Assembly: GCF_034522235.1 (NCBI RefSeq)
Contig: NZ_JAXHLN010000003.1
Span: 620,001-684,000 of the forward strand
Source: Thiohalophilus sp.
GTDB taxonomy: Bacteria > Pseudomonadota > Gammaproteobacteria > UBA6429 > Thiohalophilaceae
Length of the DNA: 64,000 nt
Reading direction: 5' to 3'
The notes beneath the pieces were generated by a model. That model was not told the origin of the DNA. It was given only the letters and a program-made list of their open reading frames with translations, and ran no database searches. This document shows, in pieces, positions 1 to 64,000 of this stretch. The first letter of the stretch is position 1, and each line of letters begins with the position of its first letter. Made by a program: the position numbers and the translations under genes.

Positions 1-17
1 CCCGAGTCCGGCCGGAA

Positions 18-2345
18 TTACTTGGTCAGGCTGGCGAACAACATGGGCAATTTCTCCGGCAGCCGGTCCACATGGTCGACGATGGTGTAGTTGTTGGCGC
101 CGAATATCCGCTTCACGTAGTTGTCCGCATCGGGATCCAGCGTCAGGCAGTAGGTGATCACACCCCTGGTATACAGCTCCTCGACAGCCTTCTTTGTGTC
201 GTGACGCAGATGTTGCGGATCGCGCTCGTCGATGTCCGCCGGCTCGCCGTCAGTCACCAGTAATAACAGTTTTTTGTGCTGTTGCTGGCGCAGAAGGTGT
301 TGTCCGGCGTGGCGCATGGCGGCTCCCATGCGGGTGGAAAGCCCGCCCTGCATGCCGGCCAGACGCGATTTAACCTCGTCGTTAAAGTGCTGGTTGAAAT
401 CCTTGAAGCGCATGTACTGCACATCATGCCGACCGTCGGAGGCAAAGCCGTGAATGGCAAAGGGATCACCGATACCGTTGATAGCAGTGGCTACCAGTGC
501 ACAGGCTTCCTTGGTCAGCTGCAGGACGGTCTTGTCCGAGCCTTCCACGGTTTCGTTGGTGGACTCGGAGAGATCCAGCAGTACCGCGACGGCCAGGTCG
601 CGGGTCTGGATGACATTGCGCATGGTGATGCGTGGGTTGGGCTGCTCGCCCATGCGAATGGCGATCATGGCGTCGATGGCGGCATTGATGTCGATCTCGT
701 CGCCGTCTTCCATGTTGCGCATGCGCTGCACGCCCTCGGGCTGCAACATATCGATGATCTGCTTGATCCGAAAGGCAATCGGTTTGTATTCGAGCAGAAT
801 GTCCTCGATCTCTTCGGGATCGCCTTTTTTCGGGCGGTGCTCGTAGAGCGTGACCCAGTCGGGACGGTTCAGCTGCACCTGGTAATCCCATTCCTGATAG
901 TGGAAAGGATCGGAGATCGCCTCCTTGCCTTCCAGCTCGTTGATGGTGCAGCCTTCCTGATCGAGCCAGAAGGGCGTTTCCAGGCGCCAGATCTCCTGGG
1001 CATCGTCACCGGCCAGCTCGCAGTCGAGTTCGTTGACCATTTCCATGACACTGACGGTTTTTCTGACCTGGCGCTGGCTGGCCGGAATGTATTCGATCCC
1101 TTCTTCCCAGTTCAGCTCCTCGAATTCCCAGACGAAACGGTTGTCGTCACGATAGGGAATGCGGATCTGCTCCAGAATACGCAGGCTGGGAACGTCCTTG
1201 CGTTCGGCAAAGAGATTGAACAGCTCGAGACCGATGTGCCAGGAGAAGCTGTTGTTGTCCTTGTTCTCTTCGATATTGGTATGGAATTTCTCCGCCAGGG
1301 CATTGAGTGCTTCGTCGTCGGATTTGACGGCGGGGTCCAGCAGCATGTGGGCAAAGCGTTCCAGCACCGGCACGGTCGGGTGTTCGGCCCGGCCCTCGTA
1401 CTCGATCGACATCAGCGCCTCCCACAGATTTCTGAGACCGGGGAAAGCCTGCATGGCGTGATATTCGACCCGCGCATCCTCGACCAGACCGATGAAAAAC
1501 ATCTGCGCCGGGCTCAGCCCTTCGGCGGAAATGCGCGAGCTGGTGTAGCAGACATGCGCCGCCAGGTGCGCGGCGATGGCGCGGTACAGTTCCAGGCCGC
1601 TGATCTCGCCGATGGGATCGACCGCGTCGGGCAGGTGCAGCACATGATGATCGATATAGGGCTTGAAGCCTTCGTGATCGGCGGCCGCCGGGCGCACGAA
1701 GAAGTCGCGGCCCCACAGGGCGCGCAGATAGAAGTTCAGCTTGCGCTGGGTATCCACGAACAGCGTGCCGCGGCGTTCCTTCTGCAGCATGGCCAGACTG
1801 TCCTGGGTGTCCAGGTTGAAGTAGTTGACCAGGTTGTTGAGATCCTTGCGATAGGCCTCGGCACCGTACAGGGCCCAGCGCTTGAGACCGGAGAGGGTCA
1901 GTTTGCTCAGCAGCTCATCGATATGTTGCAGCATCGGACGCAGGCCGCGTGAAGCCTTGGCGGACAACTGATGCAGCAGCCCCAGATAGCCGCGCAGCAG
2001 TTCCGGATCGCCCAGGCGCCGTGCGGCGGTGGGCAGGCTGGAGAACATCAGCGAGATCACCTCGCCCGAGGTCATCGAAGAGAGCTTCATGGCGGCGGCG
2101 ACGATTTCCGGAATCACATCCTCGCCGCACTCCTTGACCACCAGGGGCATCTCTTGCAGATAGGATATGACCACATCCTTGCCCCGGCCCAGGTTGCACA
2201 GGCCCTTGGCACCTTCCAGGTAATCGCGCAAACCGGCCGGCGACATGACACGGGACGCTTCGTGAAACGTGCTTTCAAACGTGTCCCGCACTTCCGGCGC
2301 GGCTTCCTGCAAATATTCTTTATATTCGTCAAGATTGATAGACAT
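18..2345 (-). CDS. cbbO: CbbO, RuBisCO activase partner with von Willebrand A domain
   Basis: CbbO forms a motor complex with the AAA+ protein CbbQ that removes inhibitory sugar phosphates from Form I RuBisCO (known for the family). The protein is 775 residues long, usual for CbbO. Its C-terminal part is a VWA domain with a MIDAS-type DLSES motif near residue 590 and a later LLVTDGEP segment; the N-terminal 500 residues match no common domain I recognise. A GTG at 2354 overlaps the stop of the upstream permease gene, but the GAGGGG ribosome-binding site abuts that GTG and lies 9 nt before the ATG at 2345, so the ATG is preferred. It is the last gene of the cbbL operon, separated from cbbQ by a methyltransferase and a permease gene. 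Confidence 0.93.
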   Translation of the reverse strand: MSINLDEYKEYLQEAAPEVRDTFESTFHEASRVMSPAGLRDYLEGAKGLCNLGRGKDVVISYLQEMPLVVKECGEDVIPEIVAAAMKLSSMTSGEVISLMFSSLPTAARRLGDPELLRGYLGLLHQLSAKASRGLRPMLQHIDELLSKLTLSGLKRWALYGAEAYRKDLNNLVNYFNLDTQDSLAMLQKERRGTLFVDTQRKLNFYLRALWGRDFFVRPAAADHEGFKPYIDHHVLHLPDAVDPIGEISGLELYRAIAAHLAAHVCYTSSRISAEGLSPAQMFFIGLVEDARVEYHAMQAFPGLRNLWEALMSIEYEGRAEHPTVPVLERFAHMLLDPAVKSDDEALNALAEKFHTNIEENKDNNSFSWHIGLELFNLFAERKDVPSLRILEQIRIPYRDDNRFVWEFEELNWEEGIEYIPASQRQVRKTVSVMEMVNELDCELAGDDAQEIWRLETPFWLDQEGCTINELEGKEAISDPFHYQEWDYQVQLNRPDWVTLYEHRPKKGDPEEIEDILLEYKPIAFRIKQIIDMLQPEGVQRMRNMEDGDEIDINAAIDAMIAIRMGEQPNPRITMRNVIQTRDLAVAVLLDLSESTNETVEGSDKTVLQLTKEACALVATAINGIGDPFAIHGFASDGRHDVQYMRFKDFNQHFNDEVKSRLAGMQGGLSTRMGAAMRHAGQHLLRQQQHKKLLLLVTDGEPADIDERDPQHLRHDTKKAVEELYTRGVITYCLTLDPDADNYVKRIFGANNYTIVDHVDRLPEKLPMLFASLTK

Positions 2346-2350
2346 GGGAC

Positions 2351-4135
2351 TCACCCCTCTTTCGGTTCAGGATGAAGAGAGGAAACCGGCCCGGCTTCGG
2401 GCACAGTTTCACACTCCTTGAAAATGCGTTTGTCACAACGGGTACAGGTTGACTTGTTCAGGTTGTCAAAAATGTGTCGAATGGCGTCCTGCTTGGAGGC
2501 AAAGAAATGATCTTCACCAATGGCTTCTATAAAGTGTCCCTTGCGCAGAAATCGGCAGACCCGGCTTTTGTTATCCGTAAAGTACAATCCGCCGCCACGT
2601 TGTTTGAGGCGCTGTGCCTCCTGCACCAGCATCTCGGCGCCGGCCATGTCGATAAAGTTGATGCCGGTGGAGATAATCAGAATATGATTAATTCCTTCCT
2701 CATCCGAGATATGGTTCAGCAGGCGCTGGATGTTGGTCAGCGAGCCGAAGTAGATCGACATGTCGATACGGATGATCTTCAGTTGCGGGCACTGGGCCAG
2801 CGGCTTTTTCTCGACATTGGTCAGACTGTGTTTGGGGGTGGCGGGATCCGGCGCCAGCGTAATCACCTCCGGCGTGGAGGTGCGGCTCAGGAAAATCACC
2901 AGCGACAGGATGACCCCCAGATAAATAGCGAATTCCAGGTGCAGGAACAGTGTGGCGAAGAAAGTCACCAGCAAAATCGCGGTTTCCGAGCGACTGACCT
3001 GCAGGATTTTTTTTATATGATGAAAATCGACCAGGTTATAGGCGACCAGCAGAATAATCCCGCCCATGGTGGCGATGGGCAAATAGGCCATCAGGGGCGC
3101 AATCAGTAATACGATCGCCATCAGAATAATCGCGGCGAAGATGGCCGACATCGGGGTGTACGCCCCGGCGGCGTAGTTGATCCCGGAGCGGGTAAAGGAA
3201 CCGGATCCGGCGTAACTGGAGAAGAAACTGCCGACCATGTTGGACAGGCCCTGTCCGATAAATTCCTGGTTACCGTCGATTTGCTGATGGGATTTGGCGG
3301 CGATCGCGCGGGAAATAGACACCGCCTCGATCAGACCCAGCAGGGCCACGGCAAAGGCCTGCGGGGCCAGTTCCCGAATCGCGGCAAAGGAAAAATCGGG
3401 TGAGGACAGTGGCGGCAAATGACCGGGGATCTCGCCAATCATGGCCAGGCCGGCGGCTTCGCCGCCCAGCTCAAGCGCCAGCAGGCTGCCGGCGATCATG
3501 GCCAGTAACAGATTGGGCAGGGACGGAAGAAACCGCTTGATCAGGACCGCCACGATCAACGTGAAGGCGGCCACGCCGAACACCAGCGGATCCAGTTGTT
3601 CCAGGTGGCTGAACAGATCCATCCAGACATGGACAAAGGACTCGCCTGCAGGCACATGGATGCTGGTGATATGTTTCATCTGACTGGTGGCAATCAGCAC
3701 GGCCGCGCCGGCGGTAAAGCCGATAACCACCGTGTGCGAGACGAAGTTAACCAGCGTGCCGAGTCGGGCCAGCCCAAAGGCGAACTGGTAGACGCCGGCC
3801 AGAAAGGTCAGCGTTAATGCCAGTTGAATAAACTCGGTACTCCCGGGTTCGGCGTGTCCGCTCAGGGTGCTGAACACGACAATGGAAATAGCCGTGGTCG
3901 GCCCCGATATCAGATGGCGCGAGGATCCGAACAGTGCGGCAACGATCGGGGTGACCATCGCGGTATACAGGCCGTACTGTGGCGGCAGGCCTGCAATGGT
4001 GGCAAATGCCACGCTCTGGGGCAGTACGATTACCGCCCCTGTCAGGCCCGCAATAAGATCGGCGCGCAGGGTATGCCGACCCACCATGGGCCACCAGAGC
4101 AGGAACGGGAAAAGCTTGTCGAACAATGTACTCAT
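2351..4135 (-). CDS. SulP-family anion permease with STAS domain, possible bicarbonate transporter
   Basis: A 594-residue inner-membrane permease. The N-terminal 400 residues are strongly hydrophobic with typical SulP segments, including LPQSVAFATIAGLPPQYGLY near residue 40 and GPTTAISIVVF. A STAS domain follows at about residues 450-560. SulP proteins carry sulfate, bicarbonate or other anions. The position between cbbQ and cbbO suggests dissolved inorganic carbon uptake, as proposed for SulP genes next to cbb loci in other autotrophs, but sequence alone cannot exclude sulfate. The last 35 residues are unusual: they hold a CTRCDKRIFKEC cluster that could bind metal. The gene ends 5 nt before the cbbO ATG, suggesting coupled translation. 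The start ATG lies 7 nt after the methyltransferase stop codon. Confidence 0.88.
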   Translation of the reverse strand: MSTLFDKLFPFLLWWPMVGRHTLRADLIAGLTGAVIVLPQSVAFATIAGLPPQYGLYTAMVTPIVAALFGSSRHLISGPTTAISIVVFSTLSGHAEPGSTEFIQLALTLTFLAGVYQFAFGLARLGTLVNFVSHTVVIGFTAGAAVLIATSQMKHITSIHVPAGESFVHVWMDLFSHLEQLDPLVFGVAAFTLIVAVLIKRFLPSLPNLLLAMIAGSLLALELGGEAAGLAMIGEIPGHLPPLSSPDFSFAAIRELAPQAFAVALLGLIEAVSISRAIAAKSHQQIDGNQEFIGQGLSNMVGSFFSSYAGSGSFTRSGINYAAGAYTPMSAIFAAIILMAIVLLIAPLMAYLPIATMGGIILLVAYNLVDFHHIKKILQVSRSETAILLVTFFATLFLHLEFAIYLGVILSLVIFLSRTSTPEVITLAPDPATPKHSLTNVEKKPLAQCPQLKIIRIDMSIYFGSLTNIQRLLNHISDEEGINHILIISTGINFIDMAGAEMLVQEAQRLKQRGGGLYFTDNKSRVCRFLRKGHFIEAIGEDHFFASKQDAIRHIFDNLNKSTCTRCDKRIFKECETVPEAGPVSSLHPEPKEG

Positions 4136-4142
4136 GAAAGCC

Positions 4143-4724
4143 TTATCTGGTTGCCATCGCGACGGTATAGTGCTTGCCCTGCTTCAGTTTCTTGTAGTTG
4201 CCAAATATCTCTTTAAAGTTGCGCTCGATATATTTGCGCAGGCCGGTGATGGTGACTACATAAAACCGCCCGCCGGGTTTCATCTGTTGCCGGGCATCAT
4301 GCATGAACAGGGTCAGCATTTCGTTGCCCACCTTGGCCGGCAGATTGGAGGCGATCACATCAAAGCGGCGCTCGCGGATCCGGTCGAAACCGTTACTCAA
4401 CAGCGCCTCGGCATTGGTGATCCGGTTGAGCGCAATATTTTTCTGCGCGTAGTCGATCGCCACGTAATCCCTGTCGACCAGTGTCGTATTGCCTTGCGGC
4501 GCCAGTCTGGCCAGCGTCAGCCCGATGGGGCCGTAACCGCAACCCAGATCCAGGCAGTCATCATCCGGGTTGATGTCGACGTAATCCAGTAACAGCAGTG
4601 AGCCTTCGTCCACCTCGCGGGGCGAGAAGGTGCCCCAGGTGGAGTGGAAGGTCAGCGGCTGTCCGCGCAGGGTCGCATTGAAGACAATGTCCTCGCGCAG
4701 CTTGTCGATTGATTCCCTGTTCAT
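4143..4724 (-). CDS. class I SAM-dependent methyltransferase (MTS/RsmC-like fold)
   Basis: This 193-residue protein has the S-adenosylmethionine motif DLGCGYGPIG at residues 59-68 and an acidic loop at VDRD, as in the MTS (small methyltransferase) family that includes RsmC and archaeal MJ0882. The catalytic NPP(Y/F) motif of base N-methyltransferases is replaced by SNLPA at residues 126-130, so the substrate may not be a nucleic-acid base amine. It sits inside the cbb operon, between cbbQ and the SulP permease, 7 nt before the latter. This is not a usual cbb operon gene. A role in modifying RuBisCO or a carbon-uptake protein would be speculation; rRNA or small-molecule methylation is equally possible. 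Confidence 0.82.
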   Translation of the reverse strand: MNRESIDKLREDIVFNATLRGQPLTFHSTWGTFSPREVDEGSLLLLDYVDINPDDDCLDLGCGYGPIGLTLARLAPQGNTTLVDRDYVAIDYAQKNIALNRITNAEALLSNGFDRIRERRFDVIASNLPAKVGNEMLTLFMHDARQQMKPGGRFYVVTITGLRKYIERNFKEIFGNYKKLKQGKHYTVAMATR

Positions 4725-4734
4725 GGCCTCTCAA

Positions 4735-4803
4735 TTAACGCAGAGGGTCGCAGAGACGCAGAGAAAAAAATAATATCTTCTCCTCGCGCTTCGCGTCATC
4801 GCC
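4735..4803. repeat. degenerate 8-mer inverted repeat (family B)
   Basis: The left arm carries repeats of GCAGAG-type units beginning TTAACGCAGAGG. A weaker, eroded right arm reads CTCGCGCTTCGCGTC. It fills the gap between cbbQ and the methyltransferase gene. Related copies are at 22052, 31401, 33832, 34919, 37110 and 42889. Confidence 0.7.
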
Positions 4804-4863
4804 ACGGGTAAAAATTGCATTGTATCTCAACAACCGGCACCAATGCCGGGTGTCAATGCCACC

Positions 4864-5676
4864 TTATTTTACAAAGAAGGTGTTGACCGCCGCTTCCAGA
4901 GTTTCGCGCATGTCCGGATCGTCGGTCAGCGGGGTAACCAGGGTCATGATGCAGGCCGCAACCGGTTCCACGCCCTTGTTGATCAACTGACCCGCGTAAA
5001 CCAGCAGGCGGGTGGAGATCCCTTCGTCCAGGCCGTGCCCTTTGAGGTTACGGGCGCGATGGGCGATCTGGACCAGCTTGCCGGCGGTCTCGCTGTCGAT
5101 GCCGGTTTCCTGGGCGACGATCTCGGTTTCGTCCTTTTCGTCCGGATAGTCAAAGTCCAGCGCACCGAAACGTTGCTTGGTGGACTGTTTGAGATCCTTC
5201 ATCAGGCTCTGGTAGCCGGGGTTGTAGGAGATAACCAGCTGGAAATCCTCATGCGCCTCGATCAGCTCGCCTTTTTTGTCCAGCGGCAGGGAACGGCGAT
5301 GGTCGGTCAGCGGATGGATGATAACAGTCGTATCCTGACGTGCCTCGACGATTTCATCCAGGTAGCAGATGGCACCGATACGGGCGGCGGTCGTCAAGGG
5401 GCCGTCCTGCCATTTGGTACCGTCCTTGTCGAGCAGGAAACGGCCGACCAGATCCGAGGCGGTCATGTCCTCGTTACAGGCGACGGTGATCAGGGGTTTT
5501 TGCAGCTTCCAGGCCATGTATTCGACAAAACGGGATTTACCACAGCCGGTCGGTCCCTTGAGCATCATCGGCATGCGGGCCTTGTAAGCCGCTTCATAGA
5601 GTTCGACTTCGTTTTCCACCGATTTGTAGAACGGTTCCTGGGTGATTTTGTATTGCTCGACATTGTTTTTACTCAT
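4864..5676 (-). CDS. cbbQ: CbbQ, MoxR-type AAA+ ATPase, RuBisCO activase motor
   Basis: The protein has 270 residues with a Walker A motif GPTGCGKS at 41-48 and a Walker B segment CYLDEIVEA around 104-112, typical of the MoxR branch of AAA+ ATPases. In the CbbQO system the CbbQ hexamer hydrolyses ATP and CbbO links it to RuBisCO (known). Length and order after cbbLS fit Form I cbbLSQ operons. An intrinsic terminator lies between cbbS and this gene, so expression relative to cbbLS is probably lower or uses a second promoter. The cbbO partner lies two genes downstream, and no carboxysome shell genes are seen in the window. Confidence 0.95.
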
Positions 5677-5810
5677 GGCATAACTCCCGAGTTGCGTGTC
5701 TTAAAATAGTATTAACGCGGCATTGCAAAAGCGGCTGCGCCGCGATTATGTTTATCGCACAAAGGTGTTCTTGCCCTCTGCTTGCCGGGGTAATAATACT
5801 TCAGGTCGTA

Positions 5811-5849
5811 AAATAAAAAGCCCCTGTCCGCACGAGTCGGGCAGGGGCG
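5811..5849 (-). terminator. intrinsic terminator after cbbS
   Basis: On the minus strand a GC-rich stem (GCCCCTGCCCG pairing with CGGACAGGGGC, positions 5820-5848) is followed by a T-rich tract (complement of AAATAAAAA at 5811-5819). It lies 130 bp past the cbbS stop and before cbbQ, so it probably sets a high cbbLS to low cbbQ ratio by partial termination. Confidence 0.8.
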
Positions 5850-5884
5850 TTGTTCTGGAAACGCCGCACCTTACCTACCATGGT

Positions 5885-5970
5885 ATTATCGCGGCGTACC
5901 GTACATCCTGTACATCGCGGCTCCTGTGCGTCCATGCACCCGCCGCATACCATACATCCTGTATATAACC
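5885..5970. repeat. short dyad repeats with ACATCCTGTA-type units
   Basis: The stretch holds two related segments with TACATCCTGTACATCG and CATACATCCTGTATA and a GCGTCCATGCACCC unit between them. The same kind of sequence (CGTCCCTGTACGTCG or CTTCCCTGTGCGTCG) occurs inside repeat blocks near 37150 and 45665. No ORF is evident. With the terminator at 5811 this accounts for most of the 300-bp cbbS-cbbQ gap. Confidence 0.5.
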
Positions 5971-5980
5971 CTGCCTGGTA

Positions 5981-6340
5981 TCAGGCCTTTATTTCGCCGC
6001 GGAAGATAACCATTGAAGCACCCTGTGACTGGGCATAGTTGTCATAACCGATCAGACGCACGTGATTTTTCGGGTGCGCCTTGTGGCAGGCTTCTGATTC
6101 AGCCAGGATCTTGTCCACGTCGGTTTCACCGAACATGGGCAGCTTCCACATGTACCAGTAATGGTCAAAGGCATTTTCCGGCTCGGTATGTTCAATAGCC
6201 GGGTTCCAGCCCTGGTCGACGATGTACTGAACCTGCTTCTTGATATTGTCCTTGGACATCTCAGGCAGGTAAGAGAAGGTCTCAAATTTACGGCTTGAGG
6301 TATCGGTCAAGCTTGATTTGTAGTCTTGCATATCGCTCAT
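5981..6340 (-). CDS. cbbS: RuBisCO small subunit
   Basis: A 119-residue Form I small subunit that builds the L8S8 holoenzyme with CbbL. Recognisable family segments are the early [11 protein letters not shown], the central [11 protein letters not shown] with [14 protein letters not shown], and the C-terminal [19 protein letters not shown] ribosome-binding site lies about 8 nt before the ATG at 6340. It follows cbbL by 130 bp, a gap occupied by an inverted-repeat element, and is followed by an intrinsic terminator. Confidence 0.97.
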
Positions 6341-6401
6341 GTCTTTATCTCCAAATTCAGTTTCAAATTCTTCACCGTTCTTTAATGAACGCTCTGGAAT
6401 T

Positions 6402-6472
6402 CAGTGACGAGTGCCGAGTTACGAGTAACGAGGGGTATGTCCTCGTCACTCGTTCCTCGTGACTCGGCCCTG
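6402..6472. repeat. heptamer inverted-repeat element (family A) between cbbL and cbbS
   Basis: The left arm contains ACGAGTG/ACGAGTA-type heptamers, and the right arm carries the complement (CTCGTCACTCG) ending CTCGGCCCTG. Seen from cbbL, the element begins with CAGGGCC in the base directly after the TAA stop. The same junction TAA|CAGGGCC occurs after speD at 41808. Confidence 0.85.
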
Positions 6473-7891
6473 TTATTTGTGGGAAACATCCAGCTTGTCG
6501 ACGGTGTCGAATTCGAACTTGATTTCCTTCCAGGTTTCCATCGCCATCTTGAGTTCCGGGCTGTGCTTGGCGGCTTCGGTAAGAATTTCCTTACCTTCTT
6601 TCTCAATCTCGCGGCCCTGGTTACGGGCTTCGACACAGGCTTCAACGGCAACACGGTTGGCCGCGGCGCCGGCTGCGTTACCCCAGGGATGACCCAGTGT
6701 ACCGCCACCGAACTGCAGCACGGAGTTGTCACCGAAGATGGAGACCAGTGCCGGCATGTGCCAGACGTGGATACCACCGGAGGCAACAGCGAAGGCGCCC
6801 GGCATGGAACCCCAGTCCTGGTCGAAGAAGATACCGCGTGAACGGTCTTCCTTGACGTAGCTTTCACGTAGCATGTCGATCCAGCCCAGAGTGGATTCAC
6901 GGTCGCCTTCCAGCTTGCCGACTACGGTGCCGGTGTGCAGGTGGTCACCGCCGGACAGACGCAGGATCTTGGTCAGTACGCGGAAGTGGATACCGTGGTG
7001 CGGGTTACGGTCGAGTACGGCATGCATCGCGCGGTGGATGTGCAGCAGCAGGCCGTTGTCACGGCACCACTGGGCCAGACCGGTATTGGCGCAGAAACCG
7101 CCGGTGATATAGTCGTGCATGATGATCGGGGCGCCCAGTTCCTTGGCATGCTCGGCACGCTTGAACATTTCGTCCGGCGTCGGCGCAGTCACGTTCAGGT
7201 AGTGGCCCTTGCGTTCGCCAGTTTCGGCTTCGGCTTTGTGAATGGCTTCCATGACGAAGTCGAAACGCTGACGCCAGCGCATGAACGGCTGGGAGTTGAC
7301 GTTTTCGTCGTCCTTGGTGAAGTCCAGACCACCGCGCAGACCTTCGTAGCAGGCACGGCCGTAGTTCTTGGCGGACAGACCCAGCTTCGGCTTGATGGTG
7401 CAGCCCAGCAGCGGACGACCGTATTTGTTCATGATGTCACGTTCAACCTGGATACCATGCGGCGGACCGTTACAGGTCAAGACGTAGGCAATCGGGAAGC
7501 GAACGTCTTCCAGACGCAGGGCGCGCACGGCCTTGAAGCCGAATACGTTGCCGACCAGCGAGGTGAAGACGTTAACAACAGAACCTTCCTCGAACAGATC
7601 GATCGGATAGGCGATGAAGGCATAGAAACAGGTGTCATCACCCGGTACGTCTTCGATCGCGTAGGCGCGACCCTTATAATGGTCCAGGTCGGTCAGCAGG
7701 TCGGTCCAGACGGTGGTCCAGGTACCGGTGGAAGACTCGGCAGCAACAGCGGCAGCGGCTTCTTCGCGCGGAACCCCTTCCTGCGGCGTGATTTTGAATA
7801 CAGCCAGCAGATCGGTTTCGCTTGGCGTATATTCCGGCATCCAGTATGTTTCGCGGTAGTCTTTTACACCCGCGCTATAGGTCTTGCCCAT
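6473..7891 (-). CDS. cbbL: RuBisCO large subunit, Form I
   Basis: Ribulose-1,5-bisphosphate carboxylase/oxygenase large subunit, 472 residues, carbon-fixing enzyme of the Calvin-Benson cycle. Active-site signatures are intact: TIKPKLG with K167 and K169, GLDFTKDDE with the carbamylated lysine K193 and metal ligands D195 and E196, the HIHRAMH segment, and loop 6 [11 protein letters not shown]. The sequence resembles Form IA. Together with downstream cbbQ and cbbO and no carboxysome genes this suggests the IAq (cytosolic) type, an inference. A strong AGGAGG site precedes the ATG. A promoter and two direct repeats that may bind CbbR lie upstream. Confidence 0.98.
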
Positions 7892-7997
7892 GAGGATATC
7901 CTCCTAAGTCGTTTCAAATAATCGTTTACGCCTGCAGCCATTCACGACCGACCATGGTCTAAAAAGTGGATAGCTGCAGGTACCAAGTGGTCGGGGA

Positions 7998-8057
7998 AGT
8001 ATAGACAGCCTATGCATAAAGTAAACTAAATAATAATGATTGGAAGCATAAGGTAAA
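7998..8057 (-). promoter_or_regulatory. cbbL promoter with candidate CbbR sites
   Basis: Read on the minus strand there is a -35 TTTACT (8020-8025), a 16-bp spacer and a -10 TATACT (7998-8003), giving a leader of about 100 nt to cbbL. Two direct copies of GCATAARGTAAA lie at 8014-8025 and 8046-8057, exactly 32 bp (about three helical turns) apart. The first overlaps the -35 box. LysR-type CbbR proteins usually bind such paired AT-rich sites; the assignment is inferred. Confidence 0.55.
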
Positions 8058-8271
8058 GCTTATTCATTGGTGCGCCCGTGAAAGCGGTTTAAACCCTAAT
8101 GGCTGCCTGAATCTGAATCGCCTGCGAGACGATAAGGCAAATTGACTCAAGGGAGGCCGAAGTGTCCCTTATTTAAATCATGTCATCAGGGTGGAATAAT
8201 GCTTTATTAATCACGTATTTACTATAATATGAGAGTTATAGTTTACTGCGACAGCTTACGGATAGCCCGCT

Positions 8272-9192
8272 ATGCACGTCACTCTGCGTCAGTTGAAGGT
8301 TTTTGAGGCCGTTGCCCGGCATCTGAACTATACCCAGGCGGCCCAGGAGCTGCATCTGACCCAGCCCGCCGTTTCCATGCAAATCAAGCAGTTGGAAGAG
8401 TCGGTGGGGTTGCCGTTGTTCGAGCAGATGGGTAAACAGACCTATCTGACCGAAGCGGGACGGGAGATGCACCATTACTGCCGGGCGATCTCCCGCCAGC
8501 TGAGCGAGGCCGAAGAGGTGATCGAGCAGCTCAAGGGGGTGCGGCGCGGGCACCTGGACATCTCGGTGGCCAGTACCGCCAATTATTTTGCCACCCGCCT
8601 GCTGGCCAGCTTTATCAGCCACTATCCCGAAGTCAGTTTCAGCCTGGATGTCACCAACCGCGCCACCCTGTTGCGGCAGCTGGAGCAGAACGACAAGGAT
8701 ATGGTGATCATGGGCAAGCCGCCCGAGGATCAGGGGCTGGAGACCGAGGCCTTCATGGAGAATCCGCTGGTGGTGATCGCGCCACCGGATCACCCGCTGG
8801 CCGGCGAAACGGGGATTTCCCTCAAGCGTCTTGAGGAAGAACCCTTCGTGGTCCGTGAACCGGGTTCGGGCACCTTTATTGCCATGGAGCGCTTTTTTAC
8901 CAAACATGGCATCAACCTCAAAACCGGCATGCAGATGACCAGTAACGAGGCGATCAAGCAGGCGGTGGAAGCCGGGCTGGGACTGGGGATCGTCTCCATT
9001 CATACCCTCGAACTGGAGCTGGAGACCGGCCGACTGGTGGTACTGGATATGGCCGATTTTCCGATTTTGCGCCACTGGTATGTGGTGCACCGTGAGGGCA
9101 AACGGCTCTCGCCTGTGGCTCAGGCTTTCAAGGAGTTTGTTCTGAGCCAGGCCAGTGGTATGGTTTCCCGCGCACACTTGCAGCTTGCTTGA
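8272..9192 (+). CDS. cbbR: LysR-family transcriptional regulator CbbR
   Basis: A 306-residue LysR regulator. The N-terminal helix-turn-helix covers about residues 1-60 (LRQLKVFEAVARHLNYTQAA, then LTQPAVSMQIKQLEE), and the remainder is a periplasmic-binding-like co-inducer domain. It is divergent from cbbL across 380 bp, the usual arrangement for CbbR, which activates the cbb operon in response to metabolites such as RuBP or NADPH (known for the family). A TATAAT box at 8223-8228 lies 44 bp before the ATG. Autoregulation from the shared region is likely. A weak hairpin plus T-run at 9249-9263 may terminate it. Confidence 0.92.
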   Translation: MHVTLRQLKVFEAVARHLNYTQAAQELHLTQPAVSMQIKQLEESVGLPLFEQMGKQTYLTEAGREMHHYCRAISRQLSEAEEVIEQLKGVRRGHLDISVASTANYFATRLLASFISHYPEVSFSLDVTNRATLLRQLEQNDKDMVIMGKPPEDQGLETEAFMENPLVVIAPPDHPLAGETGISLKRLEEEPFVVREPGSGTFIAMERFFTKHGINLKTGMQMTSNEAIKQAVEAGLGLGIVSIHTLELELETGRLVVLDMADFPILRHWYVVHREGKRLSPVAQAFKEFVLSQASGMVSRAHLQLA

Positions 9193-9329
9193 GTCCTGCC
9201 CGCGCCGGGCGCATAATCGATTTACTTACCAATACTTATAATCATTCGCCCGTTCGGGTTTTTCAGCCGTGGTCAGACACCGATGCAATATTCGCTCACT
9301 GACGTTGTAAACATGGGAGTAACTATACG

Positions 9330-9890
9330 ATGAAATATCTTGTCTCTATCACATTGATGGCGATGTTGGCCGGTCCCGCGATAGCCGAACAGAGCACTGA
9401 ACATGTCGAACAAAGCCGCGCGGCGGTTCAGCAATTTTTCGGCCAGCTTAAAGGTGAGCTGCAAGCCGGGATGAAAGCCGGCGGGCCGGTCAACGCCATT
9501 GAGGTGTGCAGTGACAAGGCGCCGGCGATTGCTCGCGATGTCTCAAAGGATAAGGGGCTGCAGATCGGCCGGACCAGTCTTAAGCCTCGCAACCCCGGCA
9601 ATGCCCCGGATCAATGGGAAGAGGCCGTGCTCAGGGAGTTTGAACAGCGCAAGGCGGATGGTGAGCACCCGAAGAAAATGGAAAAGCATGCGATCGTCGA
9701 GCAAAATGGCCAGCAGGTCTTTCGTTACATGAAGGCGATCCCGACCGGCGAGCTCTGCCTGAAATGCCACGGTACCCAACTTGATCCGGCGGTTTCCGCC
9801 AGGCTGGAAAAGCTCTATCCCGAGGATCGGGCGACCGGTTACAGCCAGGGTGATCTGCGCGGCGCCTTTACGATTAGCAAGAATCTCTAA
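9330..9890 (+). CDS. Tll0287-like (DUF3365) heme-binding periplasmic protein
   Basis: The 186-residue protein has a Sec signal peptide (MKYLVSITLMAMLAGPAIAEQ) and one c-type heme site CLKCHG at about residues 145-150. The remainder resembles the DUF3365/Tll0287-like family, PAS-like heme proteins either standing alone or acting as sensor domains in the periplasm. It ends with GDLRGAFTISKNL, a typical end of this domain. It may sense redox or gas changes or take part in electron transfer; the exact role is unknown. It stands alone between cbbR and the copper cluster, both on the same strand. An imperfect GC-rich hairpin at 9956-9985 follows. Confidence 0.75.
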   Translation: MKYLVSITLMAMLAGPAIAEQSTEHVEQSRAAVQQFFGQLKGELQAGMKAGGPVNAIEVCSDKAPAIARDVSKDKGLQIGRTSLKPRNPGNAPDQWEEAVLREFEQRKADGEHPKKMEKHAIVEQNGQQVFRYMKAIPTGELCLKCHGTQLDPAVSARLEKLYPEDRATGYSQGDLRGAFTISKNL

Positions 9891-10025
9891 ACCGACTATA
9901 TAAATAGCCTGATTTTGGGGTTATTTTCCGGATCGGTTTTGTTAACATGGCACGGCCCCGGAGGAACCTGTCGGGTTCGCCGGGGTCAATTAATGTATTG
10001 AACCGACGTTCAGGCCGATTTGCGC

Positions 10026-10382
10026 ATGAGACGAACACGACACGGGCTCGTCCACCTGCTGACCCTGGCAATGCTGTTATTGCCGGTGCAGGCGTTGTAT
10101 GCGCAAACCGAGATGCAGGTGCCCTCGCCAAATCATGTCTGCGAGCACATGCAGGTGGCGCAGGCGGATACCCCCAAAGCGATGAGCTGTTGTGAGCAGG
10201 ATGCCAATCACTGCAACCAGAATTGCCGCGACTGTTTTCATTGCCAGAGTATCAACGCGGTTGCCTCTGTGCTGAACACCGAAATCGATACCCCCGATCT
10301 GCACTATTCGCTTCCCCTGCACGGGACCGCTGACGGCTTGCCCCCGAGCGGTCAATTCCGACCTCCCCGAAACCTCATCTGA
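10026..10382 (+). CDS. secreted Cys/His-rich protein, candidate metal binder
   Basis: I do not recognise a named family with certainty. The product is 118 residues with an N-terminal signal peptide ending near ALYAQ. A Cys/His-rich middle follows: HVCEHM, then CCEQDANHCNQNCRDCFHCQ. The spacing resembles small CopL-like or DUF2946-like proteins found at copper operons, so periplasmic copper binding is likely but inferred. The ATG at 10026 is preferred over a TTG two codons earlier. It lies 83 bp before the tolC-like gene of a Cus-type efflux operon and may be its first gene. Confidence 0.6.
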   Translation: MRRTRHGLVHLLTLAMLLLPVQALYAQTEMQVPSPNHVCEHMQVAQADTPKAMSCCEQDANHCNQNCRDCFHCQSINAVASVLNTEIDTPDLHYSLPLHGTADGLPPSGQFRPPRNLI

Positions 10383-10418
10383 CGTTGACACCCTTCACGG
10401 GTGTACTTTGCTGTCGTT

Positions 10419-10441
10419 ATGCCGATGCGAGGCATCGGTAT
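10419..10441 (+). promoter_or_regulatory. 10-bp stem hairpin in leader of the cus operon
   Basis: ATGCCGATGC pairs with GCATCGGTAT around a 3-nt GAG loop, 24 bp before the tolC-like ATG. No T-run follows, so it is not a normal terminator. A second smaller hairpin (ACACCC/GGGTGT) lies at 10388-10404. They could be mRNA-processing or stabilising structures. Confidence 0.45.
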
Positions 10442-10465
10442 GGAATCAGATGATGAGGTGTCACC

Positions 10466-11710
10466 ATGTTACGTCTATTTATGTTGTGCGGTGTCGTACT
10501 GGCGACATTGACAGCCCGGCCGCTGTTGGCGGCGTCAACGTTGACACTCGAGGAGTCGATTCGGCTGGCGCTGGACAATGATCCCGGGTTTCGAATTAAC
10601 GAAGCCAGAAGCGCGGCCCTGAAGGAACAGGCGGTCGCCGATAACGCCCTGCCCGATCCCAAGCTGAAGCTGGGGCTGATGAATTTTCCCACCGACACGT
10701 TCAAACGGGATCAGGAACCGATGACCCAGGTACAGGTGGGCATCCAGCAGATGTTTCCGGCGGGAGACTCGCTCAAATACCAATCCCAACGCACCCTCTC
10801 CCGTTCACGGGTGCAGCAACATCGATCGGAGGATCAACGTCGGCAACTGGTGCGTGACGTACGTCAGGCCTGGCTGGAATGGTATTACTGGCATCGGGCA
10901 CAAAAAGTGGTGCAGGAGAACCGTAATCTGTACCGCAGCCTGGTACGGGTGACCGAATCTCAGTATGCCGCCGGGCGGCAACAGCAGCAGGATGTGATCC
11001 GCGCGGAGCTCGAACTGGGGTTACTGGATGATCGCCTGGTGGATATTCGCAATCAGATGGAAGAAGCCTGGGCGACGCTGGCGCGCTATCTGGGCGACAC
11101 GCCCGACGCCATGAGCCCGCCGCAACCGTTCCCCGAACTGCCTCGTCCGCAATCGCCCCGGCTCGATGAGCATCCGCAGATTCAGGCCGCCCGCGCCGAG
11201 GTGGACGCGGAACAAAACGGGGTTTCCCTGGCGCGTCAGTCGTACAAACCCTCCTGGATGCTGGATGTGACCTATGGCGGACGCGACGGGTTGAACCCCG
11301 ACGGCAGCGGGCGCAGCGATTTTCTCTCCGCCATGGTGCTGATGGATATTCCGCTGTTTACCGATAATTACCAGGACCGCAAGGTGGCTGCCGGCAAGCA
11401 GCAATTACAGGGCGCACTTTACAGTCTCAAGGATCGCCAACGAGAACTGAACCGGCAATGGCAGGCGAGCCATACCCGCTGGAACAATCTGGCCGATCGT
11501 CTGGCCCGTTATCAGGACCGCTTGTTACCCATGGCGCGGGAAAACGCCCGGAGCGCCCTGCAGGGTTATCAAAGCCGCGATGCGGAATTCACTGCCCTGA
11601 TGCGGGCCCGCATTATGCAACTGGACACCGAACTCAAGGCACTGCGCCTGCGTACCGATCACGCCAGGGCGCAGGCGCAGTTACTCTATCTTGCAGGAGT
11701 CACACAATGA
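10466..11710 (+). CDS. TolC/CusC-type outer membrane efflux protein
   Basis: A 414-residue outer-membrane factor of the TolC family with a signal peptide ([23 protein letters not shown] is cleaved near AAS). The body consists of long alpha-helical coiled-coil repeats typical of the periplasmic barrel, for example [15 protein letters not shown] near the start and a matching second-half repeat. It forms the exit duct of the Cus copper/silver efflux pump. The stop overlaps the next start as ATGA at 11707-11710, so translation with cusB is coupled. Confidence 0.88.
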
Positions 11711-13314
11711 AACTGATGAAAGGATTACTGATTCTTGGGTTGGGGCTGGCACTGGCCGCCTGTGGTGACGACAAGACCAGCTCGGACACCGGTTCCGAAG
11801 CAACGGGACAACAGGAAACCGCGCTGGAGCATGCAAAGAAGCACACCGATCCCAACTATGTCTGTCCCATGCACCCGCAGATTATTCGGGATGAGCCGGG
11901 CAACTGTCCGATCTGTGGCATGGATCTGGTCGAAAAAGAGCAGGATGACGCGAGTGAGGACGAAGGCGAGAAGGAGATCCTCTATTACCGCCATCCACAC
12001 AATCCCTCGATTACCTCCAAAGAGCCGAAAAAAGACGAGATGGGGATGGACTTTGTCCCGGTCTATGATGATGGCGGCGGCAGCTCGGTGAAAATATCCC
12101 CGGCCGTGATCAACAACATGGGTGTGCGTACCGCCAAAGCCGAGCGCGATACCCTGTGGCGCAAGATCGATACGGTCGGCTATGTCGCCTATGACGAAAG
12201 CCTGATCTCGCATATTCATCTGCGAACGCAGGGCTGGATCGAAAAGCTCTATGTCGAAGCCGAGGGCGAACGAGTCGAAAAAGGTCAGCTGCTTTACGAG
12301 GTATATGCCCCGGAGCTGGTCAATGCGCAGGAAGAGTATGTTCAGGCCCTGGACAGCGGGCGTAAATCGCTGATTCGCGCCTCCCGGGAACGGCTGGTGG
12401 CGCTGGGCATCGGTAACGAACAAATTGACAAGCTGCGCCAGACCCGTCAGGTGAGCCAGTATGTCAAAGGTTACGCCACGCAGGACGGTATTGTAGCCAA
12501 CCTTGGTGTGCGTGAAGGCATGTATGTCAAGCCACAGGCCGAGGTGATGGCGCTGGCGGATCTCTCTTCTGTCTGGATTCAGGCCGAAGTGTTCGAAAGC
12601 CAGGTGGACTGGGTCGAAGCGGGCCAGCCGGCCGATGTCAGCCTCTCCTATTTCCCCGGTCGCACCTGGGAAGGCGAAGTGGAATACGTCTACCCGAGCC
12701 TTAATCCCAAAACCCGCACCCTGCGGGTACGCCTGCGCTTTGACAATCCCGATCAAACCCTCAAGCCCAACATGTTCGCCGATATCAGTATTTACGGCGG
12801 ACCGAAGCGGGATACCGTGGTGATTCCACAAGAGGCCTTGATCCGCGGCGGAGACGAAGATCGGGTGATCCTGGCACTGGAGGAAGGTCGCTTCCGGCCC
12901 CGGACCGTGGTCGCCGGCATGGCCTCGGGTGACCGGGTCGAGATCAAACATGGGCTGAAAGCCGGTGAGCGGGTTGTAACCTCGGGACAGTTCCTGATCG
13001 ATTCGGAAGCCAGCCTCAAGGCCAGCATCAAACGCATGACATCACCGGCAGACGAGACTGCCGCAGAAAGTACATCAGCCTCGTCAACGATCACCGGCAC
13101 CGGCGTGTTGCATGAGCTGGAGCCGGAAGCAAACAGCGTCAACATGAGCCACGATCCGATTCCCGCAATCGACTGGCCGGCAATGACCATGTCGTTCAGG
13201 GTCAAACCCGATGTCGACCTCGAACCATTCAGCCCCGATGACAAAGTCGAATTCGATCTCGAAAAAGGCGACGACGGCTATGTCATCAAGGCCATGCGTA
13301 AGCGAAAAGAGTAA
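11707..13314 (+). CDS. cusB: CusB-type membrane-fusion lipoprotein fused to a CusF domain
   Basis: Periplasmic adaptor of a Cu(I)/Ag(I) RND pump, 535 residues. The lipobox LAAC places the lipid-anchored Cys at residue 19. Two heavy-metal-binding motifs follow: YVCPMHPQI...CPICGMDL at about 50-80 and a degenerate [10 protein letters not shown]...[13 protein letters not shown] copy. The adaptor's barrel-sandwich and beta-barrel domains make up the middle. The final 70 residues form a CusF domain ([20 protein letters not shown]), with the His, Trp and Met copper ligands. In E. coli CusF is a separate chaperone; here it is fused to the adaptor. Translation overlaps the upstream gene by 4 nt. Confidence 0.92.
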
Positions 13315-13319
13315 AGAAT

Positions 13320-13796
13320 AACCACCAAGACACAAAGACACCAAGGAGAAAAAAATGGAATTTATAAAGGTATCGTCTGAGGTTGACAAGATTGCGAAGG
13401 AAGTTGTTGATAGTGCATTTCATGTCCACAAATCGCTTGGTCCGGGGTTGCTCGAATCAGTTTATGAAGCATGTATGTTGCACGAGCTTCAAAAACGCGG
13501 AATGAAAGTGGAAAGCCAGAAAACTATCTCGGTTATCTATGATGGATTAAAAATAGATGCAGGGTTACGGCTTGATTTGCTTGTTGAAGATGAGGTTGTA
13601 GTTGAATTGAAGTCTGTAGAGACAATTTTGCCAGTTCATGACTCGCAACTATTGAGTTATCTGAAGCTGGCGAATAAACGGCTTGGTCTGCTGATCAATT
13701 TCAATGTGCCTGTCATAAAAGATGGGATCAGAAGAAGAATATTATAACTGTCTTGGTGCCTTGGTGCCTTGGTGCCTTGGCGTCTTGGTGGTGAGA
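13320..13796. mobile_element. family C inverted-repeat element carrying a GxxExxY gene
   Basis: The left arm (13320-13350) holds AACCACCAAGACACAAAGAC-type units and the right arm (13746-13796) tandem CTTGGTGC units ending TTGGTGGTGAG. This is the same polarity as empty family C hairpins such as 28659-28726. The left arm also supplies the AAGGAG ribosome-binding site of the internal gene. The element splits cusB from cusA. Mobility is inferred from architecture only. Confidence 0.6.
13355..13747 (+). CDS. GxxExxY protein, PD-(D/E)XK-like
   Basis: A 130-residue GxxExxY-family protein. The name motif is present in GPGLLESVYE (residues 32-41), and a nuclease-like D...ExK core appears in RLDLLVEDEVVVELKS, followed by the conserved QLLSYL and RLGLLINF segments. 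The fold is related to PD-(D/E)XK nucleases; biochemical function is unknown. It sits between cusB and cusA, has lower GC than both, and lies exactly between the two arms of a repeat element. A second member lies between trpE and trpG at 33893. It is probably cargo or a mobility factor of the repeat element and not a copper gene. Confidence 0.85.
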   Translation: MEFIKVSSEVDKIAKEVVDSAFHVHKSLGPGLLESVYEACMLHELQKRGMKVESQKTISVIYDGLKIDAGLRLDLLVEDEVVVELKSVETILPVHDSQLLSYLKLANKRLGLLINFNVPVIKDGIRRRIL

Positions 13797-13812
13797 TTTT
13801 TGGAGCTTCAAA

Positions 13813-16800
13813 ATGATTGAACGAATTATCGACTGGTCGCTGCGCAACCGTTTTCTGGTGTTGTTGCTGACGGTGATCCTGTGCGGCTGGGGCTGGTTCG
13901 CGGTGAAGAACACGCCGCTGGATGCGATTCCGGATCTGTCGGATGTGCAGGTGATTATCAAGACCACCTATCCGGGCCAGGCGCCGCGGGTGGTGGAGGA
14001 TCAGGTGACCTATCCGTTGACCACGGCGATGCTCTCCGTGCCGGGGGCGAAGACGGTGCGGGGTTATTCCATGTTCGGGGATTCGTTTGTGTATATCCTG
14101 TTCGAGGACGGGACCGATCCCTACTGGGCCCGATCGCGGGTACTGGAATATCTGAGTCAGGTCGAGGCACGATTACCCGAACAGGCGCGTCCGGCACTGG
14201 GGCCCGATGCCACCGGGGTGGGCTGGATCTATGAATATGCCCTGGTGGATCGCACCGGCCAGCATGATCTGTCGCAGCTGCGTTCTCTGCAGGACTGGTT
14301 TTTGAAGTATGAGCTGCAGACGGTTTCCGGCGTGTCGGAAGTGGCGACGGTCGGCGGCATGGTCAAGCAGTACCAGGTGGTCCTCGATCCGGACAAACTG
14401 CGCGCCTACGATCTGCCACTGGCGAAAGTCCGCCAGGCCATCCGGCAGGGCAACCAGGAGGCCGGCGGCTCGGTGATCGAGATGGCCGAGGCTGAATACA
14501 TGGTGCGGGCCACCGGCTACATCCAGAGCAAGGACGATCTCAAAAACATTCCCCTGGGTGTCAGTGAGCAGGGCACGCCGTTGTTGCTGGGGGATATAGC
14601 CGAAATCCGGCTGGGACCGCAGATGCGCCGCGGTATCGCGGAGCTGAACGGCGAGGGCGAGGTCGCCGGCGGTATTGTGGTGATGCGTTACGGCGAGAAC
14701 GCCCTCAAGACCATCGAGGGCGTGAAGCACAAACTGGCACAGCTGCAAAACGGCCTGCCCGACGGCGTGGAGATCGTCGAGACCTATGATCGCTCCGCCC
14801 TGATCAACCGGGCGGTCGATAACCTGACCGGTAAATTGCTGGAAGAGTTTTTGATCGTCGCGCTGGTCTGTCTGGTGTTTCTGTTTCACCTGCGCTCGGC
14901 GCTGGTCGCCATCATCAGTCTGCCGATCGGGATCCTCGGGGCGTTTATCGTCATGTATCACCAGGGCATCAATGCCAACATTATGTCCCTGGGCGGGATC
15001 GCCATCGCCATTGGCGCCATGGTCGATGCGGCAATCGTGATGATCGAAAACGTGCACAAACACATCGAACGCGAGCCGCTGACTAACGAGAATCGCTGGC
15101 GCATTATCAGCGAGGCGACCCGCGAAGTCGGTCCGGCCCTGTTCTTCTCGCTGTTGATTATCACCCTCAGCTTTTTGCCGGTGTTCACACTCGAGGCGCA
15201 GGAAGGGCGCATGTTCGCGCCGCTGGCCTTTACCAAGACCTATGCCATGGCCGCGGCGGCCGGGTTGTCGATCACCCTGGTCCCGGTATTGATGGGCTAC
15301 TTCATTCGCGGCCACATCCGCCCGGAGGAGAAAAACCCGGTCAACCGGATTTTGATCAAGGCGTATCAGCCTTTTATCCATACCGTACTGAACAAGCCCA
15401 AAAGCGTGCTCGGTATTGCCCTGCTGGTGGTGTTGATGACGATCTGGCCGGTAATGAACATCGGTTCGGAGTTCATGCCGGATCTGGACGAAGGGGATCT
15501 GATGTACATGCCGACGACCTTCCCCGGCCTGTCGATCGGCAAGGCGCAGGAGCTGCTGCAGCAGACCGATAAACTGATCATGAGCGTACCGGAGGTCGAG
15601 CGGGTCTTCGGCAAGATCGGCCGGGCCGAAACCGCCACCGATCCCGCACCTTTGACCATGATCGAAACCACCATCCAGCTCAAGCCGCGCAGTGAGTGGC
15701 GCGAGGGCATGACTACCGAAAAACTCAAACAGGAGTTGAACGATCGGGTGCAATTCCCCGGTCTGACCAACTCCTGGGTGATGCCGATCAAAACCCGGAT
15801 CGACATGCTGGCGACCGGCATCAAGACGCCGGTGGGCGTCAAGGTCTCGGGGCCGGATTTGAACGTGATCCAGGAGATCGGCCAACAGATCGAAGAGGCG
15901 GTCATGCAGGTACCGGGCACCGTCTCGGCCTATTCGGAACGCACCGTCGGCGGCCGTTATGTGACGGTGGATATCGATCGACGGGCGGCTTCTCGGGTCG
16001 GTCTGAACATCGCCGATGTGCAAAATGTAGTGAGTACAGCCATAGGCGGTATGCAGGTCGACCAGACCGTGGAAGGGCTGGAACGTTATCCGATCAATTT
16101 ACGTTATCCGCGGGAGGTTCGCGAATCGGTCGACAAGCTGCGCGATCTGCCGGTGATTACCAAGCAGGGCGCCCGGATTCCGTTGTCCGAAGTGGCGGAT
16201 ATTCGTGTCGAGACGGGTCCGGCCATGATCAAAAGCGAAAATGCGCGGCCCAACGGCTGGACCTTCGTCGATATCAAGGATCGGGACCTGGGGTCCTACG
16301 TGGAAGAGGCGCAACGGGTGGTTAACCGGCAGATCGATTTACCGGCCGGCTACTCCATTGCCTGGTCCGGGCAGTATGAATACATGGTGCGGGCCAAGGA
16401 GCGCCTGAAGGTCGTGGTGCCCCTGACGCTGGTGATTATTGTGCTGCTGTTGTATCTCAACTTCCGCAATATTATCGAGGTGCTGATCATCATGGGCACG
16501 CTGCCGCTGGCCCTGGTCGGGGGGTACTGGCTGCTTTACCTGCTCGGCTACAACATGTCGGTCGCCGTCGGCGTGGGCTTTATCGCCCTGGCCGGCGTGG
16601 CCGTGGAGATCGGGGTGGTGATGCTGGTCTATCTGAATCAGGCCTATCGCAACCAGATAGCCAATAAAGAACGCGTGCACGTGCCGAACCTGGAAGAACT
16701 CAAGCAGGCCGTCATCGAGGGTGCCCTGTTGCGGGTGCGCCCCATTATCATGACCGTGGCGGCCATTACCGGGGGGCTGTTGCCGATCATGCTGGGCGGC

Positions 16801-16962
16801 GGTACCGGCTCTGAAGTCATGCGCCGCATCGCGGCACCCATGGTCGGCGGGATGGTCAGCGCTACCATATTGACCCTGGTCGTGATTCCGGCCGTTTATT
16901 TTCTGTGGAAGCAATTTGAAGTCAAGCAGTTTATTGAAAAAGGCAAGATACCGGGGGTGTGA
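13813..16962 (+). CDS. cusA: CusA-type heavy-metal efflux RND transporter
   Basis: Inner-membrane RND pump, 1049 residues, the energy-coupled component of the Cu(I)/Ag(I) efflux system. The start [20 protein letters not shown] and the TM4 segment [20 protein letters not shown], with the proton-relay acid, are typical of the HME subfamily. Methionine-rich segments ([37 protein letters not shown]) match CusA porter domains. It works with the TolC-like and CusB/F proteins encoded upstream. Although a GxxExxY element separates it from cusB, spacing and strand still allow one transcript. The cytochrome c gene begins 2 nt after its stop codon. Confidence 0.95.
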
Positions 16963-16964
16963 AC

Positions 16965-17453
16965 ATGTCAGCGATATTCAACATTGTGGTGCTGGGTATT
17001 ATTGGCAGTCTGTGGCTGGCCGGGTGTGACAACTCGGTCAGTTCCAACAGTCAACCACAAGCTGACCAATCAGCCTCAACAAAAACCGGGGTGCCGCCGC
17101 GTAATCAGGATATGCAGCAGATCCTGCGGGGCGGGCGCCTCTATCAACAAAACTGCGCGGCATGCCACGGCAAACTGGCGCAGGGGGCGTCGAACTGGCG
17201 CCAGCGCGACGAGGAGGGAAAATTCCCGCCACCGCCGCTGGATGGCTCGGCACACACCTGGCACCACCCGACGGCCCAGCTGGTCGAGATTATTAAAAAC
17301 GGCACGCGGGATCGGGGCGGCAATATGCCGGCCTGGAAAGACCGGCTTGGCGATCAGGACATTGCCGATGTGTTGGCCTGGATCAAGGCGCAATGGCCCG
17401 ATGATATCTATGCTCAGTGGTATCGCAACGATCAACGAGCAAAAAACAGATAG
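16965..17453 (+). CDS. c-type cytochrome lipoprotein
   Basis: This 162-residue lipoprotein (LAGC lipobox near residue 20) carries one class I cytochrome c domain with heme site CAACHG and a likely axial methionine in GGNMPAWKDRL. A GTG two codons earlier is possible, but the ATG at 16965 is preferred. It starts 2 nt after cusA, so it belongs to the same operon. Possible roles are electron transfer for periplasmic copper oxidation or reduction, or a redox partner of a metal-handling enzyme; neither can be decided from sequence. Confidence 0.85.
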   Translation: MSAIFNIVVLGIIGSLWLAGCDNSVSSNSQPQADQSASTKTGVPPRNQDMQQILRGGRLYQQNCAACHGKLAQGASNWRQRDEEGKFPPPPLDGSAHTWHHPTAQLVEIIKNGTRDRGGNMPAWKDRLGDQDIADVLAWIKAQWPDDIYAQWYRNDQRAKNR

Positions 17454-17467
17454 GCAAGAAGGAATAT

Positions 17468-17599
17468 ATGATGCACGGTGAAGGGTGGAGTGGCGGTTGG
17501 TGGTTGTTCGGTCACGGGGGCTTCGGTATCCTGATCTGGATTGTCGTACTCCTGGCCATCGTCTGGCTGATCAAACAGATACCAGCTCCTGGAGACTAG
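17468..17599 (+). CDS. small Trp/Gly/His-rich single-pass membrane protein
   Basis: A 43-residue product with an N-terminal MMHGEGWSGGWW segment and one transmembrane helix (GILIWIVVLLAIVWLIKQI). An AGAAGGA site lies just before the ATG at 17468, and the gene starts 14 nt after the cytochrome gene. Small MHGxxW-type membrane proteins of this kind are common in metal-resistance operons, usually with a SHOCT tail that is missing here. Function unknown. Confidence 0.6.
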   Translation: MMHGEGWSGGWWLFGHGGFGILIWIVVLLAIVWLIKQIPAPGD

Positions 17600-17686
17600 T
17601 ACCTAGGACGTGAGCCTGAATAGACACAATTTTATGAATCACATGTAATTTTCTGAACTATAAAGATTTCTGAAAGGAGAGTGAGT

Positions 17687-18076
17687 ATGTACGGATTTAA
17701 CACCAAGGTCTCGGGCAGTTTTGATGATGCGGTTGAGAAAGTCACCGAAGCCCTGAAAGAAGAGGGTTTCGGCGTATTGACCGAGATCGACGTTAAGGCA
17801 GTCATGAAAAAGAAACTGGATATCGACAAGCGGCCCTACAAAATCCTGGGCGCCTGTAACCCGGTACTGGCCAACCAGGCCCTGACCGCCGAGCCGGATA
17901 TCGGTCTGCTGCTGCCCTGCAACGTGGTCGTGCGCGAGGAAGATGATAGCTCAATCACCGTGGCCTTCATGGATCCTCAGGCGGTGCTGGATCTGGTGCA
18001 ACAACCCGGGATTCATGAGCTGGCCGGGGATGTCAAGGCAAGGCTGGAACGGGTGCGCGACAGTCTGTCGAAATAA
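17687..18076 (+). CDS. DUF302 domain protein
   Basis: The 129-residue cytoplasmic protein is almost entirely one DUF302 domain ([20 protein letters not shown] at the start, then [14 protein letters not shown] and [10 protein letters not shown]), including two conserved cysteines at GACNP and LPCNV. The AAGGAG site at 17674-17679 selects the ATG at 17687. DUF302 proteins often accompany metal or sulfur genes, but the activity is not established. It follows the cus operon by about 90 bp, and a region of repeats begins right after it. Confidence 0.85.
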
Positions 18077-18080
18077 GGTT

Positions 18081-18130
18081 CTAGTTGCTAGTTGCTAGTT
18101 GCTAGTTGCTAGTTGCTGGTGACTGGTTAC
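18081..18130. repeat. heptamer tandem repeat CTAGTTG x5
   Basis: Five perfect CTAGTTG units (18081-18115) are followed by two degenerate ones (CTGGTGA, CTGGTTA), starting 4 bp past the DUF302 stop. The unit resembles the arms around the S23 gene at 48257-48694. Confidence 0.9.
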
Positions 18131-18144
18131 CAGAGAACAGAGGC

Positions 18145-18490
18145 GTAGGTCAGGTTGCGTGCAGCGCTACCTGAGATTCTGCGTATCGGCAGGGGTGTCA
18201 CGCAGGCTAATGCCAGCGTGACCTACAGGATTAGCCAGAGTATAAGGTATGCACAAATTTGGAACAGTCTTGTAGGTCACGTTGGCGTAGCCTACGTGAT
18301 TTGAAGAGTAGGGTATCGACGTTGAATTCGGAGAATAGCCTCAGTCTTGTAGGTCACGTTGGCGTAGCCTACGTGACTTGAAGAGCAGGGTATCGGCGTT
18401 GAATTCGAAGAATAGTCTTGTAGGTCACGTTGGCGTAGCCTACGTGACTTGAAGAGCAGAGTATCGACGTTGAATTCAGGGGATAGCATC
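18145..18490. repeat. GTAG-headed REP-like hairpins, including three tandem copies of 71-77 bp
   Basis: Three direct copies start at 18272, 18349 and 18420, each headed by GTAGGTCACGTTGGCGTAG and forming a hairpin TCACGT-T-GGC-GTA-GCC-T-ACGTGA. A diverged pair of facing copies spans 18145-18226. No ORF is present. The GTAG head is a known hallmark of REP sequences handled by RAYT transposases. Confidence 0.8.
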
Positions 18491-18547
18491 AGCACTCAGC
18501 ACTCAGCACTCAGCACTCCGCACCTAGTACTCAGCACTCAGCACTAA
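18488..18547. repeat. heptamer tandem repeat CACTCAG
   Basis: About eight ACTCAGC/ACTCCGC-type heptamers in a row just before the tonB stop. A similar short array lies at 58522-58548. Confidence 0.85.
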
Positions 18548-18560
18548 CCATGCCTGATTA

Positions 18561-19283
18561 TTAATTTCTCAGCCGGTACTCCATCGCGTACTGAAATTCC
18601 CTGCTGGATAAAGATGCCGGCGGTGGGGGAAAAGGTTGGGCTTTGCGGGCGGCCTGGATGGCTGCTTCGCAAAACAGGTCATTACCTTCAAGACATTCGA
18701 TATCTTGTAATTGACCGTCATCGGCGACCGTGATGCGGATTGAAGCCCGACCCTCCAGCTGGCGCCGGCGCGCCATAAAAGGATAGTGCTGGTACTGTTC
18801 CAGATGGCGCAGCAAACGGCTCTGGTAGGATTCATCGGCTGATATCCCGCTGCGGACACCCCCGCTCTGCATTCGTTGCTGCTCCACCTCTTGCGGCAAC
18901 GCCTCTTTAAACGGTTTTATCGCTTTTTCCTCTGACGGTTCATTAGTTTGTGTTTTTACGGGCCTGTTCGGCTTTTTGACGGGTTTCGGCTTCGGTTCAG
19001 GTTCAGGTTCAGGTTCAGGTTCAGGTTCAGGTTCAGGTTCGGATTTCGGCGCCTTCTCGGGTGGTTTTTTCGGTAACGGTTCGGATGTTGTCCGGTTTTC
19101 TGTTGCCGGACTCAGAGTGATGCTCAGTCGCGTTTCATTATCTGTCGGATAGTGTCCCGGCGAGAGCGAGCCGGACTGAATAATTGCCACAACATGCAGA
19201 CCGATTGAGACCAGCAGCGTCAGTTTGAAGACAGGCGTTAGTTGCGTCATGAAAAGCAGGTCAGTCCGGTGGGTTTTTCGCAT
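18561..19283 (-). CDS. tonB: TonB-like energy transducer
   Basis: A 240-residue TonB-type protein. After a short N-terminal stretch there is one transmembrane anchor (FKLTLLVSIGLHVVAII), a periplasmic Glu-Pro/Lys-Pro linker, and a C-terminal TonB domain (RHLEQYQHYPFMARRRQLEG, then VADDGQLQDI). It couples the proton-motive force to outer-membrane receptors. The eight EP dipeptides come from an exact GGTTCA hexanucleotide array at 18994-19041, a slippage-prone tract that stays in frame. It is divergent from the OprC-like receptor gene, its probable partner. Confidence 0.9.
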   Translation of the reverse strand: MRKTHRTDLLFMTQLTPVFKLTLLVSIGLHVVAIIQSGSLSPGHYPTDNETRLSITLSPATENRTTSEPLPKKPPEKAPKSEPEPEPEPEPEPEPEPKPKPVKKPNRPVKTQTNEPSEEKAIKPFKEALPQEVEQQRMQSGGVRSGISADESYQSRLLRHLEQYQHYPFMARRRQLEGRASIRITVADDGQLQDIECLEGNDLFCEAAIQAARKAQPFPPPPASLSSREFQYAMEYRLRN

Positions 19284-19389
19284 GTGCTGATATAAGCAAA
19301 CTTTAACGTAATATCATCCCCGCTCCAATGCCGCAGGCCGGGTAAAACTGTAAGACACATAGTCGGGATCAAAATGCCAATGTGGCTGT

Positions 19390-19425
19390 TTTGAGACGAG
19401 GTGTCTGATAACAGACAGTTTCAAA
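19390..19425 (+). promoter_or_regulatory. dyad upstream of a sigma54 promoter, candidate activator site
   Basis: A perfect inner dyad TGTCTG-ATAA-CAGACA (19402-19417) is nested in an outer near-dyad TTTGAGAC/GTTTCAAA (19390-19397, 19418-19425). It lies about 45 bp upstream of the -24 element, a position used by enhancer-binding proteins. Confidence 0.55.
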
Positions 19426-19468
19426 TTTATTTCCCACTGCAAGTTGTTGTTTTGTGGTAAATGATTTG

Positions 19469-19484
19469 TGGCACGGCATTTGCT
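19469..19484 (+). promoter_or_regulatory. sigma54 promoter of the OprC-like receptor gene
   Basis: TGGCAC-N5-TTGCT matches the -24/-12 consensus (TGGCAC-N5-TTGCW) at every defined base. It lies 129 bp before the receptor ATG on the same strand. A sigma54-dependent activator is encoded just downstream of the receptor. Confidence 0.75.
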
Positions 19485-19612
19485 CCTTTGTAGTTTATTT
19501 ATATGGGGAGCAAGCAGTATGCAGTGCAGGTACTCTATTGAATTAAGAACGGCATAATATTTTCCTGTTCTGATCCCCGACTTTAATAACAAGCTACATT
19601 CAAGGGAAAAAA

Positions 19613-21895
19613 ATGCATCAGCAACCATTACCTTTGCGCAAAACCTTACTTGCCACACTGATCGCCGCTTTCGCCCACGGCACCGCGATCGCCGAAGAGG
19701 CCATACCAACCATTTCGGTCACCGCCCCCCCTCTGACAGAGAGCCGCGACGTTAACCGCACAACCGTCAGTGAGGAGACCCTGCAGATGCTGGCCCCGGC
19801 TACCAGCGACAGCGCCAGCCTGCTGAAGAACCTCCCCGGCCTCACGATCCAGGGCTCCGGCGGGGTCTCCGGTCTGCCCGTCATCCGTGGCCTGGCCGAT
19901 GATCGCCTGCGCATCAAGGTCGATGGCATGGACCTTATCTCCGCCTGTGGTAACCACATGAACCCGCCGCTCTCCTACATCGACCCGAGCAATGTCGACA
20001 GCGCCACCGTGTTTGCCGGCATCAGCCCGGTCAGCGTGGGTGGCGACAGCATCGGGGGCACCGTTCTGGTCGATTCACCTGCGCCGCAATTCGCACAACC
20101 CGGTGAAGAAAGCCTGTTAAAGGGCGAGGCCGGCTTTTTCTATCGCAGCAACGGCAATGCCTACGGCGACAACCTGAGCGCGACCGCCGCCAACGAAAAA
20201 TTCAGCCTGACCTACACCAGCTCCACTACCGAGTCGGGCAACTACAGCGCAGGCGATGATTTCAAGACCCAAACCTATGTCAATGACGTGGGCGACCCCT
20301 CCCTTGACAGCGACGAGGTCGGCTCGACCAGGTACAAATCCACCAATCGCTCCCTCAGCCTGGCGATGCTCAACGACAACCACCTCACCGAATTCAAGAT
20401 CGGCATGCAGGATATCCCCTACCAGGGGTGGAGCAACCAGCGTATGGACATGACCGGCAATGACAGTACGCAATTCAATCTGAACCACACCGCCGAGCTT
20501 GACTGGGGCACACTGGAAGCCCGCGCCTACCACGAGCGTACCCGTCACTCCATGCAGTTCTATGACGACAAGCTCTTCTGGTATGGCTCCAATGACGGCA
20601 CCACCAATCCCGATGGCGAGCCCTGTACTCTGGAAGGTGGGATGAACGGCTGTGCGGCAGGCATGCCGATGGATACCGAGGGCAATAACAGCGGACTCCT
20701 GCTCAAGGCGGATATCGTGCTGTCGGGCCGTGACCTGCTGCGGGTAGGCACCGAGGCCCAGCAGTACCGTCTGGATGACTGGATGGATCCCTCCGGTAAG
20801 GGAATGTGGCCCGACACCTTTATCAATATCAACGACGGCGAGCGCGACCGCCTGGCGTTGTTTGGCGAGTGGGAAGCGCAGTGGGACGAGCGCTGGCTGA
20901 CCCAGCTCGGCCTGCGCTATGAACAGGTGAAAATGGATGCTGGAGAGGTACAGGGTTATAACGCTACCTACCTCGCTGACGAAACAGCCTTCAACGATGC
21001 CGACCGCGCCAGGACCGACGACAACTTCGACTTCACCGCGCTGGCCCGTTTCACCCCGGATGCCAGCCGCACCATCGAGTTCGGCCTGGCGCAGAAGAGC
21101 CGCTCGCCCAACCTCTACGAACGTTACACCTGGTCGACCGGCGGCATGGCGATGCGCATGATCAACTGGGCCGGCGACGGCAACGGCTATGTCGGTAATC
21201 TGGAGCTGGACCCCGAAATTGCTCGCACCGTCAGCGCCGCCTTCAGCTGGCACGATGCAGCGCAAAAGAAGTGGGAGCTGAAGGTGAGCCCCTACTATAC
21301 CCGCGTCAAGGACTATATCGATGCCGAGCGCTGCTCGGGGGCGGCCAGCGGTGTCTGTACTGATGCTAACCTGACGGCGACCGAGGATTTTGTCTATTTG
21401 CAGTTTGTCAACCAGGAGGCCACCCTCTACGGTCTGGACATCTCCGGCCACTTCCCGCTGGCTCAAAACACTCCGTACGGCAACTTCACCGCGACCGGTA
21501 TGCTGAATTACGTTCGCGGCGAGAACGAGGATACCGGTGACAACCTCTACAACATAATGCCGCTCAATGCCAGGCTGGCCGTCGTGCAGCAGAAGGGAGC
21601 ATGGCAGAACACCGTCGAGGTGGAGCTGGTGGATAGCAAGGAGGATGTCTCCGCCACCCGTAACGAGATGCAGACCGAGTCCTACGGCCTGCTCCATCTG
21701 CGCAGCAGCTACACCTGGAAACAGGCCCGCTTCGATGTTGGTATCGAGAACGTCTTCGATGAATTCTACAACCACCCGCTGGGCGGCGCCTATCTGGGTG
21801 AAGGCAAAACCATGTCCGGGAGTGATGTTGCCTGGGGTACCCCGGTCCCCGGCATGGGACGTTCCATCTATGCCGGCGTAAACATCAAGTTCTGA
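19613..21895 (+). CDS. TonB-dependent receptor, OprC/NosA-like copper receptor
   Basis: A 760-residue outer-membrane receptor with a signal peptide (cleaved near AIAEE), a plug domain (PGLTIQGSGGVSGLPVIRGL, DDRLRIKVDGMDL) and a 22-stranded barrel ending in a terminal phenylalanine (YAGVNIKF). The plug contains SACGNHMNPPLSYIDP with C112 and M116. OprC binds copper through such a CxxxM motif, so copper uptake or binding is likely. Methionine pairs in the barrel (GGMAMRMINW, MAMRM) could add further ligands. The gene has its own sigma54-type promoter and lies within a copper gene region, divergent from tonB and followed by an intrinsic terminator. Confidence 0.88.
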   Translation: MHQQPLPLRKTLLATLIAAFAHGTAIAEEAIPTISVTAPPLTESRDVNRTTVSEETLQMLAPATSDSASLLKNLPGLTIQGSGGVSGLPVIRGLADDRLRIKVDGMDLISACGNHMNPPLSYIDPSNVDSATVFAGISPVSVGGDSIGGTVLVDSPAPQFAQPGEESLLKGEAGFFYRSNGNAYGDNLSATAANEKFSLTYTSSTTESGNYSAGDDFKTQTYVNDVGDPSLDSDEVGSTRYKSTNRSLSLAMLNDNHLTEFKIGMQDIPYQGWSNQRMDMTGNDSTQFNLNHTAELDWGTLEARAYHERTRHSMQFYDDKLFWYGSNDGTTNPDGEPCTLEGGMNGCAAGMPMDTEGNNSGLLLKADIVLSGRDLLRVGTEAQQYRLDDWMDPSGKGMWPDTFININDGERDRLALFGEWEAQWDERWLTQLGLRYEQVKMDAGEVQGYNATYLADETAFNDADRARTDDNFDFTALARFTPDASRTIEFGLAQKSRSPNLYERYTWSTGGMAMRMINWAGDGNGYVGNLELDPEIARTVSAAFSWHDAAQKKWELKVSPYYTRVKDYIDAERCSGAASGVCTDANLTATEDFVYLQFVNQEATLYGLDISGHFPLAQNTPYGNFTATGMLNYVRGENEDTGDNLYNIMPLNARLAVVQQKGAWQNTVEVELVDSKEDVSATRNEMQTESYGLLHLRSSYTWKQARFDVGIENVFDEFYNHPLGGAYLGEGKTMSGSDVAWGTPVPGMGRSIYAGVNIKF

Positions 21896-21921
21896 GCCTG
21901 GCGATGGCATAATAAGGAGAC

Positions 21922-21946
21922 GACGCCGGCGTAAGCCGGCGTTTTT
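21922..21946 (+). terminator. intrinsic terminator of the receptor gene
   Basis: ACGCCGGC-GTAA-GCCGGCGT stem-loop (21923-21941) followed directly by TTTTT, starting 27 bp after the receptor stop codon. Confidence 0.9.
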
Positions 21947-22051
21947 CATGTGCCTGCGATACCTCTGTCATCCAGGTCAACGAACCGGGCCGATCTTACT
22001 GGGCCAAAGTGAATATCGTATTTTGATCCATTGATTCAAGAGCGGTTGACG

Positions 22052-22199
22052 AACGCGGAGGACGCAGAGGCGCAAAGACGCAGAGAAATGAATTTTGAAT
22101 TCTAAATCAGTGGAACTGTATTTTAGATAGAAAAAGTTGCCAGGAAGATCAAAAAACATGATCTCCGCGCCTCTGCGGCTCCGCGTCCTCTGCGTTTTT
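22052..22199. repeat. empty inverted-repeat element, family B
   Basis: The left arm (AACGCGGAGGACGCAGAGGC and on) and the right arm (CTCCGCGCCTCTGCGG ... CCTCTGCGTTTTT) face each other around a roughly 70-bp AT-rich core without an ORF. The right arm ends in a T-run. Confidence 0.9.
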
Positions 22200-22215
22200 A
22201 ATCAGGGATGCTGAT

Positions 22216-23166
22216 TTATTCGATCGCGTATTTTTTCATGCGGTAGATCAGCGCGCTGCGGGTGATGCCGAGCAGCCGGGCGGCCTTGCTCTGGTTGCCG
22301 GTGACCCGGGCCAGTGCCTGGCGAATCATGCTCGCTTCCAGGTCATCGAGCTGTACGCCCGTACCGGGCAGTTGCAGTGAACTGTCCTGCCCGGTGTTCG
22401 GGCGGACGATCTCGGCCGGCAGATTGCCGACATCGAGGGTCTTGCCGGGCAGCAGCACCAGCATGCGTTCGCAGACGTTGCGCAGCTCACGCACGTTGCC
22501 GGGCCAGGCGTAAGCCTGCAAGGCTTCGATGGCGGCAGTGGTATAGCGGGGTGCATCCAGACGATGATAGATTGCCAGGCGTGCTGTCAGCTTGCCCAGC
22601 AGCAGTTCGATATCGGAAAAACGTTCGCGCAACGGCGGCAGATGCAGCGGTACCACGTGCAGGCGGTAATAGAGATCTTCACGGAACAGACCTTCTTTCA
22701 CCAGCGTATACAGATCCCGGTTACTGGCGGCAATGACCCGTACATCCACCTTTTCTGTCGTGGTCTGACCCAGTGGCTGGATCTCGCCCGATTCGAGAAA
22801 ACGCAGGAGCTTGACCTGTACCGGCAGGGGCAGTTCGGCGACCTCATCCAGAAACAGGGTGCCGCCGTCGGCGGCCTTGAGTTTGCCCGGCTGATCCTGG
22901 TGGGCATCGGTGAACGCACCGCGCCGGTAACCAAACAGTTCAGCCTCAACCAGATTATCGGGCAGGGCGGCACAATTAATATTGATCATCGGCGCCCGGT
23001 TGCGCGAGCTCGTTCGGTGCATGCCATGCGCCAACAGCTCCTTGCCGGTGCCGGTTTCGCCGGTGATCAGGGTGGTGACCTCGGTCACGGCAATCAATTG
23101 CGCCGAGCGCAGAGTGGCAAGAAAGGCCGGAGCCTGGCCCAGTAAATGCGTGAATGCGTCATTCAT
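22216..23166 (-). CDS. sigma54-dependent transcriptional activator lacking a sensor domain
   Basis: The 316-residue enhancer-binding protein begins almost directly with the AAA+ domain, like PspF: Walker A GETGTGKE at 36-43, Walker B segment GGTLFLDEVAEL, and a C-terminal Fis-type helix-turn-helix (NQSKAARLLGITRSALIYRM). The sigma54-contacting loop reads GAFTDA at 83-88 instead of GAFTGA, an unusual change. Its ATG overlaps the stop of the upstream TauE/SafE-like gene (ATGA), so both are co-expressed. A longer upstream reading frame exists but overlaps that gene and is rejected. The sigma54 promoter at 19469 is an obvious candidate target. Confidence 0.9.
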   Translation of the reverse strand: MNDAFTHLLGQAPAFLATLRSAQLIAVTEVTTLITGETGTGKELLAHGMHRTSSRNRAPMININCAALPDNLVEAELFGYRRGAFTDAHQDQPGKLKAADGGTLFLDEVAELPLPVQVKLLRFLESGEIQPLGQTTTEKVDVRVIAASNRDLYTLVKEGLFREDLYYRLHVVPLHLPPLRERFSDIELLLGKLTARLAIYHRLDAPRYTTAAIEALQAYAWPGNVRELRNVCERMLVLLPGKTLDVGNLPAEIVRPNTGQDSSLQLPGTGVQLDDLEASMIRQALARVTGNQSKAARLLGITRSALIYRMKKYAIE

Positions 23167-23876
23167 GGCAAACTTCCTACAGAAACATGTTGATGACCGT
23201 GCGCCCAGGTCAGATAAAAGCTTGCGATAGCCAATACTATCAGCAGTAAACCCACGCCCATTTTGACCTGGGTCAACCGGGACAGCCTTGCCATCCATCC
23301 GGTTAATATACCGGCGGTCATTACCGAAGGCAAAGTCCCGGCGCCGAAACTCAGCATGAACAGCGCGCCATAGACCGCGTCACCGGCAGTACCCGAGATA
23401 ATCAGTGCGGAATAAACCAGCCCGCAGGGCAGCCAGCCCCAGACCAGGCCGAACAACCAGGCGTGCCAGGGTGAGCGCACCGGAATGAGTTTCTGCCCCC
23501 AGGGTTGCAACCGCTTCCACAACGGTTTGCCCAGTTGCTCGATCATGGCAAAACGGGGAAACCACTCGGCCAGATAGAGTCCGATACCAATCATCATGGC
23601 GCTGGCAATGCCTTGCAGGATCAGATGTCCTGTGTCGGGACTGAGCACCTTGAACAGGCTGTCACCCAGCCAGCCCAGCAGGGCGCCGGCGGCTGTGTAG
23701 CTGGTAATGCGACCAAGGTTATAAGCGGAGATATAGGGAAACAACCGCCAGCGGTGTTCGCGGACCGCCGGCGGCAGACTGAAGGTCAGCGCGCCGATGA
23801 TCCCGCCACACATCCCCAGGCAGTGCAGACTACTGAACAGCCCGACAATAAAGGCACTGACCAGGGCAATATCCAT
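23163..23876 (-). CDS. TauE/SafE-like (COG2836) membrane protein with CxxxC motif
   Basis: A 237-residue polytopic membrane protein with about six transmembrane helices. The first helix carries HCLGMCGG and a later one WGWLPCGLVYSAL, both conserved in the COG2836 sulfite-exporter-like family often linked to cytochrome oxidase and copper genes. The paired cysteines suggest metal or thiol handling within the membrane. True sulfite export is not supported by anything here. It overlaps the start of the sigma54 activator gene by 4 nt, so it may act upstream of that regulator. Confidence 0.8.
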   Translation of the reverse strand: MDIALVSAFIVGLFSSLHCLGMCGGIIGALTFSLPPAVREHRWRLFPYISAYNLGRITSYTAAGALLGWLGDSLFKVLSPDTGHLILQGIASAMMIGIGLYLAEWFPRFAMIEQLGKPLWKRLQPWGQKLIPVRSPWHAWLFGLVWGWLPCGLVYSALIISGTAGDAVYGALFMLSFGAGTLPSVMTAGILTGWMARLSRLTQVKMGVGLLLIVLAIASFYLTWAHGHQHVSVGSLP

Positions 23877-23910
23877 CTAGATCAACACTCGCACAAGAAA
23901 TAAAGCGACA

Positions 23911-24822
23911 TCATAACATTACTTGATTGCCGCGACCTGTCGCGAGTCGGAAATCGGAACTCAGAACTCCAGGGGCCAGCTCCGGATGCATCGCCTGCAG
24001 GACATGCTGCAGCGTCAGCCGGGATTCGCCGGTCAGGTCAATCAGTTCGGTGGGATTCAGATCCGCCATCTGCCAGACCCGGGTATCGATGGGCAGATCA
24101 TCATCCGGGCTGATGGCTTGCTCGATCGTGTTGCCGATCGCGTTGGCCAGATGCACGATACCGGTTTCCTGAATGTAATGGTTCGCCAGGGCGGGCTGAT
24201 GATGAAGGCCAACCGCCTCGATTATTGCCTCGGGCATATGCCACTGATGCAGCAATGCTGCGCCAACTTCCCCATGGTCAATCCCGAAGACATCCCGCTC
24301 GATGTGGTACAGCTTGTCTTCGCCCTGCGCGGCACGCGCCAGAACCTGACGGGATTCTTCGGGTCGTAATAAATACATGACCAGTTTGCCGATGTCGTGC
24401 AGCAAACCGGCGATAAACAGACGTTCGGTGTTAACGAACCGCAGTCGTTCGCCCAGGGTTCGGGCGGCGCTGGCCACCGCGAGGCTGTGGCGCCAGAACT
24501 GTTGGGGGGTGATCAACCCCTCGGGAAACTGGTTGAACTGTCTGATCAGCGTCATGGTCATAATGATGTCCCGCAACGCATGGGTGCCGATGAGGGTGAT
24601 GGCCATGGAGATGCCGTCAATCTGCGACGACACGCCGCAAAAGGGACTGTTGACGATCTTCAGTACGCGCGCCGAAAGTGAGGCATCCTGATTGATGATT
24701 TCGGCAATCTCCGCGGCGCTGCAGGCGGGGTCGTTGATCAGTGTGTCAAGACGCGCGACGATGGCCGGCAGCATAATCCGCTCAAGGCGATCATAAAGCA
24801 GGGACTGGGGATCGGGCGCCAT
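23911..24822 (-). CDS. HDOD domain signalling protein
   Basis: The 303-residue cytoplasmic protein consists mainly of one HDOD domain (INQDASLSARVLKIVNSPFCG, later LFIAGLLHDIGKLVMYLL). HDOD proteins are HD-domain relatives that usually lack full phosphodiesterase activity and act in signalling; here an HD pair is visible in LLHDIGK and again in GIDHGEVGAALL. The output and partners are unknown. It is divergent from copA across about 200 bp that contains a CRP-type palindrome, so it could be one of the CRP-controlled genes. Confidence 0.85.
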   Translation of the reverse strand: MAPDPQSLLYDRLERIMLPAIVARLDTLINDPACSAAEIAEIINQDASLSARVLKIVNSPFCGVSSQIDGISMAITLIGTHALRDIIMTMTLIRQFNQFPEGLITPQQFWRHSLAVASAARTLGERLRFVNTERLFIAGLLHDIGKLVMYLLRPEESRQVLARAAQGEDKLYHIERDVFGIDHGEVGAALLHQWHMPEAIIEAVGLHHQPALANHYIQETGIVHLANAIGNTIEQAISPDDDLPIDTRVWQMADLNPTELIDLTGESRLTLQHVLQAMHPELAPGVLSSDFRLATGRGNQVML

Positions 24823-24932
24823 GGCGTCGGGTAAGGTATCCTGTTATCCGTTGGCGAATCGCCGAGCCCGGTTCAGCCTGACCCGTTGATTTCGATTATA
24901 GGCGGTCCCGGTCAGTGATAACGCGAGCATTG

Positions 24933-24948
24933 TGTGAATATATTCACA
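24933..24948. promoter_or_regulatory. perfect CRP/Vfr-type palindrome between HDOD and copA
   Basis: The 16-bp sequence TGTGAATATATTCACA is a perfect palindrome and matches TGTGA-N6-TCACA exactly. It lies 73 bp before the copA ATG and 111 bp before the HDOD ATG. The CRP-family protein encoded at 37348-37986 keeps the recognition-helix residues Arg, Glu and Arg of CRP. Confidence 0.7.
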
Positions 24949-25020
24949 TTTTAAAGTAGGTATTTGAGACGGGCGGATGCCCGATAACGCGGTTTTAATC
25001 AATATATAAGGTAGCGTGGT

Positions 25021-27249
25021 ATGACGGCAGCAACCCGACTCTCCATCAGCGGCATGAGCTGTGCCGGCTGCGTAGCCAGCGTCGAACAGGCGCTGCAGGC
25101 GGTGCCCGGCGTCGAGCAGGCCGAGGTGAATTTCGCCGAGCACACCGCCACGGTCGAGGGCGATGTAAGTGCTGACAAACTGGTCGAGGCCGTCAAACAG
25201 GCCGGTTACGACGCGGCCGAGATGAAAGGGCAAAATGCCGAGGCCGACAAGGAAGCGGCCGAGATGGCCCACTACCGCCGCCTGTTGCGCAAGACCGCGG
25301 TGGCGGCGGTGCTCGGGGTGCCGCTGGTGATCGGTGACATGGGCGGCTTCTTGCCCGCACTGGATACCTCACTCGGTCAGCCAATCTGGCTGTTTCTGGG
25401 GCTGCTCACCCTGGGGGTGATGATCTATGCCGGCGGCCATTTTTTCACCGGGGCGTGGAAGGCCTTTCGGGTGCATAACGCCAACATGGATACCCTGATT
25501 GCCCTGGGCACCGGTGCCGCCTGGGTCTATTCCGTGGTGGTGGTGCTGTTCCCCGACACCGTGCCGAGTCTGGCCCGGCATGCCTATTTCGAGGCGGCGG
25601 TGGTGATCATTGCCCTGGTCAATCTGGGCGGGGCGCTGGAGATGCGCGCCCGGGGCAAGACCTCCGAGGCGATCCGCCGGCTCATCGGTCTGCAGCCGAA
25701 GACCGCGCGGGTGGTGCGCGAGGGTAAGGAGCAGGATGTACCCATCGACGAGGTCGGGCTGGGCGAGACGTTGCGGATTCGTCCCGGCGAGCGCATCCCA
25801 GTGGACGGCGACATTATCGACGGTCATTCCAGTGTCGATGAGTCCATGCTTACGGGTGAGCCGCTGCCGGTGACCAAACAGGTCGGCGACGAGGTGGTGG
25901 CCGGCACCATCAACGTCAGCGGCAGCTTCCTGTTCCAGTCCAAACGCATCGGTGCCGACACGGTGCTGGCGCAGATCATCGAGATGGTGCGCCGTGCCCA
26001 GGGCAGCAAACCGGCCATCGGCCGTCTGGTGGATAAGGTGGCCGGGGTGTTCGTGCCGGCCGTGCTGCTGGTGGCGGTGGCAACCTTTCTGATCTGGTTC
26101 AACCTGGGCGGGGAGGTGCTGCTGAGTCACGCCATCGTCGCCACCGTGACCGTGCTGATCATCGCCTGCCCCTGCGCCCTGGGACTGGCCACGCCCATCT
26201 CCATCATGGTCGGCGTCGGCAAGGCCGCCGAATACGGCATCCTGATTCGCAATGGCGAGGCCCTGCAACAGGCAGGCAAGCTTGAAGCGATCGTCCTGGA
26301 CAAGACCGGGACCGTGACCGTGGGACGTCCGAGCGTCACCCACCTGGTGCCCGCGGCCGATTACAGCGAGGAACAAGTGCTGCAACTGGCTGCGAGCCTG
26401 GAGCAGGGTTCCGAACACCCGCTCGCTCACGCCATTGTCGAGGCGGCCAAACAGCGCGAGATCACCCTGTCCGACGTCCAGCGGTTCGAGGCGATCACCG
26501 GCCAGGGGGTGAGCGCTGAACTGGACGGCGACGTGTGTTATCTCGGCAATGTTCGCCTGATGCAGAGCCAGGGCATCGATATCGGCGAGCTGCAGGACCG
26601 GGCGCAACAGCTGGCCGGGCAGGCGGAAACGCCCATGTACCTCGCCCGGGGGCAGCAACTTGTGGGTATCGTGGCAGTGGCCGATCCGATCAAGGATGAC
26701 TCGGCCGCCGCGGTGCGGCGTTTGCAACAGCTCGGGCTCAAGGTGATCATGCTGACCGGCGATAACACCGCCACGGCACAGGCGGTGGCGCGTCAGGTGG
26801 GGATCGACGAGGTCATCGCCGAGGTCCAGCCACAGGACAAGAACCGGCATATCGAACAATTGCAGCAACGCGGCGAGGTGGTGGCCATGGTCGGCGATGG
26901 CATCAACGACGCCCCGGCGCTGGCCCAGGCCGATGTGGGTTTTGCCATCGGCAGCGGCACCGACGTGGCGATCGAAAGCGCCGACGTCACCCTGATGCGC
27001 GGCTCGCTGCACGGGGTGGCCGATGCCATCGCCATCTCCCACGCCACCCTGCGCAACATCAAGCAGAACCTGTTCGGCGCCTTTGTCTATAACAGTCTGG
27101 GCATCCCCATCGCCGCCGGCATTTTGTATCCGATCATGGGGCTCATGCTCAACCCGATGATCGCCGGCGCCGCCATGGCCATGTCCTCGGTCACCGTGGT
27201 GAGCAATGCCAACCGCCTGCGCTGGTTCAAATCAGGAGCCCAATCATGA
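25021..27249 (+). CDS. copA: P1B-type Cu(I)-exporting ATPase CopA
   Basis: A 742-residue inner-membrane copper exporter. It has one N-terminal HMA domain with GMSCAGCV (residues about 12-19), the TGE actuator motif ([10 protein letters not shown]), the membrane metal site [12 protein letters not shown], the phosphorylation site DKTGTVT, the SEHPLAHA nucleotide-domain motif and [10 protein letters not shown]. The last two helices carry [11 protein letters not shown] and [16 protein letters not shown], the signature of the P1B-1 Cu(I) group. Its stop overlaps the cupredoxin ATG (ATGA). The upstream gap holds the CRP-type palindrome. No obvious CueR box was seen. Confidence 0.96.
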
Positions 27250-27602
27250 TCTGGCTGATCAATCTTCTGGGGCTGGCACTGATGCTGGCCATCGTCTGGT
27301 GGTTCTGGATCGCCAAACCCGCGACCACCCAACGCCAGGGCGATACCGTCGACATCCTGGTGGACGACGGCGTCTACACGCCGTCGCGGATCGAAACGCC
27401 CGTCAACCAGCCGATTACCCTGCGCTTTTTGCGCAAGGATGCCAGCCCCTGCGCCGAACAGGTCATTTTTTCCGACTTCGACATCAGCGCCGAACTGCCG
27501 GTGGATGACTACAAAGCGATCACCCTCACCCCGCAGGAAAAAGGCGAATACGACTTTACCTGCCAGATGCAGATGTACCGTGGTACGCTCATCGTCATAT
27601 GA
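27246..27602 (+). CDS. membrane-anchored cupredoxin-domain protein
   Basis: The 118-residue protein has one N-terminal membrane helix ([19 protein letters not shown]) followed by a cupredoxin-like beta domain ([20 protein letters not shown], then SPCAEQVIF and the C-terminal [15 protein letters not shown]). The Cys and Met positions could bind copper. It is translated from an ATG overlapping the copA stop, so it likely receives or delivers copper at the periplasmic face of CopA. The protein matches short cupredoxin_1 proteins commonly found next to CopA. Confidence 0.85.
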
Positions 27603-27604
27603 CG

Positions 27605-27791
27605 AAGGGCCGAGTTACGAGGGACGAGTGACGAGGCAAAAACACTCCATTATAGTAGCATCTTCACCTCGATATTTTATTTCACGATTGCAGTGGTAAA
27701 ACTTTAACAAAGTGAGGTAGCTGTGTTGCCACAACAAAATGATTTAATAACGTCAATTTCCTCGTCCCTCGTCCCTCGTCCCTCGGCCCTG
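27605..27791. repeat. family A inverted-repeat element with AT-rich core
   Basis: The left arm AGGGCCGAGTTACGAGGGAC directly follows the cupredoxin stop. The right arm (CCTCGTCCCTCGTCCCTCG, ending GGCCCTG) ends 5 bp before the djlA start. A 120-bp AT-rich core lies between them with no convincing ORF. Confidence 0.85.
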
Positions 27792-27796
27792 TTCTT

Positions 27797-28618
27797 ATGA
27801 GCTGGTGGGGCAAGGTTGTCGGCGGGACGTTCGGCTTCATGCTGGGCGGACCATTGGGCGCGCTGCTAGGCGGGGTGCTCGGCCATCAATTTGATCGGGG
27901 TCTGAACTTGCAGAGACAGCTCGGTGGTCCGTCTCGCCCGGGTGAGACGGAGCGGGTGCAGATGGCATTTTTCACCGCGTTGTTCTCTACCATGGGGCAC
28001 GTGGCCAAGGCCGACGGGCGGGTGAGTGAAGACGAGATCGAGATGGCCCGCGGGGTCATGCAGCAGATGCGCCTCGACGAGCAGCAAAAGCACGCCGCCA
28101 TCGAGCTGTTCAATCAGGGTAAGCAGCCCGACTTCGATCTGGATGGCGTGCTGGAGCAGTTCCGCCAGGAAGCGCGCCGGCGTCGCACGGTGTTGCAGAT
28201 GTTCATGGAGATCCTGATCCATGCCGCCTATGCCGACGGTGTCATGCACCCCACCGAACAGAACGTGCTGCGGCATATCGGTCAGCGGCTGGGCTTCAGC
28301 GGCAGCGCGTTCGAGCAACTGCTGCAAATGGTTCAGGCCCAGCGGCAATTCCACCAGCAACATGCCGGTGCCGGTGGTGGCGCCCAGGCAGGACGTCCCC
28401 CGGCCGAACAGTTAAAGCAGGCCTATGAACTGCTGGGCGTGAGTGAAAGTGCCAGCGATAGCGAGATCAAAAAAGCCTACCGGCGGCAGATGAACCAGCA
28501 CCACCCGGACAAACTGGTGGCCCGGGGCATGCCCGAGGAGATGATCAAGATCGCCAACGAAAAGACCCAGGAGATCAAGGAAGCCTACGAGCTGATCAAG
28601 AAATTACGCCAGCACTGA
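27797..28618 (+). CDS. djlA: DjlA, membrane-anchored co-chaperone
   Basis: A 273-residue DnaJ-like protein. A glycine-rich transmembrane segment (VVGGTFGFMLGGPLGALLGG) that allows dimerisation is followed by a TerB-like domain (residues about 60-180), a Gln/Gly linker and a C-terminal J domain with the HPD triad in MNQHHPDKL. This matches E. coli DjlA in order and length (271 residues). It stimulates DnaK at the inner membrane, and in some bacteria affects capsule regulation. It starts 5 bp after a repeat element. Confidence 0.94.
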   Translation: MSWWGKVVGGTFGFMLGGPLGALLGGVLGHQFDRGLNLQRQLGGPSRPGETERVQMAFFTALFSTMGHVAKADGRVSEDEIEMARGVMQQMRLDEQQKHAAIELFNQGKQPDFDLDGVLEQFRQEARRRRTVLQMFMEILIHAAYADGVMHPTEQNVLRHIGQRLGFSGSAFEQLLQMVQAQRQFHQQHAGAGGGAQAGRPPAEQLKQAYELLGVSESASDSEIKKAYRRQMNQHHPDKLVARGMPEEMIKIANEKTQEIKEAYELIKKLRQH

Positions 28619-29106
28619 AATAGCTTGCGCGCATTTGAGAAATAAAAGCAAACCACCAAGACGCCAAGACACGAAGAAAATAAATATTTGAACACTTCGT
28701 GTCTTGGTGTCTTCGTGGTTAATATCTTTCACCGTACCGCACGGCCTGTCGCGCCAGAGGCGCTCCTACAATAGATGTTTTTCCTCGGAACTCGTAACTG
28801 CCTCCGCAGGACGCGCGGACCCGGGTAGGCCCGATATAGCGAAGCGGTATCGGGCATTTTTCGGGTTGCCGGACACCGCTATGCTATGTCCGGCCTACCA
28901 ACTGTGAAATAAAAGCAAACCACGAAGACACCAAGACACGAAGAAGAATATTGTTTAAACCTTTGTGTCCTCTGTGGTGAGACAAGCATGGCTGGTCCTG
29001 AACACTATTGTGAAATAAAACAACTGCAACACATAAAATCTCGAAGGATTTAATATTGATTTTACTTCGTGTCTTGGTGTCTTGGTGTCTTCGTGGTTAA
29101 GATTTT
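28619..29106. repeat. repeat-filled gap: two family C hairpins, one BIME-like REP pair, one C arm
   Basis: No gene is seen. Family C hairpins (ACCACCAAGACGCC facing CTTGGTGTCTTCGTGG) occupy 28659-28726 and 28917-28982, and a right arm alone 29066-29101. Between them, 28825-28898 is a REP pair: GTAGGCCCGATA/TATCGGGC and GCCGGACA/TGTCCGGCCTAC, headed by GTAG at both ends. Confidence 0.85.
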
Positions 29107-29574
29107 TCAGCCGAAGTACCGCCCGCCGCTGGCAATGGCCACAGTAATAAGCCCCAGCAGGGTATTCAGTCCCACCAGCATCCGGATCTGGCCGAGCTTC
29201 TGGCCGCCGGTCGGCCAGTCCTGGCTGAGAACGGCCTGCTTGAGCCGACGATAGGGGGCAAAGAAGACATGCAGGTAGATCAGGATCATGATGATGCCGA
29301 GGGCGTTCATCAGGTGGACATAGATCGGGGCGCTGGCAAAGCCGCCGAACATGGCAAACAGCATCCAGTAGCCGGTCAATGGCAGCAGAATGACAGACGC
29401 CCAGACCCAGGGAAAGAACTTGCCAAAGGTGCCAACCCAGAGGGTCAGGCGTACCGGCGGTTCCAGTTGCGTGGCGGCTACCGGGCGCAGGCACATATAG
29501 GCAAAAAACATCCCGCCGACCCAGATGACGGCGGCGAGCAGGTGAAGGGCAATCAAGATACTGTTCATATTCAT
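29107..29574 (-). CDS. CopD-like membrane protein
   Basis: The 155-residue protein has four predicted transmembrane helices and begins with SILIALHLLAAVIWVGGMFF, which matches the CopD-domain pattern (HxxAxxxWxGG). The last helix includes GLNTLLGLITVAIASGGRYFG. CopD-domain proteins occur in copper resistance and in some heme-linked membrane redox proteins. It is the outermost member of the copper-related region here. It stands alone, with repeats on both sides. Confidence 0.75.
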   Translation of the reverse strand: MNMNSILIALHLLAAVIWVGGMFFAYMCLRPVAATQLEPPVRLTLWVGTFGKFFPWVWASVILLPLTGYWMLFAMFGGFASAPIYVHLMNALGIIMILIYLHVFFAPYRRLKQAVLSQDWPTGGQKLGQIRMLVGLNTLLGLITVAIASGGRYFG

Positions 29575-29601
29575 ATTTCTGACCTCGTTATTTATAAATT
29601 A

Positions 29602-29702
29602 TTAACGCAGAGGCAAAGGGCGCAATGTTGAATTTTAAATTTTGAATGTTGAATTGTGAGTTTGTACTTAATTCAAAACTCAACATTCAACATTCAAAAT
29701 TA
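29602..29702. repeat. family B start plus family D inverted repeat
   Basis: A short TTAACGCAGAGGC arm leads into facing TTGAATGTTGAATTGTG and AAACTCAACATTCAACATTC arms. The end overlaps the stop codon of the following gene. Confidence 0.8.
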
Positions 29703-30494
29703 TCTCGCCGCTTCCTCGCCGAGCGCCTGATTATCCAGCCAGCGGCTGACCCGTTTCACCATTGTATCGGCCATGCCGTTGAAGAAATGGTCGGCGCCTT
29801 CGATCTCAACCTGGCGGTAGTTATTGTTGCCGGCCCGGGCGGCGCCTGTGGCGCGCTGTTTGACCGAAGCCATCACGCCTTCCAGATCCCGGCTGCCGTA
29901 GAGATCGAGCACCGGAATGGTGATCTTCTCCAGGTTGTGGGCGTTGTCCATTTTATCGATTTTGCTCTGATTCATGCCAATACCGACGAATCCCCGGACA
30001 GGATGATCGGGATTGCTGGCCAGATAGTGGGTGCTCATGGCGGCGCCCATGCTGTGGGCGAGGATGACGATATTCTCGATCCCCTGTTCGCGCAGGTAGG
30101 CGATCGCCGCCTCGAAGCGGGGCGCGACCTCGGCGAACAGCGGTTCATAGTCCCGGGCGTCGGCCTGGTTTTCGAGAATGGGCATCTGGACAGACAGGGT
30201 CATCCAGCCGTGGTCCGGTAACCGGCTGCGCAGCGGATGGATAACTTCCGGCCAGTTCGGATGGGCGCCGATGCCATGGACGACGATGGCGGCCCCTTTG
30301 GCTTTTTCGGTGGTGTGTTCGGTGGCCAGCGCCAGCACCGGCTCGTCGCGGGGTTCCAGCCAGATCGCCTCGCCGACCATCAATGTATCGACGATCTGAT
30401 CGGCCCAGCGCTGTTCCTTGGCCTTGTCCGAGGCTGACAGCGGCGAACTGATCAGCGCGATACTTATTAATAGGGTGGTACACAATCCGCGCAT
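29700..30494 (-). CDS. secreted alpha/beta-hydrolase-like DUF3530 protein
   Basis: A 264-residue protein with a signal peptide ([20 protein letters not shown]) and an alpha/beta-hydrolase core: nucleophile motif AHSMGAA (GxSxG-like, near residue 146), and a late [10 protein letters not shown] with the possible catalytic His. It matches the DUF3530 type of periplasmic proteins, whose activity is not established. Its stop codon (29700) lies at the edge of a repeat element, so the element seems to have inserted at the very 3' end. It is divergent from rpe. A strong GC hairpin without T-run (30532-30556) lies between them. Confidence 0.75.
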
Positions 30495-30693
30495 GGTAAT
30501 CCCTTGTAATCAGAGAGGTTTTGTTTCCGGGCCCGCCCGGGGAAATGCCGGGCGGGGCGCAAATCCGCAGTCATGTTGCCACAAAAGGCTGAAAAATCCG
30601 ATCCGATCAGGTAAAGTCTGCGGTTCATTTTTCAGCAGGTCGCGTCACGGCGCGAGCGACGACACTTTAAATTACAAGCGAAGAGGCGAACCT

Positions 30694-31383
30694 ATGGCCG
30701 ATTATCAAATTGCCCCGTCCATCCTGTCCGCGGATTTTGCCCGCCTGGGCGAGGAAGTGGACAACGTACTGAAAGCCGGTGCAGACATTGTCCATTTTGA
30801 TGTCATGGACAACCATTACGTGCCCAACCTGACCATCGGCCCGCTGGTTTGCGAAGCCCTGCGCAAGCATGGTGTGACCGCGCCCATTGACGTGCATCTG
30901 ATGGTCAAGCCGGTGGATCGGATTATTCCCGACTTCGCCGAAGCCGGCGCCACCTACATTACCTTCCATCCGGAAGCCTCCGATCATATCGATCGTTCCC
31001 TGCAGCTGGTGCGCGAAAGCGGCTGTAAATCCGGTCTGGTATTCAACCCGGCCACGCCGCTGGATTATCTCAAGCATGTCATGGACAAGGTCGACATGGT
31101 CCTGCTGATGTCGGTCAACCCCGGCTTTGGCGGCCAGTCCTTCATCCCGGCCACCCTCGACAAGCTGCGTGAAGCACGCAAACTGATCGACGAATCCGGT
31201 TATGACATCCAGCTGGAAGTCGATGGCGGCGTCAAGGCCGACAATATCCGCGAAATCGCGGCAGCGGGCGCGGATACCTTTGTCTCCGGCTCGGCAATTT
31301 TCGGCAAGGGCCAGGATTCCGATCCCAACCGCTATGATTCCATCATCAAACAAATGCGGGAAGAACTGGCCAAGGCCGGTTAA
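30694..31383 (+). CDS. rpe: ribulose-phosphate 3-epimerase
   Basis: Interconverts ribulose-5-phosphate and xylulose-5-phosphate in the pentose phosphate and Calvin cycles. The 229-residue TIM-barrel protein shows the family motifs [32 protein letters not shown], the metal-binding His and Asp in [17 protein letters not shown] and [11 protein letters not shown]. The ATG at 30694 with upstream GAAGAGG is chosen; the longer frame to 30418 overlaps the divergent gene region and is not needed. It heads the rpe-gph-trpE cluster typical of gammaproteobacteria. Confidence 0.96.
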
Positions 31384-31400
31384 TCATAGGGCGGATGATG

Positions 31401-31518
31401 TAACGCAGAGTTCGCAGAGGCGCAGAGGCGCAGAGAAATTAATTGTTTTGTGCTGATTCTAAAGCATATTATTCTATTCTCCTCCGCGTCTCTGCGACTC
31501 CGCGCCCTCTGCGTTTTT
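31401..31518. repeat. empty family B inverted repeat between rpe and gph
   Basis: TAACGCAGAGTTCGCAGAGG-type left arm and CTCCGCGTCTCTGCGACTCC-type right arm with a terminal CTCTGCGTTTTT, about 50 bp of AT-rich core, no ORF. The right end lies 15 bp before the gph ATG. Confidence 0.9.
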
Positions 31519-31533
31519 ATGCAGGAATCTAAA

Positions 31534-32223
31534 ATGTTGAAGAAGCCGGAAATGGTACTGATTGATGTGGACGGCACGCTGGTGGACAGTGTGCCGGATC
31601 TTGCATATTGCGCGGACGAGATGATGAAACAGCTCGGCATGCCGGAACATGGCGAGCCGAAGGTGCGCCATTGGGTCGGTAACGGCGTCGAGCGTCTGGT
31701 GCGTCGCGCGTTGATTGGCCGGCTCGACGGCGAGCCGGACGAGGCACTGTTCGACAAAGCCTATCCGATCTATCTGGAACTGTATGCCGAAAATACCAGC
31801 AAGCGCAGCAAGGCGTATCCGGGCGTCAAGGAGGGGCTGGAGTATCTCAAGCAGGCCGGTTACCGGCTGGGTTGTGTGACCAACAAGGCGGAGCAGTTCA
31901 CTGTGCCGCTGCTCAAGACGCTTGGTCTGTACGATTATTTCGAGATCGTGGTCAGCGGTGACACCCTGCCGAAGAAAAAGCCCGACCCCCTGCCGCTGTT
32001 GCATGTGGCGGACTTTTTCGGGGTCAAACCGGAAAAGGCACTGATGATCGGCGATTCGGTCAGCGACGTCACCGCCGCGCGGGCCGCCGGTTTCCAGATT
32101 GTCTGCATGAGCTATGGCTACAACCATGGCGTGGATATCCGCGAGGCCAACCCCGACGCGGTGATCGACTCCATGGCCGAACTGCCCGATTTACTCAAAC
32201 AGGCGGCGCGTGGCGCGGCCTGA
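31534..32223 (+). CDS. gph: phosphoglycolate phosphatase
   Basis: A 229-residue HAD-superfamily phosphatase that dephosphorylates 2-phosphoglycolate, the product of RuBisCO oxygenation. The four HAD motifs are visible: LIDVDGTLVDS (motif 1), VTNK (motif 2), KPDPLPLL (motif 3) and IGDSVSDVTAA (motif 4). The ATG at 31534 follows a CAGGA site; the longer frame includes the upstream repeat arm and is rejected. It lies directly before the trp genes, as in Pseudomonas. In this autotroph it would also serve photorespiratory salvage. Confidence 0.95.
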   Translation: MLKKPEMVLIDVDGTLVDSVPDLAYCADEMMKQLGMPEHGEPKVRHWVGNGVERLVRRALIGRLDGEPDEALFDKAYPIYLELYAENTSKRSKAYPGVKEGLEYLKQAGYRLGCVTNKAEQFTVPLLKTLGLYDYFEIVVSGDTLPKKKPDPLPLLHVADFFGVKPEKALMIGDSVSDVTAARAAGFQIVCMSYGYNHGVDIREANPDAVIDSMAELPDLLKQAARGAA

Positions 32224-32236
32224 CTGTGACCTGAAG

Positions 32237-32284
32237 ATGCAACGCCGCATGAACAATACCATTAACCGATGGCGCCACTGGTGA
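32237..32284 (+). CDS. trpL: candidate trp leader peptide (trpL)
   Basis: A 15-codon ORF (MQRRMNNTINRWRHW; a second in-frame ATG at 32249 gives 11 codons) ends with two Trp codons, at 32270 and 32279, two codons apart and directly before the TGA stop. It lies 52 bp before trpE. Trp codons are rare, so two in the last five residues of a short ORF before trpE fits transcription attenuation. No strong ribosome-binding site is visible, which lowers confidence. Confidence 0.55.
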   Translation: MQRRMNNTINRWRHW

Positions 32285-32303
32285 GGCAGTGACTCCGGTT
32301 TTT
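32271..32303 (+). terminator. candidate trp attenuator hairpin
   Basis: An imperfect stem (GG.G.CACTG pairing with CAGTG.C.CC around GTGAGG) is followed by GGTTTTT at 32297-32303. It overlaps the leader peptide stop, as expected for ribosome-position-dependent termination. The stem is short, so efficiency is uncertain. Confidence 0.4.
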
Positions 32304-32336
32304 GGTATATGATGGCAACTCTTCAGGTGACAGTTT

Positions 32337-33821
32337 ATGAACGAGACACAATTTCAGGCGTACGCCAAACAGGGCTATAACCGCGTCCCGCTGGTGCGGG
32401 AAGTGCTGGCCGATCTCGACACCCCCTTGAGCACCTATCTCAAGCTGGCCGACGGCCCCTACAGCTATTTGTTCGAATCAGTGCAGGGCGGCGAGAAATG
32501 GGGCCGCTATTCCATTATCGGCCTGCCCTGCCAGACGGTTCTGCGCATTCACGGCCACGATATTCGTCTCTACCACAACAGTGAGATTATCGAACAGGAA
32601 CAGGCCGATGATCCGCTGGCCTGGATCGAAGCCTTTTATGCCCGCTACCGGGTCTTCGAGGACGACCGCTTGCCGCGCTTCAATGGTGGCCTGGTCGGTT
32701 ACTTTGGCTACGACACGATTCGCTACATCGAGCCGCGGCTGGCAAACTGTCCCAACGACGACGCGCTGGAACTGCCGGATATCCTGCTGATGGTCTCCGA
32801 CGAGATCGTGGTGTTCGATAATCTCTCCGGCAAGCTCTATGTCGTGCTGTATGTCGATCCAGGTCAGAGCGGGGCCTATCAACAGGGACAAACGCGGCTG
32901 GATCAGTTGATCGCCCGTTTGCAGCAAACGCCGCCCCGGCCTGCCAAAACCCGTTCGCTGAAGGTCCATGAAGACGATTTTATCTCCGGCTTCACCCAGG
33001 CGGGCTTCGAGTCGGCGGTGGAAAAGGCCAAGCAGTACATTATCGACGGCGATGTGATGCAAGTCGTCCTGTCGCAGCGCCTGTCGATTCCCTACGAGGC
33101 ACAGCCGCTGGATCTGTATCGCGCCCTGCGCAGCCTCAATCCCTCGCCCTATATGTTCTATCTGGATCTGGACGATTTTCACATCGTCGGCTCCTCGCCG
33201 GAGATCCTGGTGCGGGTGGAAGACGAGACTGTCACCGTGCGCCCGATTGCCGGCACCCGCCCGCGCGGCAAGACCGACGAGGCGGATCGGGCTTTGGAAG
33301 CCGAACTGCTGGCCGATCCCAAGGAGCGGGCAGAGCACCTGATGTTGATCGATCTGGGGCGTAACGATGTCGGTCGCATTGCCGAGACCGGCAGCGTCAG
33401 AGTGACCGAAAACATGGCCGTGGAGCGTTATTCGCACGTCATGCATATCGTCTCCAACGTCACCGGCAAAATCAAAGCCGGCATGTCCAACATGGACGTG
33501 CTGCGCGCGACTTTCCCGGCCGGTACCGTCTCCGGCGCGCCCAAAATTCGCGCCATGGAGATCATCGACGAGCTCGAACCGGTCAAGCGCGGCGTCTACG
33601 CCGGCGCGGTGGGGTATCTGTCCTGGTCCGGCAACATGGACACCGCCATCGCCATCCGCACCGCCGTAATCAAGGACAAACAACTGCACATCCAGGCCGG
33701 CGCCGGCATCGTCCACGACTCCGTCCCGCGCAACGAATGGGACGAAACCATGAACAAAGGCCGGGCCATCTTCCGCGCCGTCGCCCTCGCCGAAGCCGGC
33801 CTGGACGGGGCGCATAGATAA
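32337..33821 (+). CDS. trpE: anthranilate synthase component I
   Basis: A 494-residue large subunit that converts chorismate to anthranilate with ammonia supplied by TrpG. The chorismate-binding core shows [11 protein letters not shown]-like and SPEILVRVE segments, then [24 protein letters not shown] and the C-terminal [19 protein letters not shown] and [10 protein letters not shown]. It is preceded by a candidate leader peptide and attenuator. Between it and trpG sits a repeat element carrying a GxxExxY gene, which is not part of the pathway. Confidence 0.97.
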
Positions 33822-33831
33822 GGCGGTGTAT

Positions 33832-34309
33832 TTAACGCGGAGGGCGCGGAGGCGCGGAGACGCGGAGGAAATAAAATGCAAAGGAGATGCAAATGCACGA
33901 AAATGAGATTGCAGGAGAAATAATCGGTGCGGCGATTGAAGTACATCGTGTACTGGGCCCCGGGTTACTGGAATCGGCGTATCATGAATGTCTGAAACAT
34001 GAATTTGGGATTCGAGGTATCGGATATGAGTCAGAGGTTCCAATTCCCTTGAAATACAAGGGTATCGTGGTTGATCAGGTTTATAGAGCTGACTTTATGG
34101 TGGATAACAAGGTGATTATCGAGCTGAAATCGCTGGAGGAAATTAAAGATATACATAAATCTCAGGTTCTGACCTATCTAAGGCTGACAGGCAGAAAATT
34201 GGGATTACTTATTAATTTCAGGACGTCATTGATTAAGAACGGTATATATCGTGTTGCAAATAAATTGTAGTTCTCCGCGTCTCCGCGACTCCGCGTCCTC
34301 TGCGTTTTT
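33832..34309. mobile_element. family B inverted-repeat element carrying a GxxExxY gene
   Basis: The left arm (33832-33870: TTAACGCGGAGGGCGCGGAG and on) and the right arm (34271-34309: TTCTCCGCGTCTCCGCGACT ... CTCTGCGTTTTT) have the same polarity and ends as empty family B hairpins at 22052 and 31401. Here a 378-bp gene fills the core. Mobility is inferred; no target duplication could be identified with certainty. Confidence 0.65.
33893..34270 (+). CDS. GxxExxY protein, PD-(D/E)XK-like
   Basis: This 125-residue protein is clearly homologous to the one at 13355: GPGLLESAYHECL (GxxExxY), a D...ExK pair in YRADFMVDNKVIIELKS, and VLTYLRLTGRKLGLLINF. AAGGAG at 33881-33886 selects the ATG at 33893 over one two codons earlier. 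It interrupts the trpE-trpG junction and has lower GC than the trp genes. The enclosing arms are of family B, while those of the other copy are family C, so the gene is found with different repeat families. Function unknown; a nuclease role in element mobility is a hypothesis. Confidence 0.85.
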   Translation: MHENEIAGEIIGAAIEVHRVLGPGLLESAYHECLKHEFGIRGIGYESEVPIPLKYKGIVVDQVYRADFMVDNKVIIELKSLEEIKDIHKSQVLTYLRLTGRKLGLLINFRTSLIKNGIYRVANKL

Positions 34310-34324
34310 CGCAGGGAGTATTCT

Positions 34325-34912
34325 ATGTTGCTGATGATAGACAATTACGATTCGTTTACCTACAACCTGGTTCAGTACTTCGGGGAGCTGGGCGTGGAGG
34401 TGCGGGTTTATCGTAATGACCAGATTACGCTGGATGAGATTGCCGAATTGAAACCGGCGTACCTGGTGATCTCGCCGGGCCCCTGTACGCCCAACGAGGC
34501 GGGGGTGTCGGTGGAGGCGATTCGCCGCTTCGCCGGCAAGCTGCCCATTCTGGGCGTCTGTCTCGGCCACCAGGCCATCGGCCAGGCCTTTGGCGGCAAG
34601 GTGGTACACGCCGGCAGCATCATGCACGGCAAGACCTCGATGATCCATCATTATGATATCGGGGTATTTAAAGGGCTGCCCAACCCGCTGGAGGCGACCC
34701 GTTACCATTCGCTGGTGATTGAGAAAAATTCATTGCCGGATTGCCTGGAAGTGACCGCCTGGACCCGACAGGACAATGGTGATCTGGATGAGATCATGGG
34801 TGTACGGCATAAAGAACTGGCGATCGAGGGGATCCAGTTCCACCCCGAGTCGATCCTGACCGAACACGGTCATGATATGTTACGGAACTTTCTGGAACAG
34901 AACCGAAGATAA
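34325..34912 (+). CDS. trpG: anthranilate synthase component II (glutamine amidotransferase)
   Basis: A 195-residue class I glutamine amidotransferase that supplies ammonia to TrpE. The nucleophile is C79 in [11 protein letters not shown], and the catalytic His and Glu appear in IQFHPESIL. The start [21 protein letters not shown] is canonical for TrpG/PabA. The gene starts 15 bp after the right arm of the GxxExxY element, whose GCAGGGAG tail acts as ribosome-binding site. It may also serve as PabA. Confidence 0.96.
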
Positions 34913-34918
34913 GTTTTA

Positions 34919-35093
34919 GCGCAGAGACGTTTATGCCCGTTGTTTGGGTGCAGAGATATAATTTTGAATGTTGAATTTTAAATTATGAATTACGGCCATG
35001 GCTTTTAATTCAAAATTCAAAACTTAAAATTCAACATTAAGCGTTACTTCGCGTCCTCTGCACCCAAACAACGGGCATAAACGCCTCTGCGGT
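34919..35093. repeat. nested inverted repeat (B outer, D inner) between trpG and trpD
   Basis: Outer arms share 28 identical bases (34928-34955 against the complement of 35056-35083), which begin CGTTTATGCCCGTTGTTTGG and are flanked by GCAGAG units. Inside lies a family D element with TTGAATGTTGAATTT facing AAAATTCAACATTAAG. No ORF. Confidence 0.95.
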
Positions 35094-35121
35094 AAATATC
35101 AATTAAAAACGGGATATTGAA

Positions 35122-36141
35122 ATGGATATGACAGAAGCGATCAAGGCGGTAACTGAAAACCGCGACCTGACCGGCGAGGAGATGACGCAGGTGATGCGCC
35201 TGATCATGACCGGCGAGGCGACGCCGGCGCAGATCGGCGGTTTTCTGGTCGGGCTGCGCATGAAGGGTGAGATGGTGGACGAGATCGCCGCCGCCGCCGG
35301 CGTGATGCGTGAACTGGCCACCCGGGTCTCGGTTCAGGGCGAGCATCTGGTGGATACCTGCGGGACCGGTGGGGATGCAGCCAGTACCTTTAATATTTCC
35401 ACCGCCAGCGCCTTTGTGGTGGCGGCGGCCGGCGGGCAGGTGGCCAAGCACGGTAACCGGTCGGTTTCCAGCCAATGCGGCAGTGCGGATGTGCTGGAAG
35501 TTGCGGGCGTCAATCTGGACCTGATCCCTGAACAGGTGGCTCGCTGTGTCGACGAGGTCGGTGTGGGGTTCATGTTTGCGCCCAAACATCACAGCGCCAT
35601 GAAACACGCCATCGGTCCGCGCCGTGAGATGGGCGTGCGCACCATCTTTAACGTGCTCGGTCCGCTCACCAATCCGGCGGGCGCGCCGTACCAGGTGCTG
35701 GGCGTCTTCTCCGCGCAGTTGCTGGTGCCGCTGGCACAAGTGCTCAAAAAACTGGGCAGCAAACATGTGCTGGTTGTGCATGCCGAGGACGGCATGGACG
35801 AGATCAGTATCGGTGCGCCGACCCATGTGGCGGAACTGAAAGACGGCGAGGTCAGCAGCTATACCATCACTCCGGAACAGTTCGGCCTGCAGCGTGCGGA
35901 GGTGGCCACACTGAAAGTGGAGACTGCCGAAGAGTCGCTGGCGGTGATCAAAAACCTGCTGAATAACCAGCCCGGTCCGGCCCGGGATATCGTCCTGCTC
36001 AACGCCGGTGCGGCCATCTACGCCGCCGATCTGGTACCGACGCTGGAGGACGGCGTCAAACGTGCCGCCGAAGTCATCGCCGACGGTTCCGCCGCCGCCA
36101 AGCTCGACGAACTGGTGAAATTGTCCAAATCATTTTCATAA
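35122..36141 (+). CDS. trpD: anthranilate phosphoribosyltransferase
   Basis: A 339-residue enzyme that joins anthranilate and PRPP. Family motifs are clear: the PRPP/Mg site [50 protein letters not shown] with [20 protein letters not shown]. The ATG at 35122 lies 28 bp after the repeat right arm. Placement in trpG-trpD-trpC order is standard. Confidence 0.97.
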
Positions 36142-36180
36142 ATGCTTATTCAGCATAGAAGCCACAGAAAACGCAAAGTA

Positions 36181-36251
36181 ATGTTGAATGCTAAATGTTT
36201 AATGTTGAATTAGATGTGGCTCCGCAATTCAAAATTCAACATTCAAAATTA
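36181..36251. repeat. family D inverted repeat between trpD and trpC
   Basis: AATGTTGAATGCTAAATGTT faces AATTCAAAATTCAACATTC around a conserved centre AGATGTGGCTCCGC. Weak outer arms (CACAGAAAACGC and TTTTCGTTCTCTATGGTG) flank it. Confidence 0.85.
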
Positions 36252-36289
36252 TATTTTCGTTCTCTATGGTGAAAAATATAAATAGTGAA

Positions 36290-37087
36290 ATGAATAATAC
36301 TCCCGATATTTTAAAAAAAATCATCGACCGTAAACGGGACGAGGTAGCCGAACGCCAGGCGACAATTCCATTATCGCAACAGCAACAACGCGCGGCGGAG
36401 GCCTCGCCGGTACGGGACTTTATTCAGGCTATCGAACAGCGTCTGGCGAACAGTCAGCCGGCGGTGATCGCGGAGATCAAAAAAGCCTCGCCCAGCAAGG
36501 GCGTGATGCGCGACCCGTTCGTTCCGGCGGAGATTGCCCGCTCTTACGAGCAGGGCGGTGCTGCCTGCCTGTCGGTGTTGACCGATGTCGATTTTTTTCA
36601 GGGCAGTGACGAATTCCTGCAACAGGCGCGCGAGGCCTGCTCCCTGCCGGTGCTGCGCAAGGACTTCATGATCGACCCGTACCAGGTCTATGAGGCCCGC
36701 GCCATCGGCGCCGATTGTGTCTTGCTGATCGTCGCCGTGCTTGACGATACCCGGATGCGCGAGCTGCATGATCTGGCCCGTCAACTGGGTATGGCCGTGC
36801 TGGTGGAAGTGCATGATGCCGGGGAACTGCAGCGGGCCCTGAAACTCGAAACACCGTTGATCGGGATCAATAACCGTGACTTGCGGACCTTCGAGACCCG
36901 GCTGGAGACGACACTCGAACTGCTCGACGCGATCCCCGACGATCGCATCGTCGTCACCGAAAGCGGCATCCATACCCCCGACGATGTCAAACACCTGCGC
37001 GACAACGGCGTCCACACCTTCCTCGTCGGCGAAGCCTTCATGGTCGCCGAAGACCCCGGCACCCGGCTCAAGGCCCTGTTCGACTAA
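36290..37087 (+). CDS. trpC: indole-3-glycerol phosphate synthase
   Basis: A 265-residue TIM-barrel enzyme catalysing ring closure of CdRP to indole-3-glycerol phosphate. Motifs: [48 protein letters not shown] and [11 protein letters not shown]. The ATG at 36290 ([11 protein letters not shown]) gives the usual family start; an upstream ATG at 36266 lies partly in the repeat tail and is less likely. It ends the trp cluster; trpF, trpB and trpA are not in the window. Confidence 0.95.
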
Positions 37088-37109
37088 TAAATAGATGGGA
37101 TTGTGAAAA

Positions 37110-37324
37110 TAACGCGGAGGGTCGCTCTCGGCATCCTGCCTCCCGCGACACTAGTACGTCCCTGTACGTCGCGCGGAGGCGCGGAGGACACAAAGAAATT
37201 TTGAATGTTGAATTTTTAATTTTGAATTAAATGTAGCTCCGCAATTCAAAATTCAAAACTTAAAATTCAAAATTATAATTATATCTCTGCGGCTCCGCGC
37301 CTCTGCGACCTCCGCGTTATTTTT
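37110..37324. repeat. composite inverted repeat (B outer, D inner) after trpC
   Basis: The left B arm (TAACGCGGAGGGTCGC) is interrupted by a CATCCTGCCTCCCGCGAC/CGTCCCTGTACGTCGC segment, then a family D element (37198-37277) with centre AAATGTAGCTCCGC, then the right arm CTCTGCGGCTCCGCGCCTCT ending TCCGCGTTATTTTT. No ORF. Confidence 0.9.
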
Positions 37325-37347
37325 CCAGAAACCCTGAAAAGTGCTGC

Positions 37348-37986
37348 TCAGCGCGTCCCGAAGACGACAATCGTCTTGCCTTTGACGTAGATCAGTCCCT
37401 GTTCTTCCATGGCCTTGAGCACGCGGCCGACCATTTCGCGGGAGCAGCCGACGATGCGGCCGATTTCCTGGCGGGTGATGCGGATCTGCATGCCGTCGGG
37501 ATGGGTCATGGCATCGGGCTGTTTGCACAGGTCCAGAAGGGTACGGGCGACGCGGCCGGTGACGTCCATGAAGGCCAGGTCGCTGACCTTGCGACTGGTG
37601 TCGCGCAGGCGGGTGGCCATTTGCCGGGCCATGGCAAACAGAATGTCCGGATGGTCCTGGTAAAGCTGGCGGAACTTGGCGTAGCTGATCTCCGCGACCT
37701 CGCAGGTGGTGCGGGCGCGTACCCAGGCGCTGCGGTTGCGCTCTTCGTCGAACAGTCCCATCTCGCCGAAAAAGTCGCCCTTGTTGAGATAGGCGAGGAC
37801 GATTTCCCGCCCCTCTTCATCCTCGATCAGGACAGAGACGGAGCCGTCAACGATGTAATACAGGACTTCCGAGTCGTCTTCCGCATAGATAATGACGCTC
37901 TTGGCCGGATACTGACGCCGATGGCAGTGTTCGAGGAAATGATCCAGCGAGGGGATACCCGTATTTTCAACCTTGGCCTGAACCAT
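37348..37986 (-). CDS. crp: CRP/Vfr-type cAMP receptor protein
   Basis: A 212-residue regulator with an N-terminal cyclic-nucleotide-binding domain ([22 protein letters not shown], with the cAMP contacts GE and RS) and a C-terminal helix-turn-helix ([22 protein letters not shown]). The recognition helix keeps R183, E184 and R188, the residues that read TGTGA in E. coli CRP, so the same operator is expected. It is divergent from the OsmC-like gene, as crp and yhfA are in E. coli and vfr and its neighbour in Pseudomonas. A perfect target-like palindrome lies upstream of copA at 24933. Confidence 0.93.
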
Positions 37987-38199
37987 GCTTTTCCTTATAT
38001 AGTTTGCTGACGTCGGTTGCCGCCTATGTTATACCAATAGTGCCTATTTACAATAGAGGGGGCGGATCGCAGCGTCGAATTGAGAATGCCGTCACCCTGC
38101 GATAGGGGACAATGGCAGCGATGTTGCAACCTGCTTCAGTATAGGAATTTCGGGGCCGATTGCATAGTAAATCAGCATGATTTGGAGGGTAATAGACCG

Positions 38200-38625
38200 A
38201 TGAAGGCACGGATCAAGTGGGTTGAGGAGGCGGCATTTGTTGGCGAGTCGGGCAGTGGCCACGCCGTGGTGATGGACGGGCCGCCGGAGCACGGCGGCCG
38301 CAATCTGGGGATTCGTCCGATGGAAATGCTGCTGCTCGGCATGGGCGGTTGCACCAGTTTCGATGTGGTGAACATCCTGAGAAAATCGCGTCAGTCGATA
38401 ACCGACTGTTATGCTGAGCTGTATGCCGAACGTGCCGAATCCGAACCCAAAGTCTTTACCCACATACACGTGCATTTTGTGATCACCGGCAAGGACCTCA
38501 GTGACAAACATGTCAAACGGGCAGTGGAGCTGTCGGCGGAGAAATATTGTTCCGCCTCGATTATGCTCGCCAATGGCGGCGTCGAGATCAGTCATGATTA
38601 TGAAGTTATCGATGCGGATGATTGA
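38200..38625 (+). CDS. OsmC/YhfA-family protein
   Basis: A 141-residue OsmC-superfamily protein with the two redox cysteines, in GMGGCTSFDVVNIL and SAEKYCSASIML. OsmC proteins reduce organic peroxides; the YhfA branch has no firmly known substrate. GGAGGG lies 10 nt before the ATG at 38200; the longer frame to 38080 has no support. Its divergence from crp is a conserved arrangement (crp-yhfA). Confidence 0.9.
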   Translation: MKARIKWVEEAAFVGESGSGHAVVMDGPPEHGGRNLGIRPMEMLLLGMGGCTSFDVVNILRKSRQSITDCYAELYAERAESEPKVFTHIHVHFVITGKDLSDKHVKRAVELSAEKYCSASIMLANGGVEISHDYEVIDADD

Positions 38626-38775
38626 ATGCGTATACCAACCCCGAATGGAAGTGAATGAAAAGGTCAATAATGCCGTCGGCAAATGAATGCGAAATAACGC
38701 AGTTCCCTATTCCTGACTTATCCCTGGTTGCCTATTATATGCTGAAGCCGGAAGCTGATATTGTGAGTGTCTATC

Positions 38776-40434
38776 ATGGCTGATTTCCCCGGGTTGTTGC
38801 ACAGTTACTATCAGGCCTGGTTTCGTTTTCATCCCGAAACAGCAGTAGATCTCGGCGTTCGCGGATTTGAATCGCAACTGACACCATTTGCCGATGACGA
38901 TATCGGCGCGCTTAACACCCTGAATGAAAAACTGATCGACAGTCTTGACGAGATCGAGACATCCGGATTGACCGCGGCCCAATCCATTGATCGTGAAGTG
39001 ATGTACGGTGCGGCGGTTATCGAGTTATCCGAAACCATCGAGCATGACTGGCGCTATCGGGATCCAGCCCGCTATCTGCCTGTTCATGCCATCTATCAGC
39101 TTACCCTGCACAATCTCAAGTTAAACAAGCAGCATCTGAAACACCGTCTGGAAGCGATTCCGCGGTATTTGCGTAATGCCCAGGCCAATCTGCATAACGA
39201 ACCCGAAGCGATTCCGCCATTGTGGCTGGAGGCGGCGCACACCGAAGCGGTACAGGGGGCGGAGTATCTGCGCAGCCTGCGCAAGCATCCGATCTTTTTA
39301 CAGCATGCATTGAACAGCGAGCTGGAACAGGCGGCACATGCGGTGGATGAATTCGCCCGGTTTATGGAGACGGAACTGCAGCCGCACGCCGCCGGTGACT
39401 TTGCCTGCGGCAAGGCCCGCTTTGAGCGGCTGTTGCGGCATCGCCATGCCCTGCCGGTTTCAGCAGAGCAGTTACATGCCCTGGGTGAGCGGCTTTTCGA
39501 GGAGACCCTGAGCGCCCTGAAACAGGTGACGCATGAGCTGCAGGGTAATGACGATATTCAGCAGCTGACCGACAAGATCCAGGCCCGGCATCCGGACGCG
39601 GCACAGTTGCAGGAAACGTACCGGGAGAACATGCTGGCGGCAAAGACGTTTGTTGCGCAACAGGATCTGGTCAGCTTGCCGGACCAGGAGTCGCTCAAGG
39701 TGATCGAGACGCCACCCTTCCTGCGCCATGAGATTCCGTTTGCCGCCTATCTGGAGCCGCCGTTCAACGATCCCGAGCAACAGGGTTACTATTATGTCAC
39801 GCCGGTTGAGAATGCGGCGTCGCTGGGCGAGCACAACTTCGTCAGCTTGCGGCATACCTGTGTCCACGAAGCCTGGCCCGGTCACCATTTGCAGTTTGTC
39901 ACCGCCAACCGGGGCCGCCGTTCCAGCAGCTTGCCGCGGTTGGTGAATCCGTCTTCCACGTTGTATGAAGGCTGGGCGCTGTATTGTGAACAGCTGATGC
40001 AGGAACAGGGCTTTCTCGACAGCCCCGAGTCCCGTTTTATCCTGCTCAAGGATCGGTTGTGGCGAGCCCTGCGCATCATGCTGGACGTGGAGCTGCATAC
40101 CCGGGGGCTTCCCGTTGAGCGCGCGGCCGAGCGCATGCAGCACTGGCTGGGCTTCACCCGCGCGCAGGCGATGGCGGATCTGGGCTGGTATACCCGCTCA
40201 CCGACGGTGCCCATGGGCTATGCCACCGGCTGGGCGCTGATCAACGCCACCCGTGAGCGCCTGGGGCAACGGGAAAAACCGTTTGACCCGAAATCCTTCC
40301 ACGATCGGCTGCTGTCGGAGGGCTCCATCGCCCTGTCGCATGTGATTCGCGAGCAGTTCGGTCACCCCGTCTGGGACAGCGTACAGCACGATGTCTTTGC
40401 GCCGGGGCAATCCGAGCCCGCGGCGTCGGTCTGA
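38776..40434 (+). CDS. DUF885 family protein, putative zinc peptidase
   Basis: A 552-residue DUF885 protein. It contains HEAWPGHHLQF (about residue 367), the HExxPGHHxQ signature of this family, which resembles a zinc-metallopeptidase site, and a downstream EGWALYCEQLMQE with a possible third ligand. No signal peptide is evident, so it is probably cytoplasmic. Substrate unknown. The ATG at 38776 is chosen over a GTG three codons earlier. It lies between OsmC-like and speD, where many gammaproteobacteria have no such gene. Confidence 0.85.
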   Translation: MADFPGLLHSYYQAWFRFHPETAVDLGVRGFESQLTPFADDDIGALNTLNEKLIDSLDEIETSGLTAAQSIDREVMYGAAVIELSETIEHDWRYRDPARYLPVHAIYQLTLHNLKLNKQHLKHRLEAIPRYLRNAQANLHNEPEAIPPLWLEAAHTEAVQGAEYLRSLRKHPIFLQHALNSELEQAAHAVDEFARFMETELQPHAAGDFACGKARFERLLRHRHALPVSAEQLHALGERLFEETLSALKQVTHELQGNDDIQQLTDKIQARHPDAAQLQETYRENMLAAKTFVAQQDLVSLPDQESLKVIETPPFLRHEIPFAAYLEPPFNDPEQQGYYYVTPVENAASLGEHNFVSLRHTCVHEAWPGHHLQFVTANRGRRSSSLPRLVNPSSTLYEGWALYCEQLMQEQGFLDSPESRFILLKDRLWRALRIMLDVELHTRGLPVERAAERMQHWLGFTRAQAMADLGWYTRSPTVPMGYATGWALINATRERLGQREKPFDPKSFHDRLLSEGSIALSHVIREQFGHPVWDSVQHDVFAPGQSEPAASV

Positions 40435-40582
40435 TTTCCCGGGCTGAATTTCCCACGAATTGGTTGAAATCGACACCCGCAGGCGAGAAGCCTTCGTTTC
40501 GCCGGGTGAAAAAGGCCTGACGCGCCCGGGCGGTTCGTTTAAAATGGCCGATTTTCAGCGCCCGGCCCACCAGGAGAACGCC

Positions 40583-40975
40583 ATGCAACGCCCCGCCGCC
40601 ACTGCCGGATTACGTCATATCGCCCTGTTTGTCCGGGAATTTGCCGCCTGTGAGCAGTTTTATGTCGAACTGCTGGGTATGCGCGTGGAATGGCGCCCGG
40701 ACAGCGGCAATGTCTATCTCACCTCCGGTAACGACAACCTGGCGCTGCATCGCAGCGAAGATGAATTTACCGGGCCGCAGCATCTGGATCACATCGGCTT
40801 CATTCTCGACACCCCCGGGGCAGTGGACGAATGGTATGAATTTTTACGCGCCAATAAGGTGGAGATGCGCACCCGGCCCAAGACCCACCGGGATGGTGCG
40901 CACAGTTTTTATTGTTATGATCCTGATGGCAACGTGGTGCAGATGATCTATCACCCGCCACTGGCGAAAGCGTAA
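40583..40975 (+). CDS. VOC superfamily (glyoxalase-like) protein
   Basis: A 130-residue single-domain VOC protein: [20 protein letters not shown] at the start, DHIGFILD in the middle and [18 protein letters not shown] at the end, with His and Glu positions that could bind a metal. Such proteins are isomerases, dioxygenases or resistance proteins; the substrate cannot be told. CAGGAG 10 nt before the ATG at 40583 selects this start over a longer frame at 40460. It lies 14 bp before speD. Confidence 0.85.
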
Positions 40976-40989
40976 CGAGAGGCAGGCTG

Positions 40990-41808
40990 TTGGATAAAAA
41001 GCACAGCAGAAAGATTCGTCTGATGGGGTTCAATAACCTCACCAAGACGCTGAGTTTCAATATCTACGACGTCAACTACGCCGATACCGCCGAGCAGCAA
41101 GCGGCCTATATCGAGTATATCGACGAGGAGTACAATGCCGAGCGTCTGACCAATATTCTTACCGAAGTGAGCAACATCATCGGCGCCAATGTCCTCAATG
41201 TCGCACGCCAGGACTACGAGCCCATGGGCGCCAGCGTGACCATGTTGATCTCCGAAGAGCCGATCATCCCCGAAGAGGAGCTCGATACCAACGCCGCGCC
41301 CGGTCCGCTACCCGAATCGGTAGTGGGCCACCTGGATAAAAGCCACATCACCGTGCACACCTACCCGGAAAGTCACCCGGATAACGGCATCAGCACCTTT
41401 CGCGCCGATATCGATGTCTCCACCTGCGGGCGCATTTCACCCCTGCGCGCCCTGAACTACCTGATTCACAGCTTCGAGTCGGACATCGTGATCATGGACT
41501 ACCGCGTGCGCGGCTTCACCCGCGATGTGCGAGGTAAGAAGCATTACATCGATCACAAGATCAACTCGATCCAGAACTTCCTGGCCAAAGACACCAAGAA
41601 CCTCTACCAGATGGTGGACGTCAACATGTACCAGGAAAATATCTTTCACACCAAGATGATCCTCAAGGAATTCGACCTGGACAACTACCTGTTCGACGTC
41701 AACGCTAAAGACCTGCCCGAAAACAAACGCAAACAGCTGCACCAGCGCCTGCAAAAAGAGATGCTGGAAATCTTTTACGCCCAGAACATGCCGAAACTCT
41801 CAAAATAA
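40990..41808 (+). CDS. speD: S-adenosylmethionine decarboxylase proenzyme (E. coli type)
   Basis: Makes decarboxylated SAM, the aminopropyl donor for spermidine. The 272-residue class 1 proenzyme self-cleaves at Lys117-Ser118 ([12 protein letters not shown]), turning the serine into the pyruvoyl cofactor. The start region [20 protein letters not shown] and [26 protein letters not shown] is nearly canonical. The start codon is TTG at 40990 with GAGAGGCAGG upstream; the first ATG (41023) would remove conserved residues. The stop TAA is followed without a gap by a family A repeat. Confidence 0.94.
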
Positions 41809-42180
41809 CAGGGCCGAGGGACGAGTAACGAGTGACGAGGAAAAATCCTCACCACCAAGACACGAAGACACCAAGAATTAAAAACAAACTTTGTGTCTTG
41901 ATGGTTTGTTTCTTCGGAGCGTCTCCGGTGCGATATACCGTGTAGCTCGATAGACCGTCGCGGCTGAAAGCCCATCCCACAATGGCAAAACAGGCCCTTA
42001 TTTTGTGGGAGGCGATTACATCGGCGACCGATCATGCGGGATAGACAAACCCGTCGCGGCGAAGCCGCTCCTGGCGACCTACGGACGCGGTTACGAGGTA
42101 CGAGGAAAAACGCTCATCACCAGGGCACTAGGACACAAAGTTTTTATTCTTGGTGTCTTCGTGTCTTGGTGGTTTATCTC
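41809..42180. repeat. composite repeat block between speD and coq7
   Basis: A family A left arm (CAGGGCCGAGGGACGAG) starts at the base after the speD stop. A family C hairpin (41850-41912), a REP-like segment with GCTCCTGGCGACCTACG, a second A-type arm (42091-42108) and another C hairpin (42115-42177) follow. No ORF. Confidence 0.85.
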
Positions 42181-42825
42181 TTAGATCCAATAAGCCGTTC
42201 GGGTCATGATCTTCGAGGTCAGCCGCATGAGCTTTTTGACGGGGAAGGGCAGTTCGGCGCCGCCGGCCTGCAGGGCGGTGGTGGCATGGTGGCCTTCGTC
42301 TTCTTTCATCTGCGCCAAGATGGCGCGGGATTTGGCGTCGCGCTCATCCAGTTGCGCCAGATGGCTGTCGAGATGCCGCACCACCTGGTGTTCGGTCTCG
42401 GCGACGAAACCGAGGCTCCATTTGTCGCCGGCGATCCCGGCCAGCGCGCCGATGCTCACCGAGCCGGCATACCACAGCGGGTTGAGATAACTCTTGTGCC
42501 CGCCCAGCTGGTTGATGCGTGATTCGCACCAGGCCAGGTGGTCGTTTTCCTCCAGCGCGGCGCGCTCCATTTTCTCACGCACGTCCGGTAAACGCGCGGT
42601 CAGCGCCTGGCCCTGATACAGTCCCTGGGCCGAGACCTCGCCGGCGTGATTGATCCGCATCAGCCGCGCCGCCAGAGCCTTCTGCTCTTCATCCAGCGCC
42701 GCCTCCTCGACCGCCCCGGCGGGGTTCGGCCGCTCGGTCACCATCGGCCTGCCCACCAGTGTGCGCAGGCCGAGATCGACGTTCATCAGCAGGTGATCGA
42801 CGGGGCTGTAGTGACGTTGTTCCAT
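42181..42825 (-). CDS. coq7: Coq7-type demethoxyubiquinone hydroxylase
   Basis: The 214-residue di-iron hydroxylase of ubiquinone synthesis has two ExxH metal-binding repeats: LMRINHAGEVSAQGLYQGQA, EENDHLAWCE, and then ETEHQVVRHLDSHL with KEDEGHHATTA. The ATG at 42825 (MEQRHYSPVDHLL) gives the normal family start; upstream ATGs lie in or next to a repeat element and would add unconserved residues. No clear ribosome-binding site precedes it. Adjacency to speD and crp matches Pseudomonas. Confidence 0.92.
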   Translation of the reverse strand: MEQRHYSPVDHLLMNVDLGLRTLVGRPMVTERPNPAGAVEEAALDEEQKALAARLMRINHAGEVSAQGLYQGQALTARLPDVREKMERAALEENDHLAWCESRINQLGGHKSYLNPLWYAGSVSIGALAGIAGDKWSLGFVAETEHQVVRHLDSHLAQLDERDAKSRAILAQMKEDEGHHATTALQAGGAELPFPVKKLMRLTSKIMTRTAYWI

Positions 42826-42888
42826 AAAATAACGATACCCGAGACCGGTTAAGGCTGCAAGCTGGCGTGTTCTTACCGGGTTACTCAT

Positions 42889-42999
42889 TAAAACGCGGAG
42901 GGCGCGGAGAACGCAAAATAATTCTGAATTTTGAATGTTAAATGATGAATTAAACGTGGCTGCGCAATTCAAAATTCAAAACTTAAAATTCAACATTAA
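42889..42999. repeat. family B left arm with nested family D inverted repeat
   Basis: AAAACGCGGAGGGCGCGGAG leads into GAATTTTGAATGTTAAATG facing CAATTCAAAATTCAAAAC, with centre ACGTGGCTGCGC. The last bases overlap the stop codon of the next gene. Confidence 0.85.
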
Positions 43000-43514
43000 A
43001 AATAATACCCCAGGGTGATGTAATTGATGCCGAACTCCTCCTCGTCACTCATCATGCTGTACTCCAGCTCCCAGTAGTTTCCGCTCTCCAGCGGGTAGCC
43101 GTAACCGACGCCCCAGCTCAGGCCGCTGCCCTCGCGGAATTCGCTCTCGCCGCCGCGGTCGTAACGTACCTGCCAGTCGATGTAACCGGCCTTGAGTTTG
43201 AAATAGTGGTTCCGGCCGAGGTGCAGGACGCTGTACAGGGCGTGGCTGTCCATCTCCCAGTCCTCGAGCGCGGTGGTGGTTTCCCCTTCGATCGCCGAGG
43301 TGCTGATCTCCAGTTGCAGTCCCAGGGCGGCCGAGTCGCCACGTAACAGCTTGCCGCCGACGGTCAGGCCGACATTTAACGTCGGTTCATAGGCGGGATC
43401 CTCGTGTCCCAGGATCCCGACCTTGACCGCAAAGTGATCCTTGTCCCGCGCTGTCGCCGGGGTGGCAGCGGCCAGTAACAATAAAAGCCAGGACAGTTGT
43501 TTCAAGACGTTCAT
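42996..43514 (-). CDS. small outer-membrane beta-barrel-like protein
   Basis: I recognise no named family. The 172-residue product has a signal peptide (LLLLLAAATPATARDK) and alternating beta-strand segments ending GINYITLGYYF with a terminal phenylalanine, the usual outer-membrane insertion signal. It is therefore probably a small beta-barrel. Its ATG overlaps the stop of the GlcF-like gene by 4 nt, so it is cotranslated with that gene. Its own stop lies at the border of a repeat element. Confidence 0.65.
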   Translation of the reverse strand: MNVLKQLSWLLLLLAAATPATARDKDHFAVKVGILGHEDPAYEPTLNVGLTVGGKLLRGDSAALGLQLEISTSAIEGETTTALEDWEMDSHALYSVLHLGRNHYFKLKAGYIDWQVRYDRGGESEFREGSGLSWGVGYGYPLESGNYWELEYSMMSDEEEFGINYITLGYYF

Positions 43515-44743
43515 GGGGTGCGCTCGATATATTCGCGTAGCAGGGTCAGGGGATGCATCACGCTCCGTCTGTCATGCTGTGCGATTAAACCCGATTGCAG
43601 GTGCAGGGCACAACCGATGTTGGTGGTCACAACCCGATCCGGCTGCTGCTGAACGATCCCGTCCAGCTTGCGCTGACGCAATTGATCGGCGAAGGCGGGA
43701 TGGCGCAGCAGGTAACTGCCGGCCGCGCCGCAGCAGGTGGCGTTGTCGGCCAGGGGGATGACTGTCAGCCCCGGGATACGTTGCAACAGAAGATAGCTGT
43801 CATCGCTGTTGCGCAACACATTCCGGGCGCTACAGGGTTCATGCACGGCCACGGTTTCCTTTCCGCCGCGCAGCTGCAGCGTGTCAGGCCAGGGCTGCCC
43901 GGCAATAAAACTGACCGCATCGGCGACCGGCGGGGTCAATTGCGAGTCCTGTAACTGGATCGCACAGCCGGTGGCCGTAGCAATCACCGCCTCGACGGGT
44001 TCGGCAAAGGTGCCGCGATTCTGCGCCGCCAGCGCGTCGGCCCGATCATGTTGTCCACTGTGCGCATGCAGGGCGCCGCAGCACTGCTGGGCGGGGGGAA
44101 TGAGCACCTCGTAGCCCAGATGGCGCAGGACCTCGAGGGTGTCGTTCAGCGTGGTGTGATCGGCCGCCGCGCTGATGCAACCGGTGAACAGCGCCACCTG
44201 ACCCCGGCGGGTGCCGTAGGCCGGATAGCGCGGCGCAAAAGGGCGCGGCCAGGGCAGCGGCGGCAGGGTCAGGCCGCGTCGCAGCCAGGGCGATAACCGG
44301 CCCAGCCCCAGCCGGCGGGCCAGCCCCGTCAGCCCGCTGCGCTGGGCCAGCACAATGAAGCGGCCAAGCCGACGCAGCCAGCGCGGGCGGGTCACCAGCG
44401 CCAGTCCCAGCCGGGCCGCCCGGGTGGGTCGGCGATCCTGTTCCAGCAGCTGCTGGCCCAGATCGAACAGTCGCCCGTATTGCACCCCGGACGGGCAGAC
44501 CCGCTCGCAGCGGCGGCACAGCAGGCAGTGATCGATGTGCTCGCGCAACTTCGGCCCGGCGTCGAGCTGGCCATTGGCCAGCGCCTGCAACAGGGCAATG
44601 CGCCCCCGCGGCGACTCGTTCTCGGTCAGATCGGCCTGGTAAGTGGGACAGTGAGGCAGGCACAGCCCGCATTTGACGCACTGCTCGGCCAGCTGATTGA
44701 TCTGTCGGGAAAGAGGCAAGGGCTTGGAACCGTCGGGCTGCAT
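43511..44743 (-). CDS. glcF: GlcF-like glycolate oxidase iron-sulfur subunit
   Basis: A 410-residue protein with two 4Fe-4S ferredoxin motifs (CVKCGLCLPHCP near residue 19 and CLLCRRCERVCP near 72) and two C-terminal CCG domains (QQCCGALHAHSG, ATCCGAAGSY). This is the layout of GlcF, the electron-transfer subunit of glycolate oxidase. The GlcD and GlcE partners are not adjacent, so a lactate- or glycerol-type oxidoreductase is also possible. With gph at 31534 it could complete disposal of RuBisCO-derived glycolate. The start lacks an obvious strong ribosome-binding site. Confidence 0.82.
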   Translation of the reverse strand: MQPDGSKPLPLSRQINQLAEQCVKCGLCLPHCPTYQADLTENESPRGRIALLQALANGQLDAGPKLREHIDHCLLCRRCERVCPSGVQYGRLFDLGQQLLEQDRRPTRAARLGLALVTRPRWLRRLGRFIVLAQRSGLTGLARRLGLGRLSPWLRRGLTLPPLPWPRPFAPRYPAYGTRRGQVALFTGCISAAADHTTLNDTLEVLRHLGYEVLIPPAQQCCGALHAHSGQHDRADALAAQNRGTFAEPVEAVIATATGCAIQLQDSQLTPPVADAVSFIAGQPWPDTLQLRGGKETVAVHEPCSARNVLRNSDDSYLLLQRIPGLTVIPLADNATCCGAAGSYLLRHPAFADQLRQRKLDGIVQQQPDRVVTTNIGCALHLQSGLIAQHDRRSVMHPLTLLREYIERTP

Positions 44744-45140
44744 TGTTCGGCAAGTCTACCCTGTTCCGCCATCCGGTTTCAGCCCGATGTATGACATAAT
44801 CTCGAATAAGAGGGACGAGTTACGAGGGACGAGGAAAAATACCGTACACCGAAGGCTGTAGGAGCGCCTCCGGCGCGATAGGCCATACCGCGCGGAGAGA
44901 TCGATCGCGGCGCAGCCGCTCCTACAATGCAGGGGCTCGAGGATTTTGATTTACCGCGTCACTCGCCACTCGTACCTCGTACCTGCGTCCGGAGGACGCC
45001 GGTGGGAGGGGCTTTCAGCCGCGACAGTCTATCGGGCTGCACGACCTGTCCGCGCCGGAGGCGCTCCCGCAGTTTCCGGTTATGACGCTTTTCCTCGTCC
45101 CTCGTAACTCGTCCCGCGGCCCTGAGTACAGGAGTGGTTT
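44744..45140. repeat. composite repeat block: A arms with nested REP pairs
   Basis: A left arm GAGGGACGAGTTACGAGGG at 44810, a REP pair GTAGGAGCGCC...GCCGCTCCTAC (44870-44930), an A-type right arm (44960-44985), a second REP-like pair (45003-45081) and a final right arm CCTCGTCCCTCGTAACTCG ending GGCCCTG at 45124. No ORF. The same A-REP-A order recurs at 46753-46937 and 51508-51600. Confidence 0.85.
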
Positions 45141-45449
45141 ATGTCCTTTTACAAGCACCATGTCTTTTTCTGCGTCAACCAGCGCGAGGAAGGAGAAACC
45201 TGCTGTAACAATTTCGGTGCCCAGCGCCTGCGCGACTACGCCAAGCAGCGGCTCAAGGACCTCAATCTGCACGGCCAGGGGCAGATGCGCATCAACACCG
45301 CCGGCTGCCTGGACCGCTGCGAGGAAGGCCCGGTGATCGTCGTCTACCCCGACGAGACCTGGTACACCTACGTCGACGAGGAAGACATCGACGAGATCAT
45401 CGAGGAACATCTGCTTAACGGCAGAATTGTTGATCGGTTAAAGATATAG
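45141..45449 (+). CDS. thioredoxin-like (2Fe-2S) ferredoxin
   Basis: A 102-residue ferredoxin of the thioredoxin-like [2Fe-2S] type: CVNQREEGETCCNNFG early and NTAGCLDRCEEGP later supply the cysteines. It is an electron carrier in the cytoplasm; its partner is unknown. The ATG follows an AGGAG site 10 nt upstream. The last 39 bp of the gene and 16 bp beyond reappear at 45904-45958 as a direct repeat. Confidence 0.9.
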   Translation: MSFYKHHVFFCVNQREEGETCCNNFGAQRLRDYAKQRLKDLNLHGQGQMRINTAGCLDRCEEGPVIVVYPDETWYTYVDEEDIDEIIEEHLLNGRIVDRLKI

Positions 45450-46108
45450 AAAGAAAGTTGGCAGTTGGCAGTTGGCAGTTGGTAGATGGCAGATGGCAGA
45501 TGGCAGATGGCAGATGGCAGGATGATGGTCCTTGTGGGAGCGCCCCGCGGGCGCGATTGTCGAAGCCGACACTGTCGTAGCTGGCACCGTCGCGGTCGAA
45601 GTCACTCCCGGCATCCTGCCTCCCGTGACAGAGCCCACCCCGTGAGCAACGCGAGTGTTTTGGGTGTTAGCACTTCCCTGTGCGTCGCCCGCTCCCACGT
45701 CGCCCTTCGGGCGCAGTTACGAGGTACGAGGGACGAGGAAAACCACCTTGCGCAGAAAGCTGTAGGAGCGCCCCGCGGGCGCGATTGTCGAAGTCGACAC
45801 TGTCGTAGCTGGCACCGTCGCGGTCGAAGTCACTCCCGGCATCCTGCCTCCCGTGACATTAGAAAAATGCCCGATACCGCTGCGTTATATCGGGCCTACC
45901 TGGCTGCTTAACGGCAGAGTTGTTGATCGGTTAAAGATATAGAAAGAAAGTTGGCAGTCGGAAGTCGTGAATATTGAACCACGAAGGCGCGAAGACACGA
46001 AGGATAATGTTTACTTCGAGGCTTCGTGACTTCGTGGTGAAGGTTTTCCTCGTCACTCGTCACTCGTCACTCGGCCCTCGTCACTGCCCGAAGGGACAAG
46101 GATATTTA
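45450..46108. repeat. repeat block with duplicated ferredoxin 3' end
   Basis: Contents in order: heptamers of GTTGGCA and GATGGCA type (45457-45522); two 98-bp near-identical REP blocks (45532-45630 and 45759-45857) headed GTGGGAGCGCC and GTAGGAGCGCC; a copy of the ferredoxin 3' end (45904-45958); a family C hairpin (45978-46043); and an A right arm (46047-46085). No gene is seen. Confidence 0.85.
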
Positions 46109-46735
46109 ATGAGTCAAAATCAGTTAATTGAAGGTCCAGCCGGAAAGCTGGAAATGAAGGTTGAGAAACCCGACAACCCGGCACAGCAGGCCCCGGTGGC
46201 GGTGCTGTGTCATCCCCACCCGCTGCACGGCGGCAGCCTGACCAACAAGGTGGTGCATATTCTGGCCGCGACCATGAACAAGTTGGGCGCGACGGCGGTG
46301 CGTTTTAACTTCCGCGGCGTGAGCCGCTCCGAGGGCGAGTTCGACAACATGGTCGGCGAGCTGGATGACTTGCGCGCGGTGGTCGAGTGGGTGCGGGAAC
46401 AGTACCCCGACGCCCCGCTGTGGCTGGGGGGCTTCTCCTTCGGCGCGCAGGTGGCGCTCAAGATGCACGCGCGGGTCGGGGCCGAGCGGCTGCTGGTCGC
46501 GGCGCCGCCCCTGTCGCTCTACGGTACCGATGACCTGCCCGAGATCGCGATCCCCTGGCTGGTGATCCAGGGCAGCGAGGACGAGGTCATCGACGCCCAC
46601 CAGGTCCGCGACTGGGTCGCCCGCCAGACCGCCAACCCGCCGCAGCTCATCTGGCTCGACGGGGCCGGCCACTTCTTTCACGGGCGATTGAATGAGGTGC
46701 GCGAGGCGGTAATTGAGGAATGGTCAAGGATGTAG
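46109..46735 (+). CDS. alpha/beta hydrolase
   Basis: The 208-residue hydrolase shows the nucleophile elbow GGFSFGAQVAL (GxSxG), an oxyanion region CHPHPLHGGSLTNKVVHILA, FNFRGVSRSEGEFD, the acid in QGSEDEVIDAHQV and the histidine in LDGAGHFFHGRL. It belongs to the DUF/COG2945-type small hydrolases common in proteobacteria; substrate unknown. The ATG at 46109 follows AAGGATATTTA. Repeat arms on both sides belong to neighbouring elements facing away from it. Confidence 0.85.
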   Translation: MSQNQLIEGPAGKLEMKVEKPDNPAQQAPVAVLCHPHPLHGGSLTNKVVHILAATMNKLGATAVRFNFRGVSRSEGEFDNMVGELDDLRAVVEWVREQYPDAPLWLGGFSFGAQVALKMHARVGAERLLVAAPPLSLYGTDDLPEIAIPWLVIQGSEDEVIDAHQVRDWVARQTANPPQLIWLDGAGHFFHGRLNEVREAVIEEWSRM

Positions 46736-47160
46736 CCATTCGGATACAGCTCAGGGCCGAGGTACGAGGGACGAGTGACGAGGAAAACCCGGGGCAAAGG
46801 GCTGTAGGAGCGCCTCCGGCGCGATAGACCGTGCCGCAAGGCAAGACCCATCGCGGCGTAGCCGCTCCTACGATCGATGAGGCCGGGTTTTGATTTTCCC
46901 CTCGCCACTCGTCACTCGTCCCTCGTCACTCGTCCCTGCGCCCGGAGGGCGCCGGGAGCGCCTCTGGCGCGATAGGCCGTGCCGCAAGGCAAGACCCATC
47001 GCGGCGCAGCCGCTCCTACCCCATCATTTTTCTGCCAACTGCCAACTGCCAACTGCCAACTGCCAACTGCCAACTGCCAACTCAGTACTTAGTACTCAGA
47101 ACTCAGAACTAATCAAACCCTATGATATTTAAGGTATTTCCTGACTAAAAAAATCGGGCA
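46736..47160. repeat. composite A-REP-A repeat block and TGCCAAC heptamers
   Basis: The A left arm (GGGCCGAGGTACGAGGGACG) at 46753, a REP pair headed GTAGGAGCGCC (46804-46871), the right A arm (46899-46938), a second REP pair (46946-47019), then seven TGCCAAC heptamers (47034-47082) followed by ACTCAGA-type heptamers. No ORF. Confidence 0.85.
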
Positions 47161-47167
47161 TCAGGGG

Positions 47168-47196
47168 TTGACTGAATATTTCCAATTAATTATATT
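47168..47196 (+). promoter_or_regulatory. strong sigma70 promoter of a candidate small RNA
   Basis: TTGACT, a 17-bp spacer and TATATT. It predicts a start near 47203 and reads into a terminator at 47250. Confidence 0.65.
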
Positions 47197-47202
47197 AGCA
47201 AA

Positions 47203-47284
47203 CACTGAATTACAGTTTACTCCTCCATCCTCCTTATGGTGGTATTTGTGGCGCGGTTTCCCCCTTTTACCGCGCCTTTTTTTT
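47203..47284 (+). ncRNA. candidate small RNA with anti-Shine-Dalgarno loop
   Basis: A transcript of about 82 nt is bounded by the promoter at 47168 and an intrinsic terminator. The first hairpin (47222-47242) pairs CCTCCAT with ATGGTGG, with one T-T mismatch, and presents the loop CCTCCTT, identical to the anti-Shine-Dalgarno core of 16S rRNA. No ORF with a start and ribosome site is visible. A separate promoter for rplM (47320) suggests it is independent. An rplM leader attenuator is the alternative. Confidence 0.5.
47250..47284 (+). terminator. intrinsic terminator 110 bp before rplM
   Basis: The stem GGCGCGG/CCGCGCC (47250-47256, 47270-47276) is followed by eight T residues. Confidence 0.9.
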
Positions 47285-47319
47285 GTCCGCAAAAAGTCTC
47301 GCCCGGCACCCGTCGGCTC

Positions 47320-47348
47320 TTGTCAGGGGCCCCCGATTTCTGTAAGAT
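47320..47348 (+). promoter_or_regulatory. candidate rplM promoter
   Basis: TTGTCA, a 17-bp spacer and TAAGAT, 46 bp before the rplM ATG. Confidence 0.55.
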
Positions 47349-47393
47349 TCCGCCTCTTTTTTGCAGTAGTTTAATAACTTAAGGCTCGAGTCG

Positions 47394-47822
47394 ATGAAAA
47401 CCTTTAGCGCCAAGCCGGAAACCGTCAAACGCGACTGGTATGTGATTGATGCGACAGACAAAGTTCTGGGTCGCGTTGCCACCGAGATCGCCCGTCGTCT
47501 GCGCGGTAAGCACAAGCCGGAATACACCCCGCACGTCGACACCGGTGACTATATTATTGTCATCAATGCCGACAAGATCGCGGTTACCGGCCAAAAAGAG
47601 TGGGACAAGATGTACCACCACCACACCGGGTATCCGGGCGGGATCAAGTCCGTCTCCCTGGACAAGCAGCGCGACCAGCACCCGGAACGGATTATCGAAG
47701 CCGCCGTGCGTGGCATGCTGCCCAAGAACCCGCTGGGCCGGGCCATGTTCCGCAAGCTCAAGGTTTACCGCGGCGCCGATCACAACCACGCGGCTCAACA
47801 GCCCAAGGCACTGGAACTCTAA
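47394..47822 (+). CDS. rplM: 50S ribosomal protein L13
   Basis: A 142-residue L13, the same length as in E. coli. Signatures: [46 protein letters not shown] and MLPKNPLGR. It is cotranscribed with rpsI, 12 bp downstream, as in nearly all gammaproteobacteria. A well-formed promoter lies 46 bp upstream. Confidence 0.98.
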
Positions 47823-47834
47823 GCAGGAACCCTC

Positions 47835-48224
47835 ATGGCAGATACCTATTACAGCACCGGCCGCCGCAAGAACTCCACCGCACGGGTCTACCTGACCCCC
47901 GGTAACGGCAGCATCAGCGTCAACAAGCGTCCCCTGGACGAATACTTCGGCCGCGAAACCGCCCGCATGGTCGTTCGCCAGCCGCTGGAGCTGACCGACC
48001 ACACCGGCACCTTCGACGTCAAAATCTTCGTCAAGGGCGGCGGCAACACCGGCCAGGCCGGCGCCATTCGCCACGGCATCACCCGCGCGTTGATGAAATA
48101 CGAAGAGACCCTGCGCCCCGCCCTGCGCCGCGCCGGCTACGTCACCCGTGACGCCCGCGAAGTCGAACGCAAGAAAGTCGGCCTGCACAAGGCGCGTAAG
48201 CGTCCGCAGTACTCGAAACGTTAA
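47835..48224 (+). CDS. rpsI: 30S ribosomal protein S9
   Basis: A 129-residue S9 with the typical start [35 protein letters not shown] and the basic C-terminal tail [17 protein letters not shown] that reaches the P site. The final codons and stop form one arm of a perfect 19-bp hairpin that continues past the gene. Confidence 0.98.
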
Positions 48225-48253
48225 TCCGCTTGTCGCGGATTAACGTTTCGAGT
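48211..48253. repeat. perfect 19-bp hairpin spanning the rpsI stop codon
   Basis: ACTCGAAACGTTAATCCGC (48211-48229) is repeated in reverse complement at 48235-48253 with a TTGTC loop. It includes the last four rpsI codons and the TAA. No T-run follows. The downstream copy sits next to the left arm of the S23 element. Confidence 0.95.
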
Positions 48254-48256
48254 AGT

Positions 48257-48694
48257 CGCTAGTGGCTAGGTACTAGAGGCTAGGAACGACATAAGGAGAG
48301 AGTGCATGGAAGCACTTGAGAATCTTGACGTATGGAAACGGGCTTGCCGGTTAAGTGTGGAGCTGTACAAGGCGTTCACCAACTCAAAAGAGTATGGTTT
48401 CCGGGATCAGATTACCCGTTCAGCGCTTTCCATTCCCTCGAATATTGCCGAAGGCTTTGAGCGGGACTCGCCCAGGAGCAAGGTCCAGTATCTGAAAGTG
48501 GCCAAAGGCTCCTGCGGCGAACTCTGGACCCAGCTGCTAATCGGCCGGGAAGCCGGCTTTCTCGACAGTGAGCGCAGCAAACAGCTCGAAAGAGAAGCAA
48601 AGGAAATATCGAAAATGCTCTACGGCCTGATTCGCCATTATCAAAACAGGTCGTAGTCAAAATGAGCTAGCCACTAGTCCCTAGCGGCTAGCCC
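48257..48694. mobile_element. inverted-repeat element carrying an S23-type gene
   Basis: The left arm CGCTAGTGGCTAGGTACTAG (from 48257) and right arm GCTAGCCACTAGTCCCTAG (from 48665) consist of CTAGNNN heptamers in inverted order and enclose one gene. The right end is 11 bp before tRNA-Gln. The arrangement parallels the GxxExxY elements at 13320 and 33832. Confidence 0.6.
48306..48656 (+). CDS. four-helix-bundle (S23/IVP-family) protein
   Basis: A 116-residue protein of the S23 family first known from intervening sequences in 23S rRNA genes; Avd of diversity-generating retroelements has the same fold. Typical segments are LDVWKRACRLSVELYKAF, YGFRDQITRSALSIPSNIAEGFER and LWTQLLIGREAGFLD. AAGGAGAG precedes the ATG. 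It is not within an rRNA gene but between rpsI and tRNA-Gln, enclosed in an inverted heptamer element. The biochemical role is unknown; nucleic-acid binding is likely from its basic surface and family. Confidence 0.9.
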   Translation: MEALENLDVWKRACRLSVELYKAFTNSKEYGFRDQITRSALSIPSNIAEGFERDSPRSKVQYLKVAKGSCGELWTQLLIGREAGFLDSERSKQLEREAKEISKMLYGLIRHYQNRS

Positions 48695-48705
48695 CTGATT
48701 TAAAT

Positions 48706-48779
48706 TGGGGACTCGTCTAATGGCAGGACGACGGACTCTGACTCCGTTAGTCTAGGTTCGAATCCTAGGTCCCCAGCCA
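48706..48779 (+). tRNA. tRNA-Gln (anticodon CTG)
   Basis: A full cloverleaf: the acceptor TGGGGAC pairs with GTCCCCA, anticodon stem ACGGA/TCCGT with loop CTCTGAC giving anticodon CTG (48738-48740), the T arm CTAGGTTCGAATCCTAG, and an encoded CCA at 48777-48779. Confidence 0.97.
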
Positions 48780-48787
48780 ATAAAAAC

Positions 48788-48818
48788 AAAGGCTTAGCAG
48801 AGATGCTAGGCCTTTTTT
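48788..48818 (+). terminator. intrinsic terminator after tRNA-Gln
   Basis: AAAGGC-T-TAGCA, loop GAGA, TGCTA-G-GCCTTT followed by more T residues. Confidence 0.85.
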
Positions 48819-49026
48819 GTTTATGCGGGACACTTATGGGGCACTACTTGAATTATTTGTGAACCGTGCCGACATAGGTTGGTAGTTGAACAGCCAGTAA
48901 TACCTGCGTGAAATTTATGTGTAATGATAAGGTACTATATGGCAACTGGTGCGATTATTTGAAGACTACCTGGAAAAATCCAAGATAGTTGATTACAGTT
49001 GAGCACAATAAACATATAAGAATTGT

Positions 49027-49761
49027 ATGGCTGAAATACAACATTTAGATCAAGCTCCCATTAAAGAAGCTCTAATTGATATTAGAGTTTCTTCATCAGT
49101 TGCTGCTTCCGAACTTGATAAAGAACACCAGAATTTTTCGGATGAATACCCAACAAGAGAAGTGATCCATCATAGTAAATTTGGTTGGAAGATTGCACCG
49201 GGGAATGAGGTATCAAGTACAGTAGATCAACAGCTTATTGGGTATAAATATGTATCTACTGATAAAAAATATGTTGTGCAGTTTCGTACTGATGGTTTTA
49301 CATTTAGTAGGCTTGACCCGTATGAAAACTGGGAGACAATGCGTGATACTGCGATTAGGTTTTGGGGTATATATTGTTCGATAGCAAAACCCGAAGCTAT
49401 CTCACGAATCGCAGTGCGCTATGTAAATGCATTAAATATCCCCCAAGGGCACATAGAACTTGAGGATTATTTAGTTTCTCCCCCTTCCGTGCCTCCTGGT
49501 TTGCCACAAGGGGTATCAAATTTCCTTTCGCGTATAACTATAAATGAACATGAAAGTGGTATGAGTTGTCATATAACACAGAACCTTGAATCTGTTGGCA
49601 GTGAATTGGTAACCATAGTTCTCGATATTGATGCATTTATAAACGCGAATTATGACGTGGAAAGTCAGGAACTCTGGAGTGATTTTGAGAAGCTTCATGA
49701 TTTCAAAAATGAAGCCTTTTTCAAAAGCATAACTGAGAAAACAGTGGAGTTATTCAAATGA
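49027..49761 (+). CDS. TIGR04255 family protein
   Basis: The 244-residue protein fits the sporadically distributed TIGR04255 family: the opening QAPIKEALIDIRV, FRTDGFTFSRLDPYENW in the middle, and RIAVRYVNALNIP. No catalytic motif is recognisable, nor any signal peptide or membrane segment. Its stop overlaps the start of the next gene by 4 nt, so these two genes are translated together. Function unknown; the family often occurs in accessory DNA. Confidence 0.75.
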   Translation: MAEIQHLDQAPIKEALIDIRVSSSVAASELDKEHQNFSDEYPTREVIHHSKFGWKIAPGNEVSSTVDQQLIGYKYVSTDKKYVVQFRTDGFTFSRLDPYENWETMRDTAIRFWGIYCSIAKPEAISRIAVRYVNALNIPQGHIELEDYLVSPPSVPPGLPQGVSNFLSRITINEHESGMSCHITQNLESVGSELVTIVLDIDAFINANYDVESQELWSDFEKLHDFKNEAFFKSITEKTVELFK

Positions 49762-50255
49762 CAGCTGCAGTGGCATTATCACCAGTTCAGAACTTTTATA
49801 TCCCTTCAAGAAATACTGGGTCGAGCGCATGTTCTAATGAGCTTGATGACGCGCTCATGAAAACTCTTAAATATATGAGGGAGCCTATCTCCAGGCAGAG
49901 TGTTGAAACTCTCGTTGATGAAATTATTGAAGTTGCTGGTGAATGTTATGAAGATAATTGGGATGGCTATGATGCACAGAGAATATCCTCTCTAACAACA
50001 AATGAGGCAATTTCATTTGCTGTTTCATTGCCTGCAGAATTCCCAATTCCTGAAGTGATACCAGTGGCTACTGGTGAAATTGCATTTGAGTGGGATTATG
50101 GAAAAAATCGAATATTTGTTGTGACTGTCAAAGGAAATAATTCCATTGCATATGCTGGTTTATTGGGAGCTGGCAGCAGAGTAAAAGGAATAGAAAGCTA
50201 CAGCGAACATGTTCCCAAAGTGGTTGTTGATAGTGTTAGAAGAATTTCTAAATAA
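49758..50255 (+). CDS. hypothetical protein of the tRNA-Gln islet
   Basis: I recognise no named family. The 165-residue protein has a central NWDGYDAQRISSLTTNEAIS motif and GEIAFEWDYGKNRIFVVTV, a combination seen in uncharacterised proteins next to TIGR04255 genes. No signal peptide or membrane helix. The ATG overlaps the upstream stop as ATGA. Confidence 0.7.
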   Translation: MTAAVALSPVQNFYIPSRNTGSSACSNELDDALMKTLKYMREPISRQSVETLVDEIIEVAGECYEDNWDGYDAQRISSLTTNEAISFAVSLPAEFPIPEVIPVATGEIAFEWDYGKNRIFVVTVKGNNSIAYAGLLGAGSRVKGIESYSEHVPKVVVDSVRRISK

Positions 50256-50649
50256 ACTTCTTAATTTCTTCAGTAATAAAGTATCTGACGATGAATGCTT
50301 GTCTAGATATATTTTTAGCTCGAAGCACTTTAATACCAAGGGTATAAAATCTGTCGCTTTTATACCCAGCCCTAAAAATGATGAAACCTCAGTTTTCAGA
50401 ATTTCAAATTTGAATGATGATGATGTCTGGGCTATTGGACATAACCATGTTGCTAGACTCCGCAAGCAAAGTCTGAAGGCCAGGGCAGATTTATTAGCTG
50501 CAGGACCAAGATCCTTAAGTTTAGATGTGACTCCCGAGACAACATTGCACAAATTACATGCAAATATTGTTAATTGGCCAACAGAGCGTGACGACAAAAT
50601 TGAGCTAGCCATTGATTTGGCCAAAATGGCTACACTCAAAAGCCAATAA
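50209..50649 (+). CDS. hypothetical third protein of the islet
   Basis: No family recognised. The frame gives up to 146 residues. The first ATG (50209) overlaps the upstream gene by 47 nt; TTG or GTG codons at 50224-50233 are alternatives, so the start is uncertain. The body (SRYIFSSKHFNTKGIKSVAF, DDVWAIGHNHVARLRKQ) looks like a small soluble protein. Order and overlap suggest an operon with the two upstream genes. Confidence 0.6.
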   Translation: MFPKWLLIVLEEFLNKLLNFFSNKVSDDECLSRYIFSSKHFNTKGIKSVAFIPSPKNDETSVFRISNLNDDDVWAIGHNHVARLRKQSLKARADLLAAGPRSLSLDVTPETTLHKLHANIVNWPTERDDKIELAIDLAKMATLKSQ

Positions 50650-50828
50650 AGGACAATTTTTGCGTATTCTCTACAAGTTCTGCCCCATGAGTGTCCCGTA
50701 ATTTATATGTGAATACATAAAGCCATGAATATCAATAATTTACGGATTATTTTTTATGATTAATCATCCGCTAGTCTGAGTTCGACAAAATCGACGGGCA
50801 TACCTCGTCCCTCGTCCCTCGTAACTCG

Positions 50829-51134
50829 TCACTTGGCCCTGCCCGAAGGGCGATGGGGTTTGGCGGTCATATCCACGCCCATGGCGCGCATGACCGCGAG
50901 CAGGGTTTTTAATGTCGGGTTGCCGGTTTCGCTGAAGCTGCGGTAGAGCTGTTCCCTTGACAGCCCCGTTTCCCGGGCCAGTTCGGTCATGCCTTTGGCG
51001 CGGGCGACAACCCCCAGGGATTGGGCGATATAACCGGCATCACCGGTTTCCAGCGCATCCGCCATGAAGGCGGCAATGGTTTCGTCGCTATCAAGATGCT
51101 CGGCCGGATCGAAATCGGTAAAGTTCTCAGCCAT
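50829..51134 (-). CDS. HTH antitoxin (addiction module antidote)
   Basis: A 101-residue DNA-binding antitoxin of the HigA-like addiction-module antidote type: FDPAEHLDSDETIAAFMADA, then a helix-turn-helix (GMTELARETGLSREQLYRSFSE). The ATG at 51134 lies within the end of the toxin gene (8-nt overlap). The C-terminal GRAK and the stop are encoded by the CAGGGCC end of a family A repeat arm, so the original C-terminus was probably different. Confidence 0.88.
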   Translation of the reverse strand: MAENFTDFDPAEHLDSDETIAAFMADALETGDAGYIAQSLGVVARAKGMTELARETGLSREQLYRSFSETGNPTLKTLLAVMRAMGVDMTAKPHRPSGRAK

Positions 51135-51429
51135 TTTGTTTTCTCCACTCATCGAGTATCTCTCTGGCGATTTCAATATCCCGTTTTTGTGTGCCCTTAT
51201 CGCCGCCGCACAGTAAAATGATCAGCGTGTCCCCCCGCTGGTGAAAATAGACCCGATAACCCGGCCCATAGTGAATCCGCAGCTCGTTGAGCCCCTGGCC
51301 CAGCGGAGTTACATCCGAGGGCAAGCCCTCCATCAGCCGGTGAATACGAGCCAGGATGATCCCTTTGCCCTTTTCATCCTTGAGCCGCTTGATCCAGCGG
51401 TTGAATCGCTGTGATGAAATCCGTTTCAT
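51127..51429 (-). CDS. RelE/ParE-superfamily toxin
   Basis: A 100-residue toxin of the HigB-like, phage Gp49-related group: RWIKRLKDEKGKGIILARIH, LNELRIHYGPGYRVYFHQRG and ILLCGGDKGTQKRDIEIARE. Such proteins usually cleave mRNA on the ribosome. It is upstream of its antitoxin, the reverse of most type II systems but normal for HigBA. Confidence 0.9.
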   Translation of the reverse strand: MKRISSQRFNRWIKRLKDEKGKGIILARIHRLMEGLPSDVTPLGQGLNELRIHYGPGYRVYFHQRGDTLIILLCGGDKGTQKRDIEIAREILDEWRKQNG

Positions 51430-52084
51430 ACGATGACTGTAGTTTATAAATTACAGCAAGGCAAGATATTGGGTTCAATGGCAAAGAAGACGCCGATCGT
51501 AGAACAGGGCCGAGTGACGAGGTACGAGGTACGAGTGACGAGGAAAACCGCCTTGCGCCGAAGGTTGTAGGAGCGCCTCCGGCGCCCTCCGGGCGCAGTG
51601 ACGAGGGACGAGTAACGAGGGACGAGTAAAAACACCGTATAGCAGCGCCTTTGGCGCGACAGGCCGTGCAAGCCGGATAGGCCTGGCTGTCGCGGCTGAA
51701 AGCCCCTCCCACGGCGTCCTTCGGGCGCAGTAACGAGGGACGAGTGACGAGGGACGAGGAAAAACACCTTATTCCGAAGGTTGTAGGAGCGCCTCCGGCG
51801 CGATAGACCTCGCCACGCGGCAGGGCCCATCGCGGCGCAGCCGCTCCCGGCGCCCCCGGGGCGCAGTACCGAGGGACGAGGAGCGAGTGACGAGGGGGCT
51901 GCCAACTGCGAACTGCCTACTGCCAACTTTTCAGCCGCGGCGCAGCCGCGCCTACCGATCCAGGGGATCGGACCCCGGGTTTTGATCTTGCTCGTCCTTC
52001 CCGAAGGGGAGGGAGGCGAAGGGCGGGCCTTCCCGTCGACAAAACCATAGAAAAGGTGATATTATCCAGTCTGTCTTAACGAGC
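51430..52084. repeat. long composite A and REP repeat block
   Basis: Repeated A-type left arms (51508, 51602, 51734, 51873) alternate with REP segments headed GTAGGAGCGCC or CGCTCCCGGCG, with a TGCCAAC-type remnant at 51898-51927. No ORF. The last 100 bp before the porin duplication show nothing recognisable. Confidence 0.8.
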
Positions 52085-52232
52085 TGTTGTGAAAATGCAA
52101 CATTATTCACACTATGTTGTATTTATGAACAAAAGTGTTGCGAGCGCGCCATTGGTGCGTTATAACACATAGCGAGTTTACTTAAGCACAACTCAAAACA
52201 GCTCTCACTATAAAAGAAAGAGGAGTTCATAT
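52085..52232 (+). promoter_or_regulatory. porin 1 upstream region, duplicated before porin 2
   Basis: AAATGCAACAT and ATGTTGTATTT form a dyad (10 of 11 bp, spacing 10 bp). The whole segment is nearly identical to 53828-53975. GAAAGAGGAG serves as ribosome-binding site. Confidence 0.5.
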
Positions 52233-53378
52233 ATGAACAAGAAACTAATTGCCCTGGCCGTTGCCGCCGGCATGGCCGCGCCGATGGCCGCCCAGGCCGA
52301 AGCCACCTGGTATGGCCAGGTCCAGATGGAAGTTGGCAGCCATTCTTCCGACTTTTTGGACGAAGGTGCTATTCCTGCTGAATTTGATGATAGTGCCGGA
52401 TTCCTTGGCGGCTTTGCCGGCTCTTTGACCGACGGTCACATCTGGCAGGGGGGCGGCCCGACCAGCAGTCGCTGGCTGAAAGACGGCACCCAGCTCGAGG
52501 ATGACAAGCGCGGTCGTCTGGGCGTCAAGGGTTCTGAAGATCTGGGCGGCGGTCTGGCTGCCATCTACCAGTTCGAATTCCAGGTCGACACCTCCACCGG
52601 CGATGCCGACGACGGCGATCGTAACTCCTTCGTCGGTCTGAAAGGCGGCTTCGGGACCATCAAGGCCGGTACCCTGAAATCGCCCTACAAATACTTCGGT
52701 GGCGTCAGCTACGATCCGTTCGTGACCACCTCGGCCGAAGCCCGTCGCTACGGCGGCATGACCTCCGGCCAGTTCGGCTCCAACGGCTTCTGGACCAACT
52801 CCGTCAGCTACCAGAACGACTTCGGCGGCGCCAACCTGTGGATTACCTATACCCCGGATGAGCGTAATAACCGCGATGGCGACTACGCCGCCGGTCTGAA
52901 GTTCGCCGGCAGCAACTACGAAGCCTTTGTGGCGATGGCTCATGACAACGATACCAACAATACCGAGGAAGTGGCGACCTTTGACCCGGCCTTTGACGCC
53001 CTGAAGGTCGGTGGTCAGTTCAAGAGCGGTCCGCACAAGCTGTCCGCCCAGTACGAAATGACCACAAATGAAGAGCCCTATGGTGCCGGTTCTGACGACA
53101 ACGAAGGGACTGTTATGTATGTCAACTACGACATGAAGATGGGCAAGAACATCTTCACCGCCACCTATGGCATGTCGGAACTGGAAGTCGGCGGAGCCGG
53201 GGGTGATTCCGCGGAAGGCACCTTCATGCGTGTCGGCATGACCCACAAGTTCAGCAAGAGCACCCGTGCGATGCTGGCCTACTCCACCGCGGAAATCGAC
53301 TACAGCGGTTTCGGTGTCGGTAGCCTCAACACCTTCTCGAAGGACGTTCTCATGGGTGCCATGCGCGTCGACTTCTAA
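52233..53378 (+). CDS. general porin, tandem copy 1
   Basis: A 381-residue gram-negative porin (OmpC-like/DUF-type trimeric porin) with a signal peptide (MNKKLIALAVAAGMAAPMAAQA) and a terminal phenylalanine (GAMRVDF). Typical segments are GRLGVKGSEDLGGGLAAIYQ and GDRNSFVGLKGGFGTIKAG. The second copy at 53976 is nearly identical except in four short segments that look like extracellular loops or their edges. It is followed by an intrinsic terminator. Confidence 0.93.
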   Translation: MNKKLIALAVAAGMAAPMAAQAEATWYGQVQMEVGSHSSDFLDEGAIPAEFDDSAGFLGGFAGSLTDGHIWQGGGPTSSRWLKDGTQLEDDKRGRLGVKGSEDLGGGLAAIYQFEFQVDTSTGDADDGDRNSFVGLKGGFGTIKAGTLKSPYKYFGGVSYDPFVTTSAEARRYGGMTSGQFGSNGFWTNSVSYQNDFGGANLWITYTPDERNNRDGDYAAGLKFAGSNYEAFVAMAHDNDTNNTEEVATFDPAFDALKVGGQFKSGPHKLSAQYEMTTNEEPYGAGSDDNEGTVMYVNYDMKMGKNIFTATYGMSELEVGGAGGDSAEGTFMRVGMTHKFSKSTRAMLAYSTAEIDYSGFGVGSLNTFSKDVLMGAMRVDF

Positions 53379-53421
53379 GACAGTTTTGTCTTAATAATAA
53401 CAATATCAAGCAGTACTTCGG

Positions 53422-53445
53422 CGGGGCCTTCGGGCCCCGTTTTTT
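53422..53445 (+). terminator. intrinsic terminator of porin 1
   Basis: CGGGGCC-TTCG-GGCCCCG with a following T6 run. An identical copy lies after porin 2. Confidence 0.95.
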
Positions 53446-53827
53446 ATGCGCGCCAATAAACAAAGCGGGTAGGCCCGATATAGCAACGCGGTATCGGGCA
53501 TTTTTCGGGATGCCGGACACCGCCTCATAACAGGGGCGAGTGACGAGGGCCGAGTGACGAGGAAATCCCGCTTGGCAGGGCAGGGTGCGTTCCACGCACC
53601 ATTACTGCTAACTGCTAACTGCTAACTGCTAACTGCTAACTGCTAACTGCTAACTGCCAATTACCAACTGATGCCTGATTACCCGTTATGGGGCCTGTTT
53701 CTCAGACATCGGTGATTCGGGGGTGATGGTGCGTATAACATATCCTGCCGAACTGACAGGCGGGCATGGTTTACCTCGTCACTCGTCCCTCGTAACTCGG
53801 CCCTGCCCCCGGCCGGAGCCGGGGCGT
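53446..53827. repeat. repeat block after porin 1
   Basis: REP pair headed GTAGGCCCGATATAGCAACG (53469-53526), A-type arm, a GGTGCGTTCCACGCACC dyad, seven ACTGCTA heptamers plus one ACTGCCA (53604-53659), and an A right arm near 53776. No ORF. Confidence 0.85.
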
Positions 53828-53975
53828 TGTTGTGAAAATGCAACATTACTCACACTATGTTGTATTTATGAAAAAAAGTGTTGCGAGCGCGCCATTTGTG
53901 CGTTATAACACATAGCGAGTTTACTTAAGCACAACTCAAAACAGCTCTCACTATAAAAGAAAGAGGAGTTCATAT

Positions 53976-55097
53976 ATGAACAAGAAACTAATTGCACTGG
54001 CCGTTGCCGCCGGCATGGCCGCGCCGATGGCCGCCCAGGCCGAAGCCACCTGGTACGGCCAGGTCCAGATGGAAGTTGGCAGCCATTCTTCCGACTTTTT
54101 GGACGAAGGTGGTGTTCCTGCTGACTTTGATGATAGTGCCGGATTCCTTGTCGGCGCTGTGACCGACGGTCACATCTGGCAGGGGGGCGGCCCGACCAGC
54201 AGTCGCTGGCTGAAAGACGGCACCCAGCTCGAGGATGACAAGCGCGGTCGTCTGGGCGTCAAGGGTTCTGAAGATCTGGGCGGCGGTCTGGCTGCCATCT
54301 ACCAGTTCGAATTCCAGGTCGACACCTCCACCGGCGATGCCGACGACGGCGATCGTAACTCCTTCGTCGGTCTGAAAGGCGGCTTCGGGACCATCAAGGC
54401 CGGTACCCTGAAATCGCCCTACAAATACTTCGGTGGCGTCAGCTACGATCCGTTCGTGACCACCTCGGCCGAAGCCCGTCGCTACGGCGGCATGACCTCC
54501 GGCCAGTTCGGCTCCAACGGCTTCTGGACCAACTCCGTCAGCTACCAGAACGACTTCGGTGGTGCCAATCTGTGGGTGACCTACACCCCGGACGAGCGTG
54601 GCAACCGCGATGGCGACTACGCCGCCGGTCTGAAGTTCGCCGGCAGCAACTACGAAGCCTTTGTGGCGATGGCTCATGACAAGGACAACGGCAACGTTGT
54701 GAACGAGGATTCAGCCTTTGACGCCCTGAAGGTCGGTGGCCAGTACAAGACCGGTCCGCACAAGATCTCCGCCCAGTACGAAATGACCACGGATGAAAAT
54801 CCCTATGGTGCCGGTACTGCCGACAACGAAGGGACTGTTATGTATGTCAACTACGACATGAAGATGGGCAAGAACATCTTCACCGCCACCTACGGCATGT
54901 CAGAGGTTGATGTCAAAGCAGCTGGTGAAACGGTAGACGGCACCTTCATGCGTGTCGGCATGACCCACAAGTTCAGCAAGAGCACCCGTGCGATGCTGGC
55001 CTACTCTACCTCGGAAATCGACTACAGCGGTTTCAGTCTTAGCCCCAACACCTTCTCGAAGGACGTTCTCATGGGTGCCATGCGCGTCGACTTCTAA
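53976..55097 (+). CDS. general porin, tandem copy 2
   Basis: A 373-residue porin, paralogous to copy 1. Signal peptide, barrel strands and C-terminal phenylalanine are unchanged. The differences cluster in four places (for example EGGVPADFDDSAGFLVGAV, HDKDNGNVVNEDSAF, EVDVKAAGETVDG and SGFSLSPNT), the expected surface loops. The upstream region and terminator are also duplicated, so it may be expressed independently. Confidence 0.93.
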   Translation: MNKKLIALAVAAGMAAPMAAQAEATWYGQVQMEVGSHSSDFLDEGGVPADFDDSAGFLVGAVTDGHIWQGGGPTSSRWLKDGTQLEDDKRGRLGVKGSEDLGGGLAAIYQFEFQVDTSTGDADDGDRNSFVGLKGGFGTIKAGTLKSPYKYFGGVSYDPFVTTSAEARRYGGMTSGQFGSNGFWTNSVSYQNDFGGANLWVTYTPDERGNRDGDYAAGLKFAGSNYEAFVAMAHDKDNGNVVNEDSAFDALKVGGQYKTGPHKISAQYEMTTDENPYGAGTADNEGTVMYVNYDMKMGKNIFTATYGMSEVDVKAAGETVDGTFMRVGMTHKFSKSTRAMLAYSTSEIDYSGFSLSPNTFSKDVLMGAMRVDF

Positions 55098-56557
55098 GAC
55101 AGTTTTGTCTTAATAATAACAATATCAAGCAGTACTTCGGCGGGGCCTTCGGGCCCCGTTTTTTATGCGCGCCAATAAACAAAGCGGGTAGGCCCGATAT
55201 AGCAACGCGGTATCGGGCATTTTTCGGGATGCCGGACACCGCCTCATAACAGGGGCGAGTGACGAGGGCCGAGTGACGAGGAAATCCCGCTTGGCAGGGC
55301 AGGGTGCGTTCCACGCACCATTATACTGCTAACTGCTAACTGCTAACTGCTAACTGCCAACTGCCAACTGCCAACTTTCAATTACCAACTGATGCCTGAT
55401 TACCCGTTATGGGGCCTGTTTCTCAGACATCGGTGATTCGGGGGTGATGGTGCGTATAACATATCCTGCCGACCTGACAGGCGGGCATGGTTTACCTCGT
55501 CACTCGTCCCTCGTCACTGCCCGGAGGGCCTGCTGCTGAGTCTGATATTGATCGGGATCGGCAAGACAGCCCGCTATGCGGTGGTGGTGTTTTTGTTTAT
55601 GTAGCAGCTGAACAGAATCCTGTGGGAGCGCCCCACGGGCGCGACTGTCGATGCTGGCACTGTTCGCGGTCGAAGCCCGCTCCCACAAAAAAGGGCGAGG
55701 GGCGATTTTACGAGAAGAACCTTCACCACGAAGCCACGAAGTAAACCAATAATTCTTCGTGTCTTCGGGACTTCGTGGTTCAAATAGATTCCTCTTAGTA
55801 TGTAGGCCAGACTGAGCACCCTTCGGGCATAAACTCCGCGGTGTCCGGCATCCCGAAAAATGCCCGATACCGCGTTGCTATATCGGGCCTACCTGCTGGC
55901 AAAGTTGGTAGATTACAGAGTGCAGTTTGCCGTCGCGGAGAATGGCAGGTAGCGCCTGCGCGCAACCTGCCCTGTCGCGGTCAAAGCCCGCTCCTACATG
56001 CATCGGTGATTTGGGGGAGATGGTGCGTGGGACGCACTCTAGGTCTAGAAAAAAGGGCCGAGTTACGAGTGACGAGGGACGAGGAAAACAAAATCCTTAC
56101 CTCCGTCATTCCGGGCAAGCCGGAGGCGCGACCCGGAATCCAGCTGTCAATAACAGGGCCGAGGGACGAGGAAAACCTTCACCACGAAGTCACGAAGGCT
56201 CGAAGCAAACCAACAATTCTTCGTGTCTTCGTGGTTCAAATGTATTGCCGGCGATTCGGGGGTGATGGTGCGTAGGACGCACCCTACGGAACTTGAGGCA
56301 ATTCGCTATCCGCTCATTGCCAGGGACGAGGTACAAGGAAAAACAACATTTTTTGACCAGAGTGCCGGTAGGAGCGGCTGCGCCGCGATAGAGCCTGTTT
56401 GCTCGCACAGCCTGTCGCGCCAGAGGCGCTCCTGCCATCCGGCGGAGGCTAAACGGGTTCTTCCTCGTCACTCGGCCCTCGTAACTCGTCACTGTTACGG
56501 GCAGGCTGTTAGTTAACGGTCGTTGACAGACTGTAAACGTTCGATTACACTTGTCCC
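55098..56557. repeat. 1.4-kb gene-free block after porin 2
   Basis: It begins with the duplicated downstream region of porin 1 (terminator at 55141-55164, REP pair, four ACTGCTA plus three ACTGCCA heptamers at 55327-55375). It continues with REP segments (55620-55688, 55839-55892, 55975-55997), family C hairpins (55722-55783, 56177-56237), A arms (56055, 56159, 56458-56495), a CATTCCGGGCAAGCCGG repeat (56106) and GGTGCGTAGGACGCACC dyads (56023, 56265). No credible ORF. Confidence 0.85.
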
Positions 56558-56854
56558 ATGTTCACGATCAAACGCACGGATGAGTTTGCCGCCTGGCTCG
56601 ATGGACTGAAAGACCGCACAACCCGGGTGCGGCTGGCGCGCCGGCTGGACAAGGCGCAACGGGGTAACCTGGGCGATGTTCAGCCGGTGGGTGATGGGGT
56701 GTTTGAGATGCGTGAGTTTTTCGGGCCGGGCTGGCGCATGTATTACATGCGGCGCGGTAAGACGTTGATTGTGATGCTCGGCGGTGGGGACAAGTCGTCC
56801 CAGTCGGCCGACATTGCCAAAGCCATTGCAGTGGCCAAGACACTGGAGGACTGA
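56558..56854 (+). CDS. RelE/ParE-superfamily toxin
   Basis: A 98-residue HigB-like toxin: FAAWLDGLKDRTTRVRLARR, GVFEMREFFGPGWRMYYMRR and IVMLGGGDKSSQSADIAKAI. It is 3 nt upstream of its antitoxin gene, the same order as the pair at 50829-51429, to which both proteins are related. Confidence 0.9.
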   Translation: MFTIKRTDEFAAWLDGLKDRTTRVRLARRLDKAQRGNLGDVQPVGDGVFEMREFFGPGWRMYYMRRGKTLIVMLGGGDKSSQSADIAKAIAVAKTLED

Positions 56855-56857
56855 CCC

Positions 56858-57172
56858 ATGCGCAAGAAGATGAAAGTCTCCGATCTGCCGGAGTTTGATA
56901 TGGCCGAATACCTGAAAAGTCCCGAGGATATCGCCGTCTACCTGACCCAGGTGATTGACGAGGGCGATGACGCGGAGCTGGCGCACGCCCTGGGCGTGGC
57001 CGCCCGGGCCCGAGGCATGAGCGAGGTGGCCCGCGCCGCCGGGATGACCCGCGAGGGTCTGTACAAGGCGCTGCGCCCCGACGCGCAACCGCGCTTTGAG
57101 ACCGTGCGCCGGGTTTGCAAGGCGCTGGGCGTGCACTTGCATGCTGACGCCGATGGCCCGGCTGCGGCGTAA
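56858..57172 (+). CDS. HTH antitoxin (addiction module antidote)
   Basis: A 104-residue antidote protein: FDMAEYLKSPEDIAVYLTQV, then a helix-turn-helix (RGMSEVARAAGMTREGLYKA). Homologous to the antitoxin at 50829, but with its C-terminus (LGVHLHADADGPAAA) intact. It neutralises the adjacent toxin and probably represses the operon. Confidence 0.9.
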   Translation: MRKKMKVSDLPEFDMAEYLKSPEDIAVYLTQVIDEGDDAELAHALGVAARARGMSEVARAAGMTREGLYKALRPDAQPRFETVRRVCKALGVHLHADADGPAAA

Positions 57173-57220
57173 TGCAGGGGAGGGGCAAGCTTGAAAAAGT
57201 AACGAGGGACAAGGAAAACC

Positions 57221-57410
57221 TTCACCACGAAGACACGAAGACACGAAGACACGAAGACACGAAGACACGAAGACACGAAGACACGAAGGCTCGAAGTAAA
57301 ACCAATAATCCTTCGTGACTTCGCGCCTTCGTGGTTGGCTCTTACAATCCCGGGAGCCAGGCCCCGATGCGGGACTGGATTCCGGCATTCGCCGGAATGA
57401 CAATCTACTC
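57221..57410. repeat. octamer array and family C hairpin plus GGATTCCGGC dyad
   Basis: CACGAAGA octamers repeat about eight times on the left (57225-57292), facing CTTCGTGACTTCGCGCC on the right. The tail 57370-57408 carries GGACTGGATTCCGGCATTCG, a dyad also found at 58457. Confidence 0.85.
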
Positions 57411-57421
57411 AGCACTCAGCA

Positions 57422-57712
57422 TTACCACTGACCGGGAATGCGGCGAGCCAGATGAAAAACGCGCAGTATTTCGATCTGGTGTAGTCGCGGGCGCACCCGG
57501 TAGGGGATGAGGTAGCGGGTATTGGGAACAAGCAGTTCGCGGGTGGCGGGAACCCGTCCTGCCCGGCCCAGTGCAGGGTTGTTTGCCAGCAGGGCGACAC
57601 TGTGCTCGATTCGCTGGACAACGAGCCGGGCGGCCTCGGGATTGTCTTTGGCGATATAGGCGGCTTCCTGTTCCAGATTGCTCAACGCTGTCCGTAGCCA
57701 TTTTATCCGCAT
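57422..57712 (-). CDS. RelE/ParE-family toxin
   Basis: A 96-residue ParE-type toxin: LRTALSNLEQEAAYIAKDNP, ALGRAGRVPATRELLVPNTR and LIPYRVRPRLHQIEILRVFH. Unlike the two HigB-like pairs nearby, here the antitoxin gene comes first, 3 nt upstream. Members act on ribosome-bound mRNA or gyrase; which one cannot be told. Confidence 0.9.
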   Translation of the reverse strand: MRIKWLRTALSNLEQEAAYIAKDNPEAARLVVQRIEHSVALLANNPALGRAGRVPATRELLVPNTRYLIPYRVRPRLHQIEILRVFHLARRIPGQW

Positions 57713-57715
57713 GGA

Positions 57716-57952
57716 TTACCCCAGCTTGTCGAAAACCGCCCTGACTTCTTCATCTATGGCAAAGTCGCCCGCGTCGGCCTCGTTGATCGCCGCCTCGGTT
57801 TCGCGGATTTGCCACTCGTTCAGTTCGATAAAATCCCGAACGGCTTCGCTGGCGAGGTAGGATTTACTCCGGTGAGTGGCCTCGGCGAGTTTGTCCAGCC
57901 GCGACTTGAGCTCGGCATCCAGGCGGATGGTCATGGTAGTGGACTGTGACAT
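57716..57952 (-). CDS. CopG/RHH-type antitoxin
   Basis: A 78-residue ribbon-helix-helix protein: MTIRLDAELKSRLDKLAEAT at the N-terminus and an acidic tail (EADAGDFAIDEEVRAVFDKLG) that would bind the toxin. The ATG at 57952 follows GGGGGCA; the longer frame reads through repeats and is rejected. Confidence 0.9.
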   Translation of the reverse strand: MSQSTTMTIRLDAELKSRLDKLAEATHRSKSYLASEAVRDFIELNEWQIRETEAAINEADAGDFAIDEEVRAVFDKLG

Positions 57953-58716
57953 ATTGCCCCCTTGAGGGATGTTCGGATGTACACATTGTAACACAAAAAA
58001 CACAGAGCCAGGGTGCGAGGGACGAGTGACGAGGAAAATCTTCACCACGAAGACACGAAGGCTCGAAGTAAATCAATAATCCTTCGTGTCTTCGCGTCTT
58101 CGTGGTTGGCTTTTTCAATCCCGCGGGCGCGAATCTCGAAGCGGGTGCTGTCGCGGTCGAAGCCCGCTCCTACAAAAAAAGGCGAGGGGCGTTTTACGAG
58201 AAGAACCTTCACCACGAAGACACGAAGTAAACCAAAAATCCTTCGTGTCTTCGCGTCTTCGTGGTTGGCTTTTTCAATCCCGCGGGCGCGAATCTCGAAG
58301 CGGGTGCTGTCGCGGTCGAAGCCCGCTCCTACAAAAAAAGGCGAGGGGCGTTTTACGAGAAGAACCTTCACCACGAAGACACGAAGTAAATCAATAATCC
58401 TTCGTGACTTCGCGCCTTCGTGGTTGGCTTTTTCAATCCCGGAGGGCGGTGCCCCGGTTCGGGACTGGATTCCGGCCCCGGCTTGAAGCATGCCGGGGCA
58501 GGCTGTGCCGGAATGACAATCTACTCAGAACTCAGAACTCAGCACTCGAGACACTGCCAACTGCTCACTGAAGACTGCCAACTTTGTTTATTCATAACCC
58601 CCTGAATTCAAGGGCATTATGCCCGGATTGCCGGTTACCCGCCTGTCGGTCGCATGTTAGAATAGCCTTCTTTCGCGGCCTGTCCGCTCTCTCAAAACCC
58701 CTTGAAAATCAAATAT
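57953..58716. repeat. repeat block with three family C hairpins and REP segments
   Basis: Family C hairpins lie at 58041-58110, 58207-58268 and 58368-58430. The last two, with the REP segments between (GGGCGCGAATCTCGAAGCGG ... GCTCCTAC), form direct repeats with a period of about 163 bp. A GGATTCCGGC dyad (58457-58517) and ACTCAGA/ACTGCCA-type heptamers end the block. No ORF. Confidence 0.85.
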
Positions 58717-61700
58717 ATGACTGAACGAATACGCGAGATCCCGTACAACTACACCTCTTTTTCCGACAAGGAAATCGTGATCCGGCTGCTCGGCGACGAG
58801 GCCTGGCAGGTGTTGGACAAGCTGCGCGCGGAGCGGGTGACCGGCCGTTCGGCGCGGATGCTGTTCGATATCCTCGGGGATATGTGGGTGGTGACGCGCA
58901 ACCCGTTCATTCAGGATGATCTGCTGAACAACCGCAAGCGCCGCGAGTCGCTGGTTCAGGCGCTCTATCATCGCCTGGACGGGATTGCCCAGCGCGCCGC
59001 CGGCAATGCGCTGACCCAGGAGCTGATCATCAAGACCAGGGAGGCGATCCGCCAGTTCGAGAAGTGGTTCCCCGAACAAAATGCGCAGCGCAAAAAAGCC
59101 TTCAAGCGTCTGAAGAAGATCACCCACAAGGACAATATCTGTTTCGACGGCCTGGCGCGGGTCTCGCACGTGACCGACGCCTCTGACTGGCGGGTGGAAT
59201 ATCCGCTGGTGGTGATCAACCCGGATAACGAGCAGGAAGTGCAACAGGTGGTTGCCGCCTGTCTGGAACTGGGGATCAGCATGATTCCGCGCGGCGGCGG
59301 TACCGGCTATACCGGCGGTGCGGTGCCGTTGCAGGAAAATTGCGCGGTGATCAATACCGAAAAGCTCGAAGGGCTGGACAAAGTCAGCCGGCAGGGCCTG
59401 TTTGTCGATGGCGAAGAGGGCGAACAGTCGGTGGCGGTGGTGCGCGCCGAGGCCGGTGTGGTGACCAATCGCGTCTCCCAGCTGGCCGAAGCCAGCGGTT
59501 TTGTATTTGCCGTGGATCCGACCTCGCAGGATGCCTCCTGCATCGGCGGTAACATCGCCATGAACGCCGGTGGCAAGAAGGCGGTGATGTGGGGCACCAC
59601 GCTGGATAATCTGGTCTCCTGGCGCATGGTCACGCCGGACGCCAAATGGCTGGAGGTGCAACGGCTTAACTTCAACCTGGCCAAGATCCACGAGCAGGAA
59701 GAGGTGGCGTTTCGCCTCAGTCGCTTCGAGGCCGACGGCGAGACGCCCTGCGGCGAGCCGGCGATCCTGCGTATCCCCGGCGCCAACCTGCGCAAGCTGG
59801 GGCTGGGCAAGGATGTCACCAACAAGTTTTTAAGCGGCCTGCCGGGCATTCAAAAAGAAGGCTGCGACGGCATTATCACCTCGGCCGTGTTTACCCTGCA
59901 TCGCATGCCGCCGTTCATTCGCACCGTCTGCCTGGAGTTTTTCGGCAACGATCTGCGCAAGGCCGTGCCGGCCATTGTCGAGACCAAGGATTATCTCGAC
60001 GGCCTGGCCGAGGTGGATCTGGCCGGGATGGAGCATCTGGACGAGCGCTATGTGCGCGCGGTCAACTACACCACCAAGGCGCCGCGCCAGGACCTGCCGA
60101 AGATGGTGTTGCTGGTTGATGTGGCCGGGGAGGATGAAGATACCGTGGCCCAGGCCGCGTCACACATCGTTTCGCTGGCCAATGCCCGCGAGGCGGAAGG
60201 GTTTGTTGCGGTCAGCGCCGAGGCGCGCCGTCGCTTCTGGGCGGATCGGGCGCGCACCGCGGCCATCGCCTCGCACACCAACGCCTTCAAGATCAACGAG
60301 GACGTGGTGATCCCGCTGGCCAAACTGGCCGAGTACAACGACGGCATCGAGTGGCTCAACATCGAGCTGTCGACCCGCAACAAGATCCGCATGATCGACG
60401 CGGTCCTCGACTATCTCGATTCGGAAATGCCCGAGCTGCATCCGATTCGCGCCGGCGAAGTGCCCGATGCCGAGGAGAGCGAGGAGAGCGAGGCGATCAT
60501 CGCGGCCAAAAAACATGCCGCGCGCGAACTGCTGCAGGCGGTCAAGGATCGCTGGCAGGCGATCCTGACCCATCTGGATCAGCCGGCGGCCGGGCACCGC
60601 GATCTGTGGCAGACCCCCAACGACGGGATCGAGACCGAGGATAAAGAGAGTCTGTTTAACCTGCTGCAACGCCGTCTGGTGCGGATCTCCTATCGCAAGC
60701 AGGTCGAGGCACCGCTCAAGGATATTTTTGCCGGCCATGAACTCAAGGGCGTGCGGGCCAGGCTTGACGAAGTCCACCAGCAAATCCGCTCCAGCCGGCT
60801 GTTCGTCGCCACCCACATGCACGCAGGCGACGGTAACGTGCACACCAACATTCCGGTCAACTCCAACGATTACGTGATGCTGCGCGAGGCCGACGAAGTG
60901 GTCGAGCGGATCATGCAACTGGCCGGCGATCTGGGCGGGGTGATCTCCGGCGAGCACGGTATCGGAATCACCAAGATGCAGTTTCTCGATAGCAATACGG
61001 TCGAGGCCTTTGCCGGTTACAAGCAAAAGGTCGATCCCGATCAGGTCTTCAACCCCGGCAAGCTGATGGCCGGCTCGGGGCTGACCAATGCCTACACGCC
61101 GTCATTGCGTCTGGTGGAACAGGAAGCGTTGATCCTGGAGGCCAGCGATCTGGGCGATCTCAACCATATGGTCAAGGACTGCCTGCGTTGCGGTAAGTGC
61201 AAGCCGGTCTGCAACACGCATATCCCGCGCGCCAACATGCTTTACTCACCGCGCAACAAGATCCTCGCCAGCGGCCTGATCATCGAGGCGTTCCTGTACG
61301 AGGAGCAGACCCGGCGCGGGATCTCCACGCGCCATTTCGACGAGATGAACGACGTGGCCGATCACTGCACGGTCTGTCACAAGTGTCTGAGTCCCTGTCC
61401 GGTGGATATCGACTTCGGCGATGTGTCGGTGTCGATGCGCAACATCCTGCGCAAGCAGGGCGAGAAACACTTCAATCCCGGCACCTGGTTCTCGATGATC
61501 TTTTTGAACATCACCGATCCCACCGCCATCAAGCTGTTCCGCAAGCTGTTTATCCAGTGGGGTTACAGGGCGCAGAATATCGCTTCCCGGATTGCCCGCA
61601 AATTCCGCATCGACAGCAACAAAAAACGCCCGCCGTCGACTACCGGCAAGACCGGCGCCGTCGAACAGGTGGTGCACTTTATGAAAAAACCGATGCCGGG

Positions 61701-62589
61701 TAACCTGCCGGCGCGCACCACCCGCGCCATGCTGGGTATCGAGGACGACAAGGTGGTGCCGATCCTGCGCGATCCGCAAAAAGTCGACGACAACAGCGAG
61801 GCGGTGTTCTACTTCCCCGGCTGCGGCTCCGAGCGGCTGTTCAGCCAGGTGGGACTCGCCACGCTGGCCATGCTGTACGATACCGGCGTGCAGACCGTGC
61901 TGCCGCCCGGTTATTTGTGCTGCGGTTATCCGCAAACTTCCGGCGGCGATGAAGAGAAGGGCCGGGAGATCTCGGTGGACAATCAGGTGCTGTTCCATCG
62001 CGTGGCCAACACGCTCAACTACCTGGATATCAAGACCGTGATCGTCTCCTGCGGTACCTGCATGGATCAGCTGCTCAAGTATCAGTTCGAGAAGATCTTC
62101 CCCGGCTGCCGGTTGCTGGATATTCACGAATTTCTGATGGAGAAGGGCGTCAAGCTGGAGAACCTGACCGGCAAGCAGTACATGTACCACGATCCCTGTC
62201 ACACGCCGATGAAACGCTATAACCCGGTCAAGGTCGCCTCCAACCTGATGGGCCAGGACGTGAGCCTGTCCGACCGCTGCTGCGGCGAGGCCGGGACCAT
62301 GGCCATGGCGCGCCCGGACATCTCCACCCAGGTGCGCTACCGCAAGCAGGAAGAACTGCAAAACGGTCTGGAGCAGATGATCGGCAAGCGCTACAACGAT
62401 CAGAGCGAAGTCAAAATGCTCACCTCCTGCCCCGCCTGTCAGCAGGGCCTGTCCCGCTACGCCGAGGACACCGGTATCCAGACCGACTACATCGTGGTCG
62501 AAATGGCCAACCACCTGCTCGGCGACGGCTGGCAGGACCAGTTCGTCAAGCGCGCCTCCGATCGGGGGATCGAGCGGGTCCTGCTTTAA
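58717..62589 (+). CDS. DUF3683 FAD-linked oxidase and Fe-S oxidoreductase fusion
   Basis: A 1290-residue fusion. The N-terminal 130 residues match DUF3683. An FAD-binding type 4 domain follows ([37 protein letters not shown]) and an FAD-oxidase C-terminal part ending near [12 protein letters not shown]. After residue 800 come two 4Fe-4S motifs ([24 protein letters not shown]) and C-terminal Cys-rich CCG domains ([23 protein letters not shown]). It resembles a glycolate/D-lactate dehydrogenase with its Fe-S subunit in one chain; the substrate is unknown. The ATG at 58717 is preferred to a TTG five codons earlier. Confidence 0.88.
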
Positions 62590-62598
62590 AACAGGCTT

Positions 62599-63115
62599 GT
62601 AGGCGCGGGCTTCGACCGCGACCGGTGTTTGTTCGGGATTCGCGCCCGCGGGGCGCTCCTACCATGCCAGATGCCGGTGTTCGTTGTTGTGTAGGCGCGG
62701 GCTTTGACCGCGACCGGTGTTTGTTCGGGATTCGCGCCCGCGGGGCGCTCCTACGGGGCTGTGTCGGTGACCGGTTTTATGTAGGAGCGGGCTTCGACCG
62801 CGACCGGTGTTTGTTCGGGATTCGCGCCCGCGGGGCGCTCCTACGGGGCTGTGCCGGTGACCGGTTTTATGTAGGAGCGGGCTTTGACCGCGACCGGTGT
62901 TTGTTCGAGATTCGCGCCCGCGGGGCGCTCCTACGGGGCTGTGCCGGTGACCGGTTTTATGTAGGCGCGGGCTTTGACCGCGACCGGTCGTTTGTTCGGG
63001 ATTCGCGCCCGCGGGGCGCTCCTACGGGGCTGTGCCGGTGACCGGTTTTATGTAGGAGCGGGCTTCGACCGCGACCGGTGTTTGTTCGGGATTCGCGCCC
63101 GCGGGGCGCTCCTGC
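62599..63115. repeat. REP array of six units upstream of the RAYT gene
   Basis: Units start at 62599, 62691, 62781, 62871, 62961 and 63052 (period 90-92 bp). Each begins GTAGGAGCGGGCTTCGACCG or a close variant and ends GGGGCGCTCCTAC, forming an end-to-end dyad. Two linker types alternate: one with GTGCCGGTGACCGGTTTTAT, one with CCAGATGCCGGTGTTCG. Confidence 0.95.
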
Positions 63116-63188
63116 CGCGCCATGGCGATCCTTTACACAAATGCCTGTTTTACGGCACAGTCATGCCAGAACACACGGAGGTGTTTTC

Positions 63189-63647
63189 ATGACAACCCAC
63201 CATTTTTCCGGACATCGTCTGCGTATTGGCCGCCTGTCGGAAACCGGGCGGATTTACCTCATCACCACGGTCACTGAACAACGCCAGCCCATCTTTCAGA
63301 ATTTCTTGCTGGGTCGGCTGGTGGTACAGGCACTGAAAGATAATCAAAGCAATACGACGACACTGGCCTATGTTGTCATGCCCGATCATCTTCACTGGGT
63401 CATGCAGTTAGGTGACAGGCATGATCTCAGTACGGTGGTTTCGAGCATCAAGTCGAACAGCGCCCGTTGGATAAACAGGCATCTGAACCGTTCGGGACGA
63501 TTATGGCAAAAGGGATACCACGACCATGCCTTGCGGCGTGAAGACGATTTACGGCAAGTGGCTCGCTATGTCATCGCCAATCCCTTGCGGGCAGGTCTGG
63601 TCCGGCAAATCGGAGATTATCCGCTATGGGATGCGATATGGTTGTGA
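63189..63647 (+). CDS. REP-associated tyrosine transposase (RAYT)
   Basis: A 152-residue Y1 transposase of the RAYT group. It has the metal-binding MPDHLHWVM (H67, H69) and a catalytic tyrosine, probably Y110 in LWQKGYHDHALR, followed by ARYVIANPLRAGLV. RAYTs cut and join single-stranded REP DNA. GGAGG precedes the ATG. Its gene lies in the middle of a GTAG-headed REP array, six units before and at least four after, its expected substrate. Confidence 0.93.
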   Translation: MTTHHFSGHRLRIGRLSETGRIYLITTVTEQRQPIFQNFLLGRLVVQALKDNQSNTTTLAYVVMPDHLHWVMQLGDRHDLSTVVSSIKSNSARWINRHLNRSGRLWQKGYHDHALRREDDLRQVARYVIANPLRAGLVRQIGDYPLWDAIWL

Positions 63648-63665
63648 AATGGAATCCCACACCCG

Positions 63666-64000
63666 GTAGGCGCGGGCTTTGACCGCGACCGGTCGTTTGT
63701 TCGGGATTCGCGCCCGCGGGGCGCTCCTACCACGCCAGATGCCGGTGTTCGTTGTTGTGTAGGAGCGGGCTTCGACCGCGACCGGTGTTTGTTCGGGATT
63801 CGCGCCCGCGGGGCGCTCCTACCACGCCAGATGCCGGTATTCGTTGTTGTGTAGGAGCGGGCTTTGACCGCGACCGGTGTTTGTTCGGGATTCGCGCCCG
63901 CGGGGCGCTCCTACTCCTACCACGCCAGATGCCGGTGTTCGTTGTTGTGTAGGAGCGGGCTTTGACCGCGACCGGTGTTTGTTCGGGATTCGCGCCCGCG
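63666..64000. repeat. REP array downstream of the RAYT gene, cut by the window end
   Basis: Units start at 63666, 63759, 63851 and 63949 with the same head and tail as those upstream and the CCAGATGCCGG linker. The last unit is incomplete. Confidence 0.95.

Follow-up and report, generated by a model that had tools for sequence, protein, structure and literature searches.

GxxExxY genes of bacteria and archaea usually lie between two facing arrays of short tandem repeats, and we propose that the inverted arrays (a CRCNRAG core plus 1–3 nt per unit) and the gene that they enclose form one selfish hairpin-bounded element. Among the readings weighed below, this one fits best and is the most economical, and we give it about an even chance (roughly 0.5) of being right. 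It draws on the unit structure of the arrays, their fixed polarity and conserved core, the joint presence or absence of gene and arms, and the lateral transfer of the gene, as well as on the co-occurrence of genes and gene-free arrays, arm covariation without a G.U bias, purifying selection, and an intact active site of the Cas4/RecB type in the predicted protein.

Gene-bearing elements in the window and its genome

The window is the whole stretch of 64,000 nucleotides that was analyzed, C3:620001-684000 of a 3.06 Mb genome (G000). A cusB-like gene stops at 13314 and a cusA-like gene begins at 13813; in the gap that they leave, the forward strand of the window carries a left arm at 13321-13346 (ACCACCAAGACACAAAGACACCAAGG, built of ~8-bp units CACCAAGA/CACAAAGA/CACCAAGG), a GxxExxY gene of 130 aa at 13355-13747, and a right arm at 13750-13792 whose CTTGGTGN units are inverted relative to the left arm. 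An earlier note on this DNA had described the gene as lying exactly between facing arms with the ribosome-binding site supplied by the left one, and both statements are confirmed: The arms enclose the gene, and its ribosome-binding site AAGGAG is the end of the left arm, a short distance before the ATG. The right array pairs best with the left arm over 13767-13792 and ends in GGT just 5' of the ribosome-binding site of the cusA-like gene. Profile matches (TIGR04256, 148 bits at a cut-off of 35; PF13366, about 144 bits at a cut-off of 22) and invariant residues assign the gene to a PD-(D/E)XK family.

Two further gene-bearing elements on the forward strand had been overlooked. In the trpE/trpG gap, a second GxxExxY gene (33893-34270, recognized by profile match and by its place in the trpE|trpG clade of our tree) lies between a left arm of CGCGGAGG units at 33834-33867 and its inverted counterpart at 34273-34306, so that the element spans 33834-34306. 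The gap between rpsI and a tRNA-Gln gene holds a gene of a different family, the four-helix IVP/S23 family (48306-48656; TIGR02436, PF05635), enclosed by arms of 7-bp units (CTAGNNN in the left arm at 48258-48283; inverted repeat at 48667-48692). Across the genome, repeat arrays flank all 3 GxxExxY genes and all 4 full-length IVP genes. By the scoring applied, they form clean inverted pairs at some of these copies and not at others: In the third GxxExxY copy, the units are CACGAAnnn of 9–10 bp and the inverted-arm score is low. The rpsI|tRNA-Gln gap is occupied by IVP/S23 elements in at least 10 genomes of the family (48258-48692 plus loci L046, L047, L049-L051, L053, L054, L056, and L057), and their 7-bp arm words largely differ.

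Two gene families with two repeat periods across phyla

A single scan of 84,980 species genomes yielded 80 GxxExxY loci that come from over 20 phyla, with the archaeal Methanosarcinales among them. Inverted arms with a score of at least 13 were found at 55 of these 80 genes compared to 4 of the 173 ORFs taken from these loci as controls, and those 4 comprise 2 GxxExxY genes, 1 spurious ORF between arms, and 1 case apparently due to chance. GxxExxY genes are thus enclosed more often than other genes, a comparison that the earlier note had proposed. In seven of the genomes, where 42 GxxExxY genes were scored (a few of them also among the 80 loci), inverted arms were likewise detected at 32, and about 24–31% of GxxExxY genes are armless at the threshold used. 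Each arm is made of three or four units with the core CRCNRAG (C[AG]CN[AG][AG]G across phyla) and a spacer of 1–3 nt, and the units are spaced by 8 bp more frequently than by 9 bp and by 9 bp more frequently than by 10 bp. The outer ends of both arms are conserved and TTAACC-like, and some paralogues have arms with the variant CRCNRAT (e.g., CACGAATT or CGCAGATT).

Among 30 phylum-diverse loci of IVP genes, 20 have inverted arms at the same score, mostly with period 7 and with a unit sequence that varies freely. The two families are separated by this period, since the strongest array had period 7 at none of 111 GxxExxY loci, whereas period 7 or 14 was seen at 34 of 42 scoring IVP loci. At one locus (L058, genome G024), an IVP gene with inverted arms of 7-bp units lies inside a 23S rRNA gene, apparently at helix 45, and the known intervening sequences (IVS) of rRNA therefore belong to the same class. 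Those IVS have been described as a small S23/IVP ORF in terminal inverted repeats with a patchy distribution, and a selfish or mobile nature has been proposed for them (PMC4990558). The same layout recurs here for IVP genes inside and outside rRNA, including the gene at 48306-48656, and L058 is such an IVS. GxxExxY elements, in contrast, encode a protein of an unrelated PD-(D/E)XK fold instead of IVP/S23, have a unit of 8–10 bp with a fixed core, sit between protein genes, and give no indication of excision from RNA. The unit of gene and arms that the earlier note had described for GxxExxY thus holds across phyla, but its scope was too narrow given that IVP/S23 genes share the layout with 7-bp units. 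Plasmids carry few GxxExxY copies (6 in 72,556 records), and for that reason they provided no recent insertion pair.

Gene-free hairpins

The four empty hairpins listed in the earlier note are real and were placed at 28653-28720, 41851-41913 (with an additional right arm at 42141-42173), 45978-46038, and 55725-55779. Inverted-repeat scans and inspection of inverted arms added further gene-free hairpins of 8-bp units at 22052-22196 (75-bp loop), 28919-28979 (with a left outer flank, AAATAAAAGCAAACCAC, in common with the hairpin at 28653), 31402-31515 (46-bp loop), and 56183-56233, as well as three that lie on a 159-bp tandem duplication at 58046-58422. A gene-free hairpin of 7-bp units (AATTTTG/AATTCAA) at 34967-35038 is nested in a non-periodic inverted repeat at 34915-35096.

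Genome-wide array counts were obtained by pattern searches and from sampled stretches of G000 and the same-genus genome G038 (464 kb in all). In these stretches, neighboring arms less than 60 bp apart were arranged left-then-right 18 times and right-then-left not once, which bears out the shared polarity that had been noticed for the empty elements. The 164 kb around the window contain 54 inverted repeats with a score of at least 14, mostly with periodic arms of 7 or 8 bp, compared to 2 in a block-shuffled control, and such repeats therefore exceed chance; the corresponding numbers for G038 are 49 and 1. Gene-free hairpins have their arms in common and mostly not their loops, a comparison that says little for short loops, and where two loops do match, they appear to have an unrelated repeat family in common. 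Orthologous intergenic sites of the two genomes often carry different or nested arm classes, and no clean target duplication was found on aligning them at polymorphic hairpin sites.

Searches with a strict pattern of three units gave 228 hits in G000 (vs. 3 GxxExxY genes), 221 in G038, and 194 in G005, compared to none in 22 of 40 genomes of the family. Arrays and genes co-occur: Pattern hits are present in 16 of 22 family genomes with the gene and 2 of 18 without it (p = 1e-4, not corrected for kinship), and across 199 genomes of the phylum in 20 of 30 with and 11 of 169 without the gene (Fisher p = 9e-13, likewise not corrected for kinship). Genome G232 combines 118 pattern hits with no GxxExxY match.

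The window also contains several other repeats and genes. Another inverted repeat family (GGTAGGCCCGATATAGC..GGTATCGGGCA) occurs inside or beside periodic hairpins at 28824-28899 and 55183-55897, and a RelE/ParE-like toxin gene and a CopG/RHH-like antitoxin gene (50803-51543 and 57224-58106) lie between neighboring arrays of reversed polarity or between hairpins. Dense tandem repeats fill 18081-18545 and 18994-19040 (CTAGTTG x5.3, a 77-bp unit x3, AGCACTC x8.9, GGTTCA x7.8), and 62598-64000 is an array of ~90-bp tandem units with many GTAGGAGCG..GCGCTCCTAC palindromes that is possibly REP-like with a GTAG tag and partly satellite-like.

History at orthologous sites

The trpE|trpG gap of family genomes contains gene and arms in 17 cases (two with broken genes), is clean in 14 (0–27 nt without repeats), and holds other short sequence in 3, one of which has an arm-like remnant. 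At cusB|cusA, 4 genomes carry the element (one of them broken) and 26 have neither element nor arms. Relatives have either both or neither at these two sites, which implies that gene and arms come and go as one unit. For gene-less sites the earlier note had considered an empty hairpin or no repeat at all, and a hairpin-only state was not found at either site among the relatives examined.

Phylogeny places the GxxExxY genes from trpE|trpG in one clade (support 96/93), and this single clade points to one old insertion that was then inherited and in places lost. At cusB|cusA, the genes of G000 and G018 group together; the gene at exactly the same position in same-genus G038, however, groups with Verrucomicrobiota (99/96), and unrelated genes at an identical position imply that insertions occurred independently or that the cassette was replaced. 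Among the proteobacterial genes there is also an archaeal GxxExxY gene, and lateral movement of the gene is supported by these sequence comparisons. Purifying selection is evident from a dN/dS of 0.09 for GxxExxY and 0.07 for the IVP gene. GxxExxY paralogues within one genome are at most 73% identical at the DNA level, so that full copies within a genome are old, and no near-identical full copies at different sites that would betray recent transposition were seen in the genomes compared. A locus of another genome (L280, G079:C14:57001-68000) has three diverged GxxExxY elements within ~6 kb, in the same orientation and 72–73% identical.

A Cas4/RecB/Hjc-like protein and the main rival

Over 93 diverse GxxExxY sequences, G29, G31, E34, Y37, D74, E84, K86, Q98, and N115 are invariant. 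An AlphaFold2 model (mean pLDDT 96.4) matches Cas4 SSO0001 best (Z 9.8, rmsd 3.3 over 98 residues), followed by other PD-(D/E)XK nucleases and the Holliday-junction resolvase Hjc (Z about 6.9). Foldseek gave no confident structural match (best E 0.012), no relative turned up among solved structures when these were searched by sequence, and the PADLOC Cas4 profile matches weakly (E = 0.003). A previous survey reported one gene that was called cas4 by one tool and GxxExxY by another (PMC8934634). Since the D...ExK core on an alpha-beta fold is present in the model with D74, E84, K86, and Q98, it is plausible that GxxExxY is a PD-(D/E)XK nuclease of the Cas4/RecB/Hjc kind with an intact active site, and the role of candidate nuclease that the earlier note had assigned to it gains plausibility from the invariant residues and the predicted fold. 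With Cas4, RecB, lambda exonuclease, and Hjc the protein would share this fold and the full set of D, ExK, and Q(xxxY); unlike them, it is a stand-alone protein of about 125–130 aa encoded inside inverted arrays. Neighbors read for the copy at 13355-13747 are the cusB-like and cusA-like genes, and no helicase or CRISPR partner was noted among them. The IVP protein is homologous to Avd, an accessory protein of diversity-generating retroelements (PMC10053308).

Such an active site, along with the weak Cas4 match, would also suit a nuclease of genome maintenance or defense that serves the host, to which the arrays would be a chromosomal target, an operator, or a self-mark retained because the host profits from it, much like domesticated RAYT/REP systems. 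This is the main rival to a selfish element. The long vertical persistence at trpE|trpG, the low dN/dS of 0.09, and gene-free arrays by the hundreds per genome would all be in keeping with it, but presence is patchy with frequent loss and broken copies, unrelated genes occupy one site within one genus, and the gene itself bears the arms, which together make service to the host unlikely.

Arm complementarity and the remaining alternatives

The arms of trpE|trpG orthologues differ in sequence between genomes while left and right stay matched, with a complementarity score of 18.4 for a gene's own arms vs. 12.0 for permuted ones (p = 2e-4). Own arms also exceed permuted arms across phyla and for IVP elements (p = 2e-4), including those at rpsI|tRNA-Gln. 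Mismatches in the arms of 81 GxxExxY elements comprise 78 G.T and 97 A.C pairs (p = 0.17 for the difference), a comparison for which the tRNA control contained too few tRNAs for calibration. A stem in sense RNA would favor G.U, yet G.T is not in excess, so that complementarity is better explained at the level of DNA; to judge from these mismatch counts, arm pairing seems to be kept there and not in the mRNA.

Covariation without a G.U bias is also what template switching would produce without any protein, and the arms might have arisen passively through tandem slippage and quasi-palindrome correction during replication, with genes merely residing between them. Gene-free arrays are plentiful enough for this. 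Nonetheless, we regard a passive origin as quite improbable: The CRCNRAG core is the same around GxxExxY genes of bacteria and archaea, the unit measures 8–10 bp in one family and 7 bp in the other, arrays co-occur with the gene, and only about 1% of ordinary genes have arms.

Pairing of the arms in the transcript, for translation control, transcript stability, or excision by RNase III as in the 23S IVS, is disfavored by the mismatch counts and strikes us as very improbable. Insertions inside operons, the ribosome-binding site in the left arm, and the IVP copy in 23S rRNA would fit such a role, as would the Coxiella IVS that is excised by RNase III (PMC4990558), but the arms do not tolerate G.U over A.C as a structural RNA would, none of them has a match in Rfam, and gene-free hairpins exist. 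Least probable of all, and likewise disfavored by the tests, is that older arrays capture or receive a gene at each site, because no hairpin-only state turned up at cusB|cusA or trpE|trpG in the relatives examined and arms differ together with the gene, even if gene-free arrays are common and the arm-bounded genes that same-genus genomes carry at one identical position in cusB|cusA are unrelated.

A proposed selfish hairpin-bounded element and its relation to known systems

For the selfish element as preferred here, we envisage that the GxxExxY protein would bind or cut DNA at the arms, as a single-strand hairpin or extruded cruciform, and that repair and re-insertion could carry elements, gene-free arrays in trans among them, into gaps between genes. 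Template switching between the arms and slippage of units might then homogenize the arms and keep them complementary, and the IVP/S23 genes with 7-bp arms, to which the intervening sequences of 23S rRNA belong, would form a parallel class built on the same plan. What counts against this reading is that 11 of 169 phylum genomes lacking the gene have arrays nonetheless, one of them with 118 hits. The armless share of GxxExxY genes, the Foldseek result, the mostly different loops of gene-free hairpins, and the missing hairpin-only state at the two orthologous sites weigh in the same direction.

REP sequences and REPINs are short palindromic extragenic repeats with hundreds of copies, accompanied by few genes for a processing enzyme (RAYT, TnpA_REP) that are flanked by the same repeats. 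The arrays described here resemble that system in their many short extragenic repeats and few enzyme genes with the same flanks. GxxExxY, however, is not a Y1 transposase (the gene at 13355-13747 belongs to PF13366 and has no transposase domain), the arms are arrays of 3–4 units and not single palindromes, and the association of gene and array spans phyla and extends to archaea.

The earlier note had also likened full and empty forms to an autonomous element and its MITE-like derivatives. Gene-bearing and gene-free forms do have the same inverted ends, as in pairs of transposons and MITEs, and the gene-free ones are numerous and co-occur with the gene, but there is no transposase, the gene-free forms have arms and not loops in common, and neither recent full copies nor a hairpin-only state at the two orthologous sites was seen. 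A simple transposon is further opposed by full copies of at most 73% identity and by the fact that no target-site duplication was read, the empty sites being short variable intergenic gaps that align poorly. As for the suggestion of a mobile system, lateral movement of the gene and the joint presence or absence of gene and arms speak for it, while no transposition event or target duplication was seen in the data compared.

STRR heptamers and TAACTGA repeats are intergenic 7-bp direct repeats of obscure origin that are suspected to be mobile (PMC4679880). Unlike them, the arrays studied here come as inverted pairs that enclose either a gene or a short loop, and the TAACTGA report, in the portion searched, draws no link to IVP genes (PMC4679880). 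An ORF in terminal inverted repeats (23S rRNA IVS, PMC4990558) and an enzyme accompanied by many palindromes (RAYT/REPIN) are known. In the open-access literature, no description of the arms around GxxExxY was found by family name or arm sequence. The GxxExxY element, the wide distribution of its core unit, the split between families with 7-bp and 8–10-bp units, and the link of gene-free arrays to genes thus appear to be new in the searchable literature.

More tentatively, these elements may represent a new class of prokaryotic selfish elements with arms of short words and two branches, a Cas4/Hjc-like nuclease with 8–10-bp CRCNRAG units and IVP/S23 with 7-bp units. Such a class would produce and sustain gene-free hairpins by the hundreds in each genome, and it could account for the long-known 7- and 8-bp repeats between genes as well as for the origin of IVS. 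Proteins of the GxxExxY and IVP/S23 families are very widespread and labeled "hypothetical," and the intergenic repeats of 7 and 8 bp, noted long ago, have lacked an agent. With each family tied to its own repeat period in bacteria and archaea, both puzzles gain a testable agent, and the IVS of rRNA turn into one instance of a more general element. If it is true that the nuclease keeps the arms complementary, DNA would here have an unusual means of spreading and of shaping the regions between genes.
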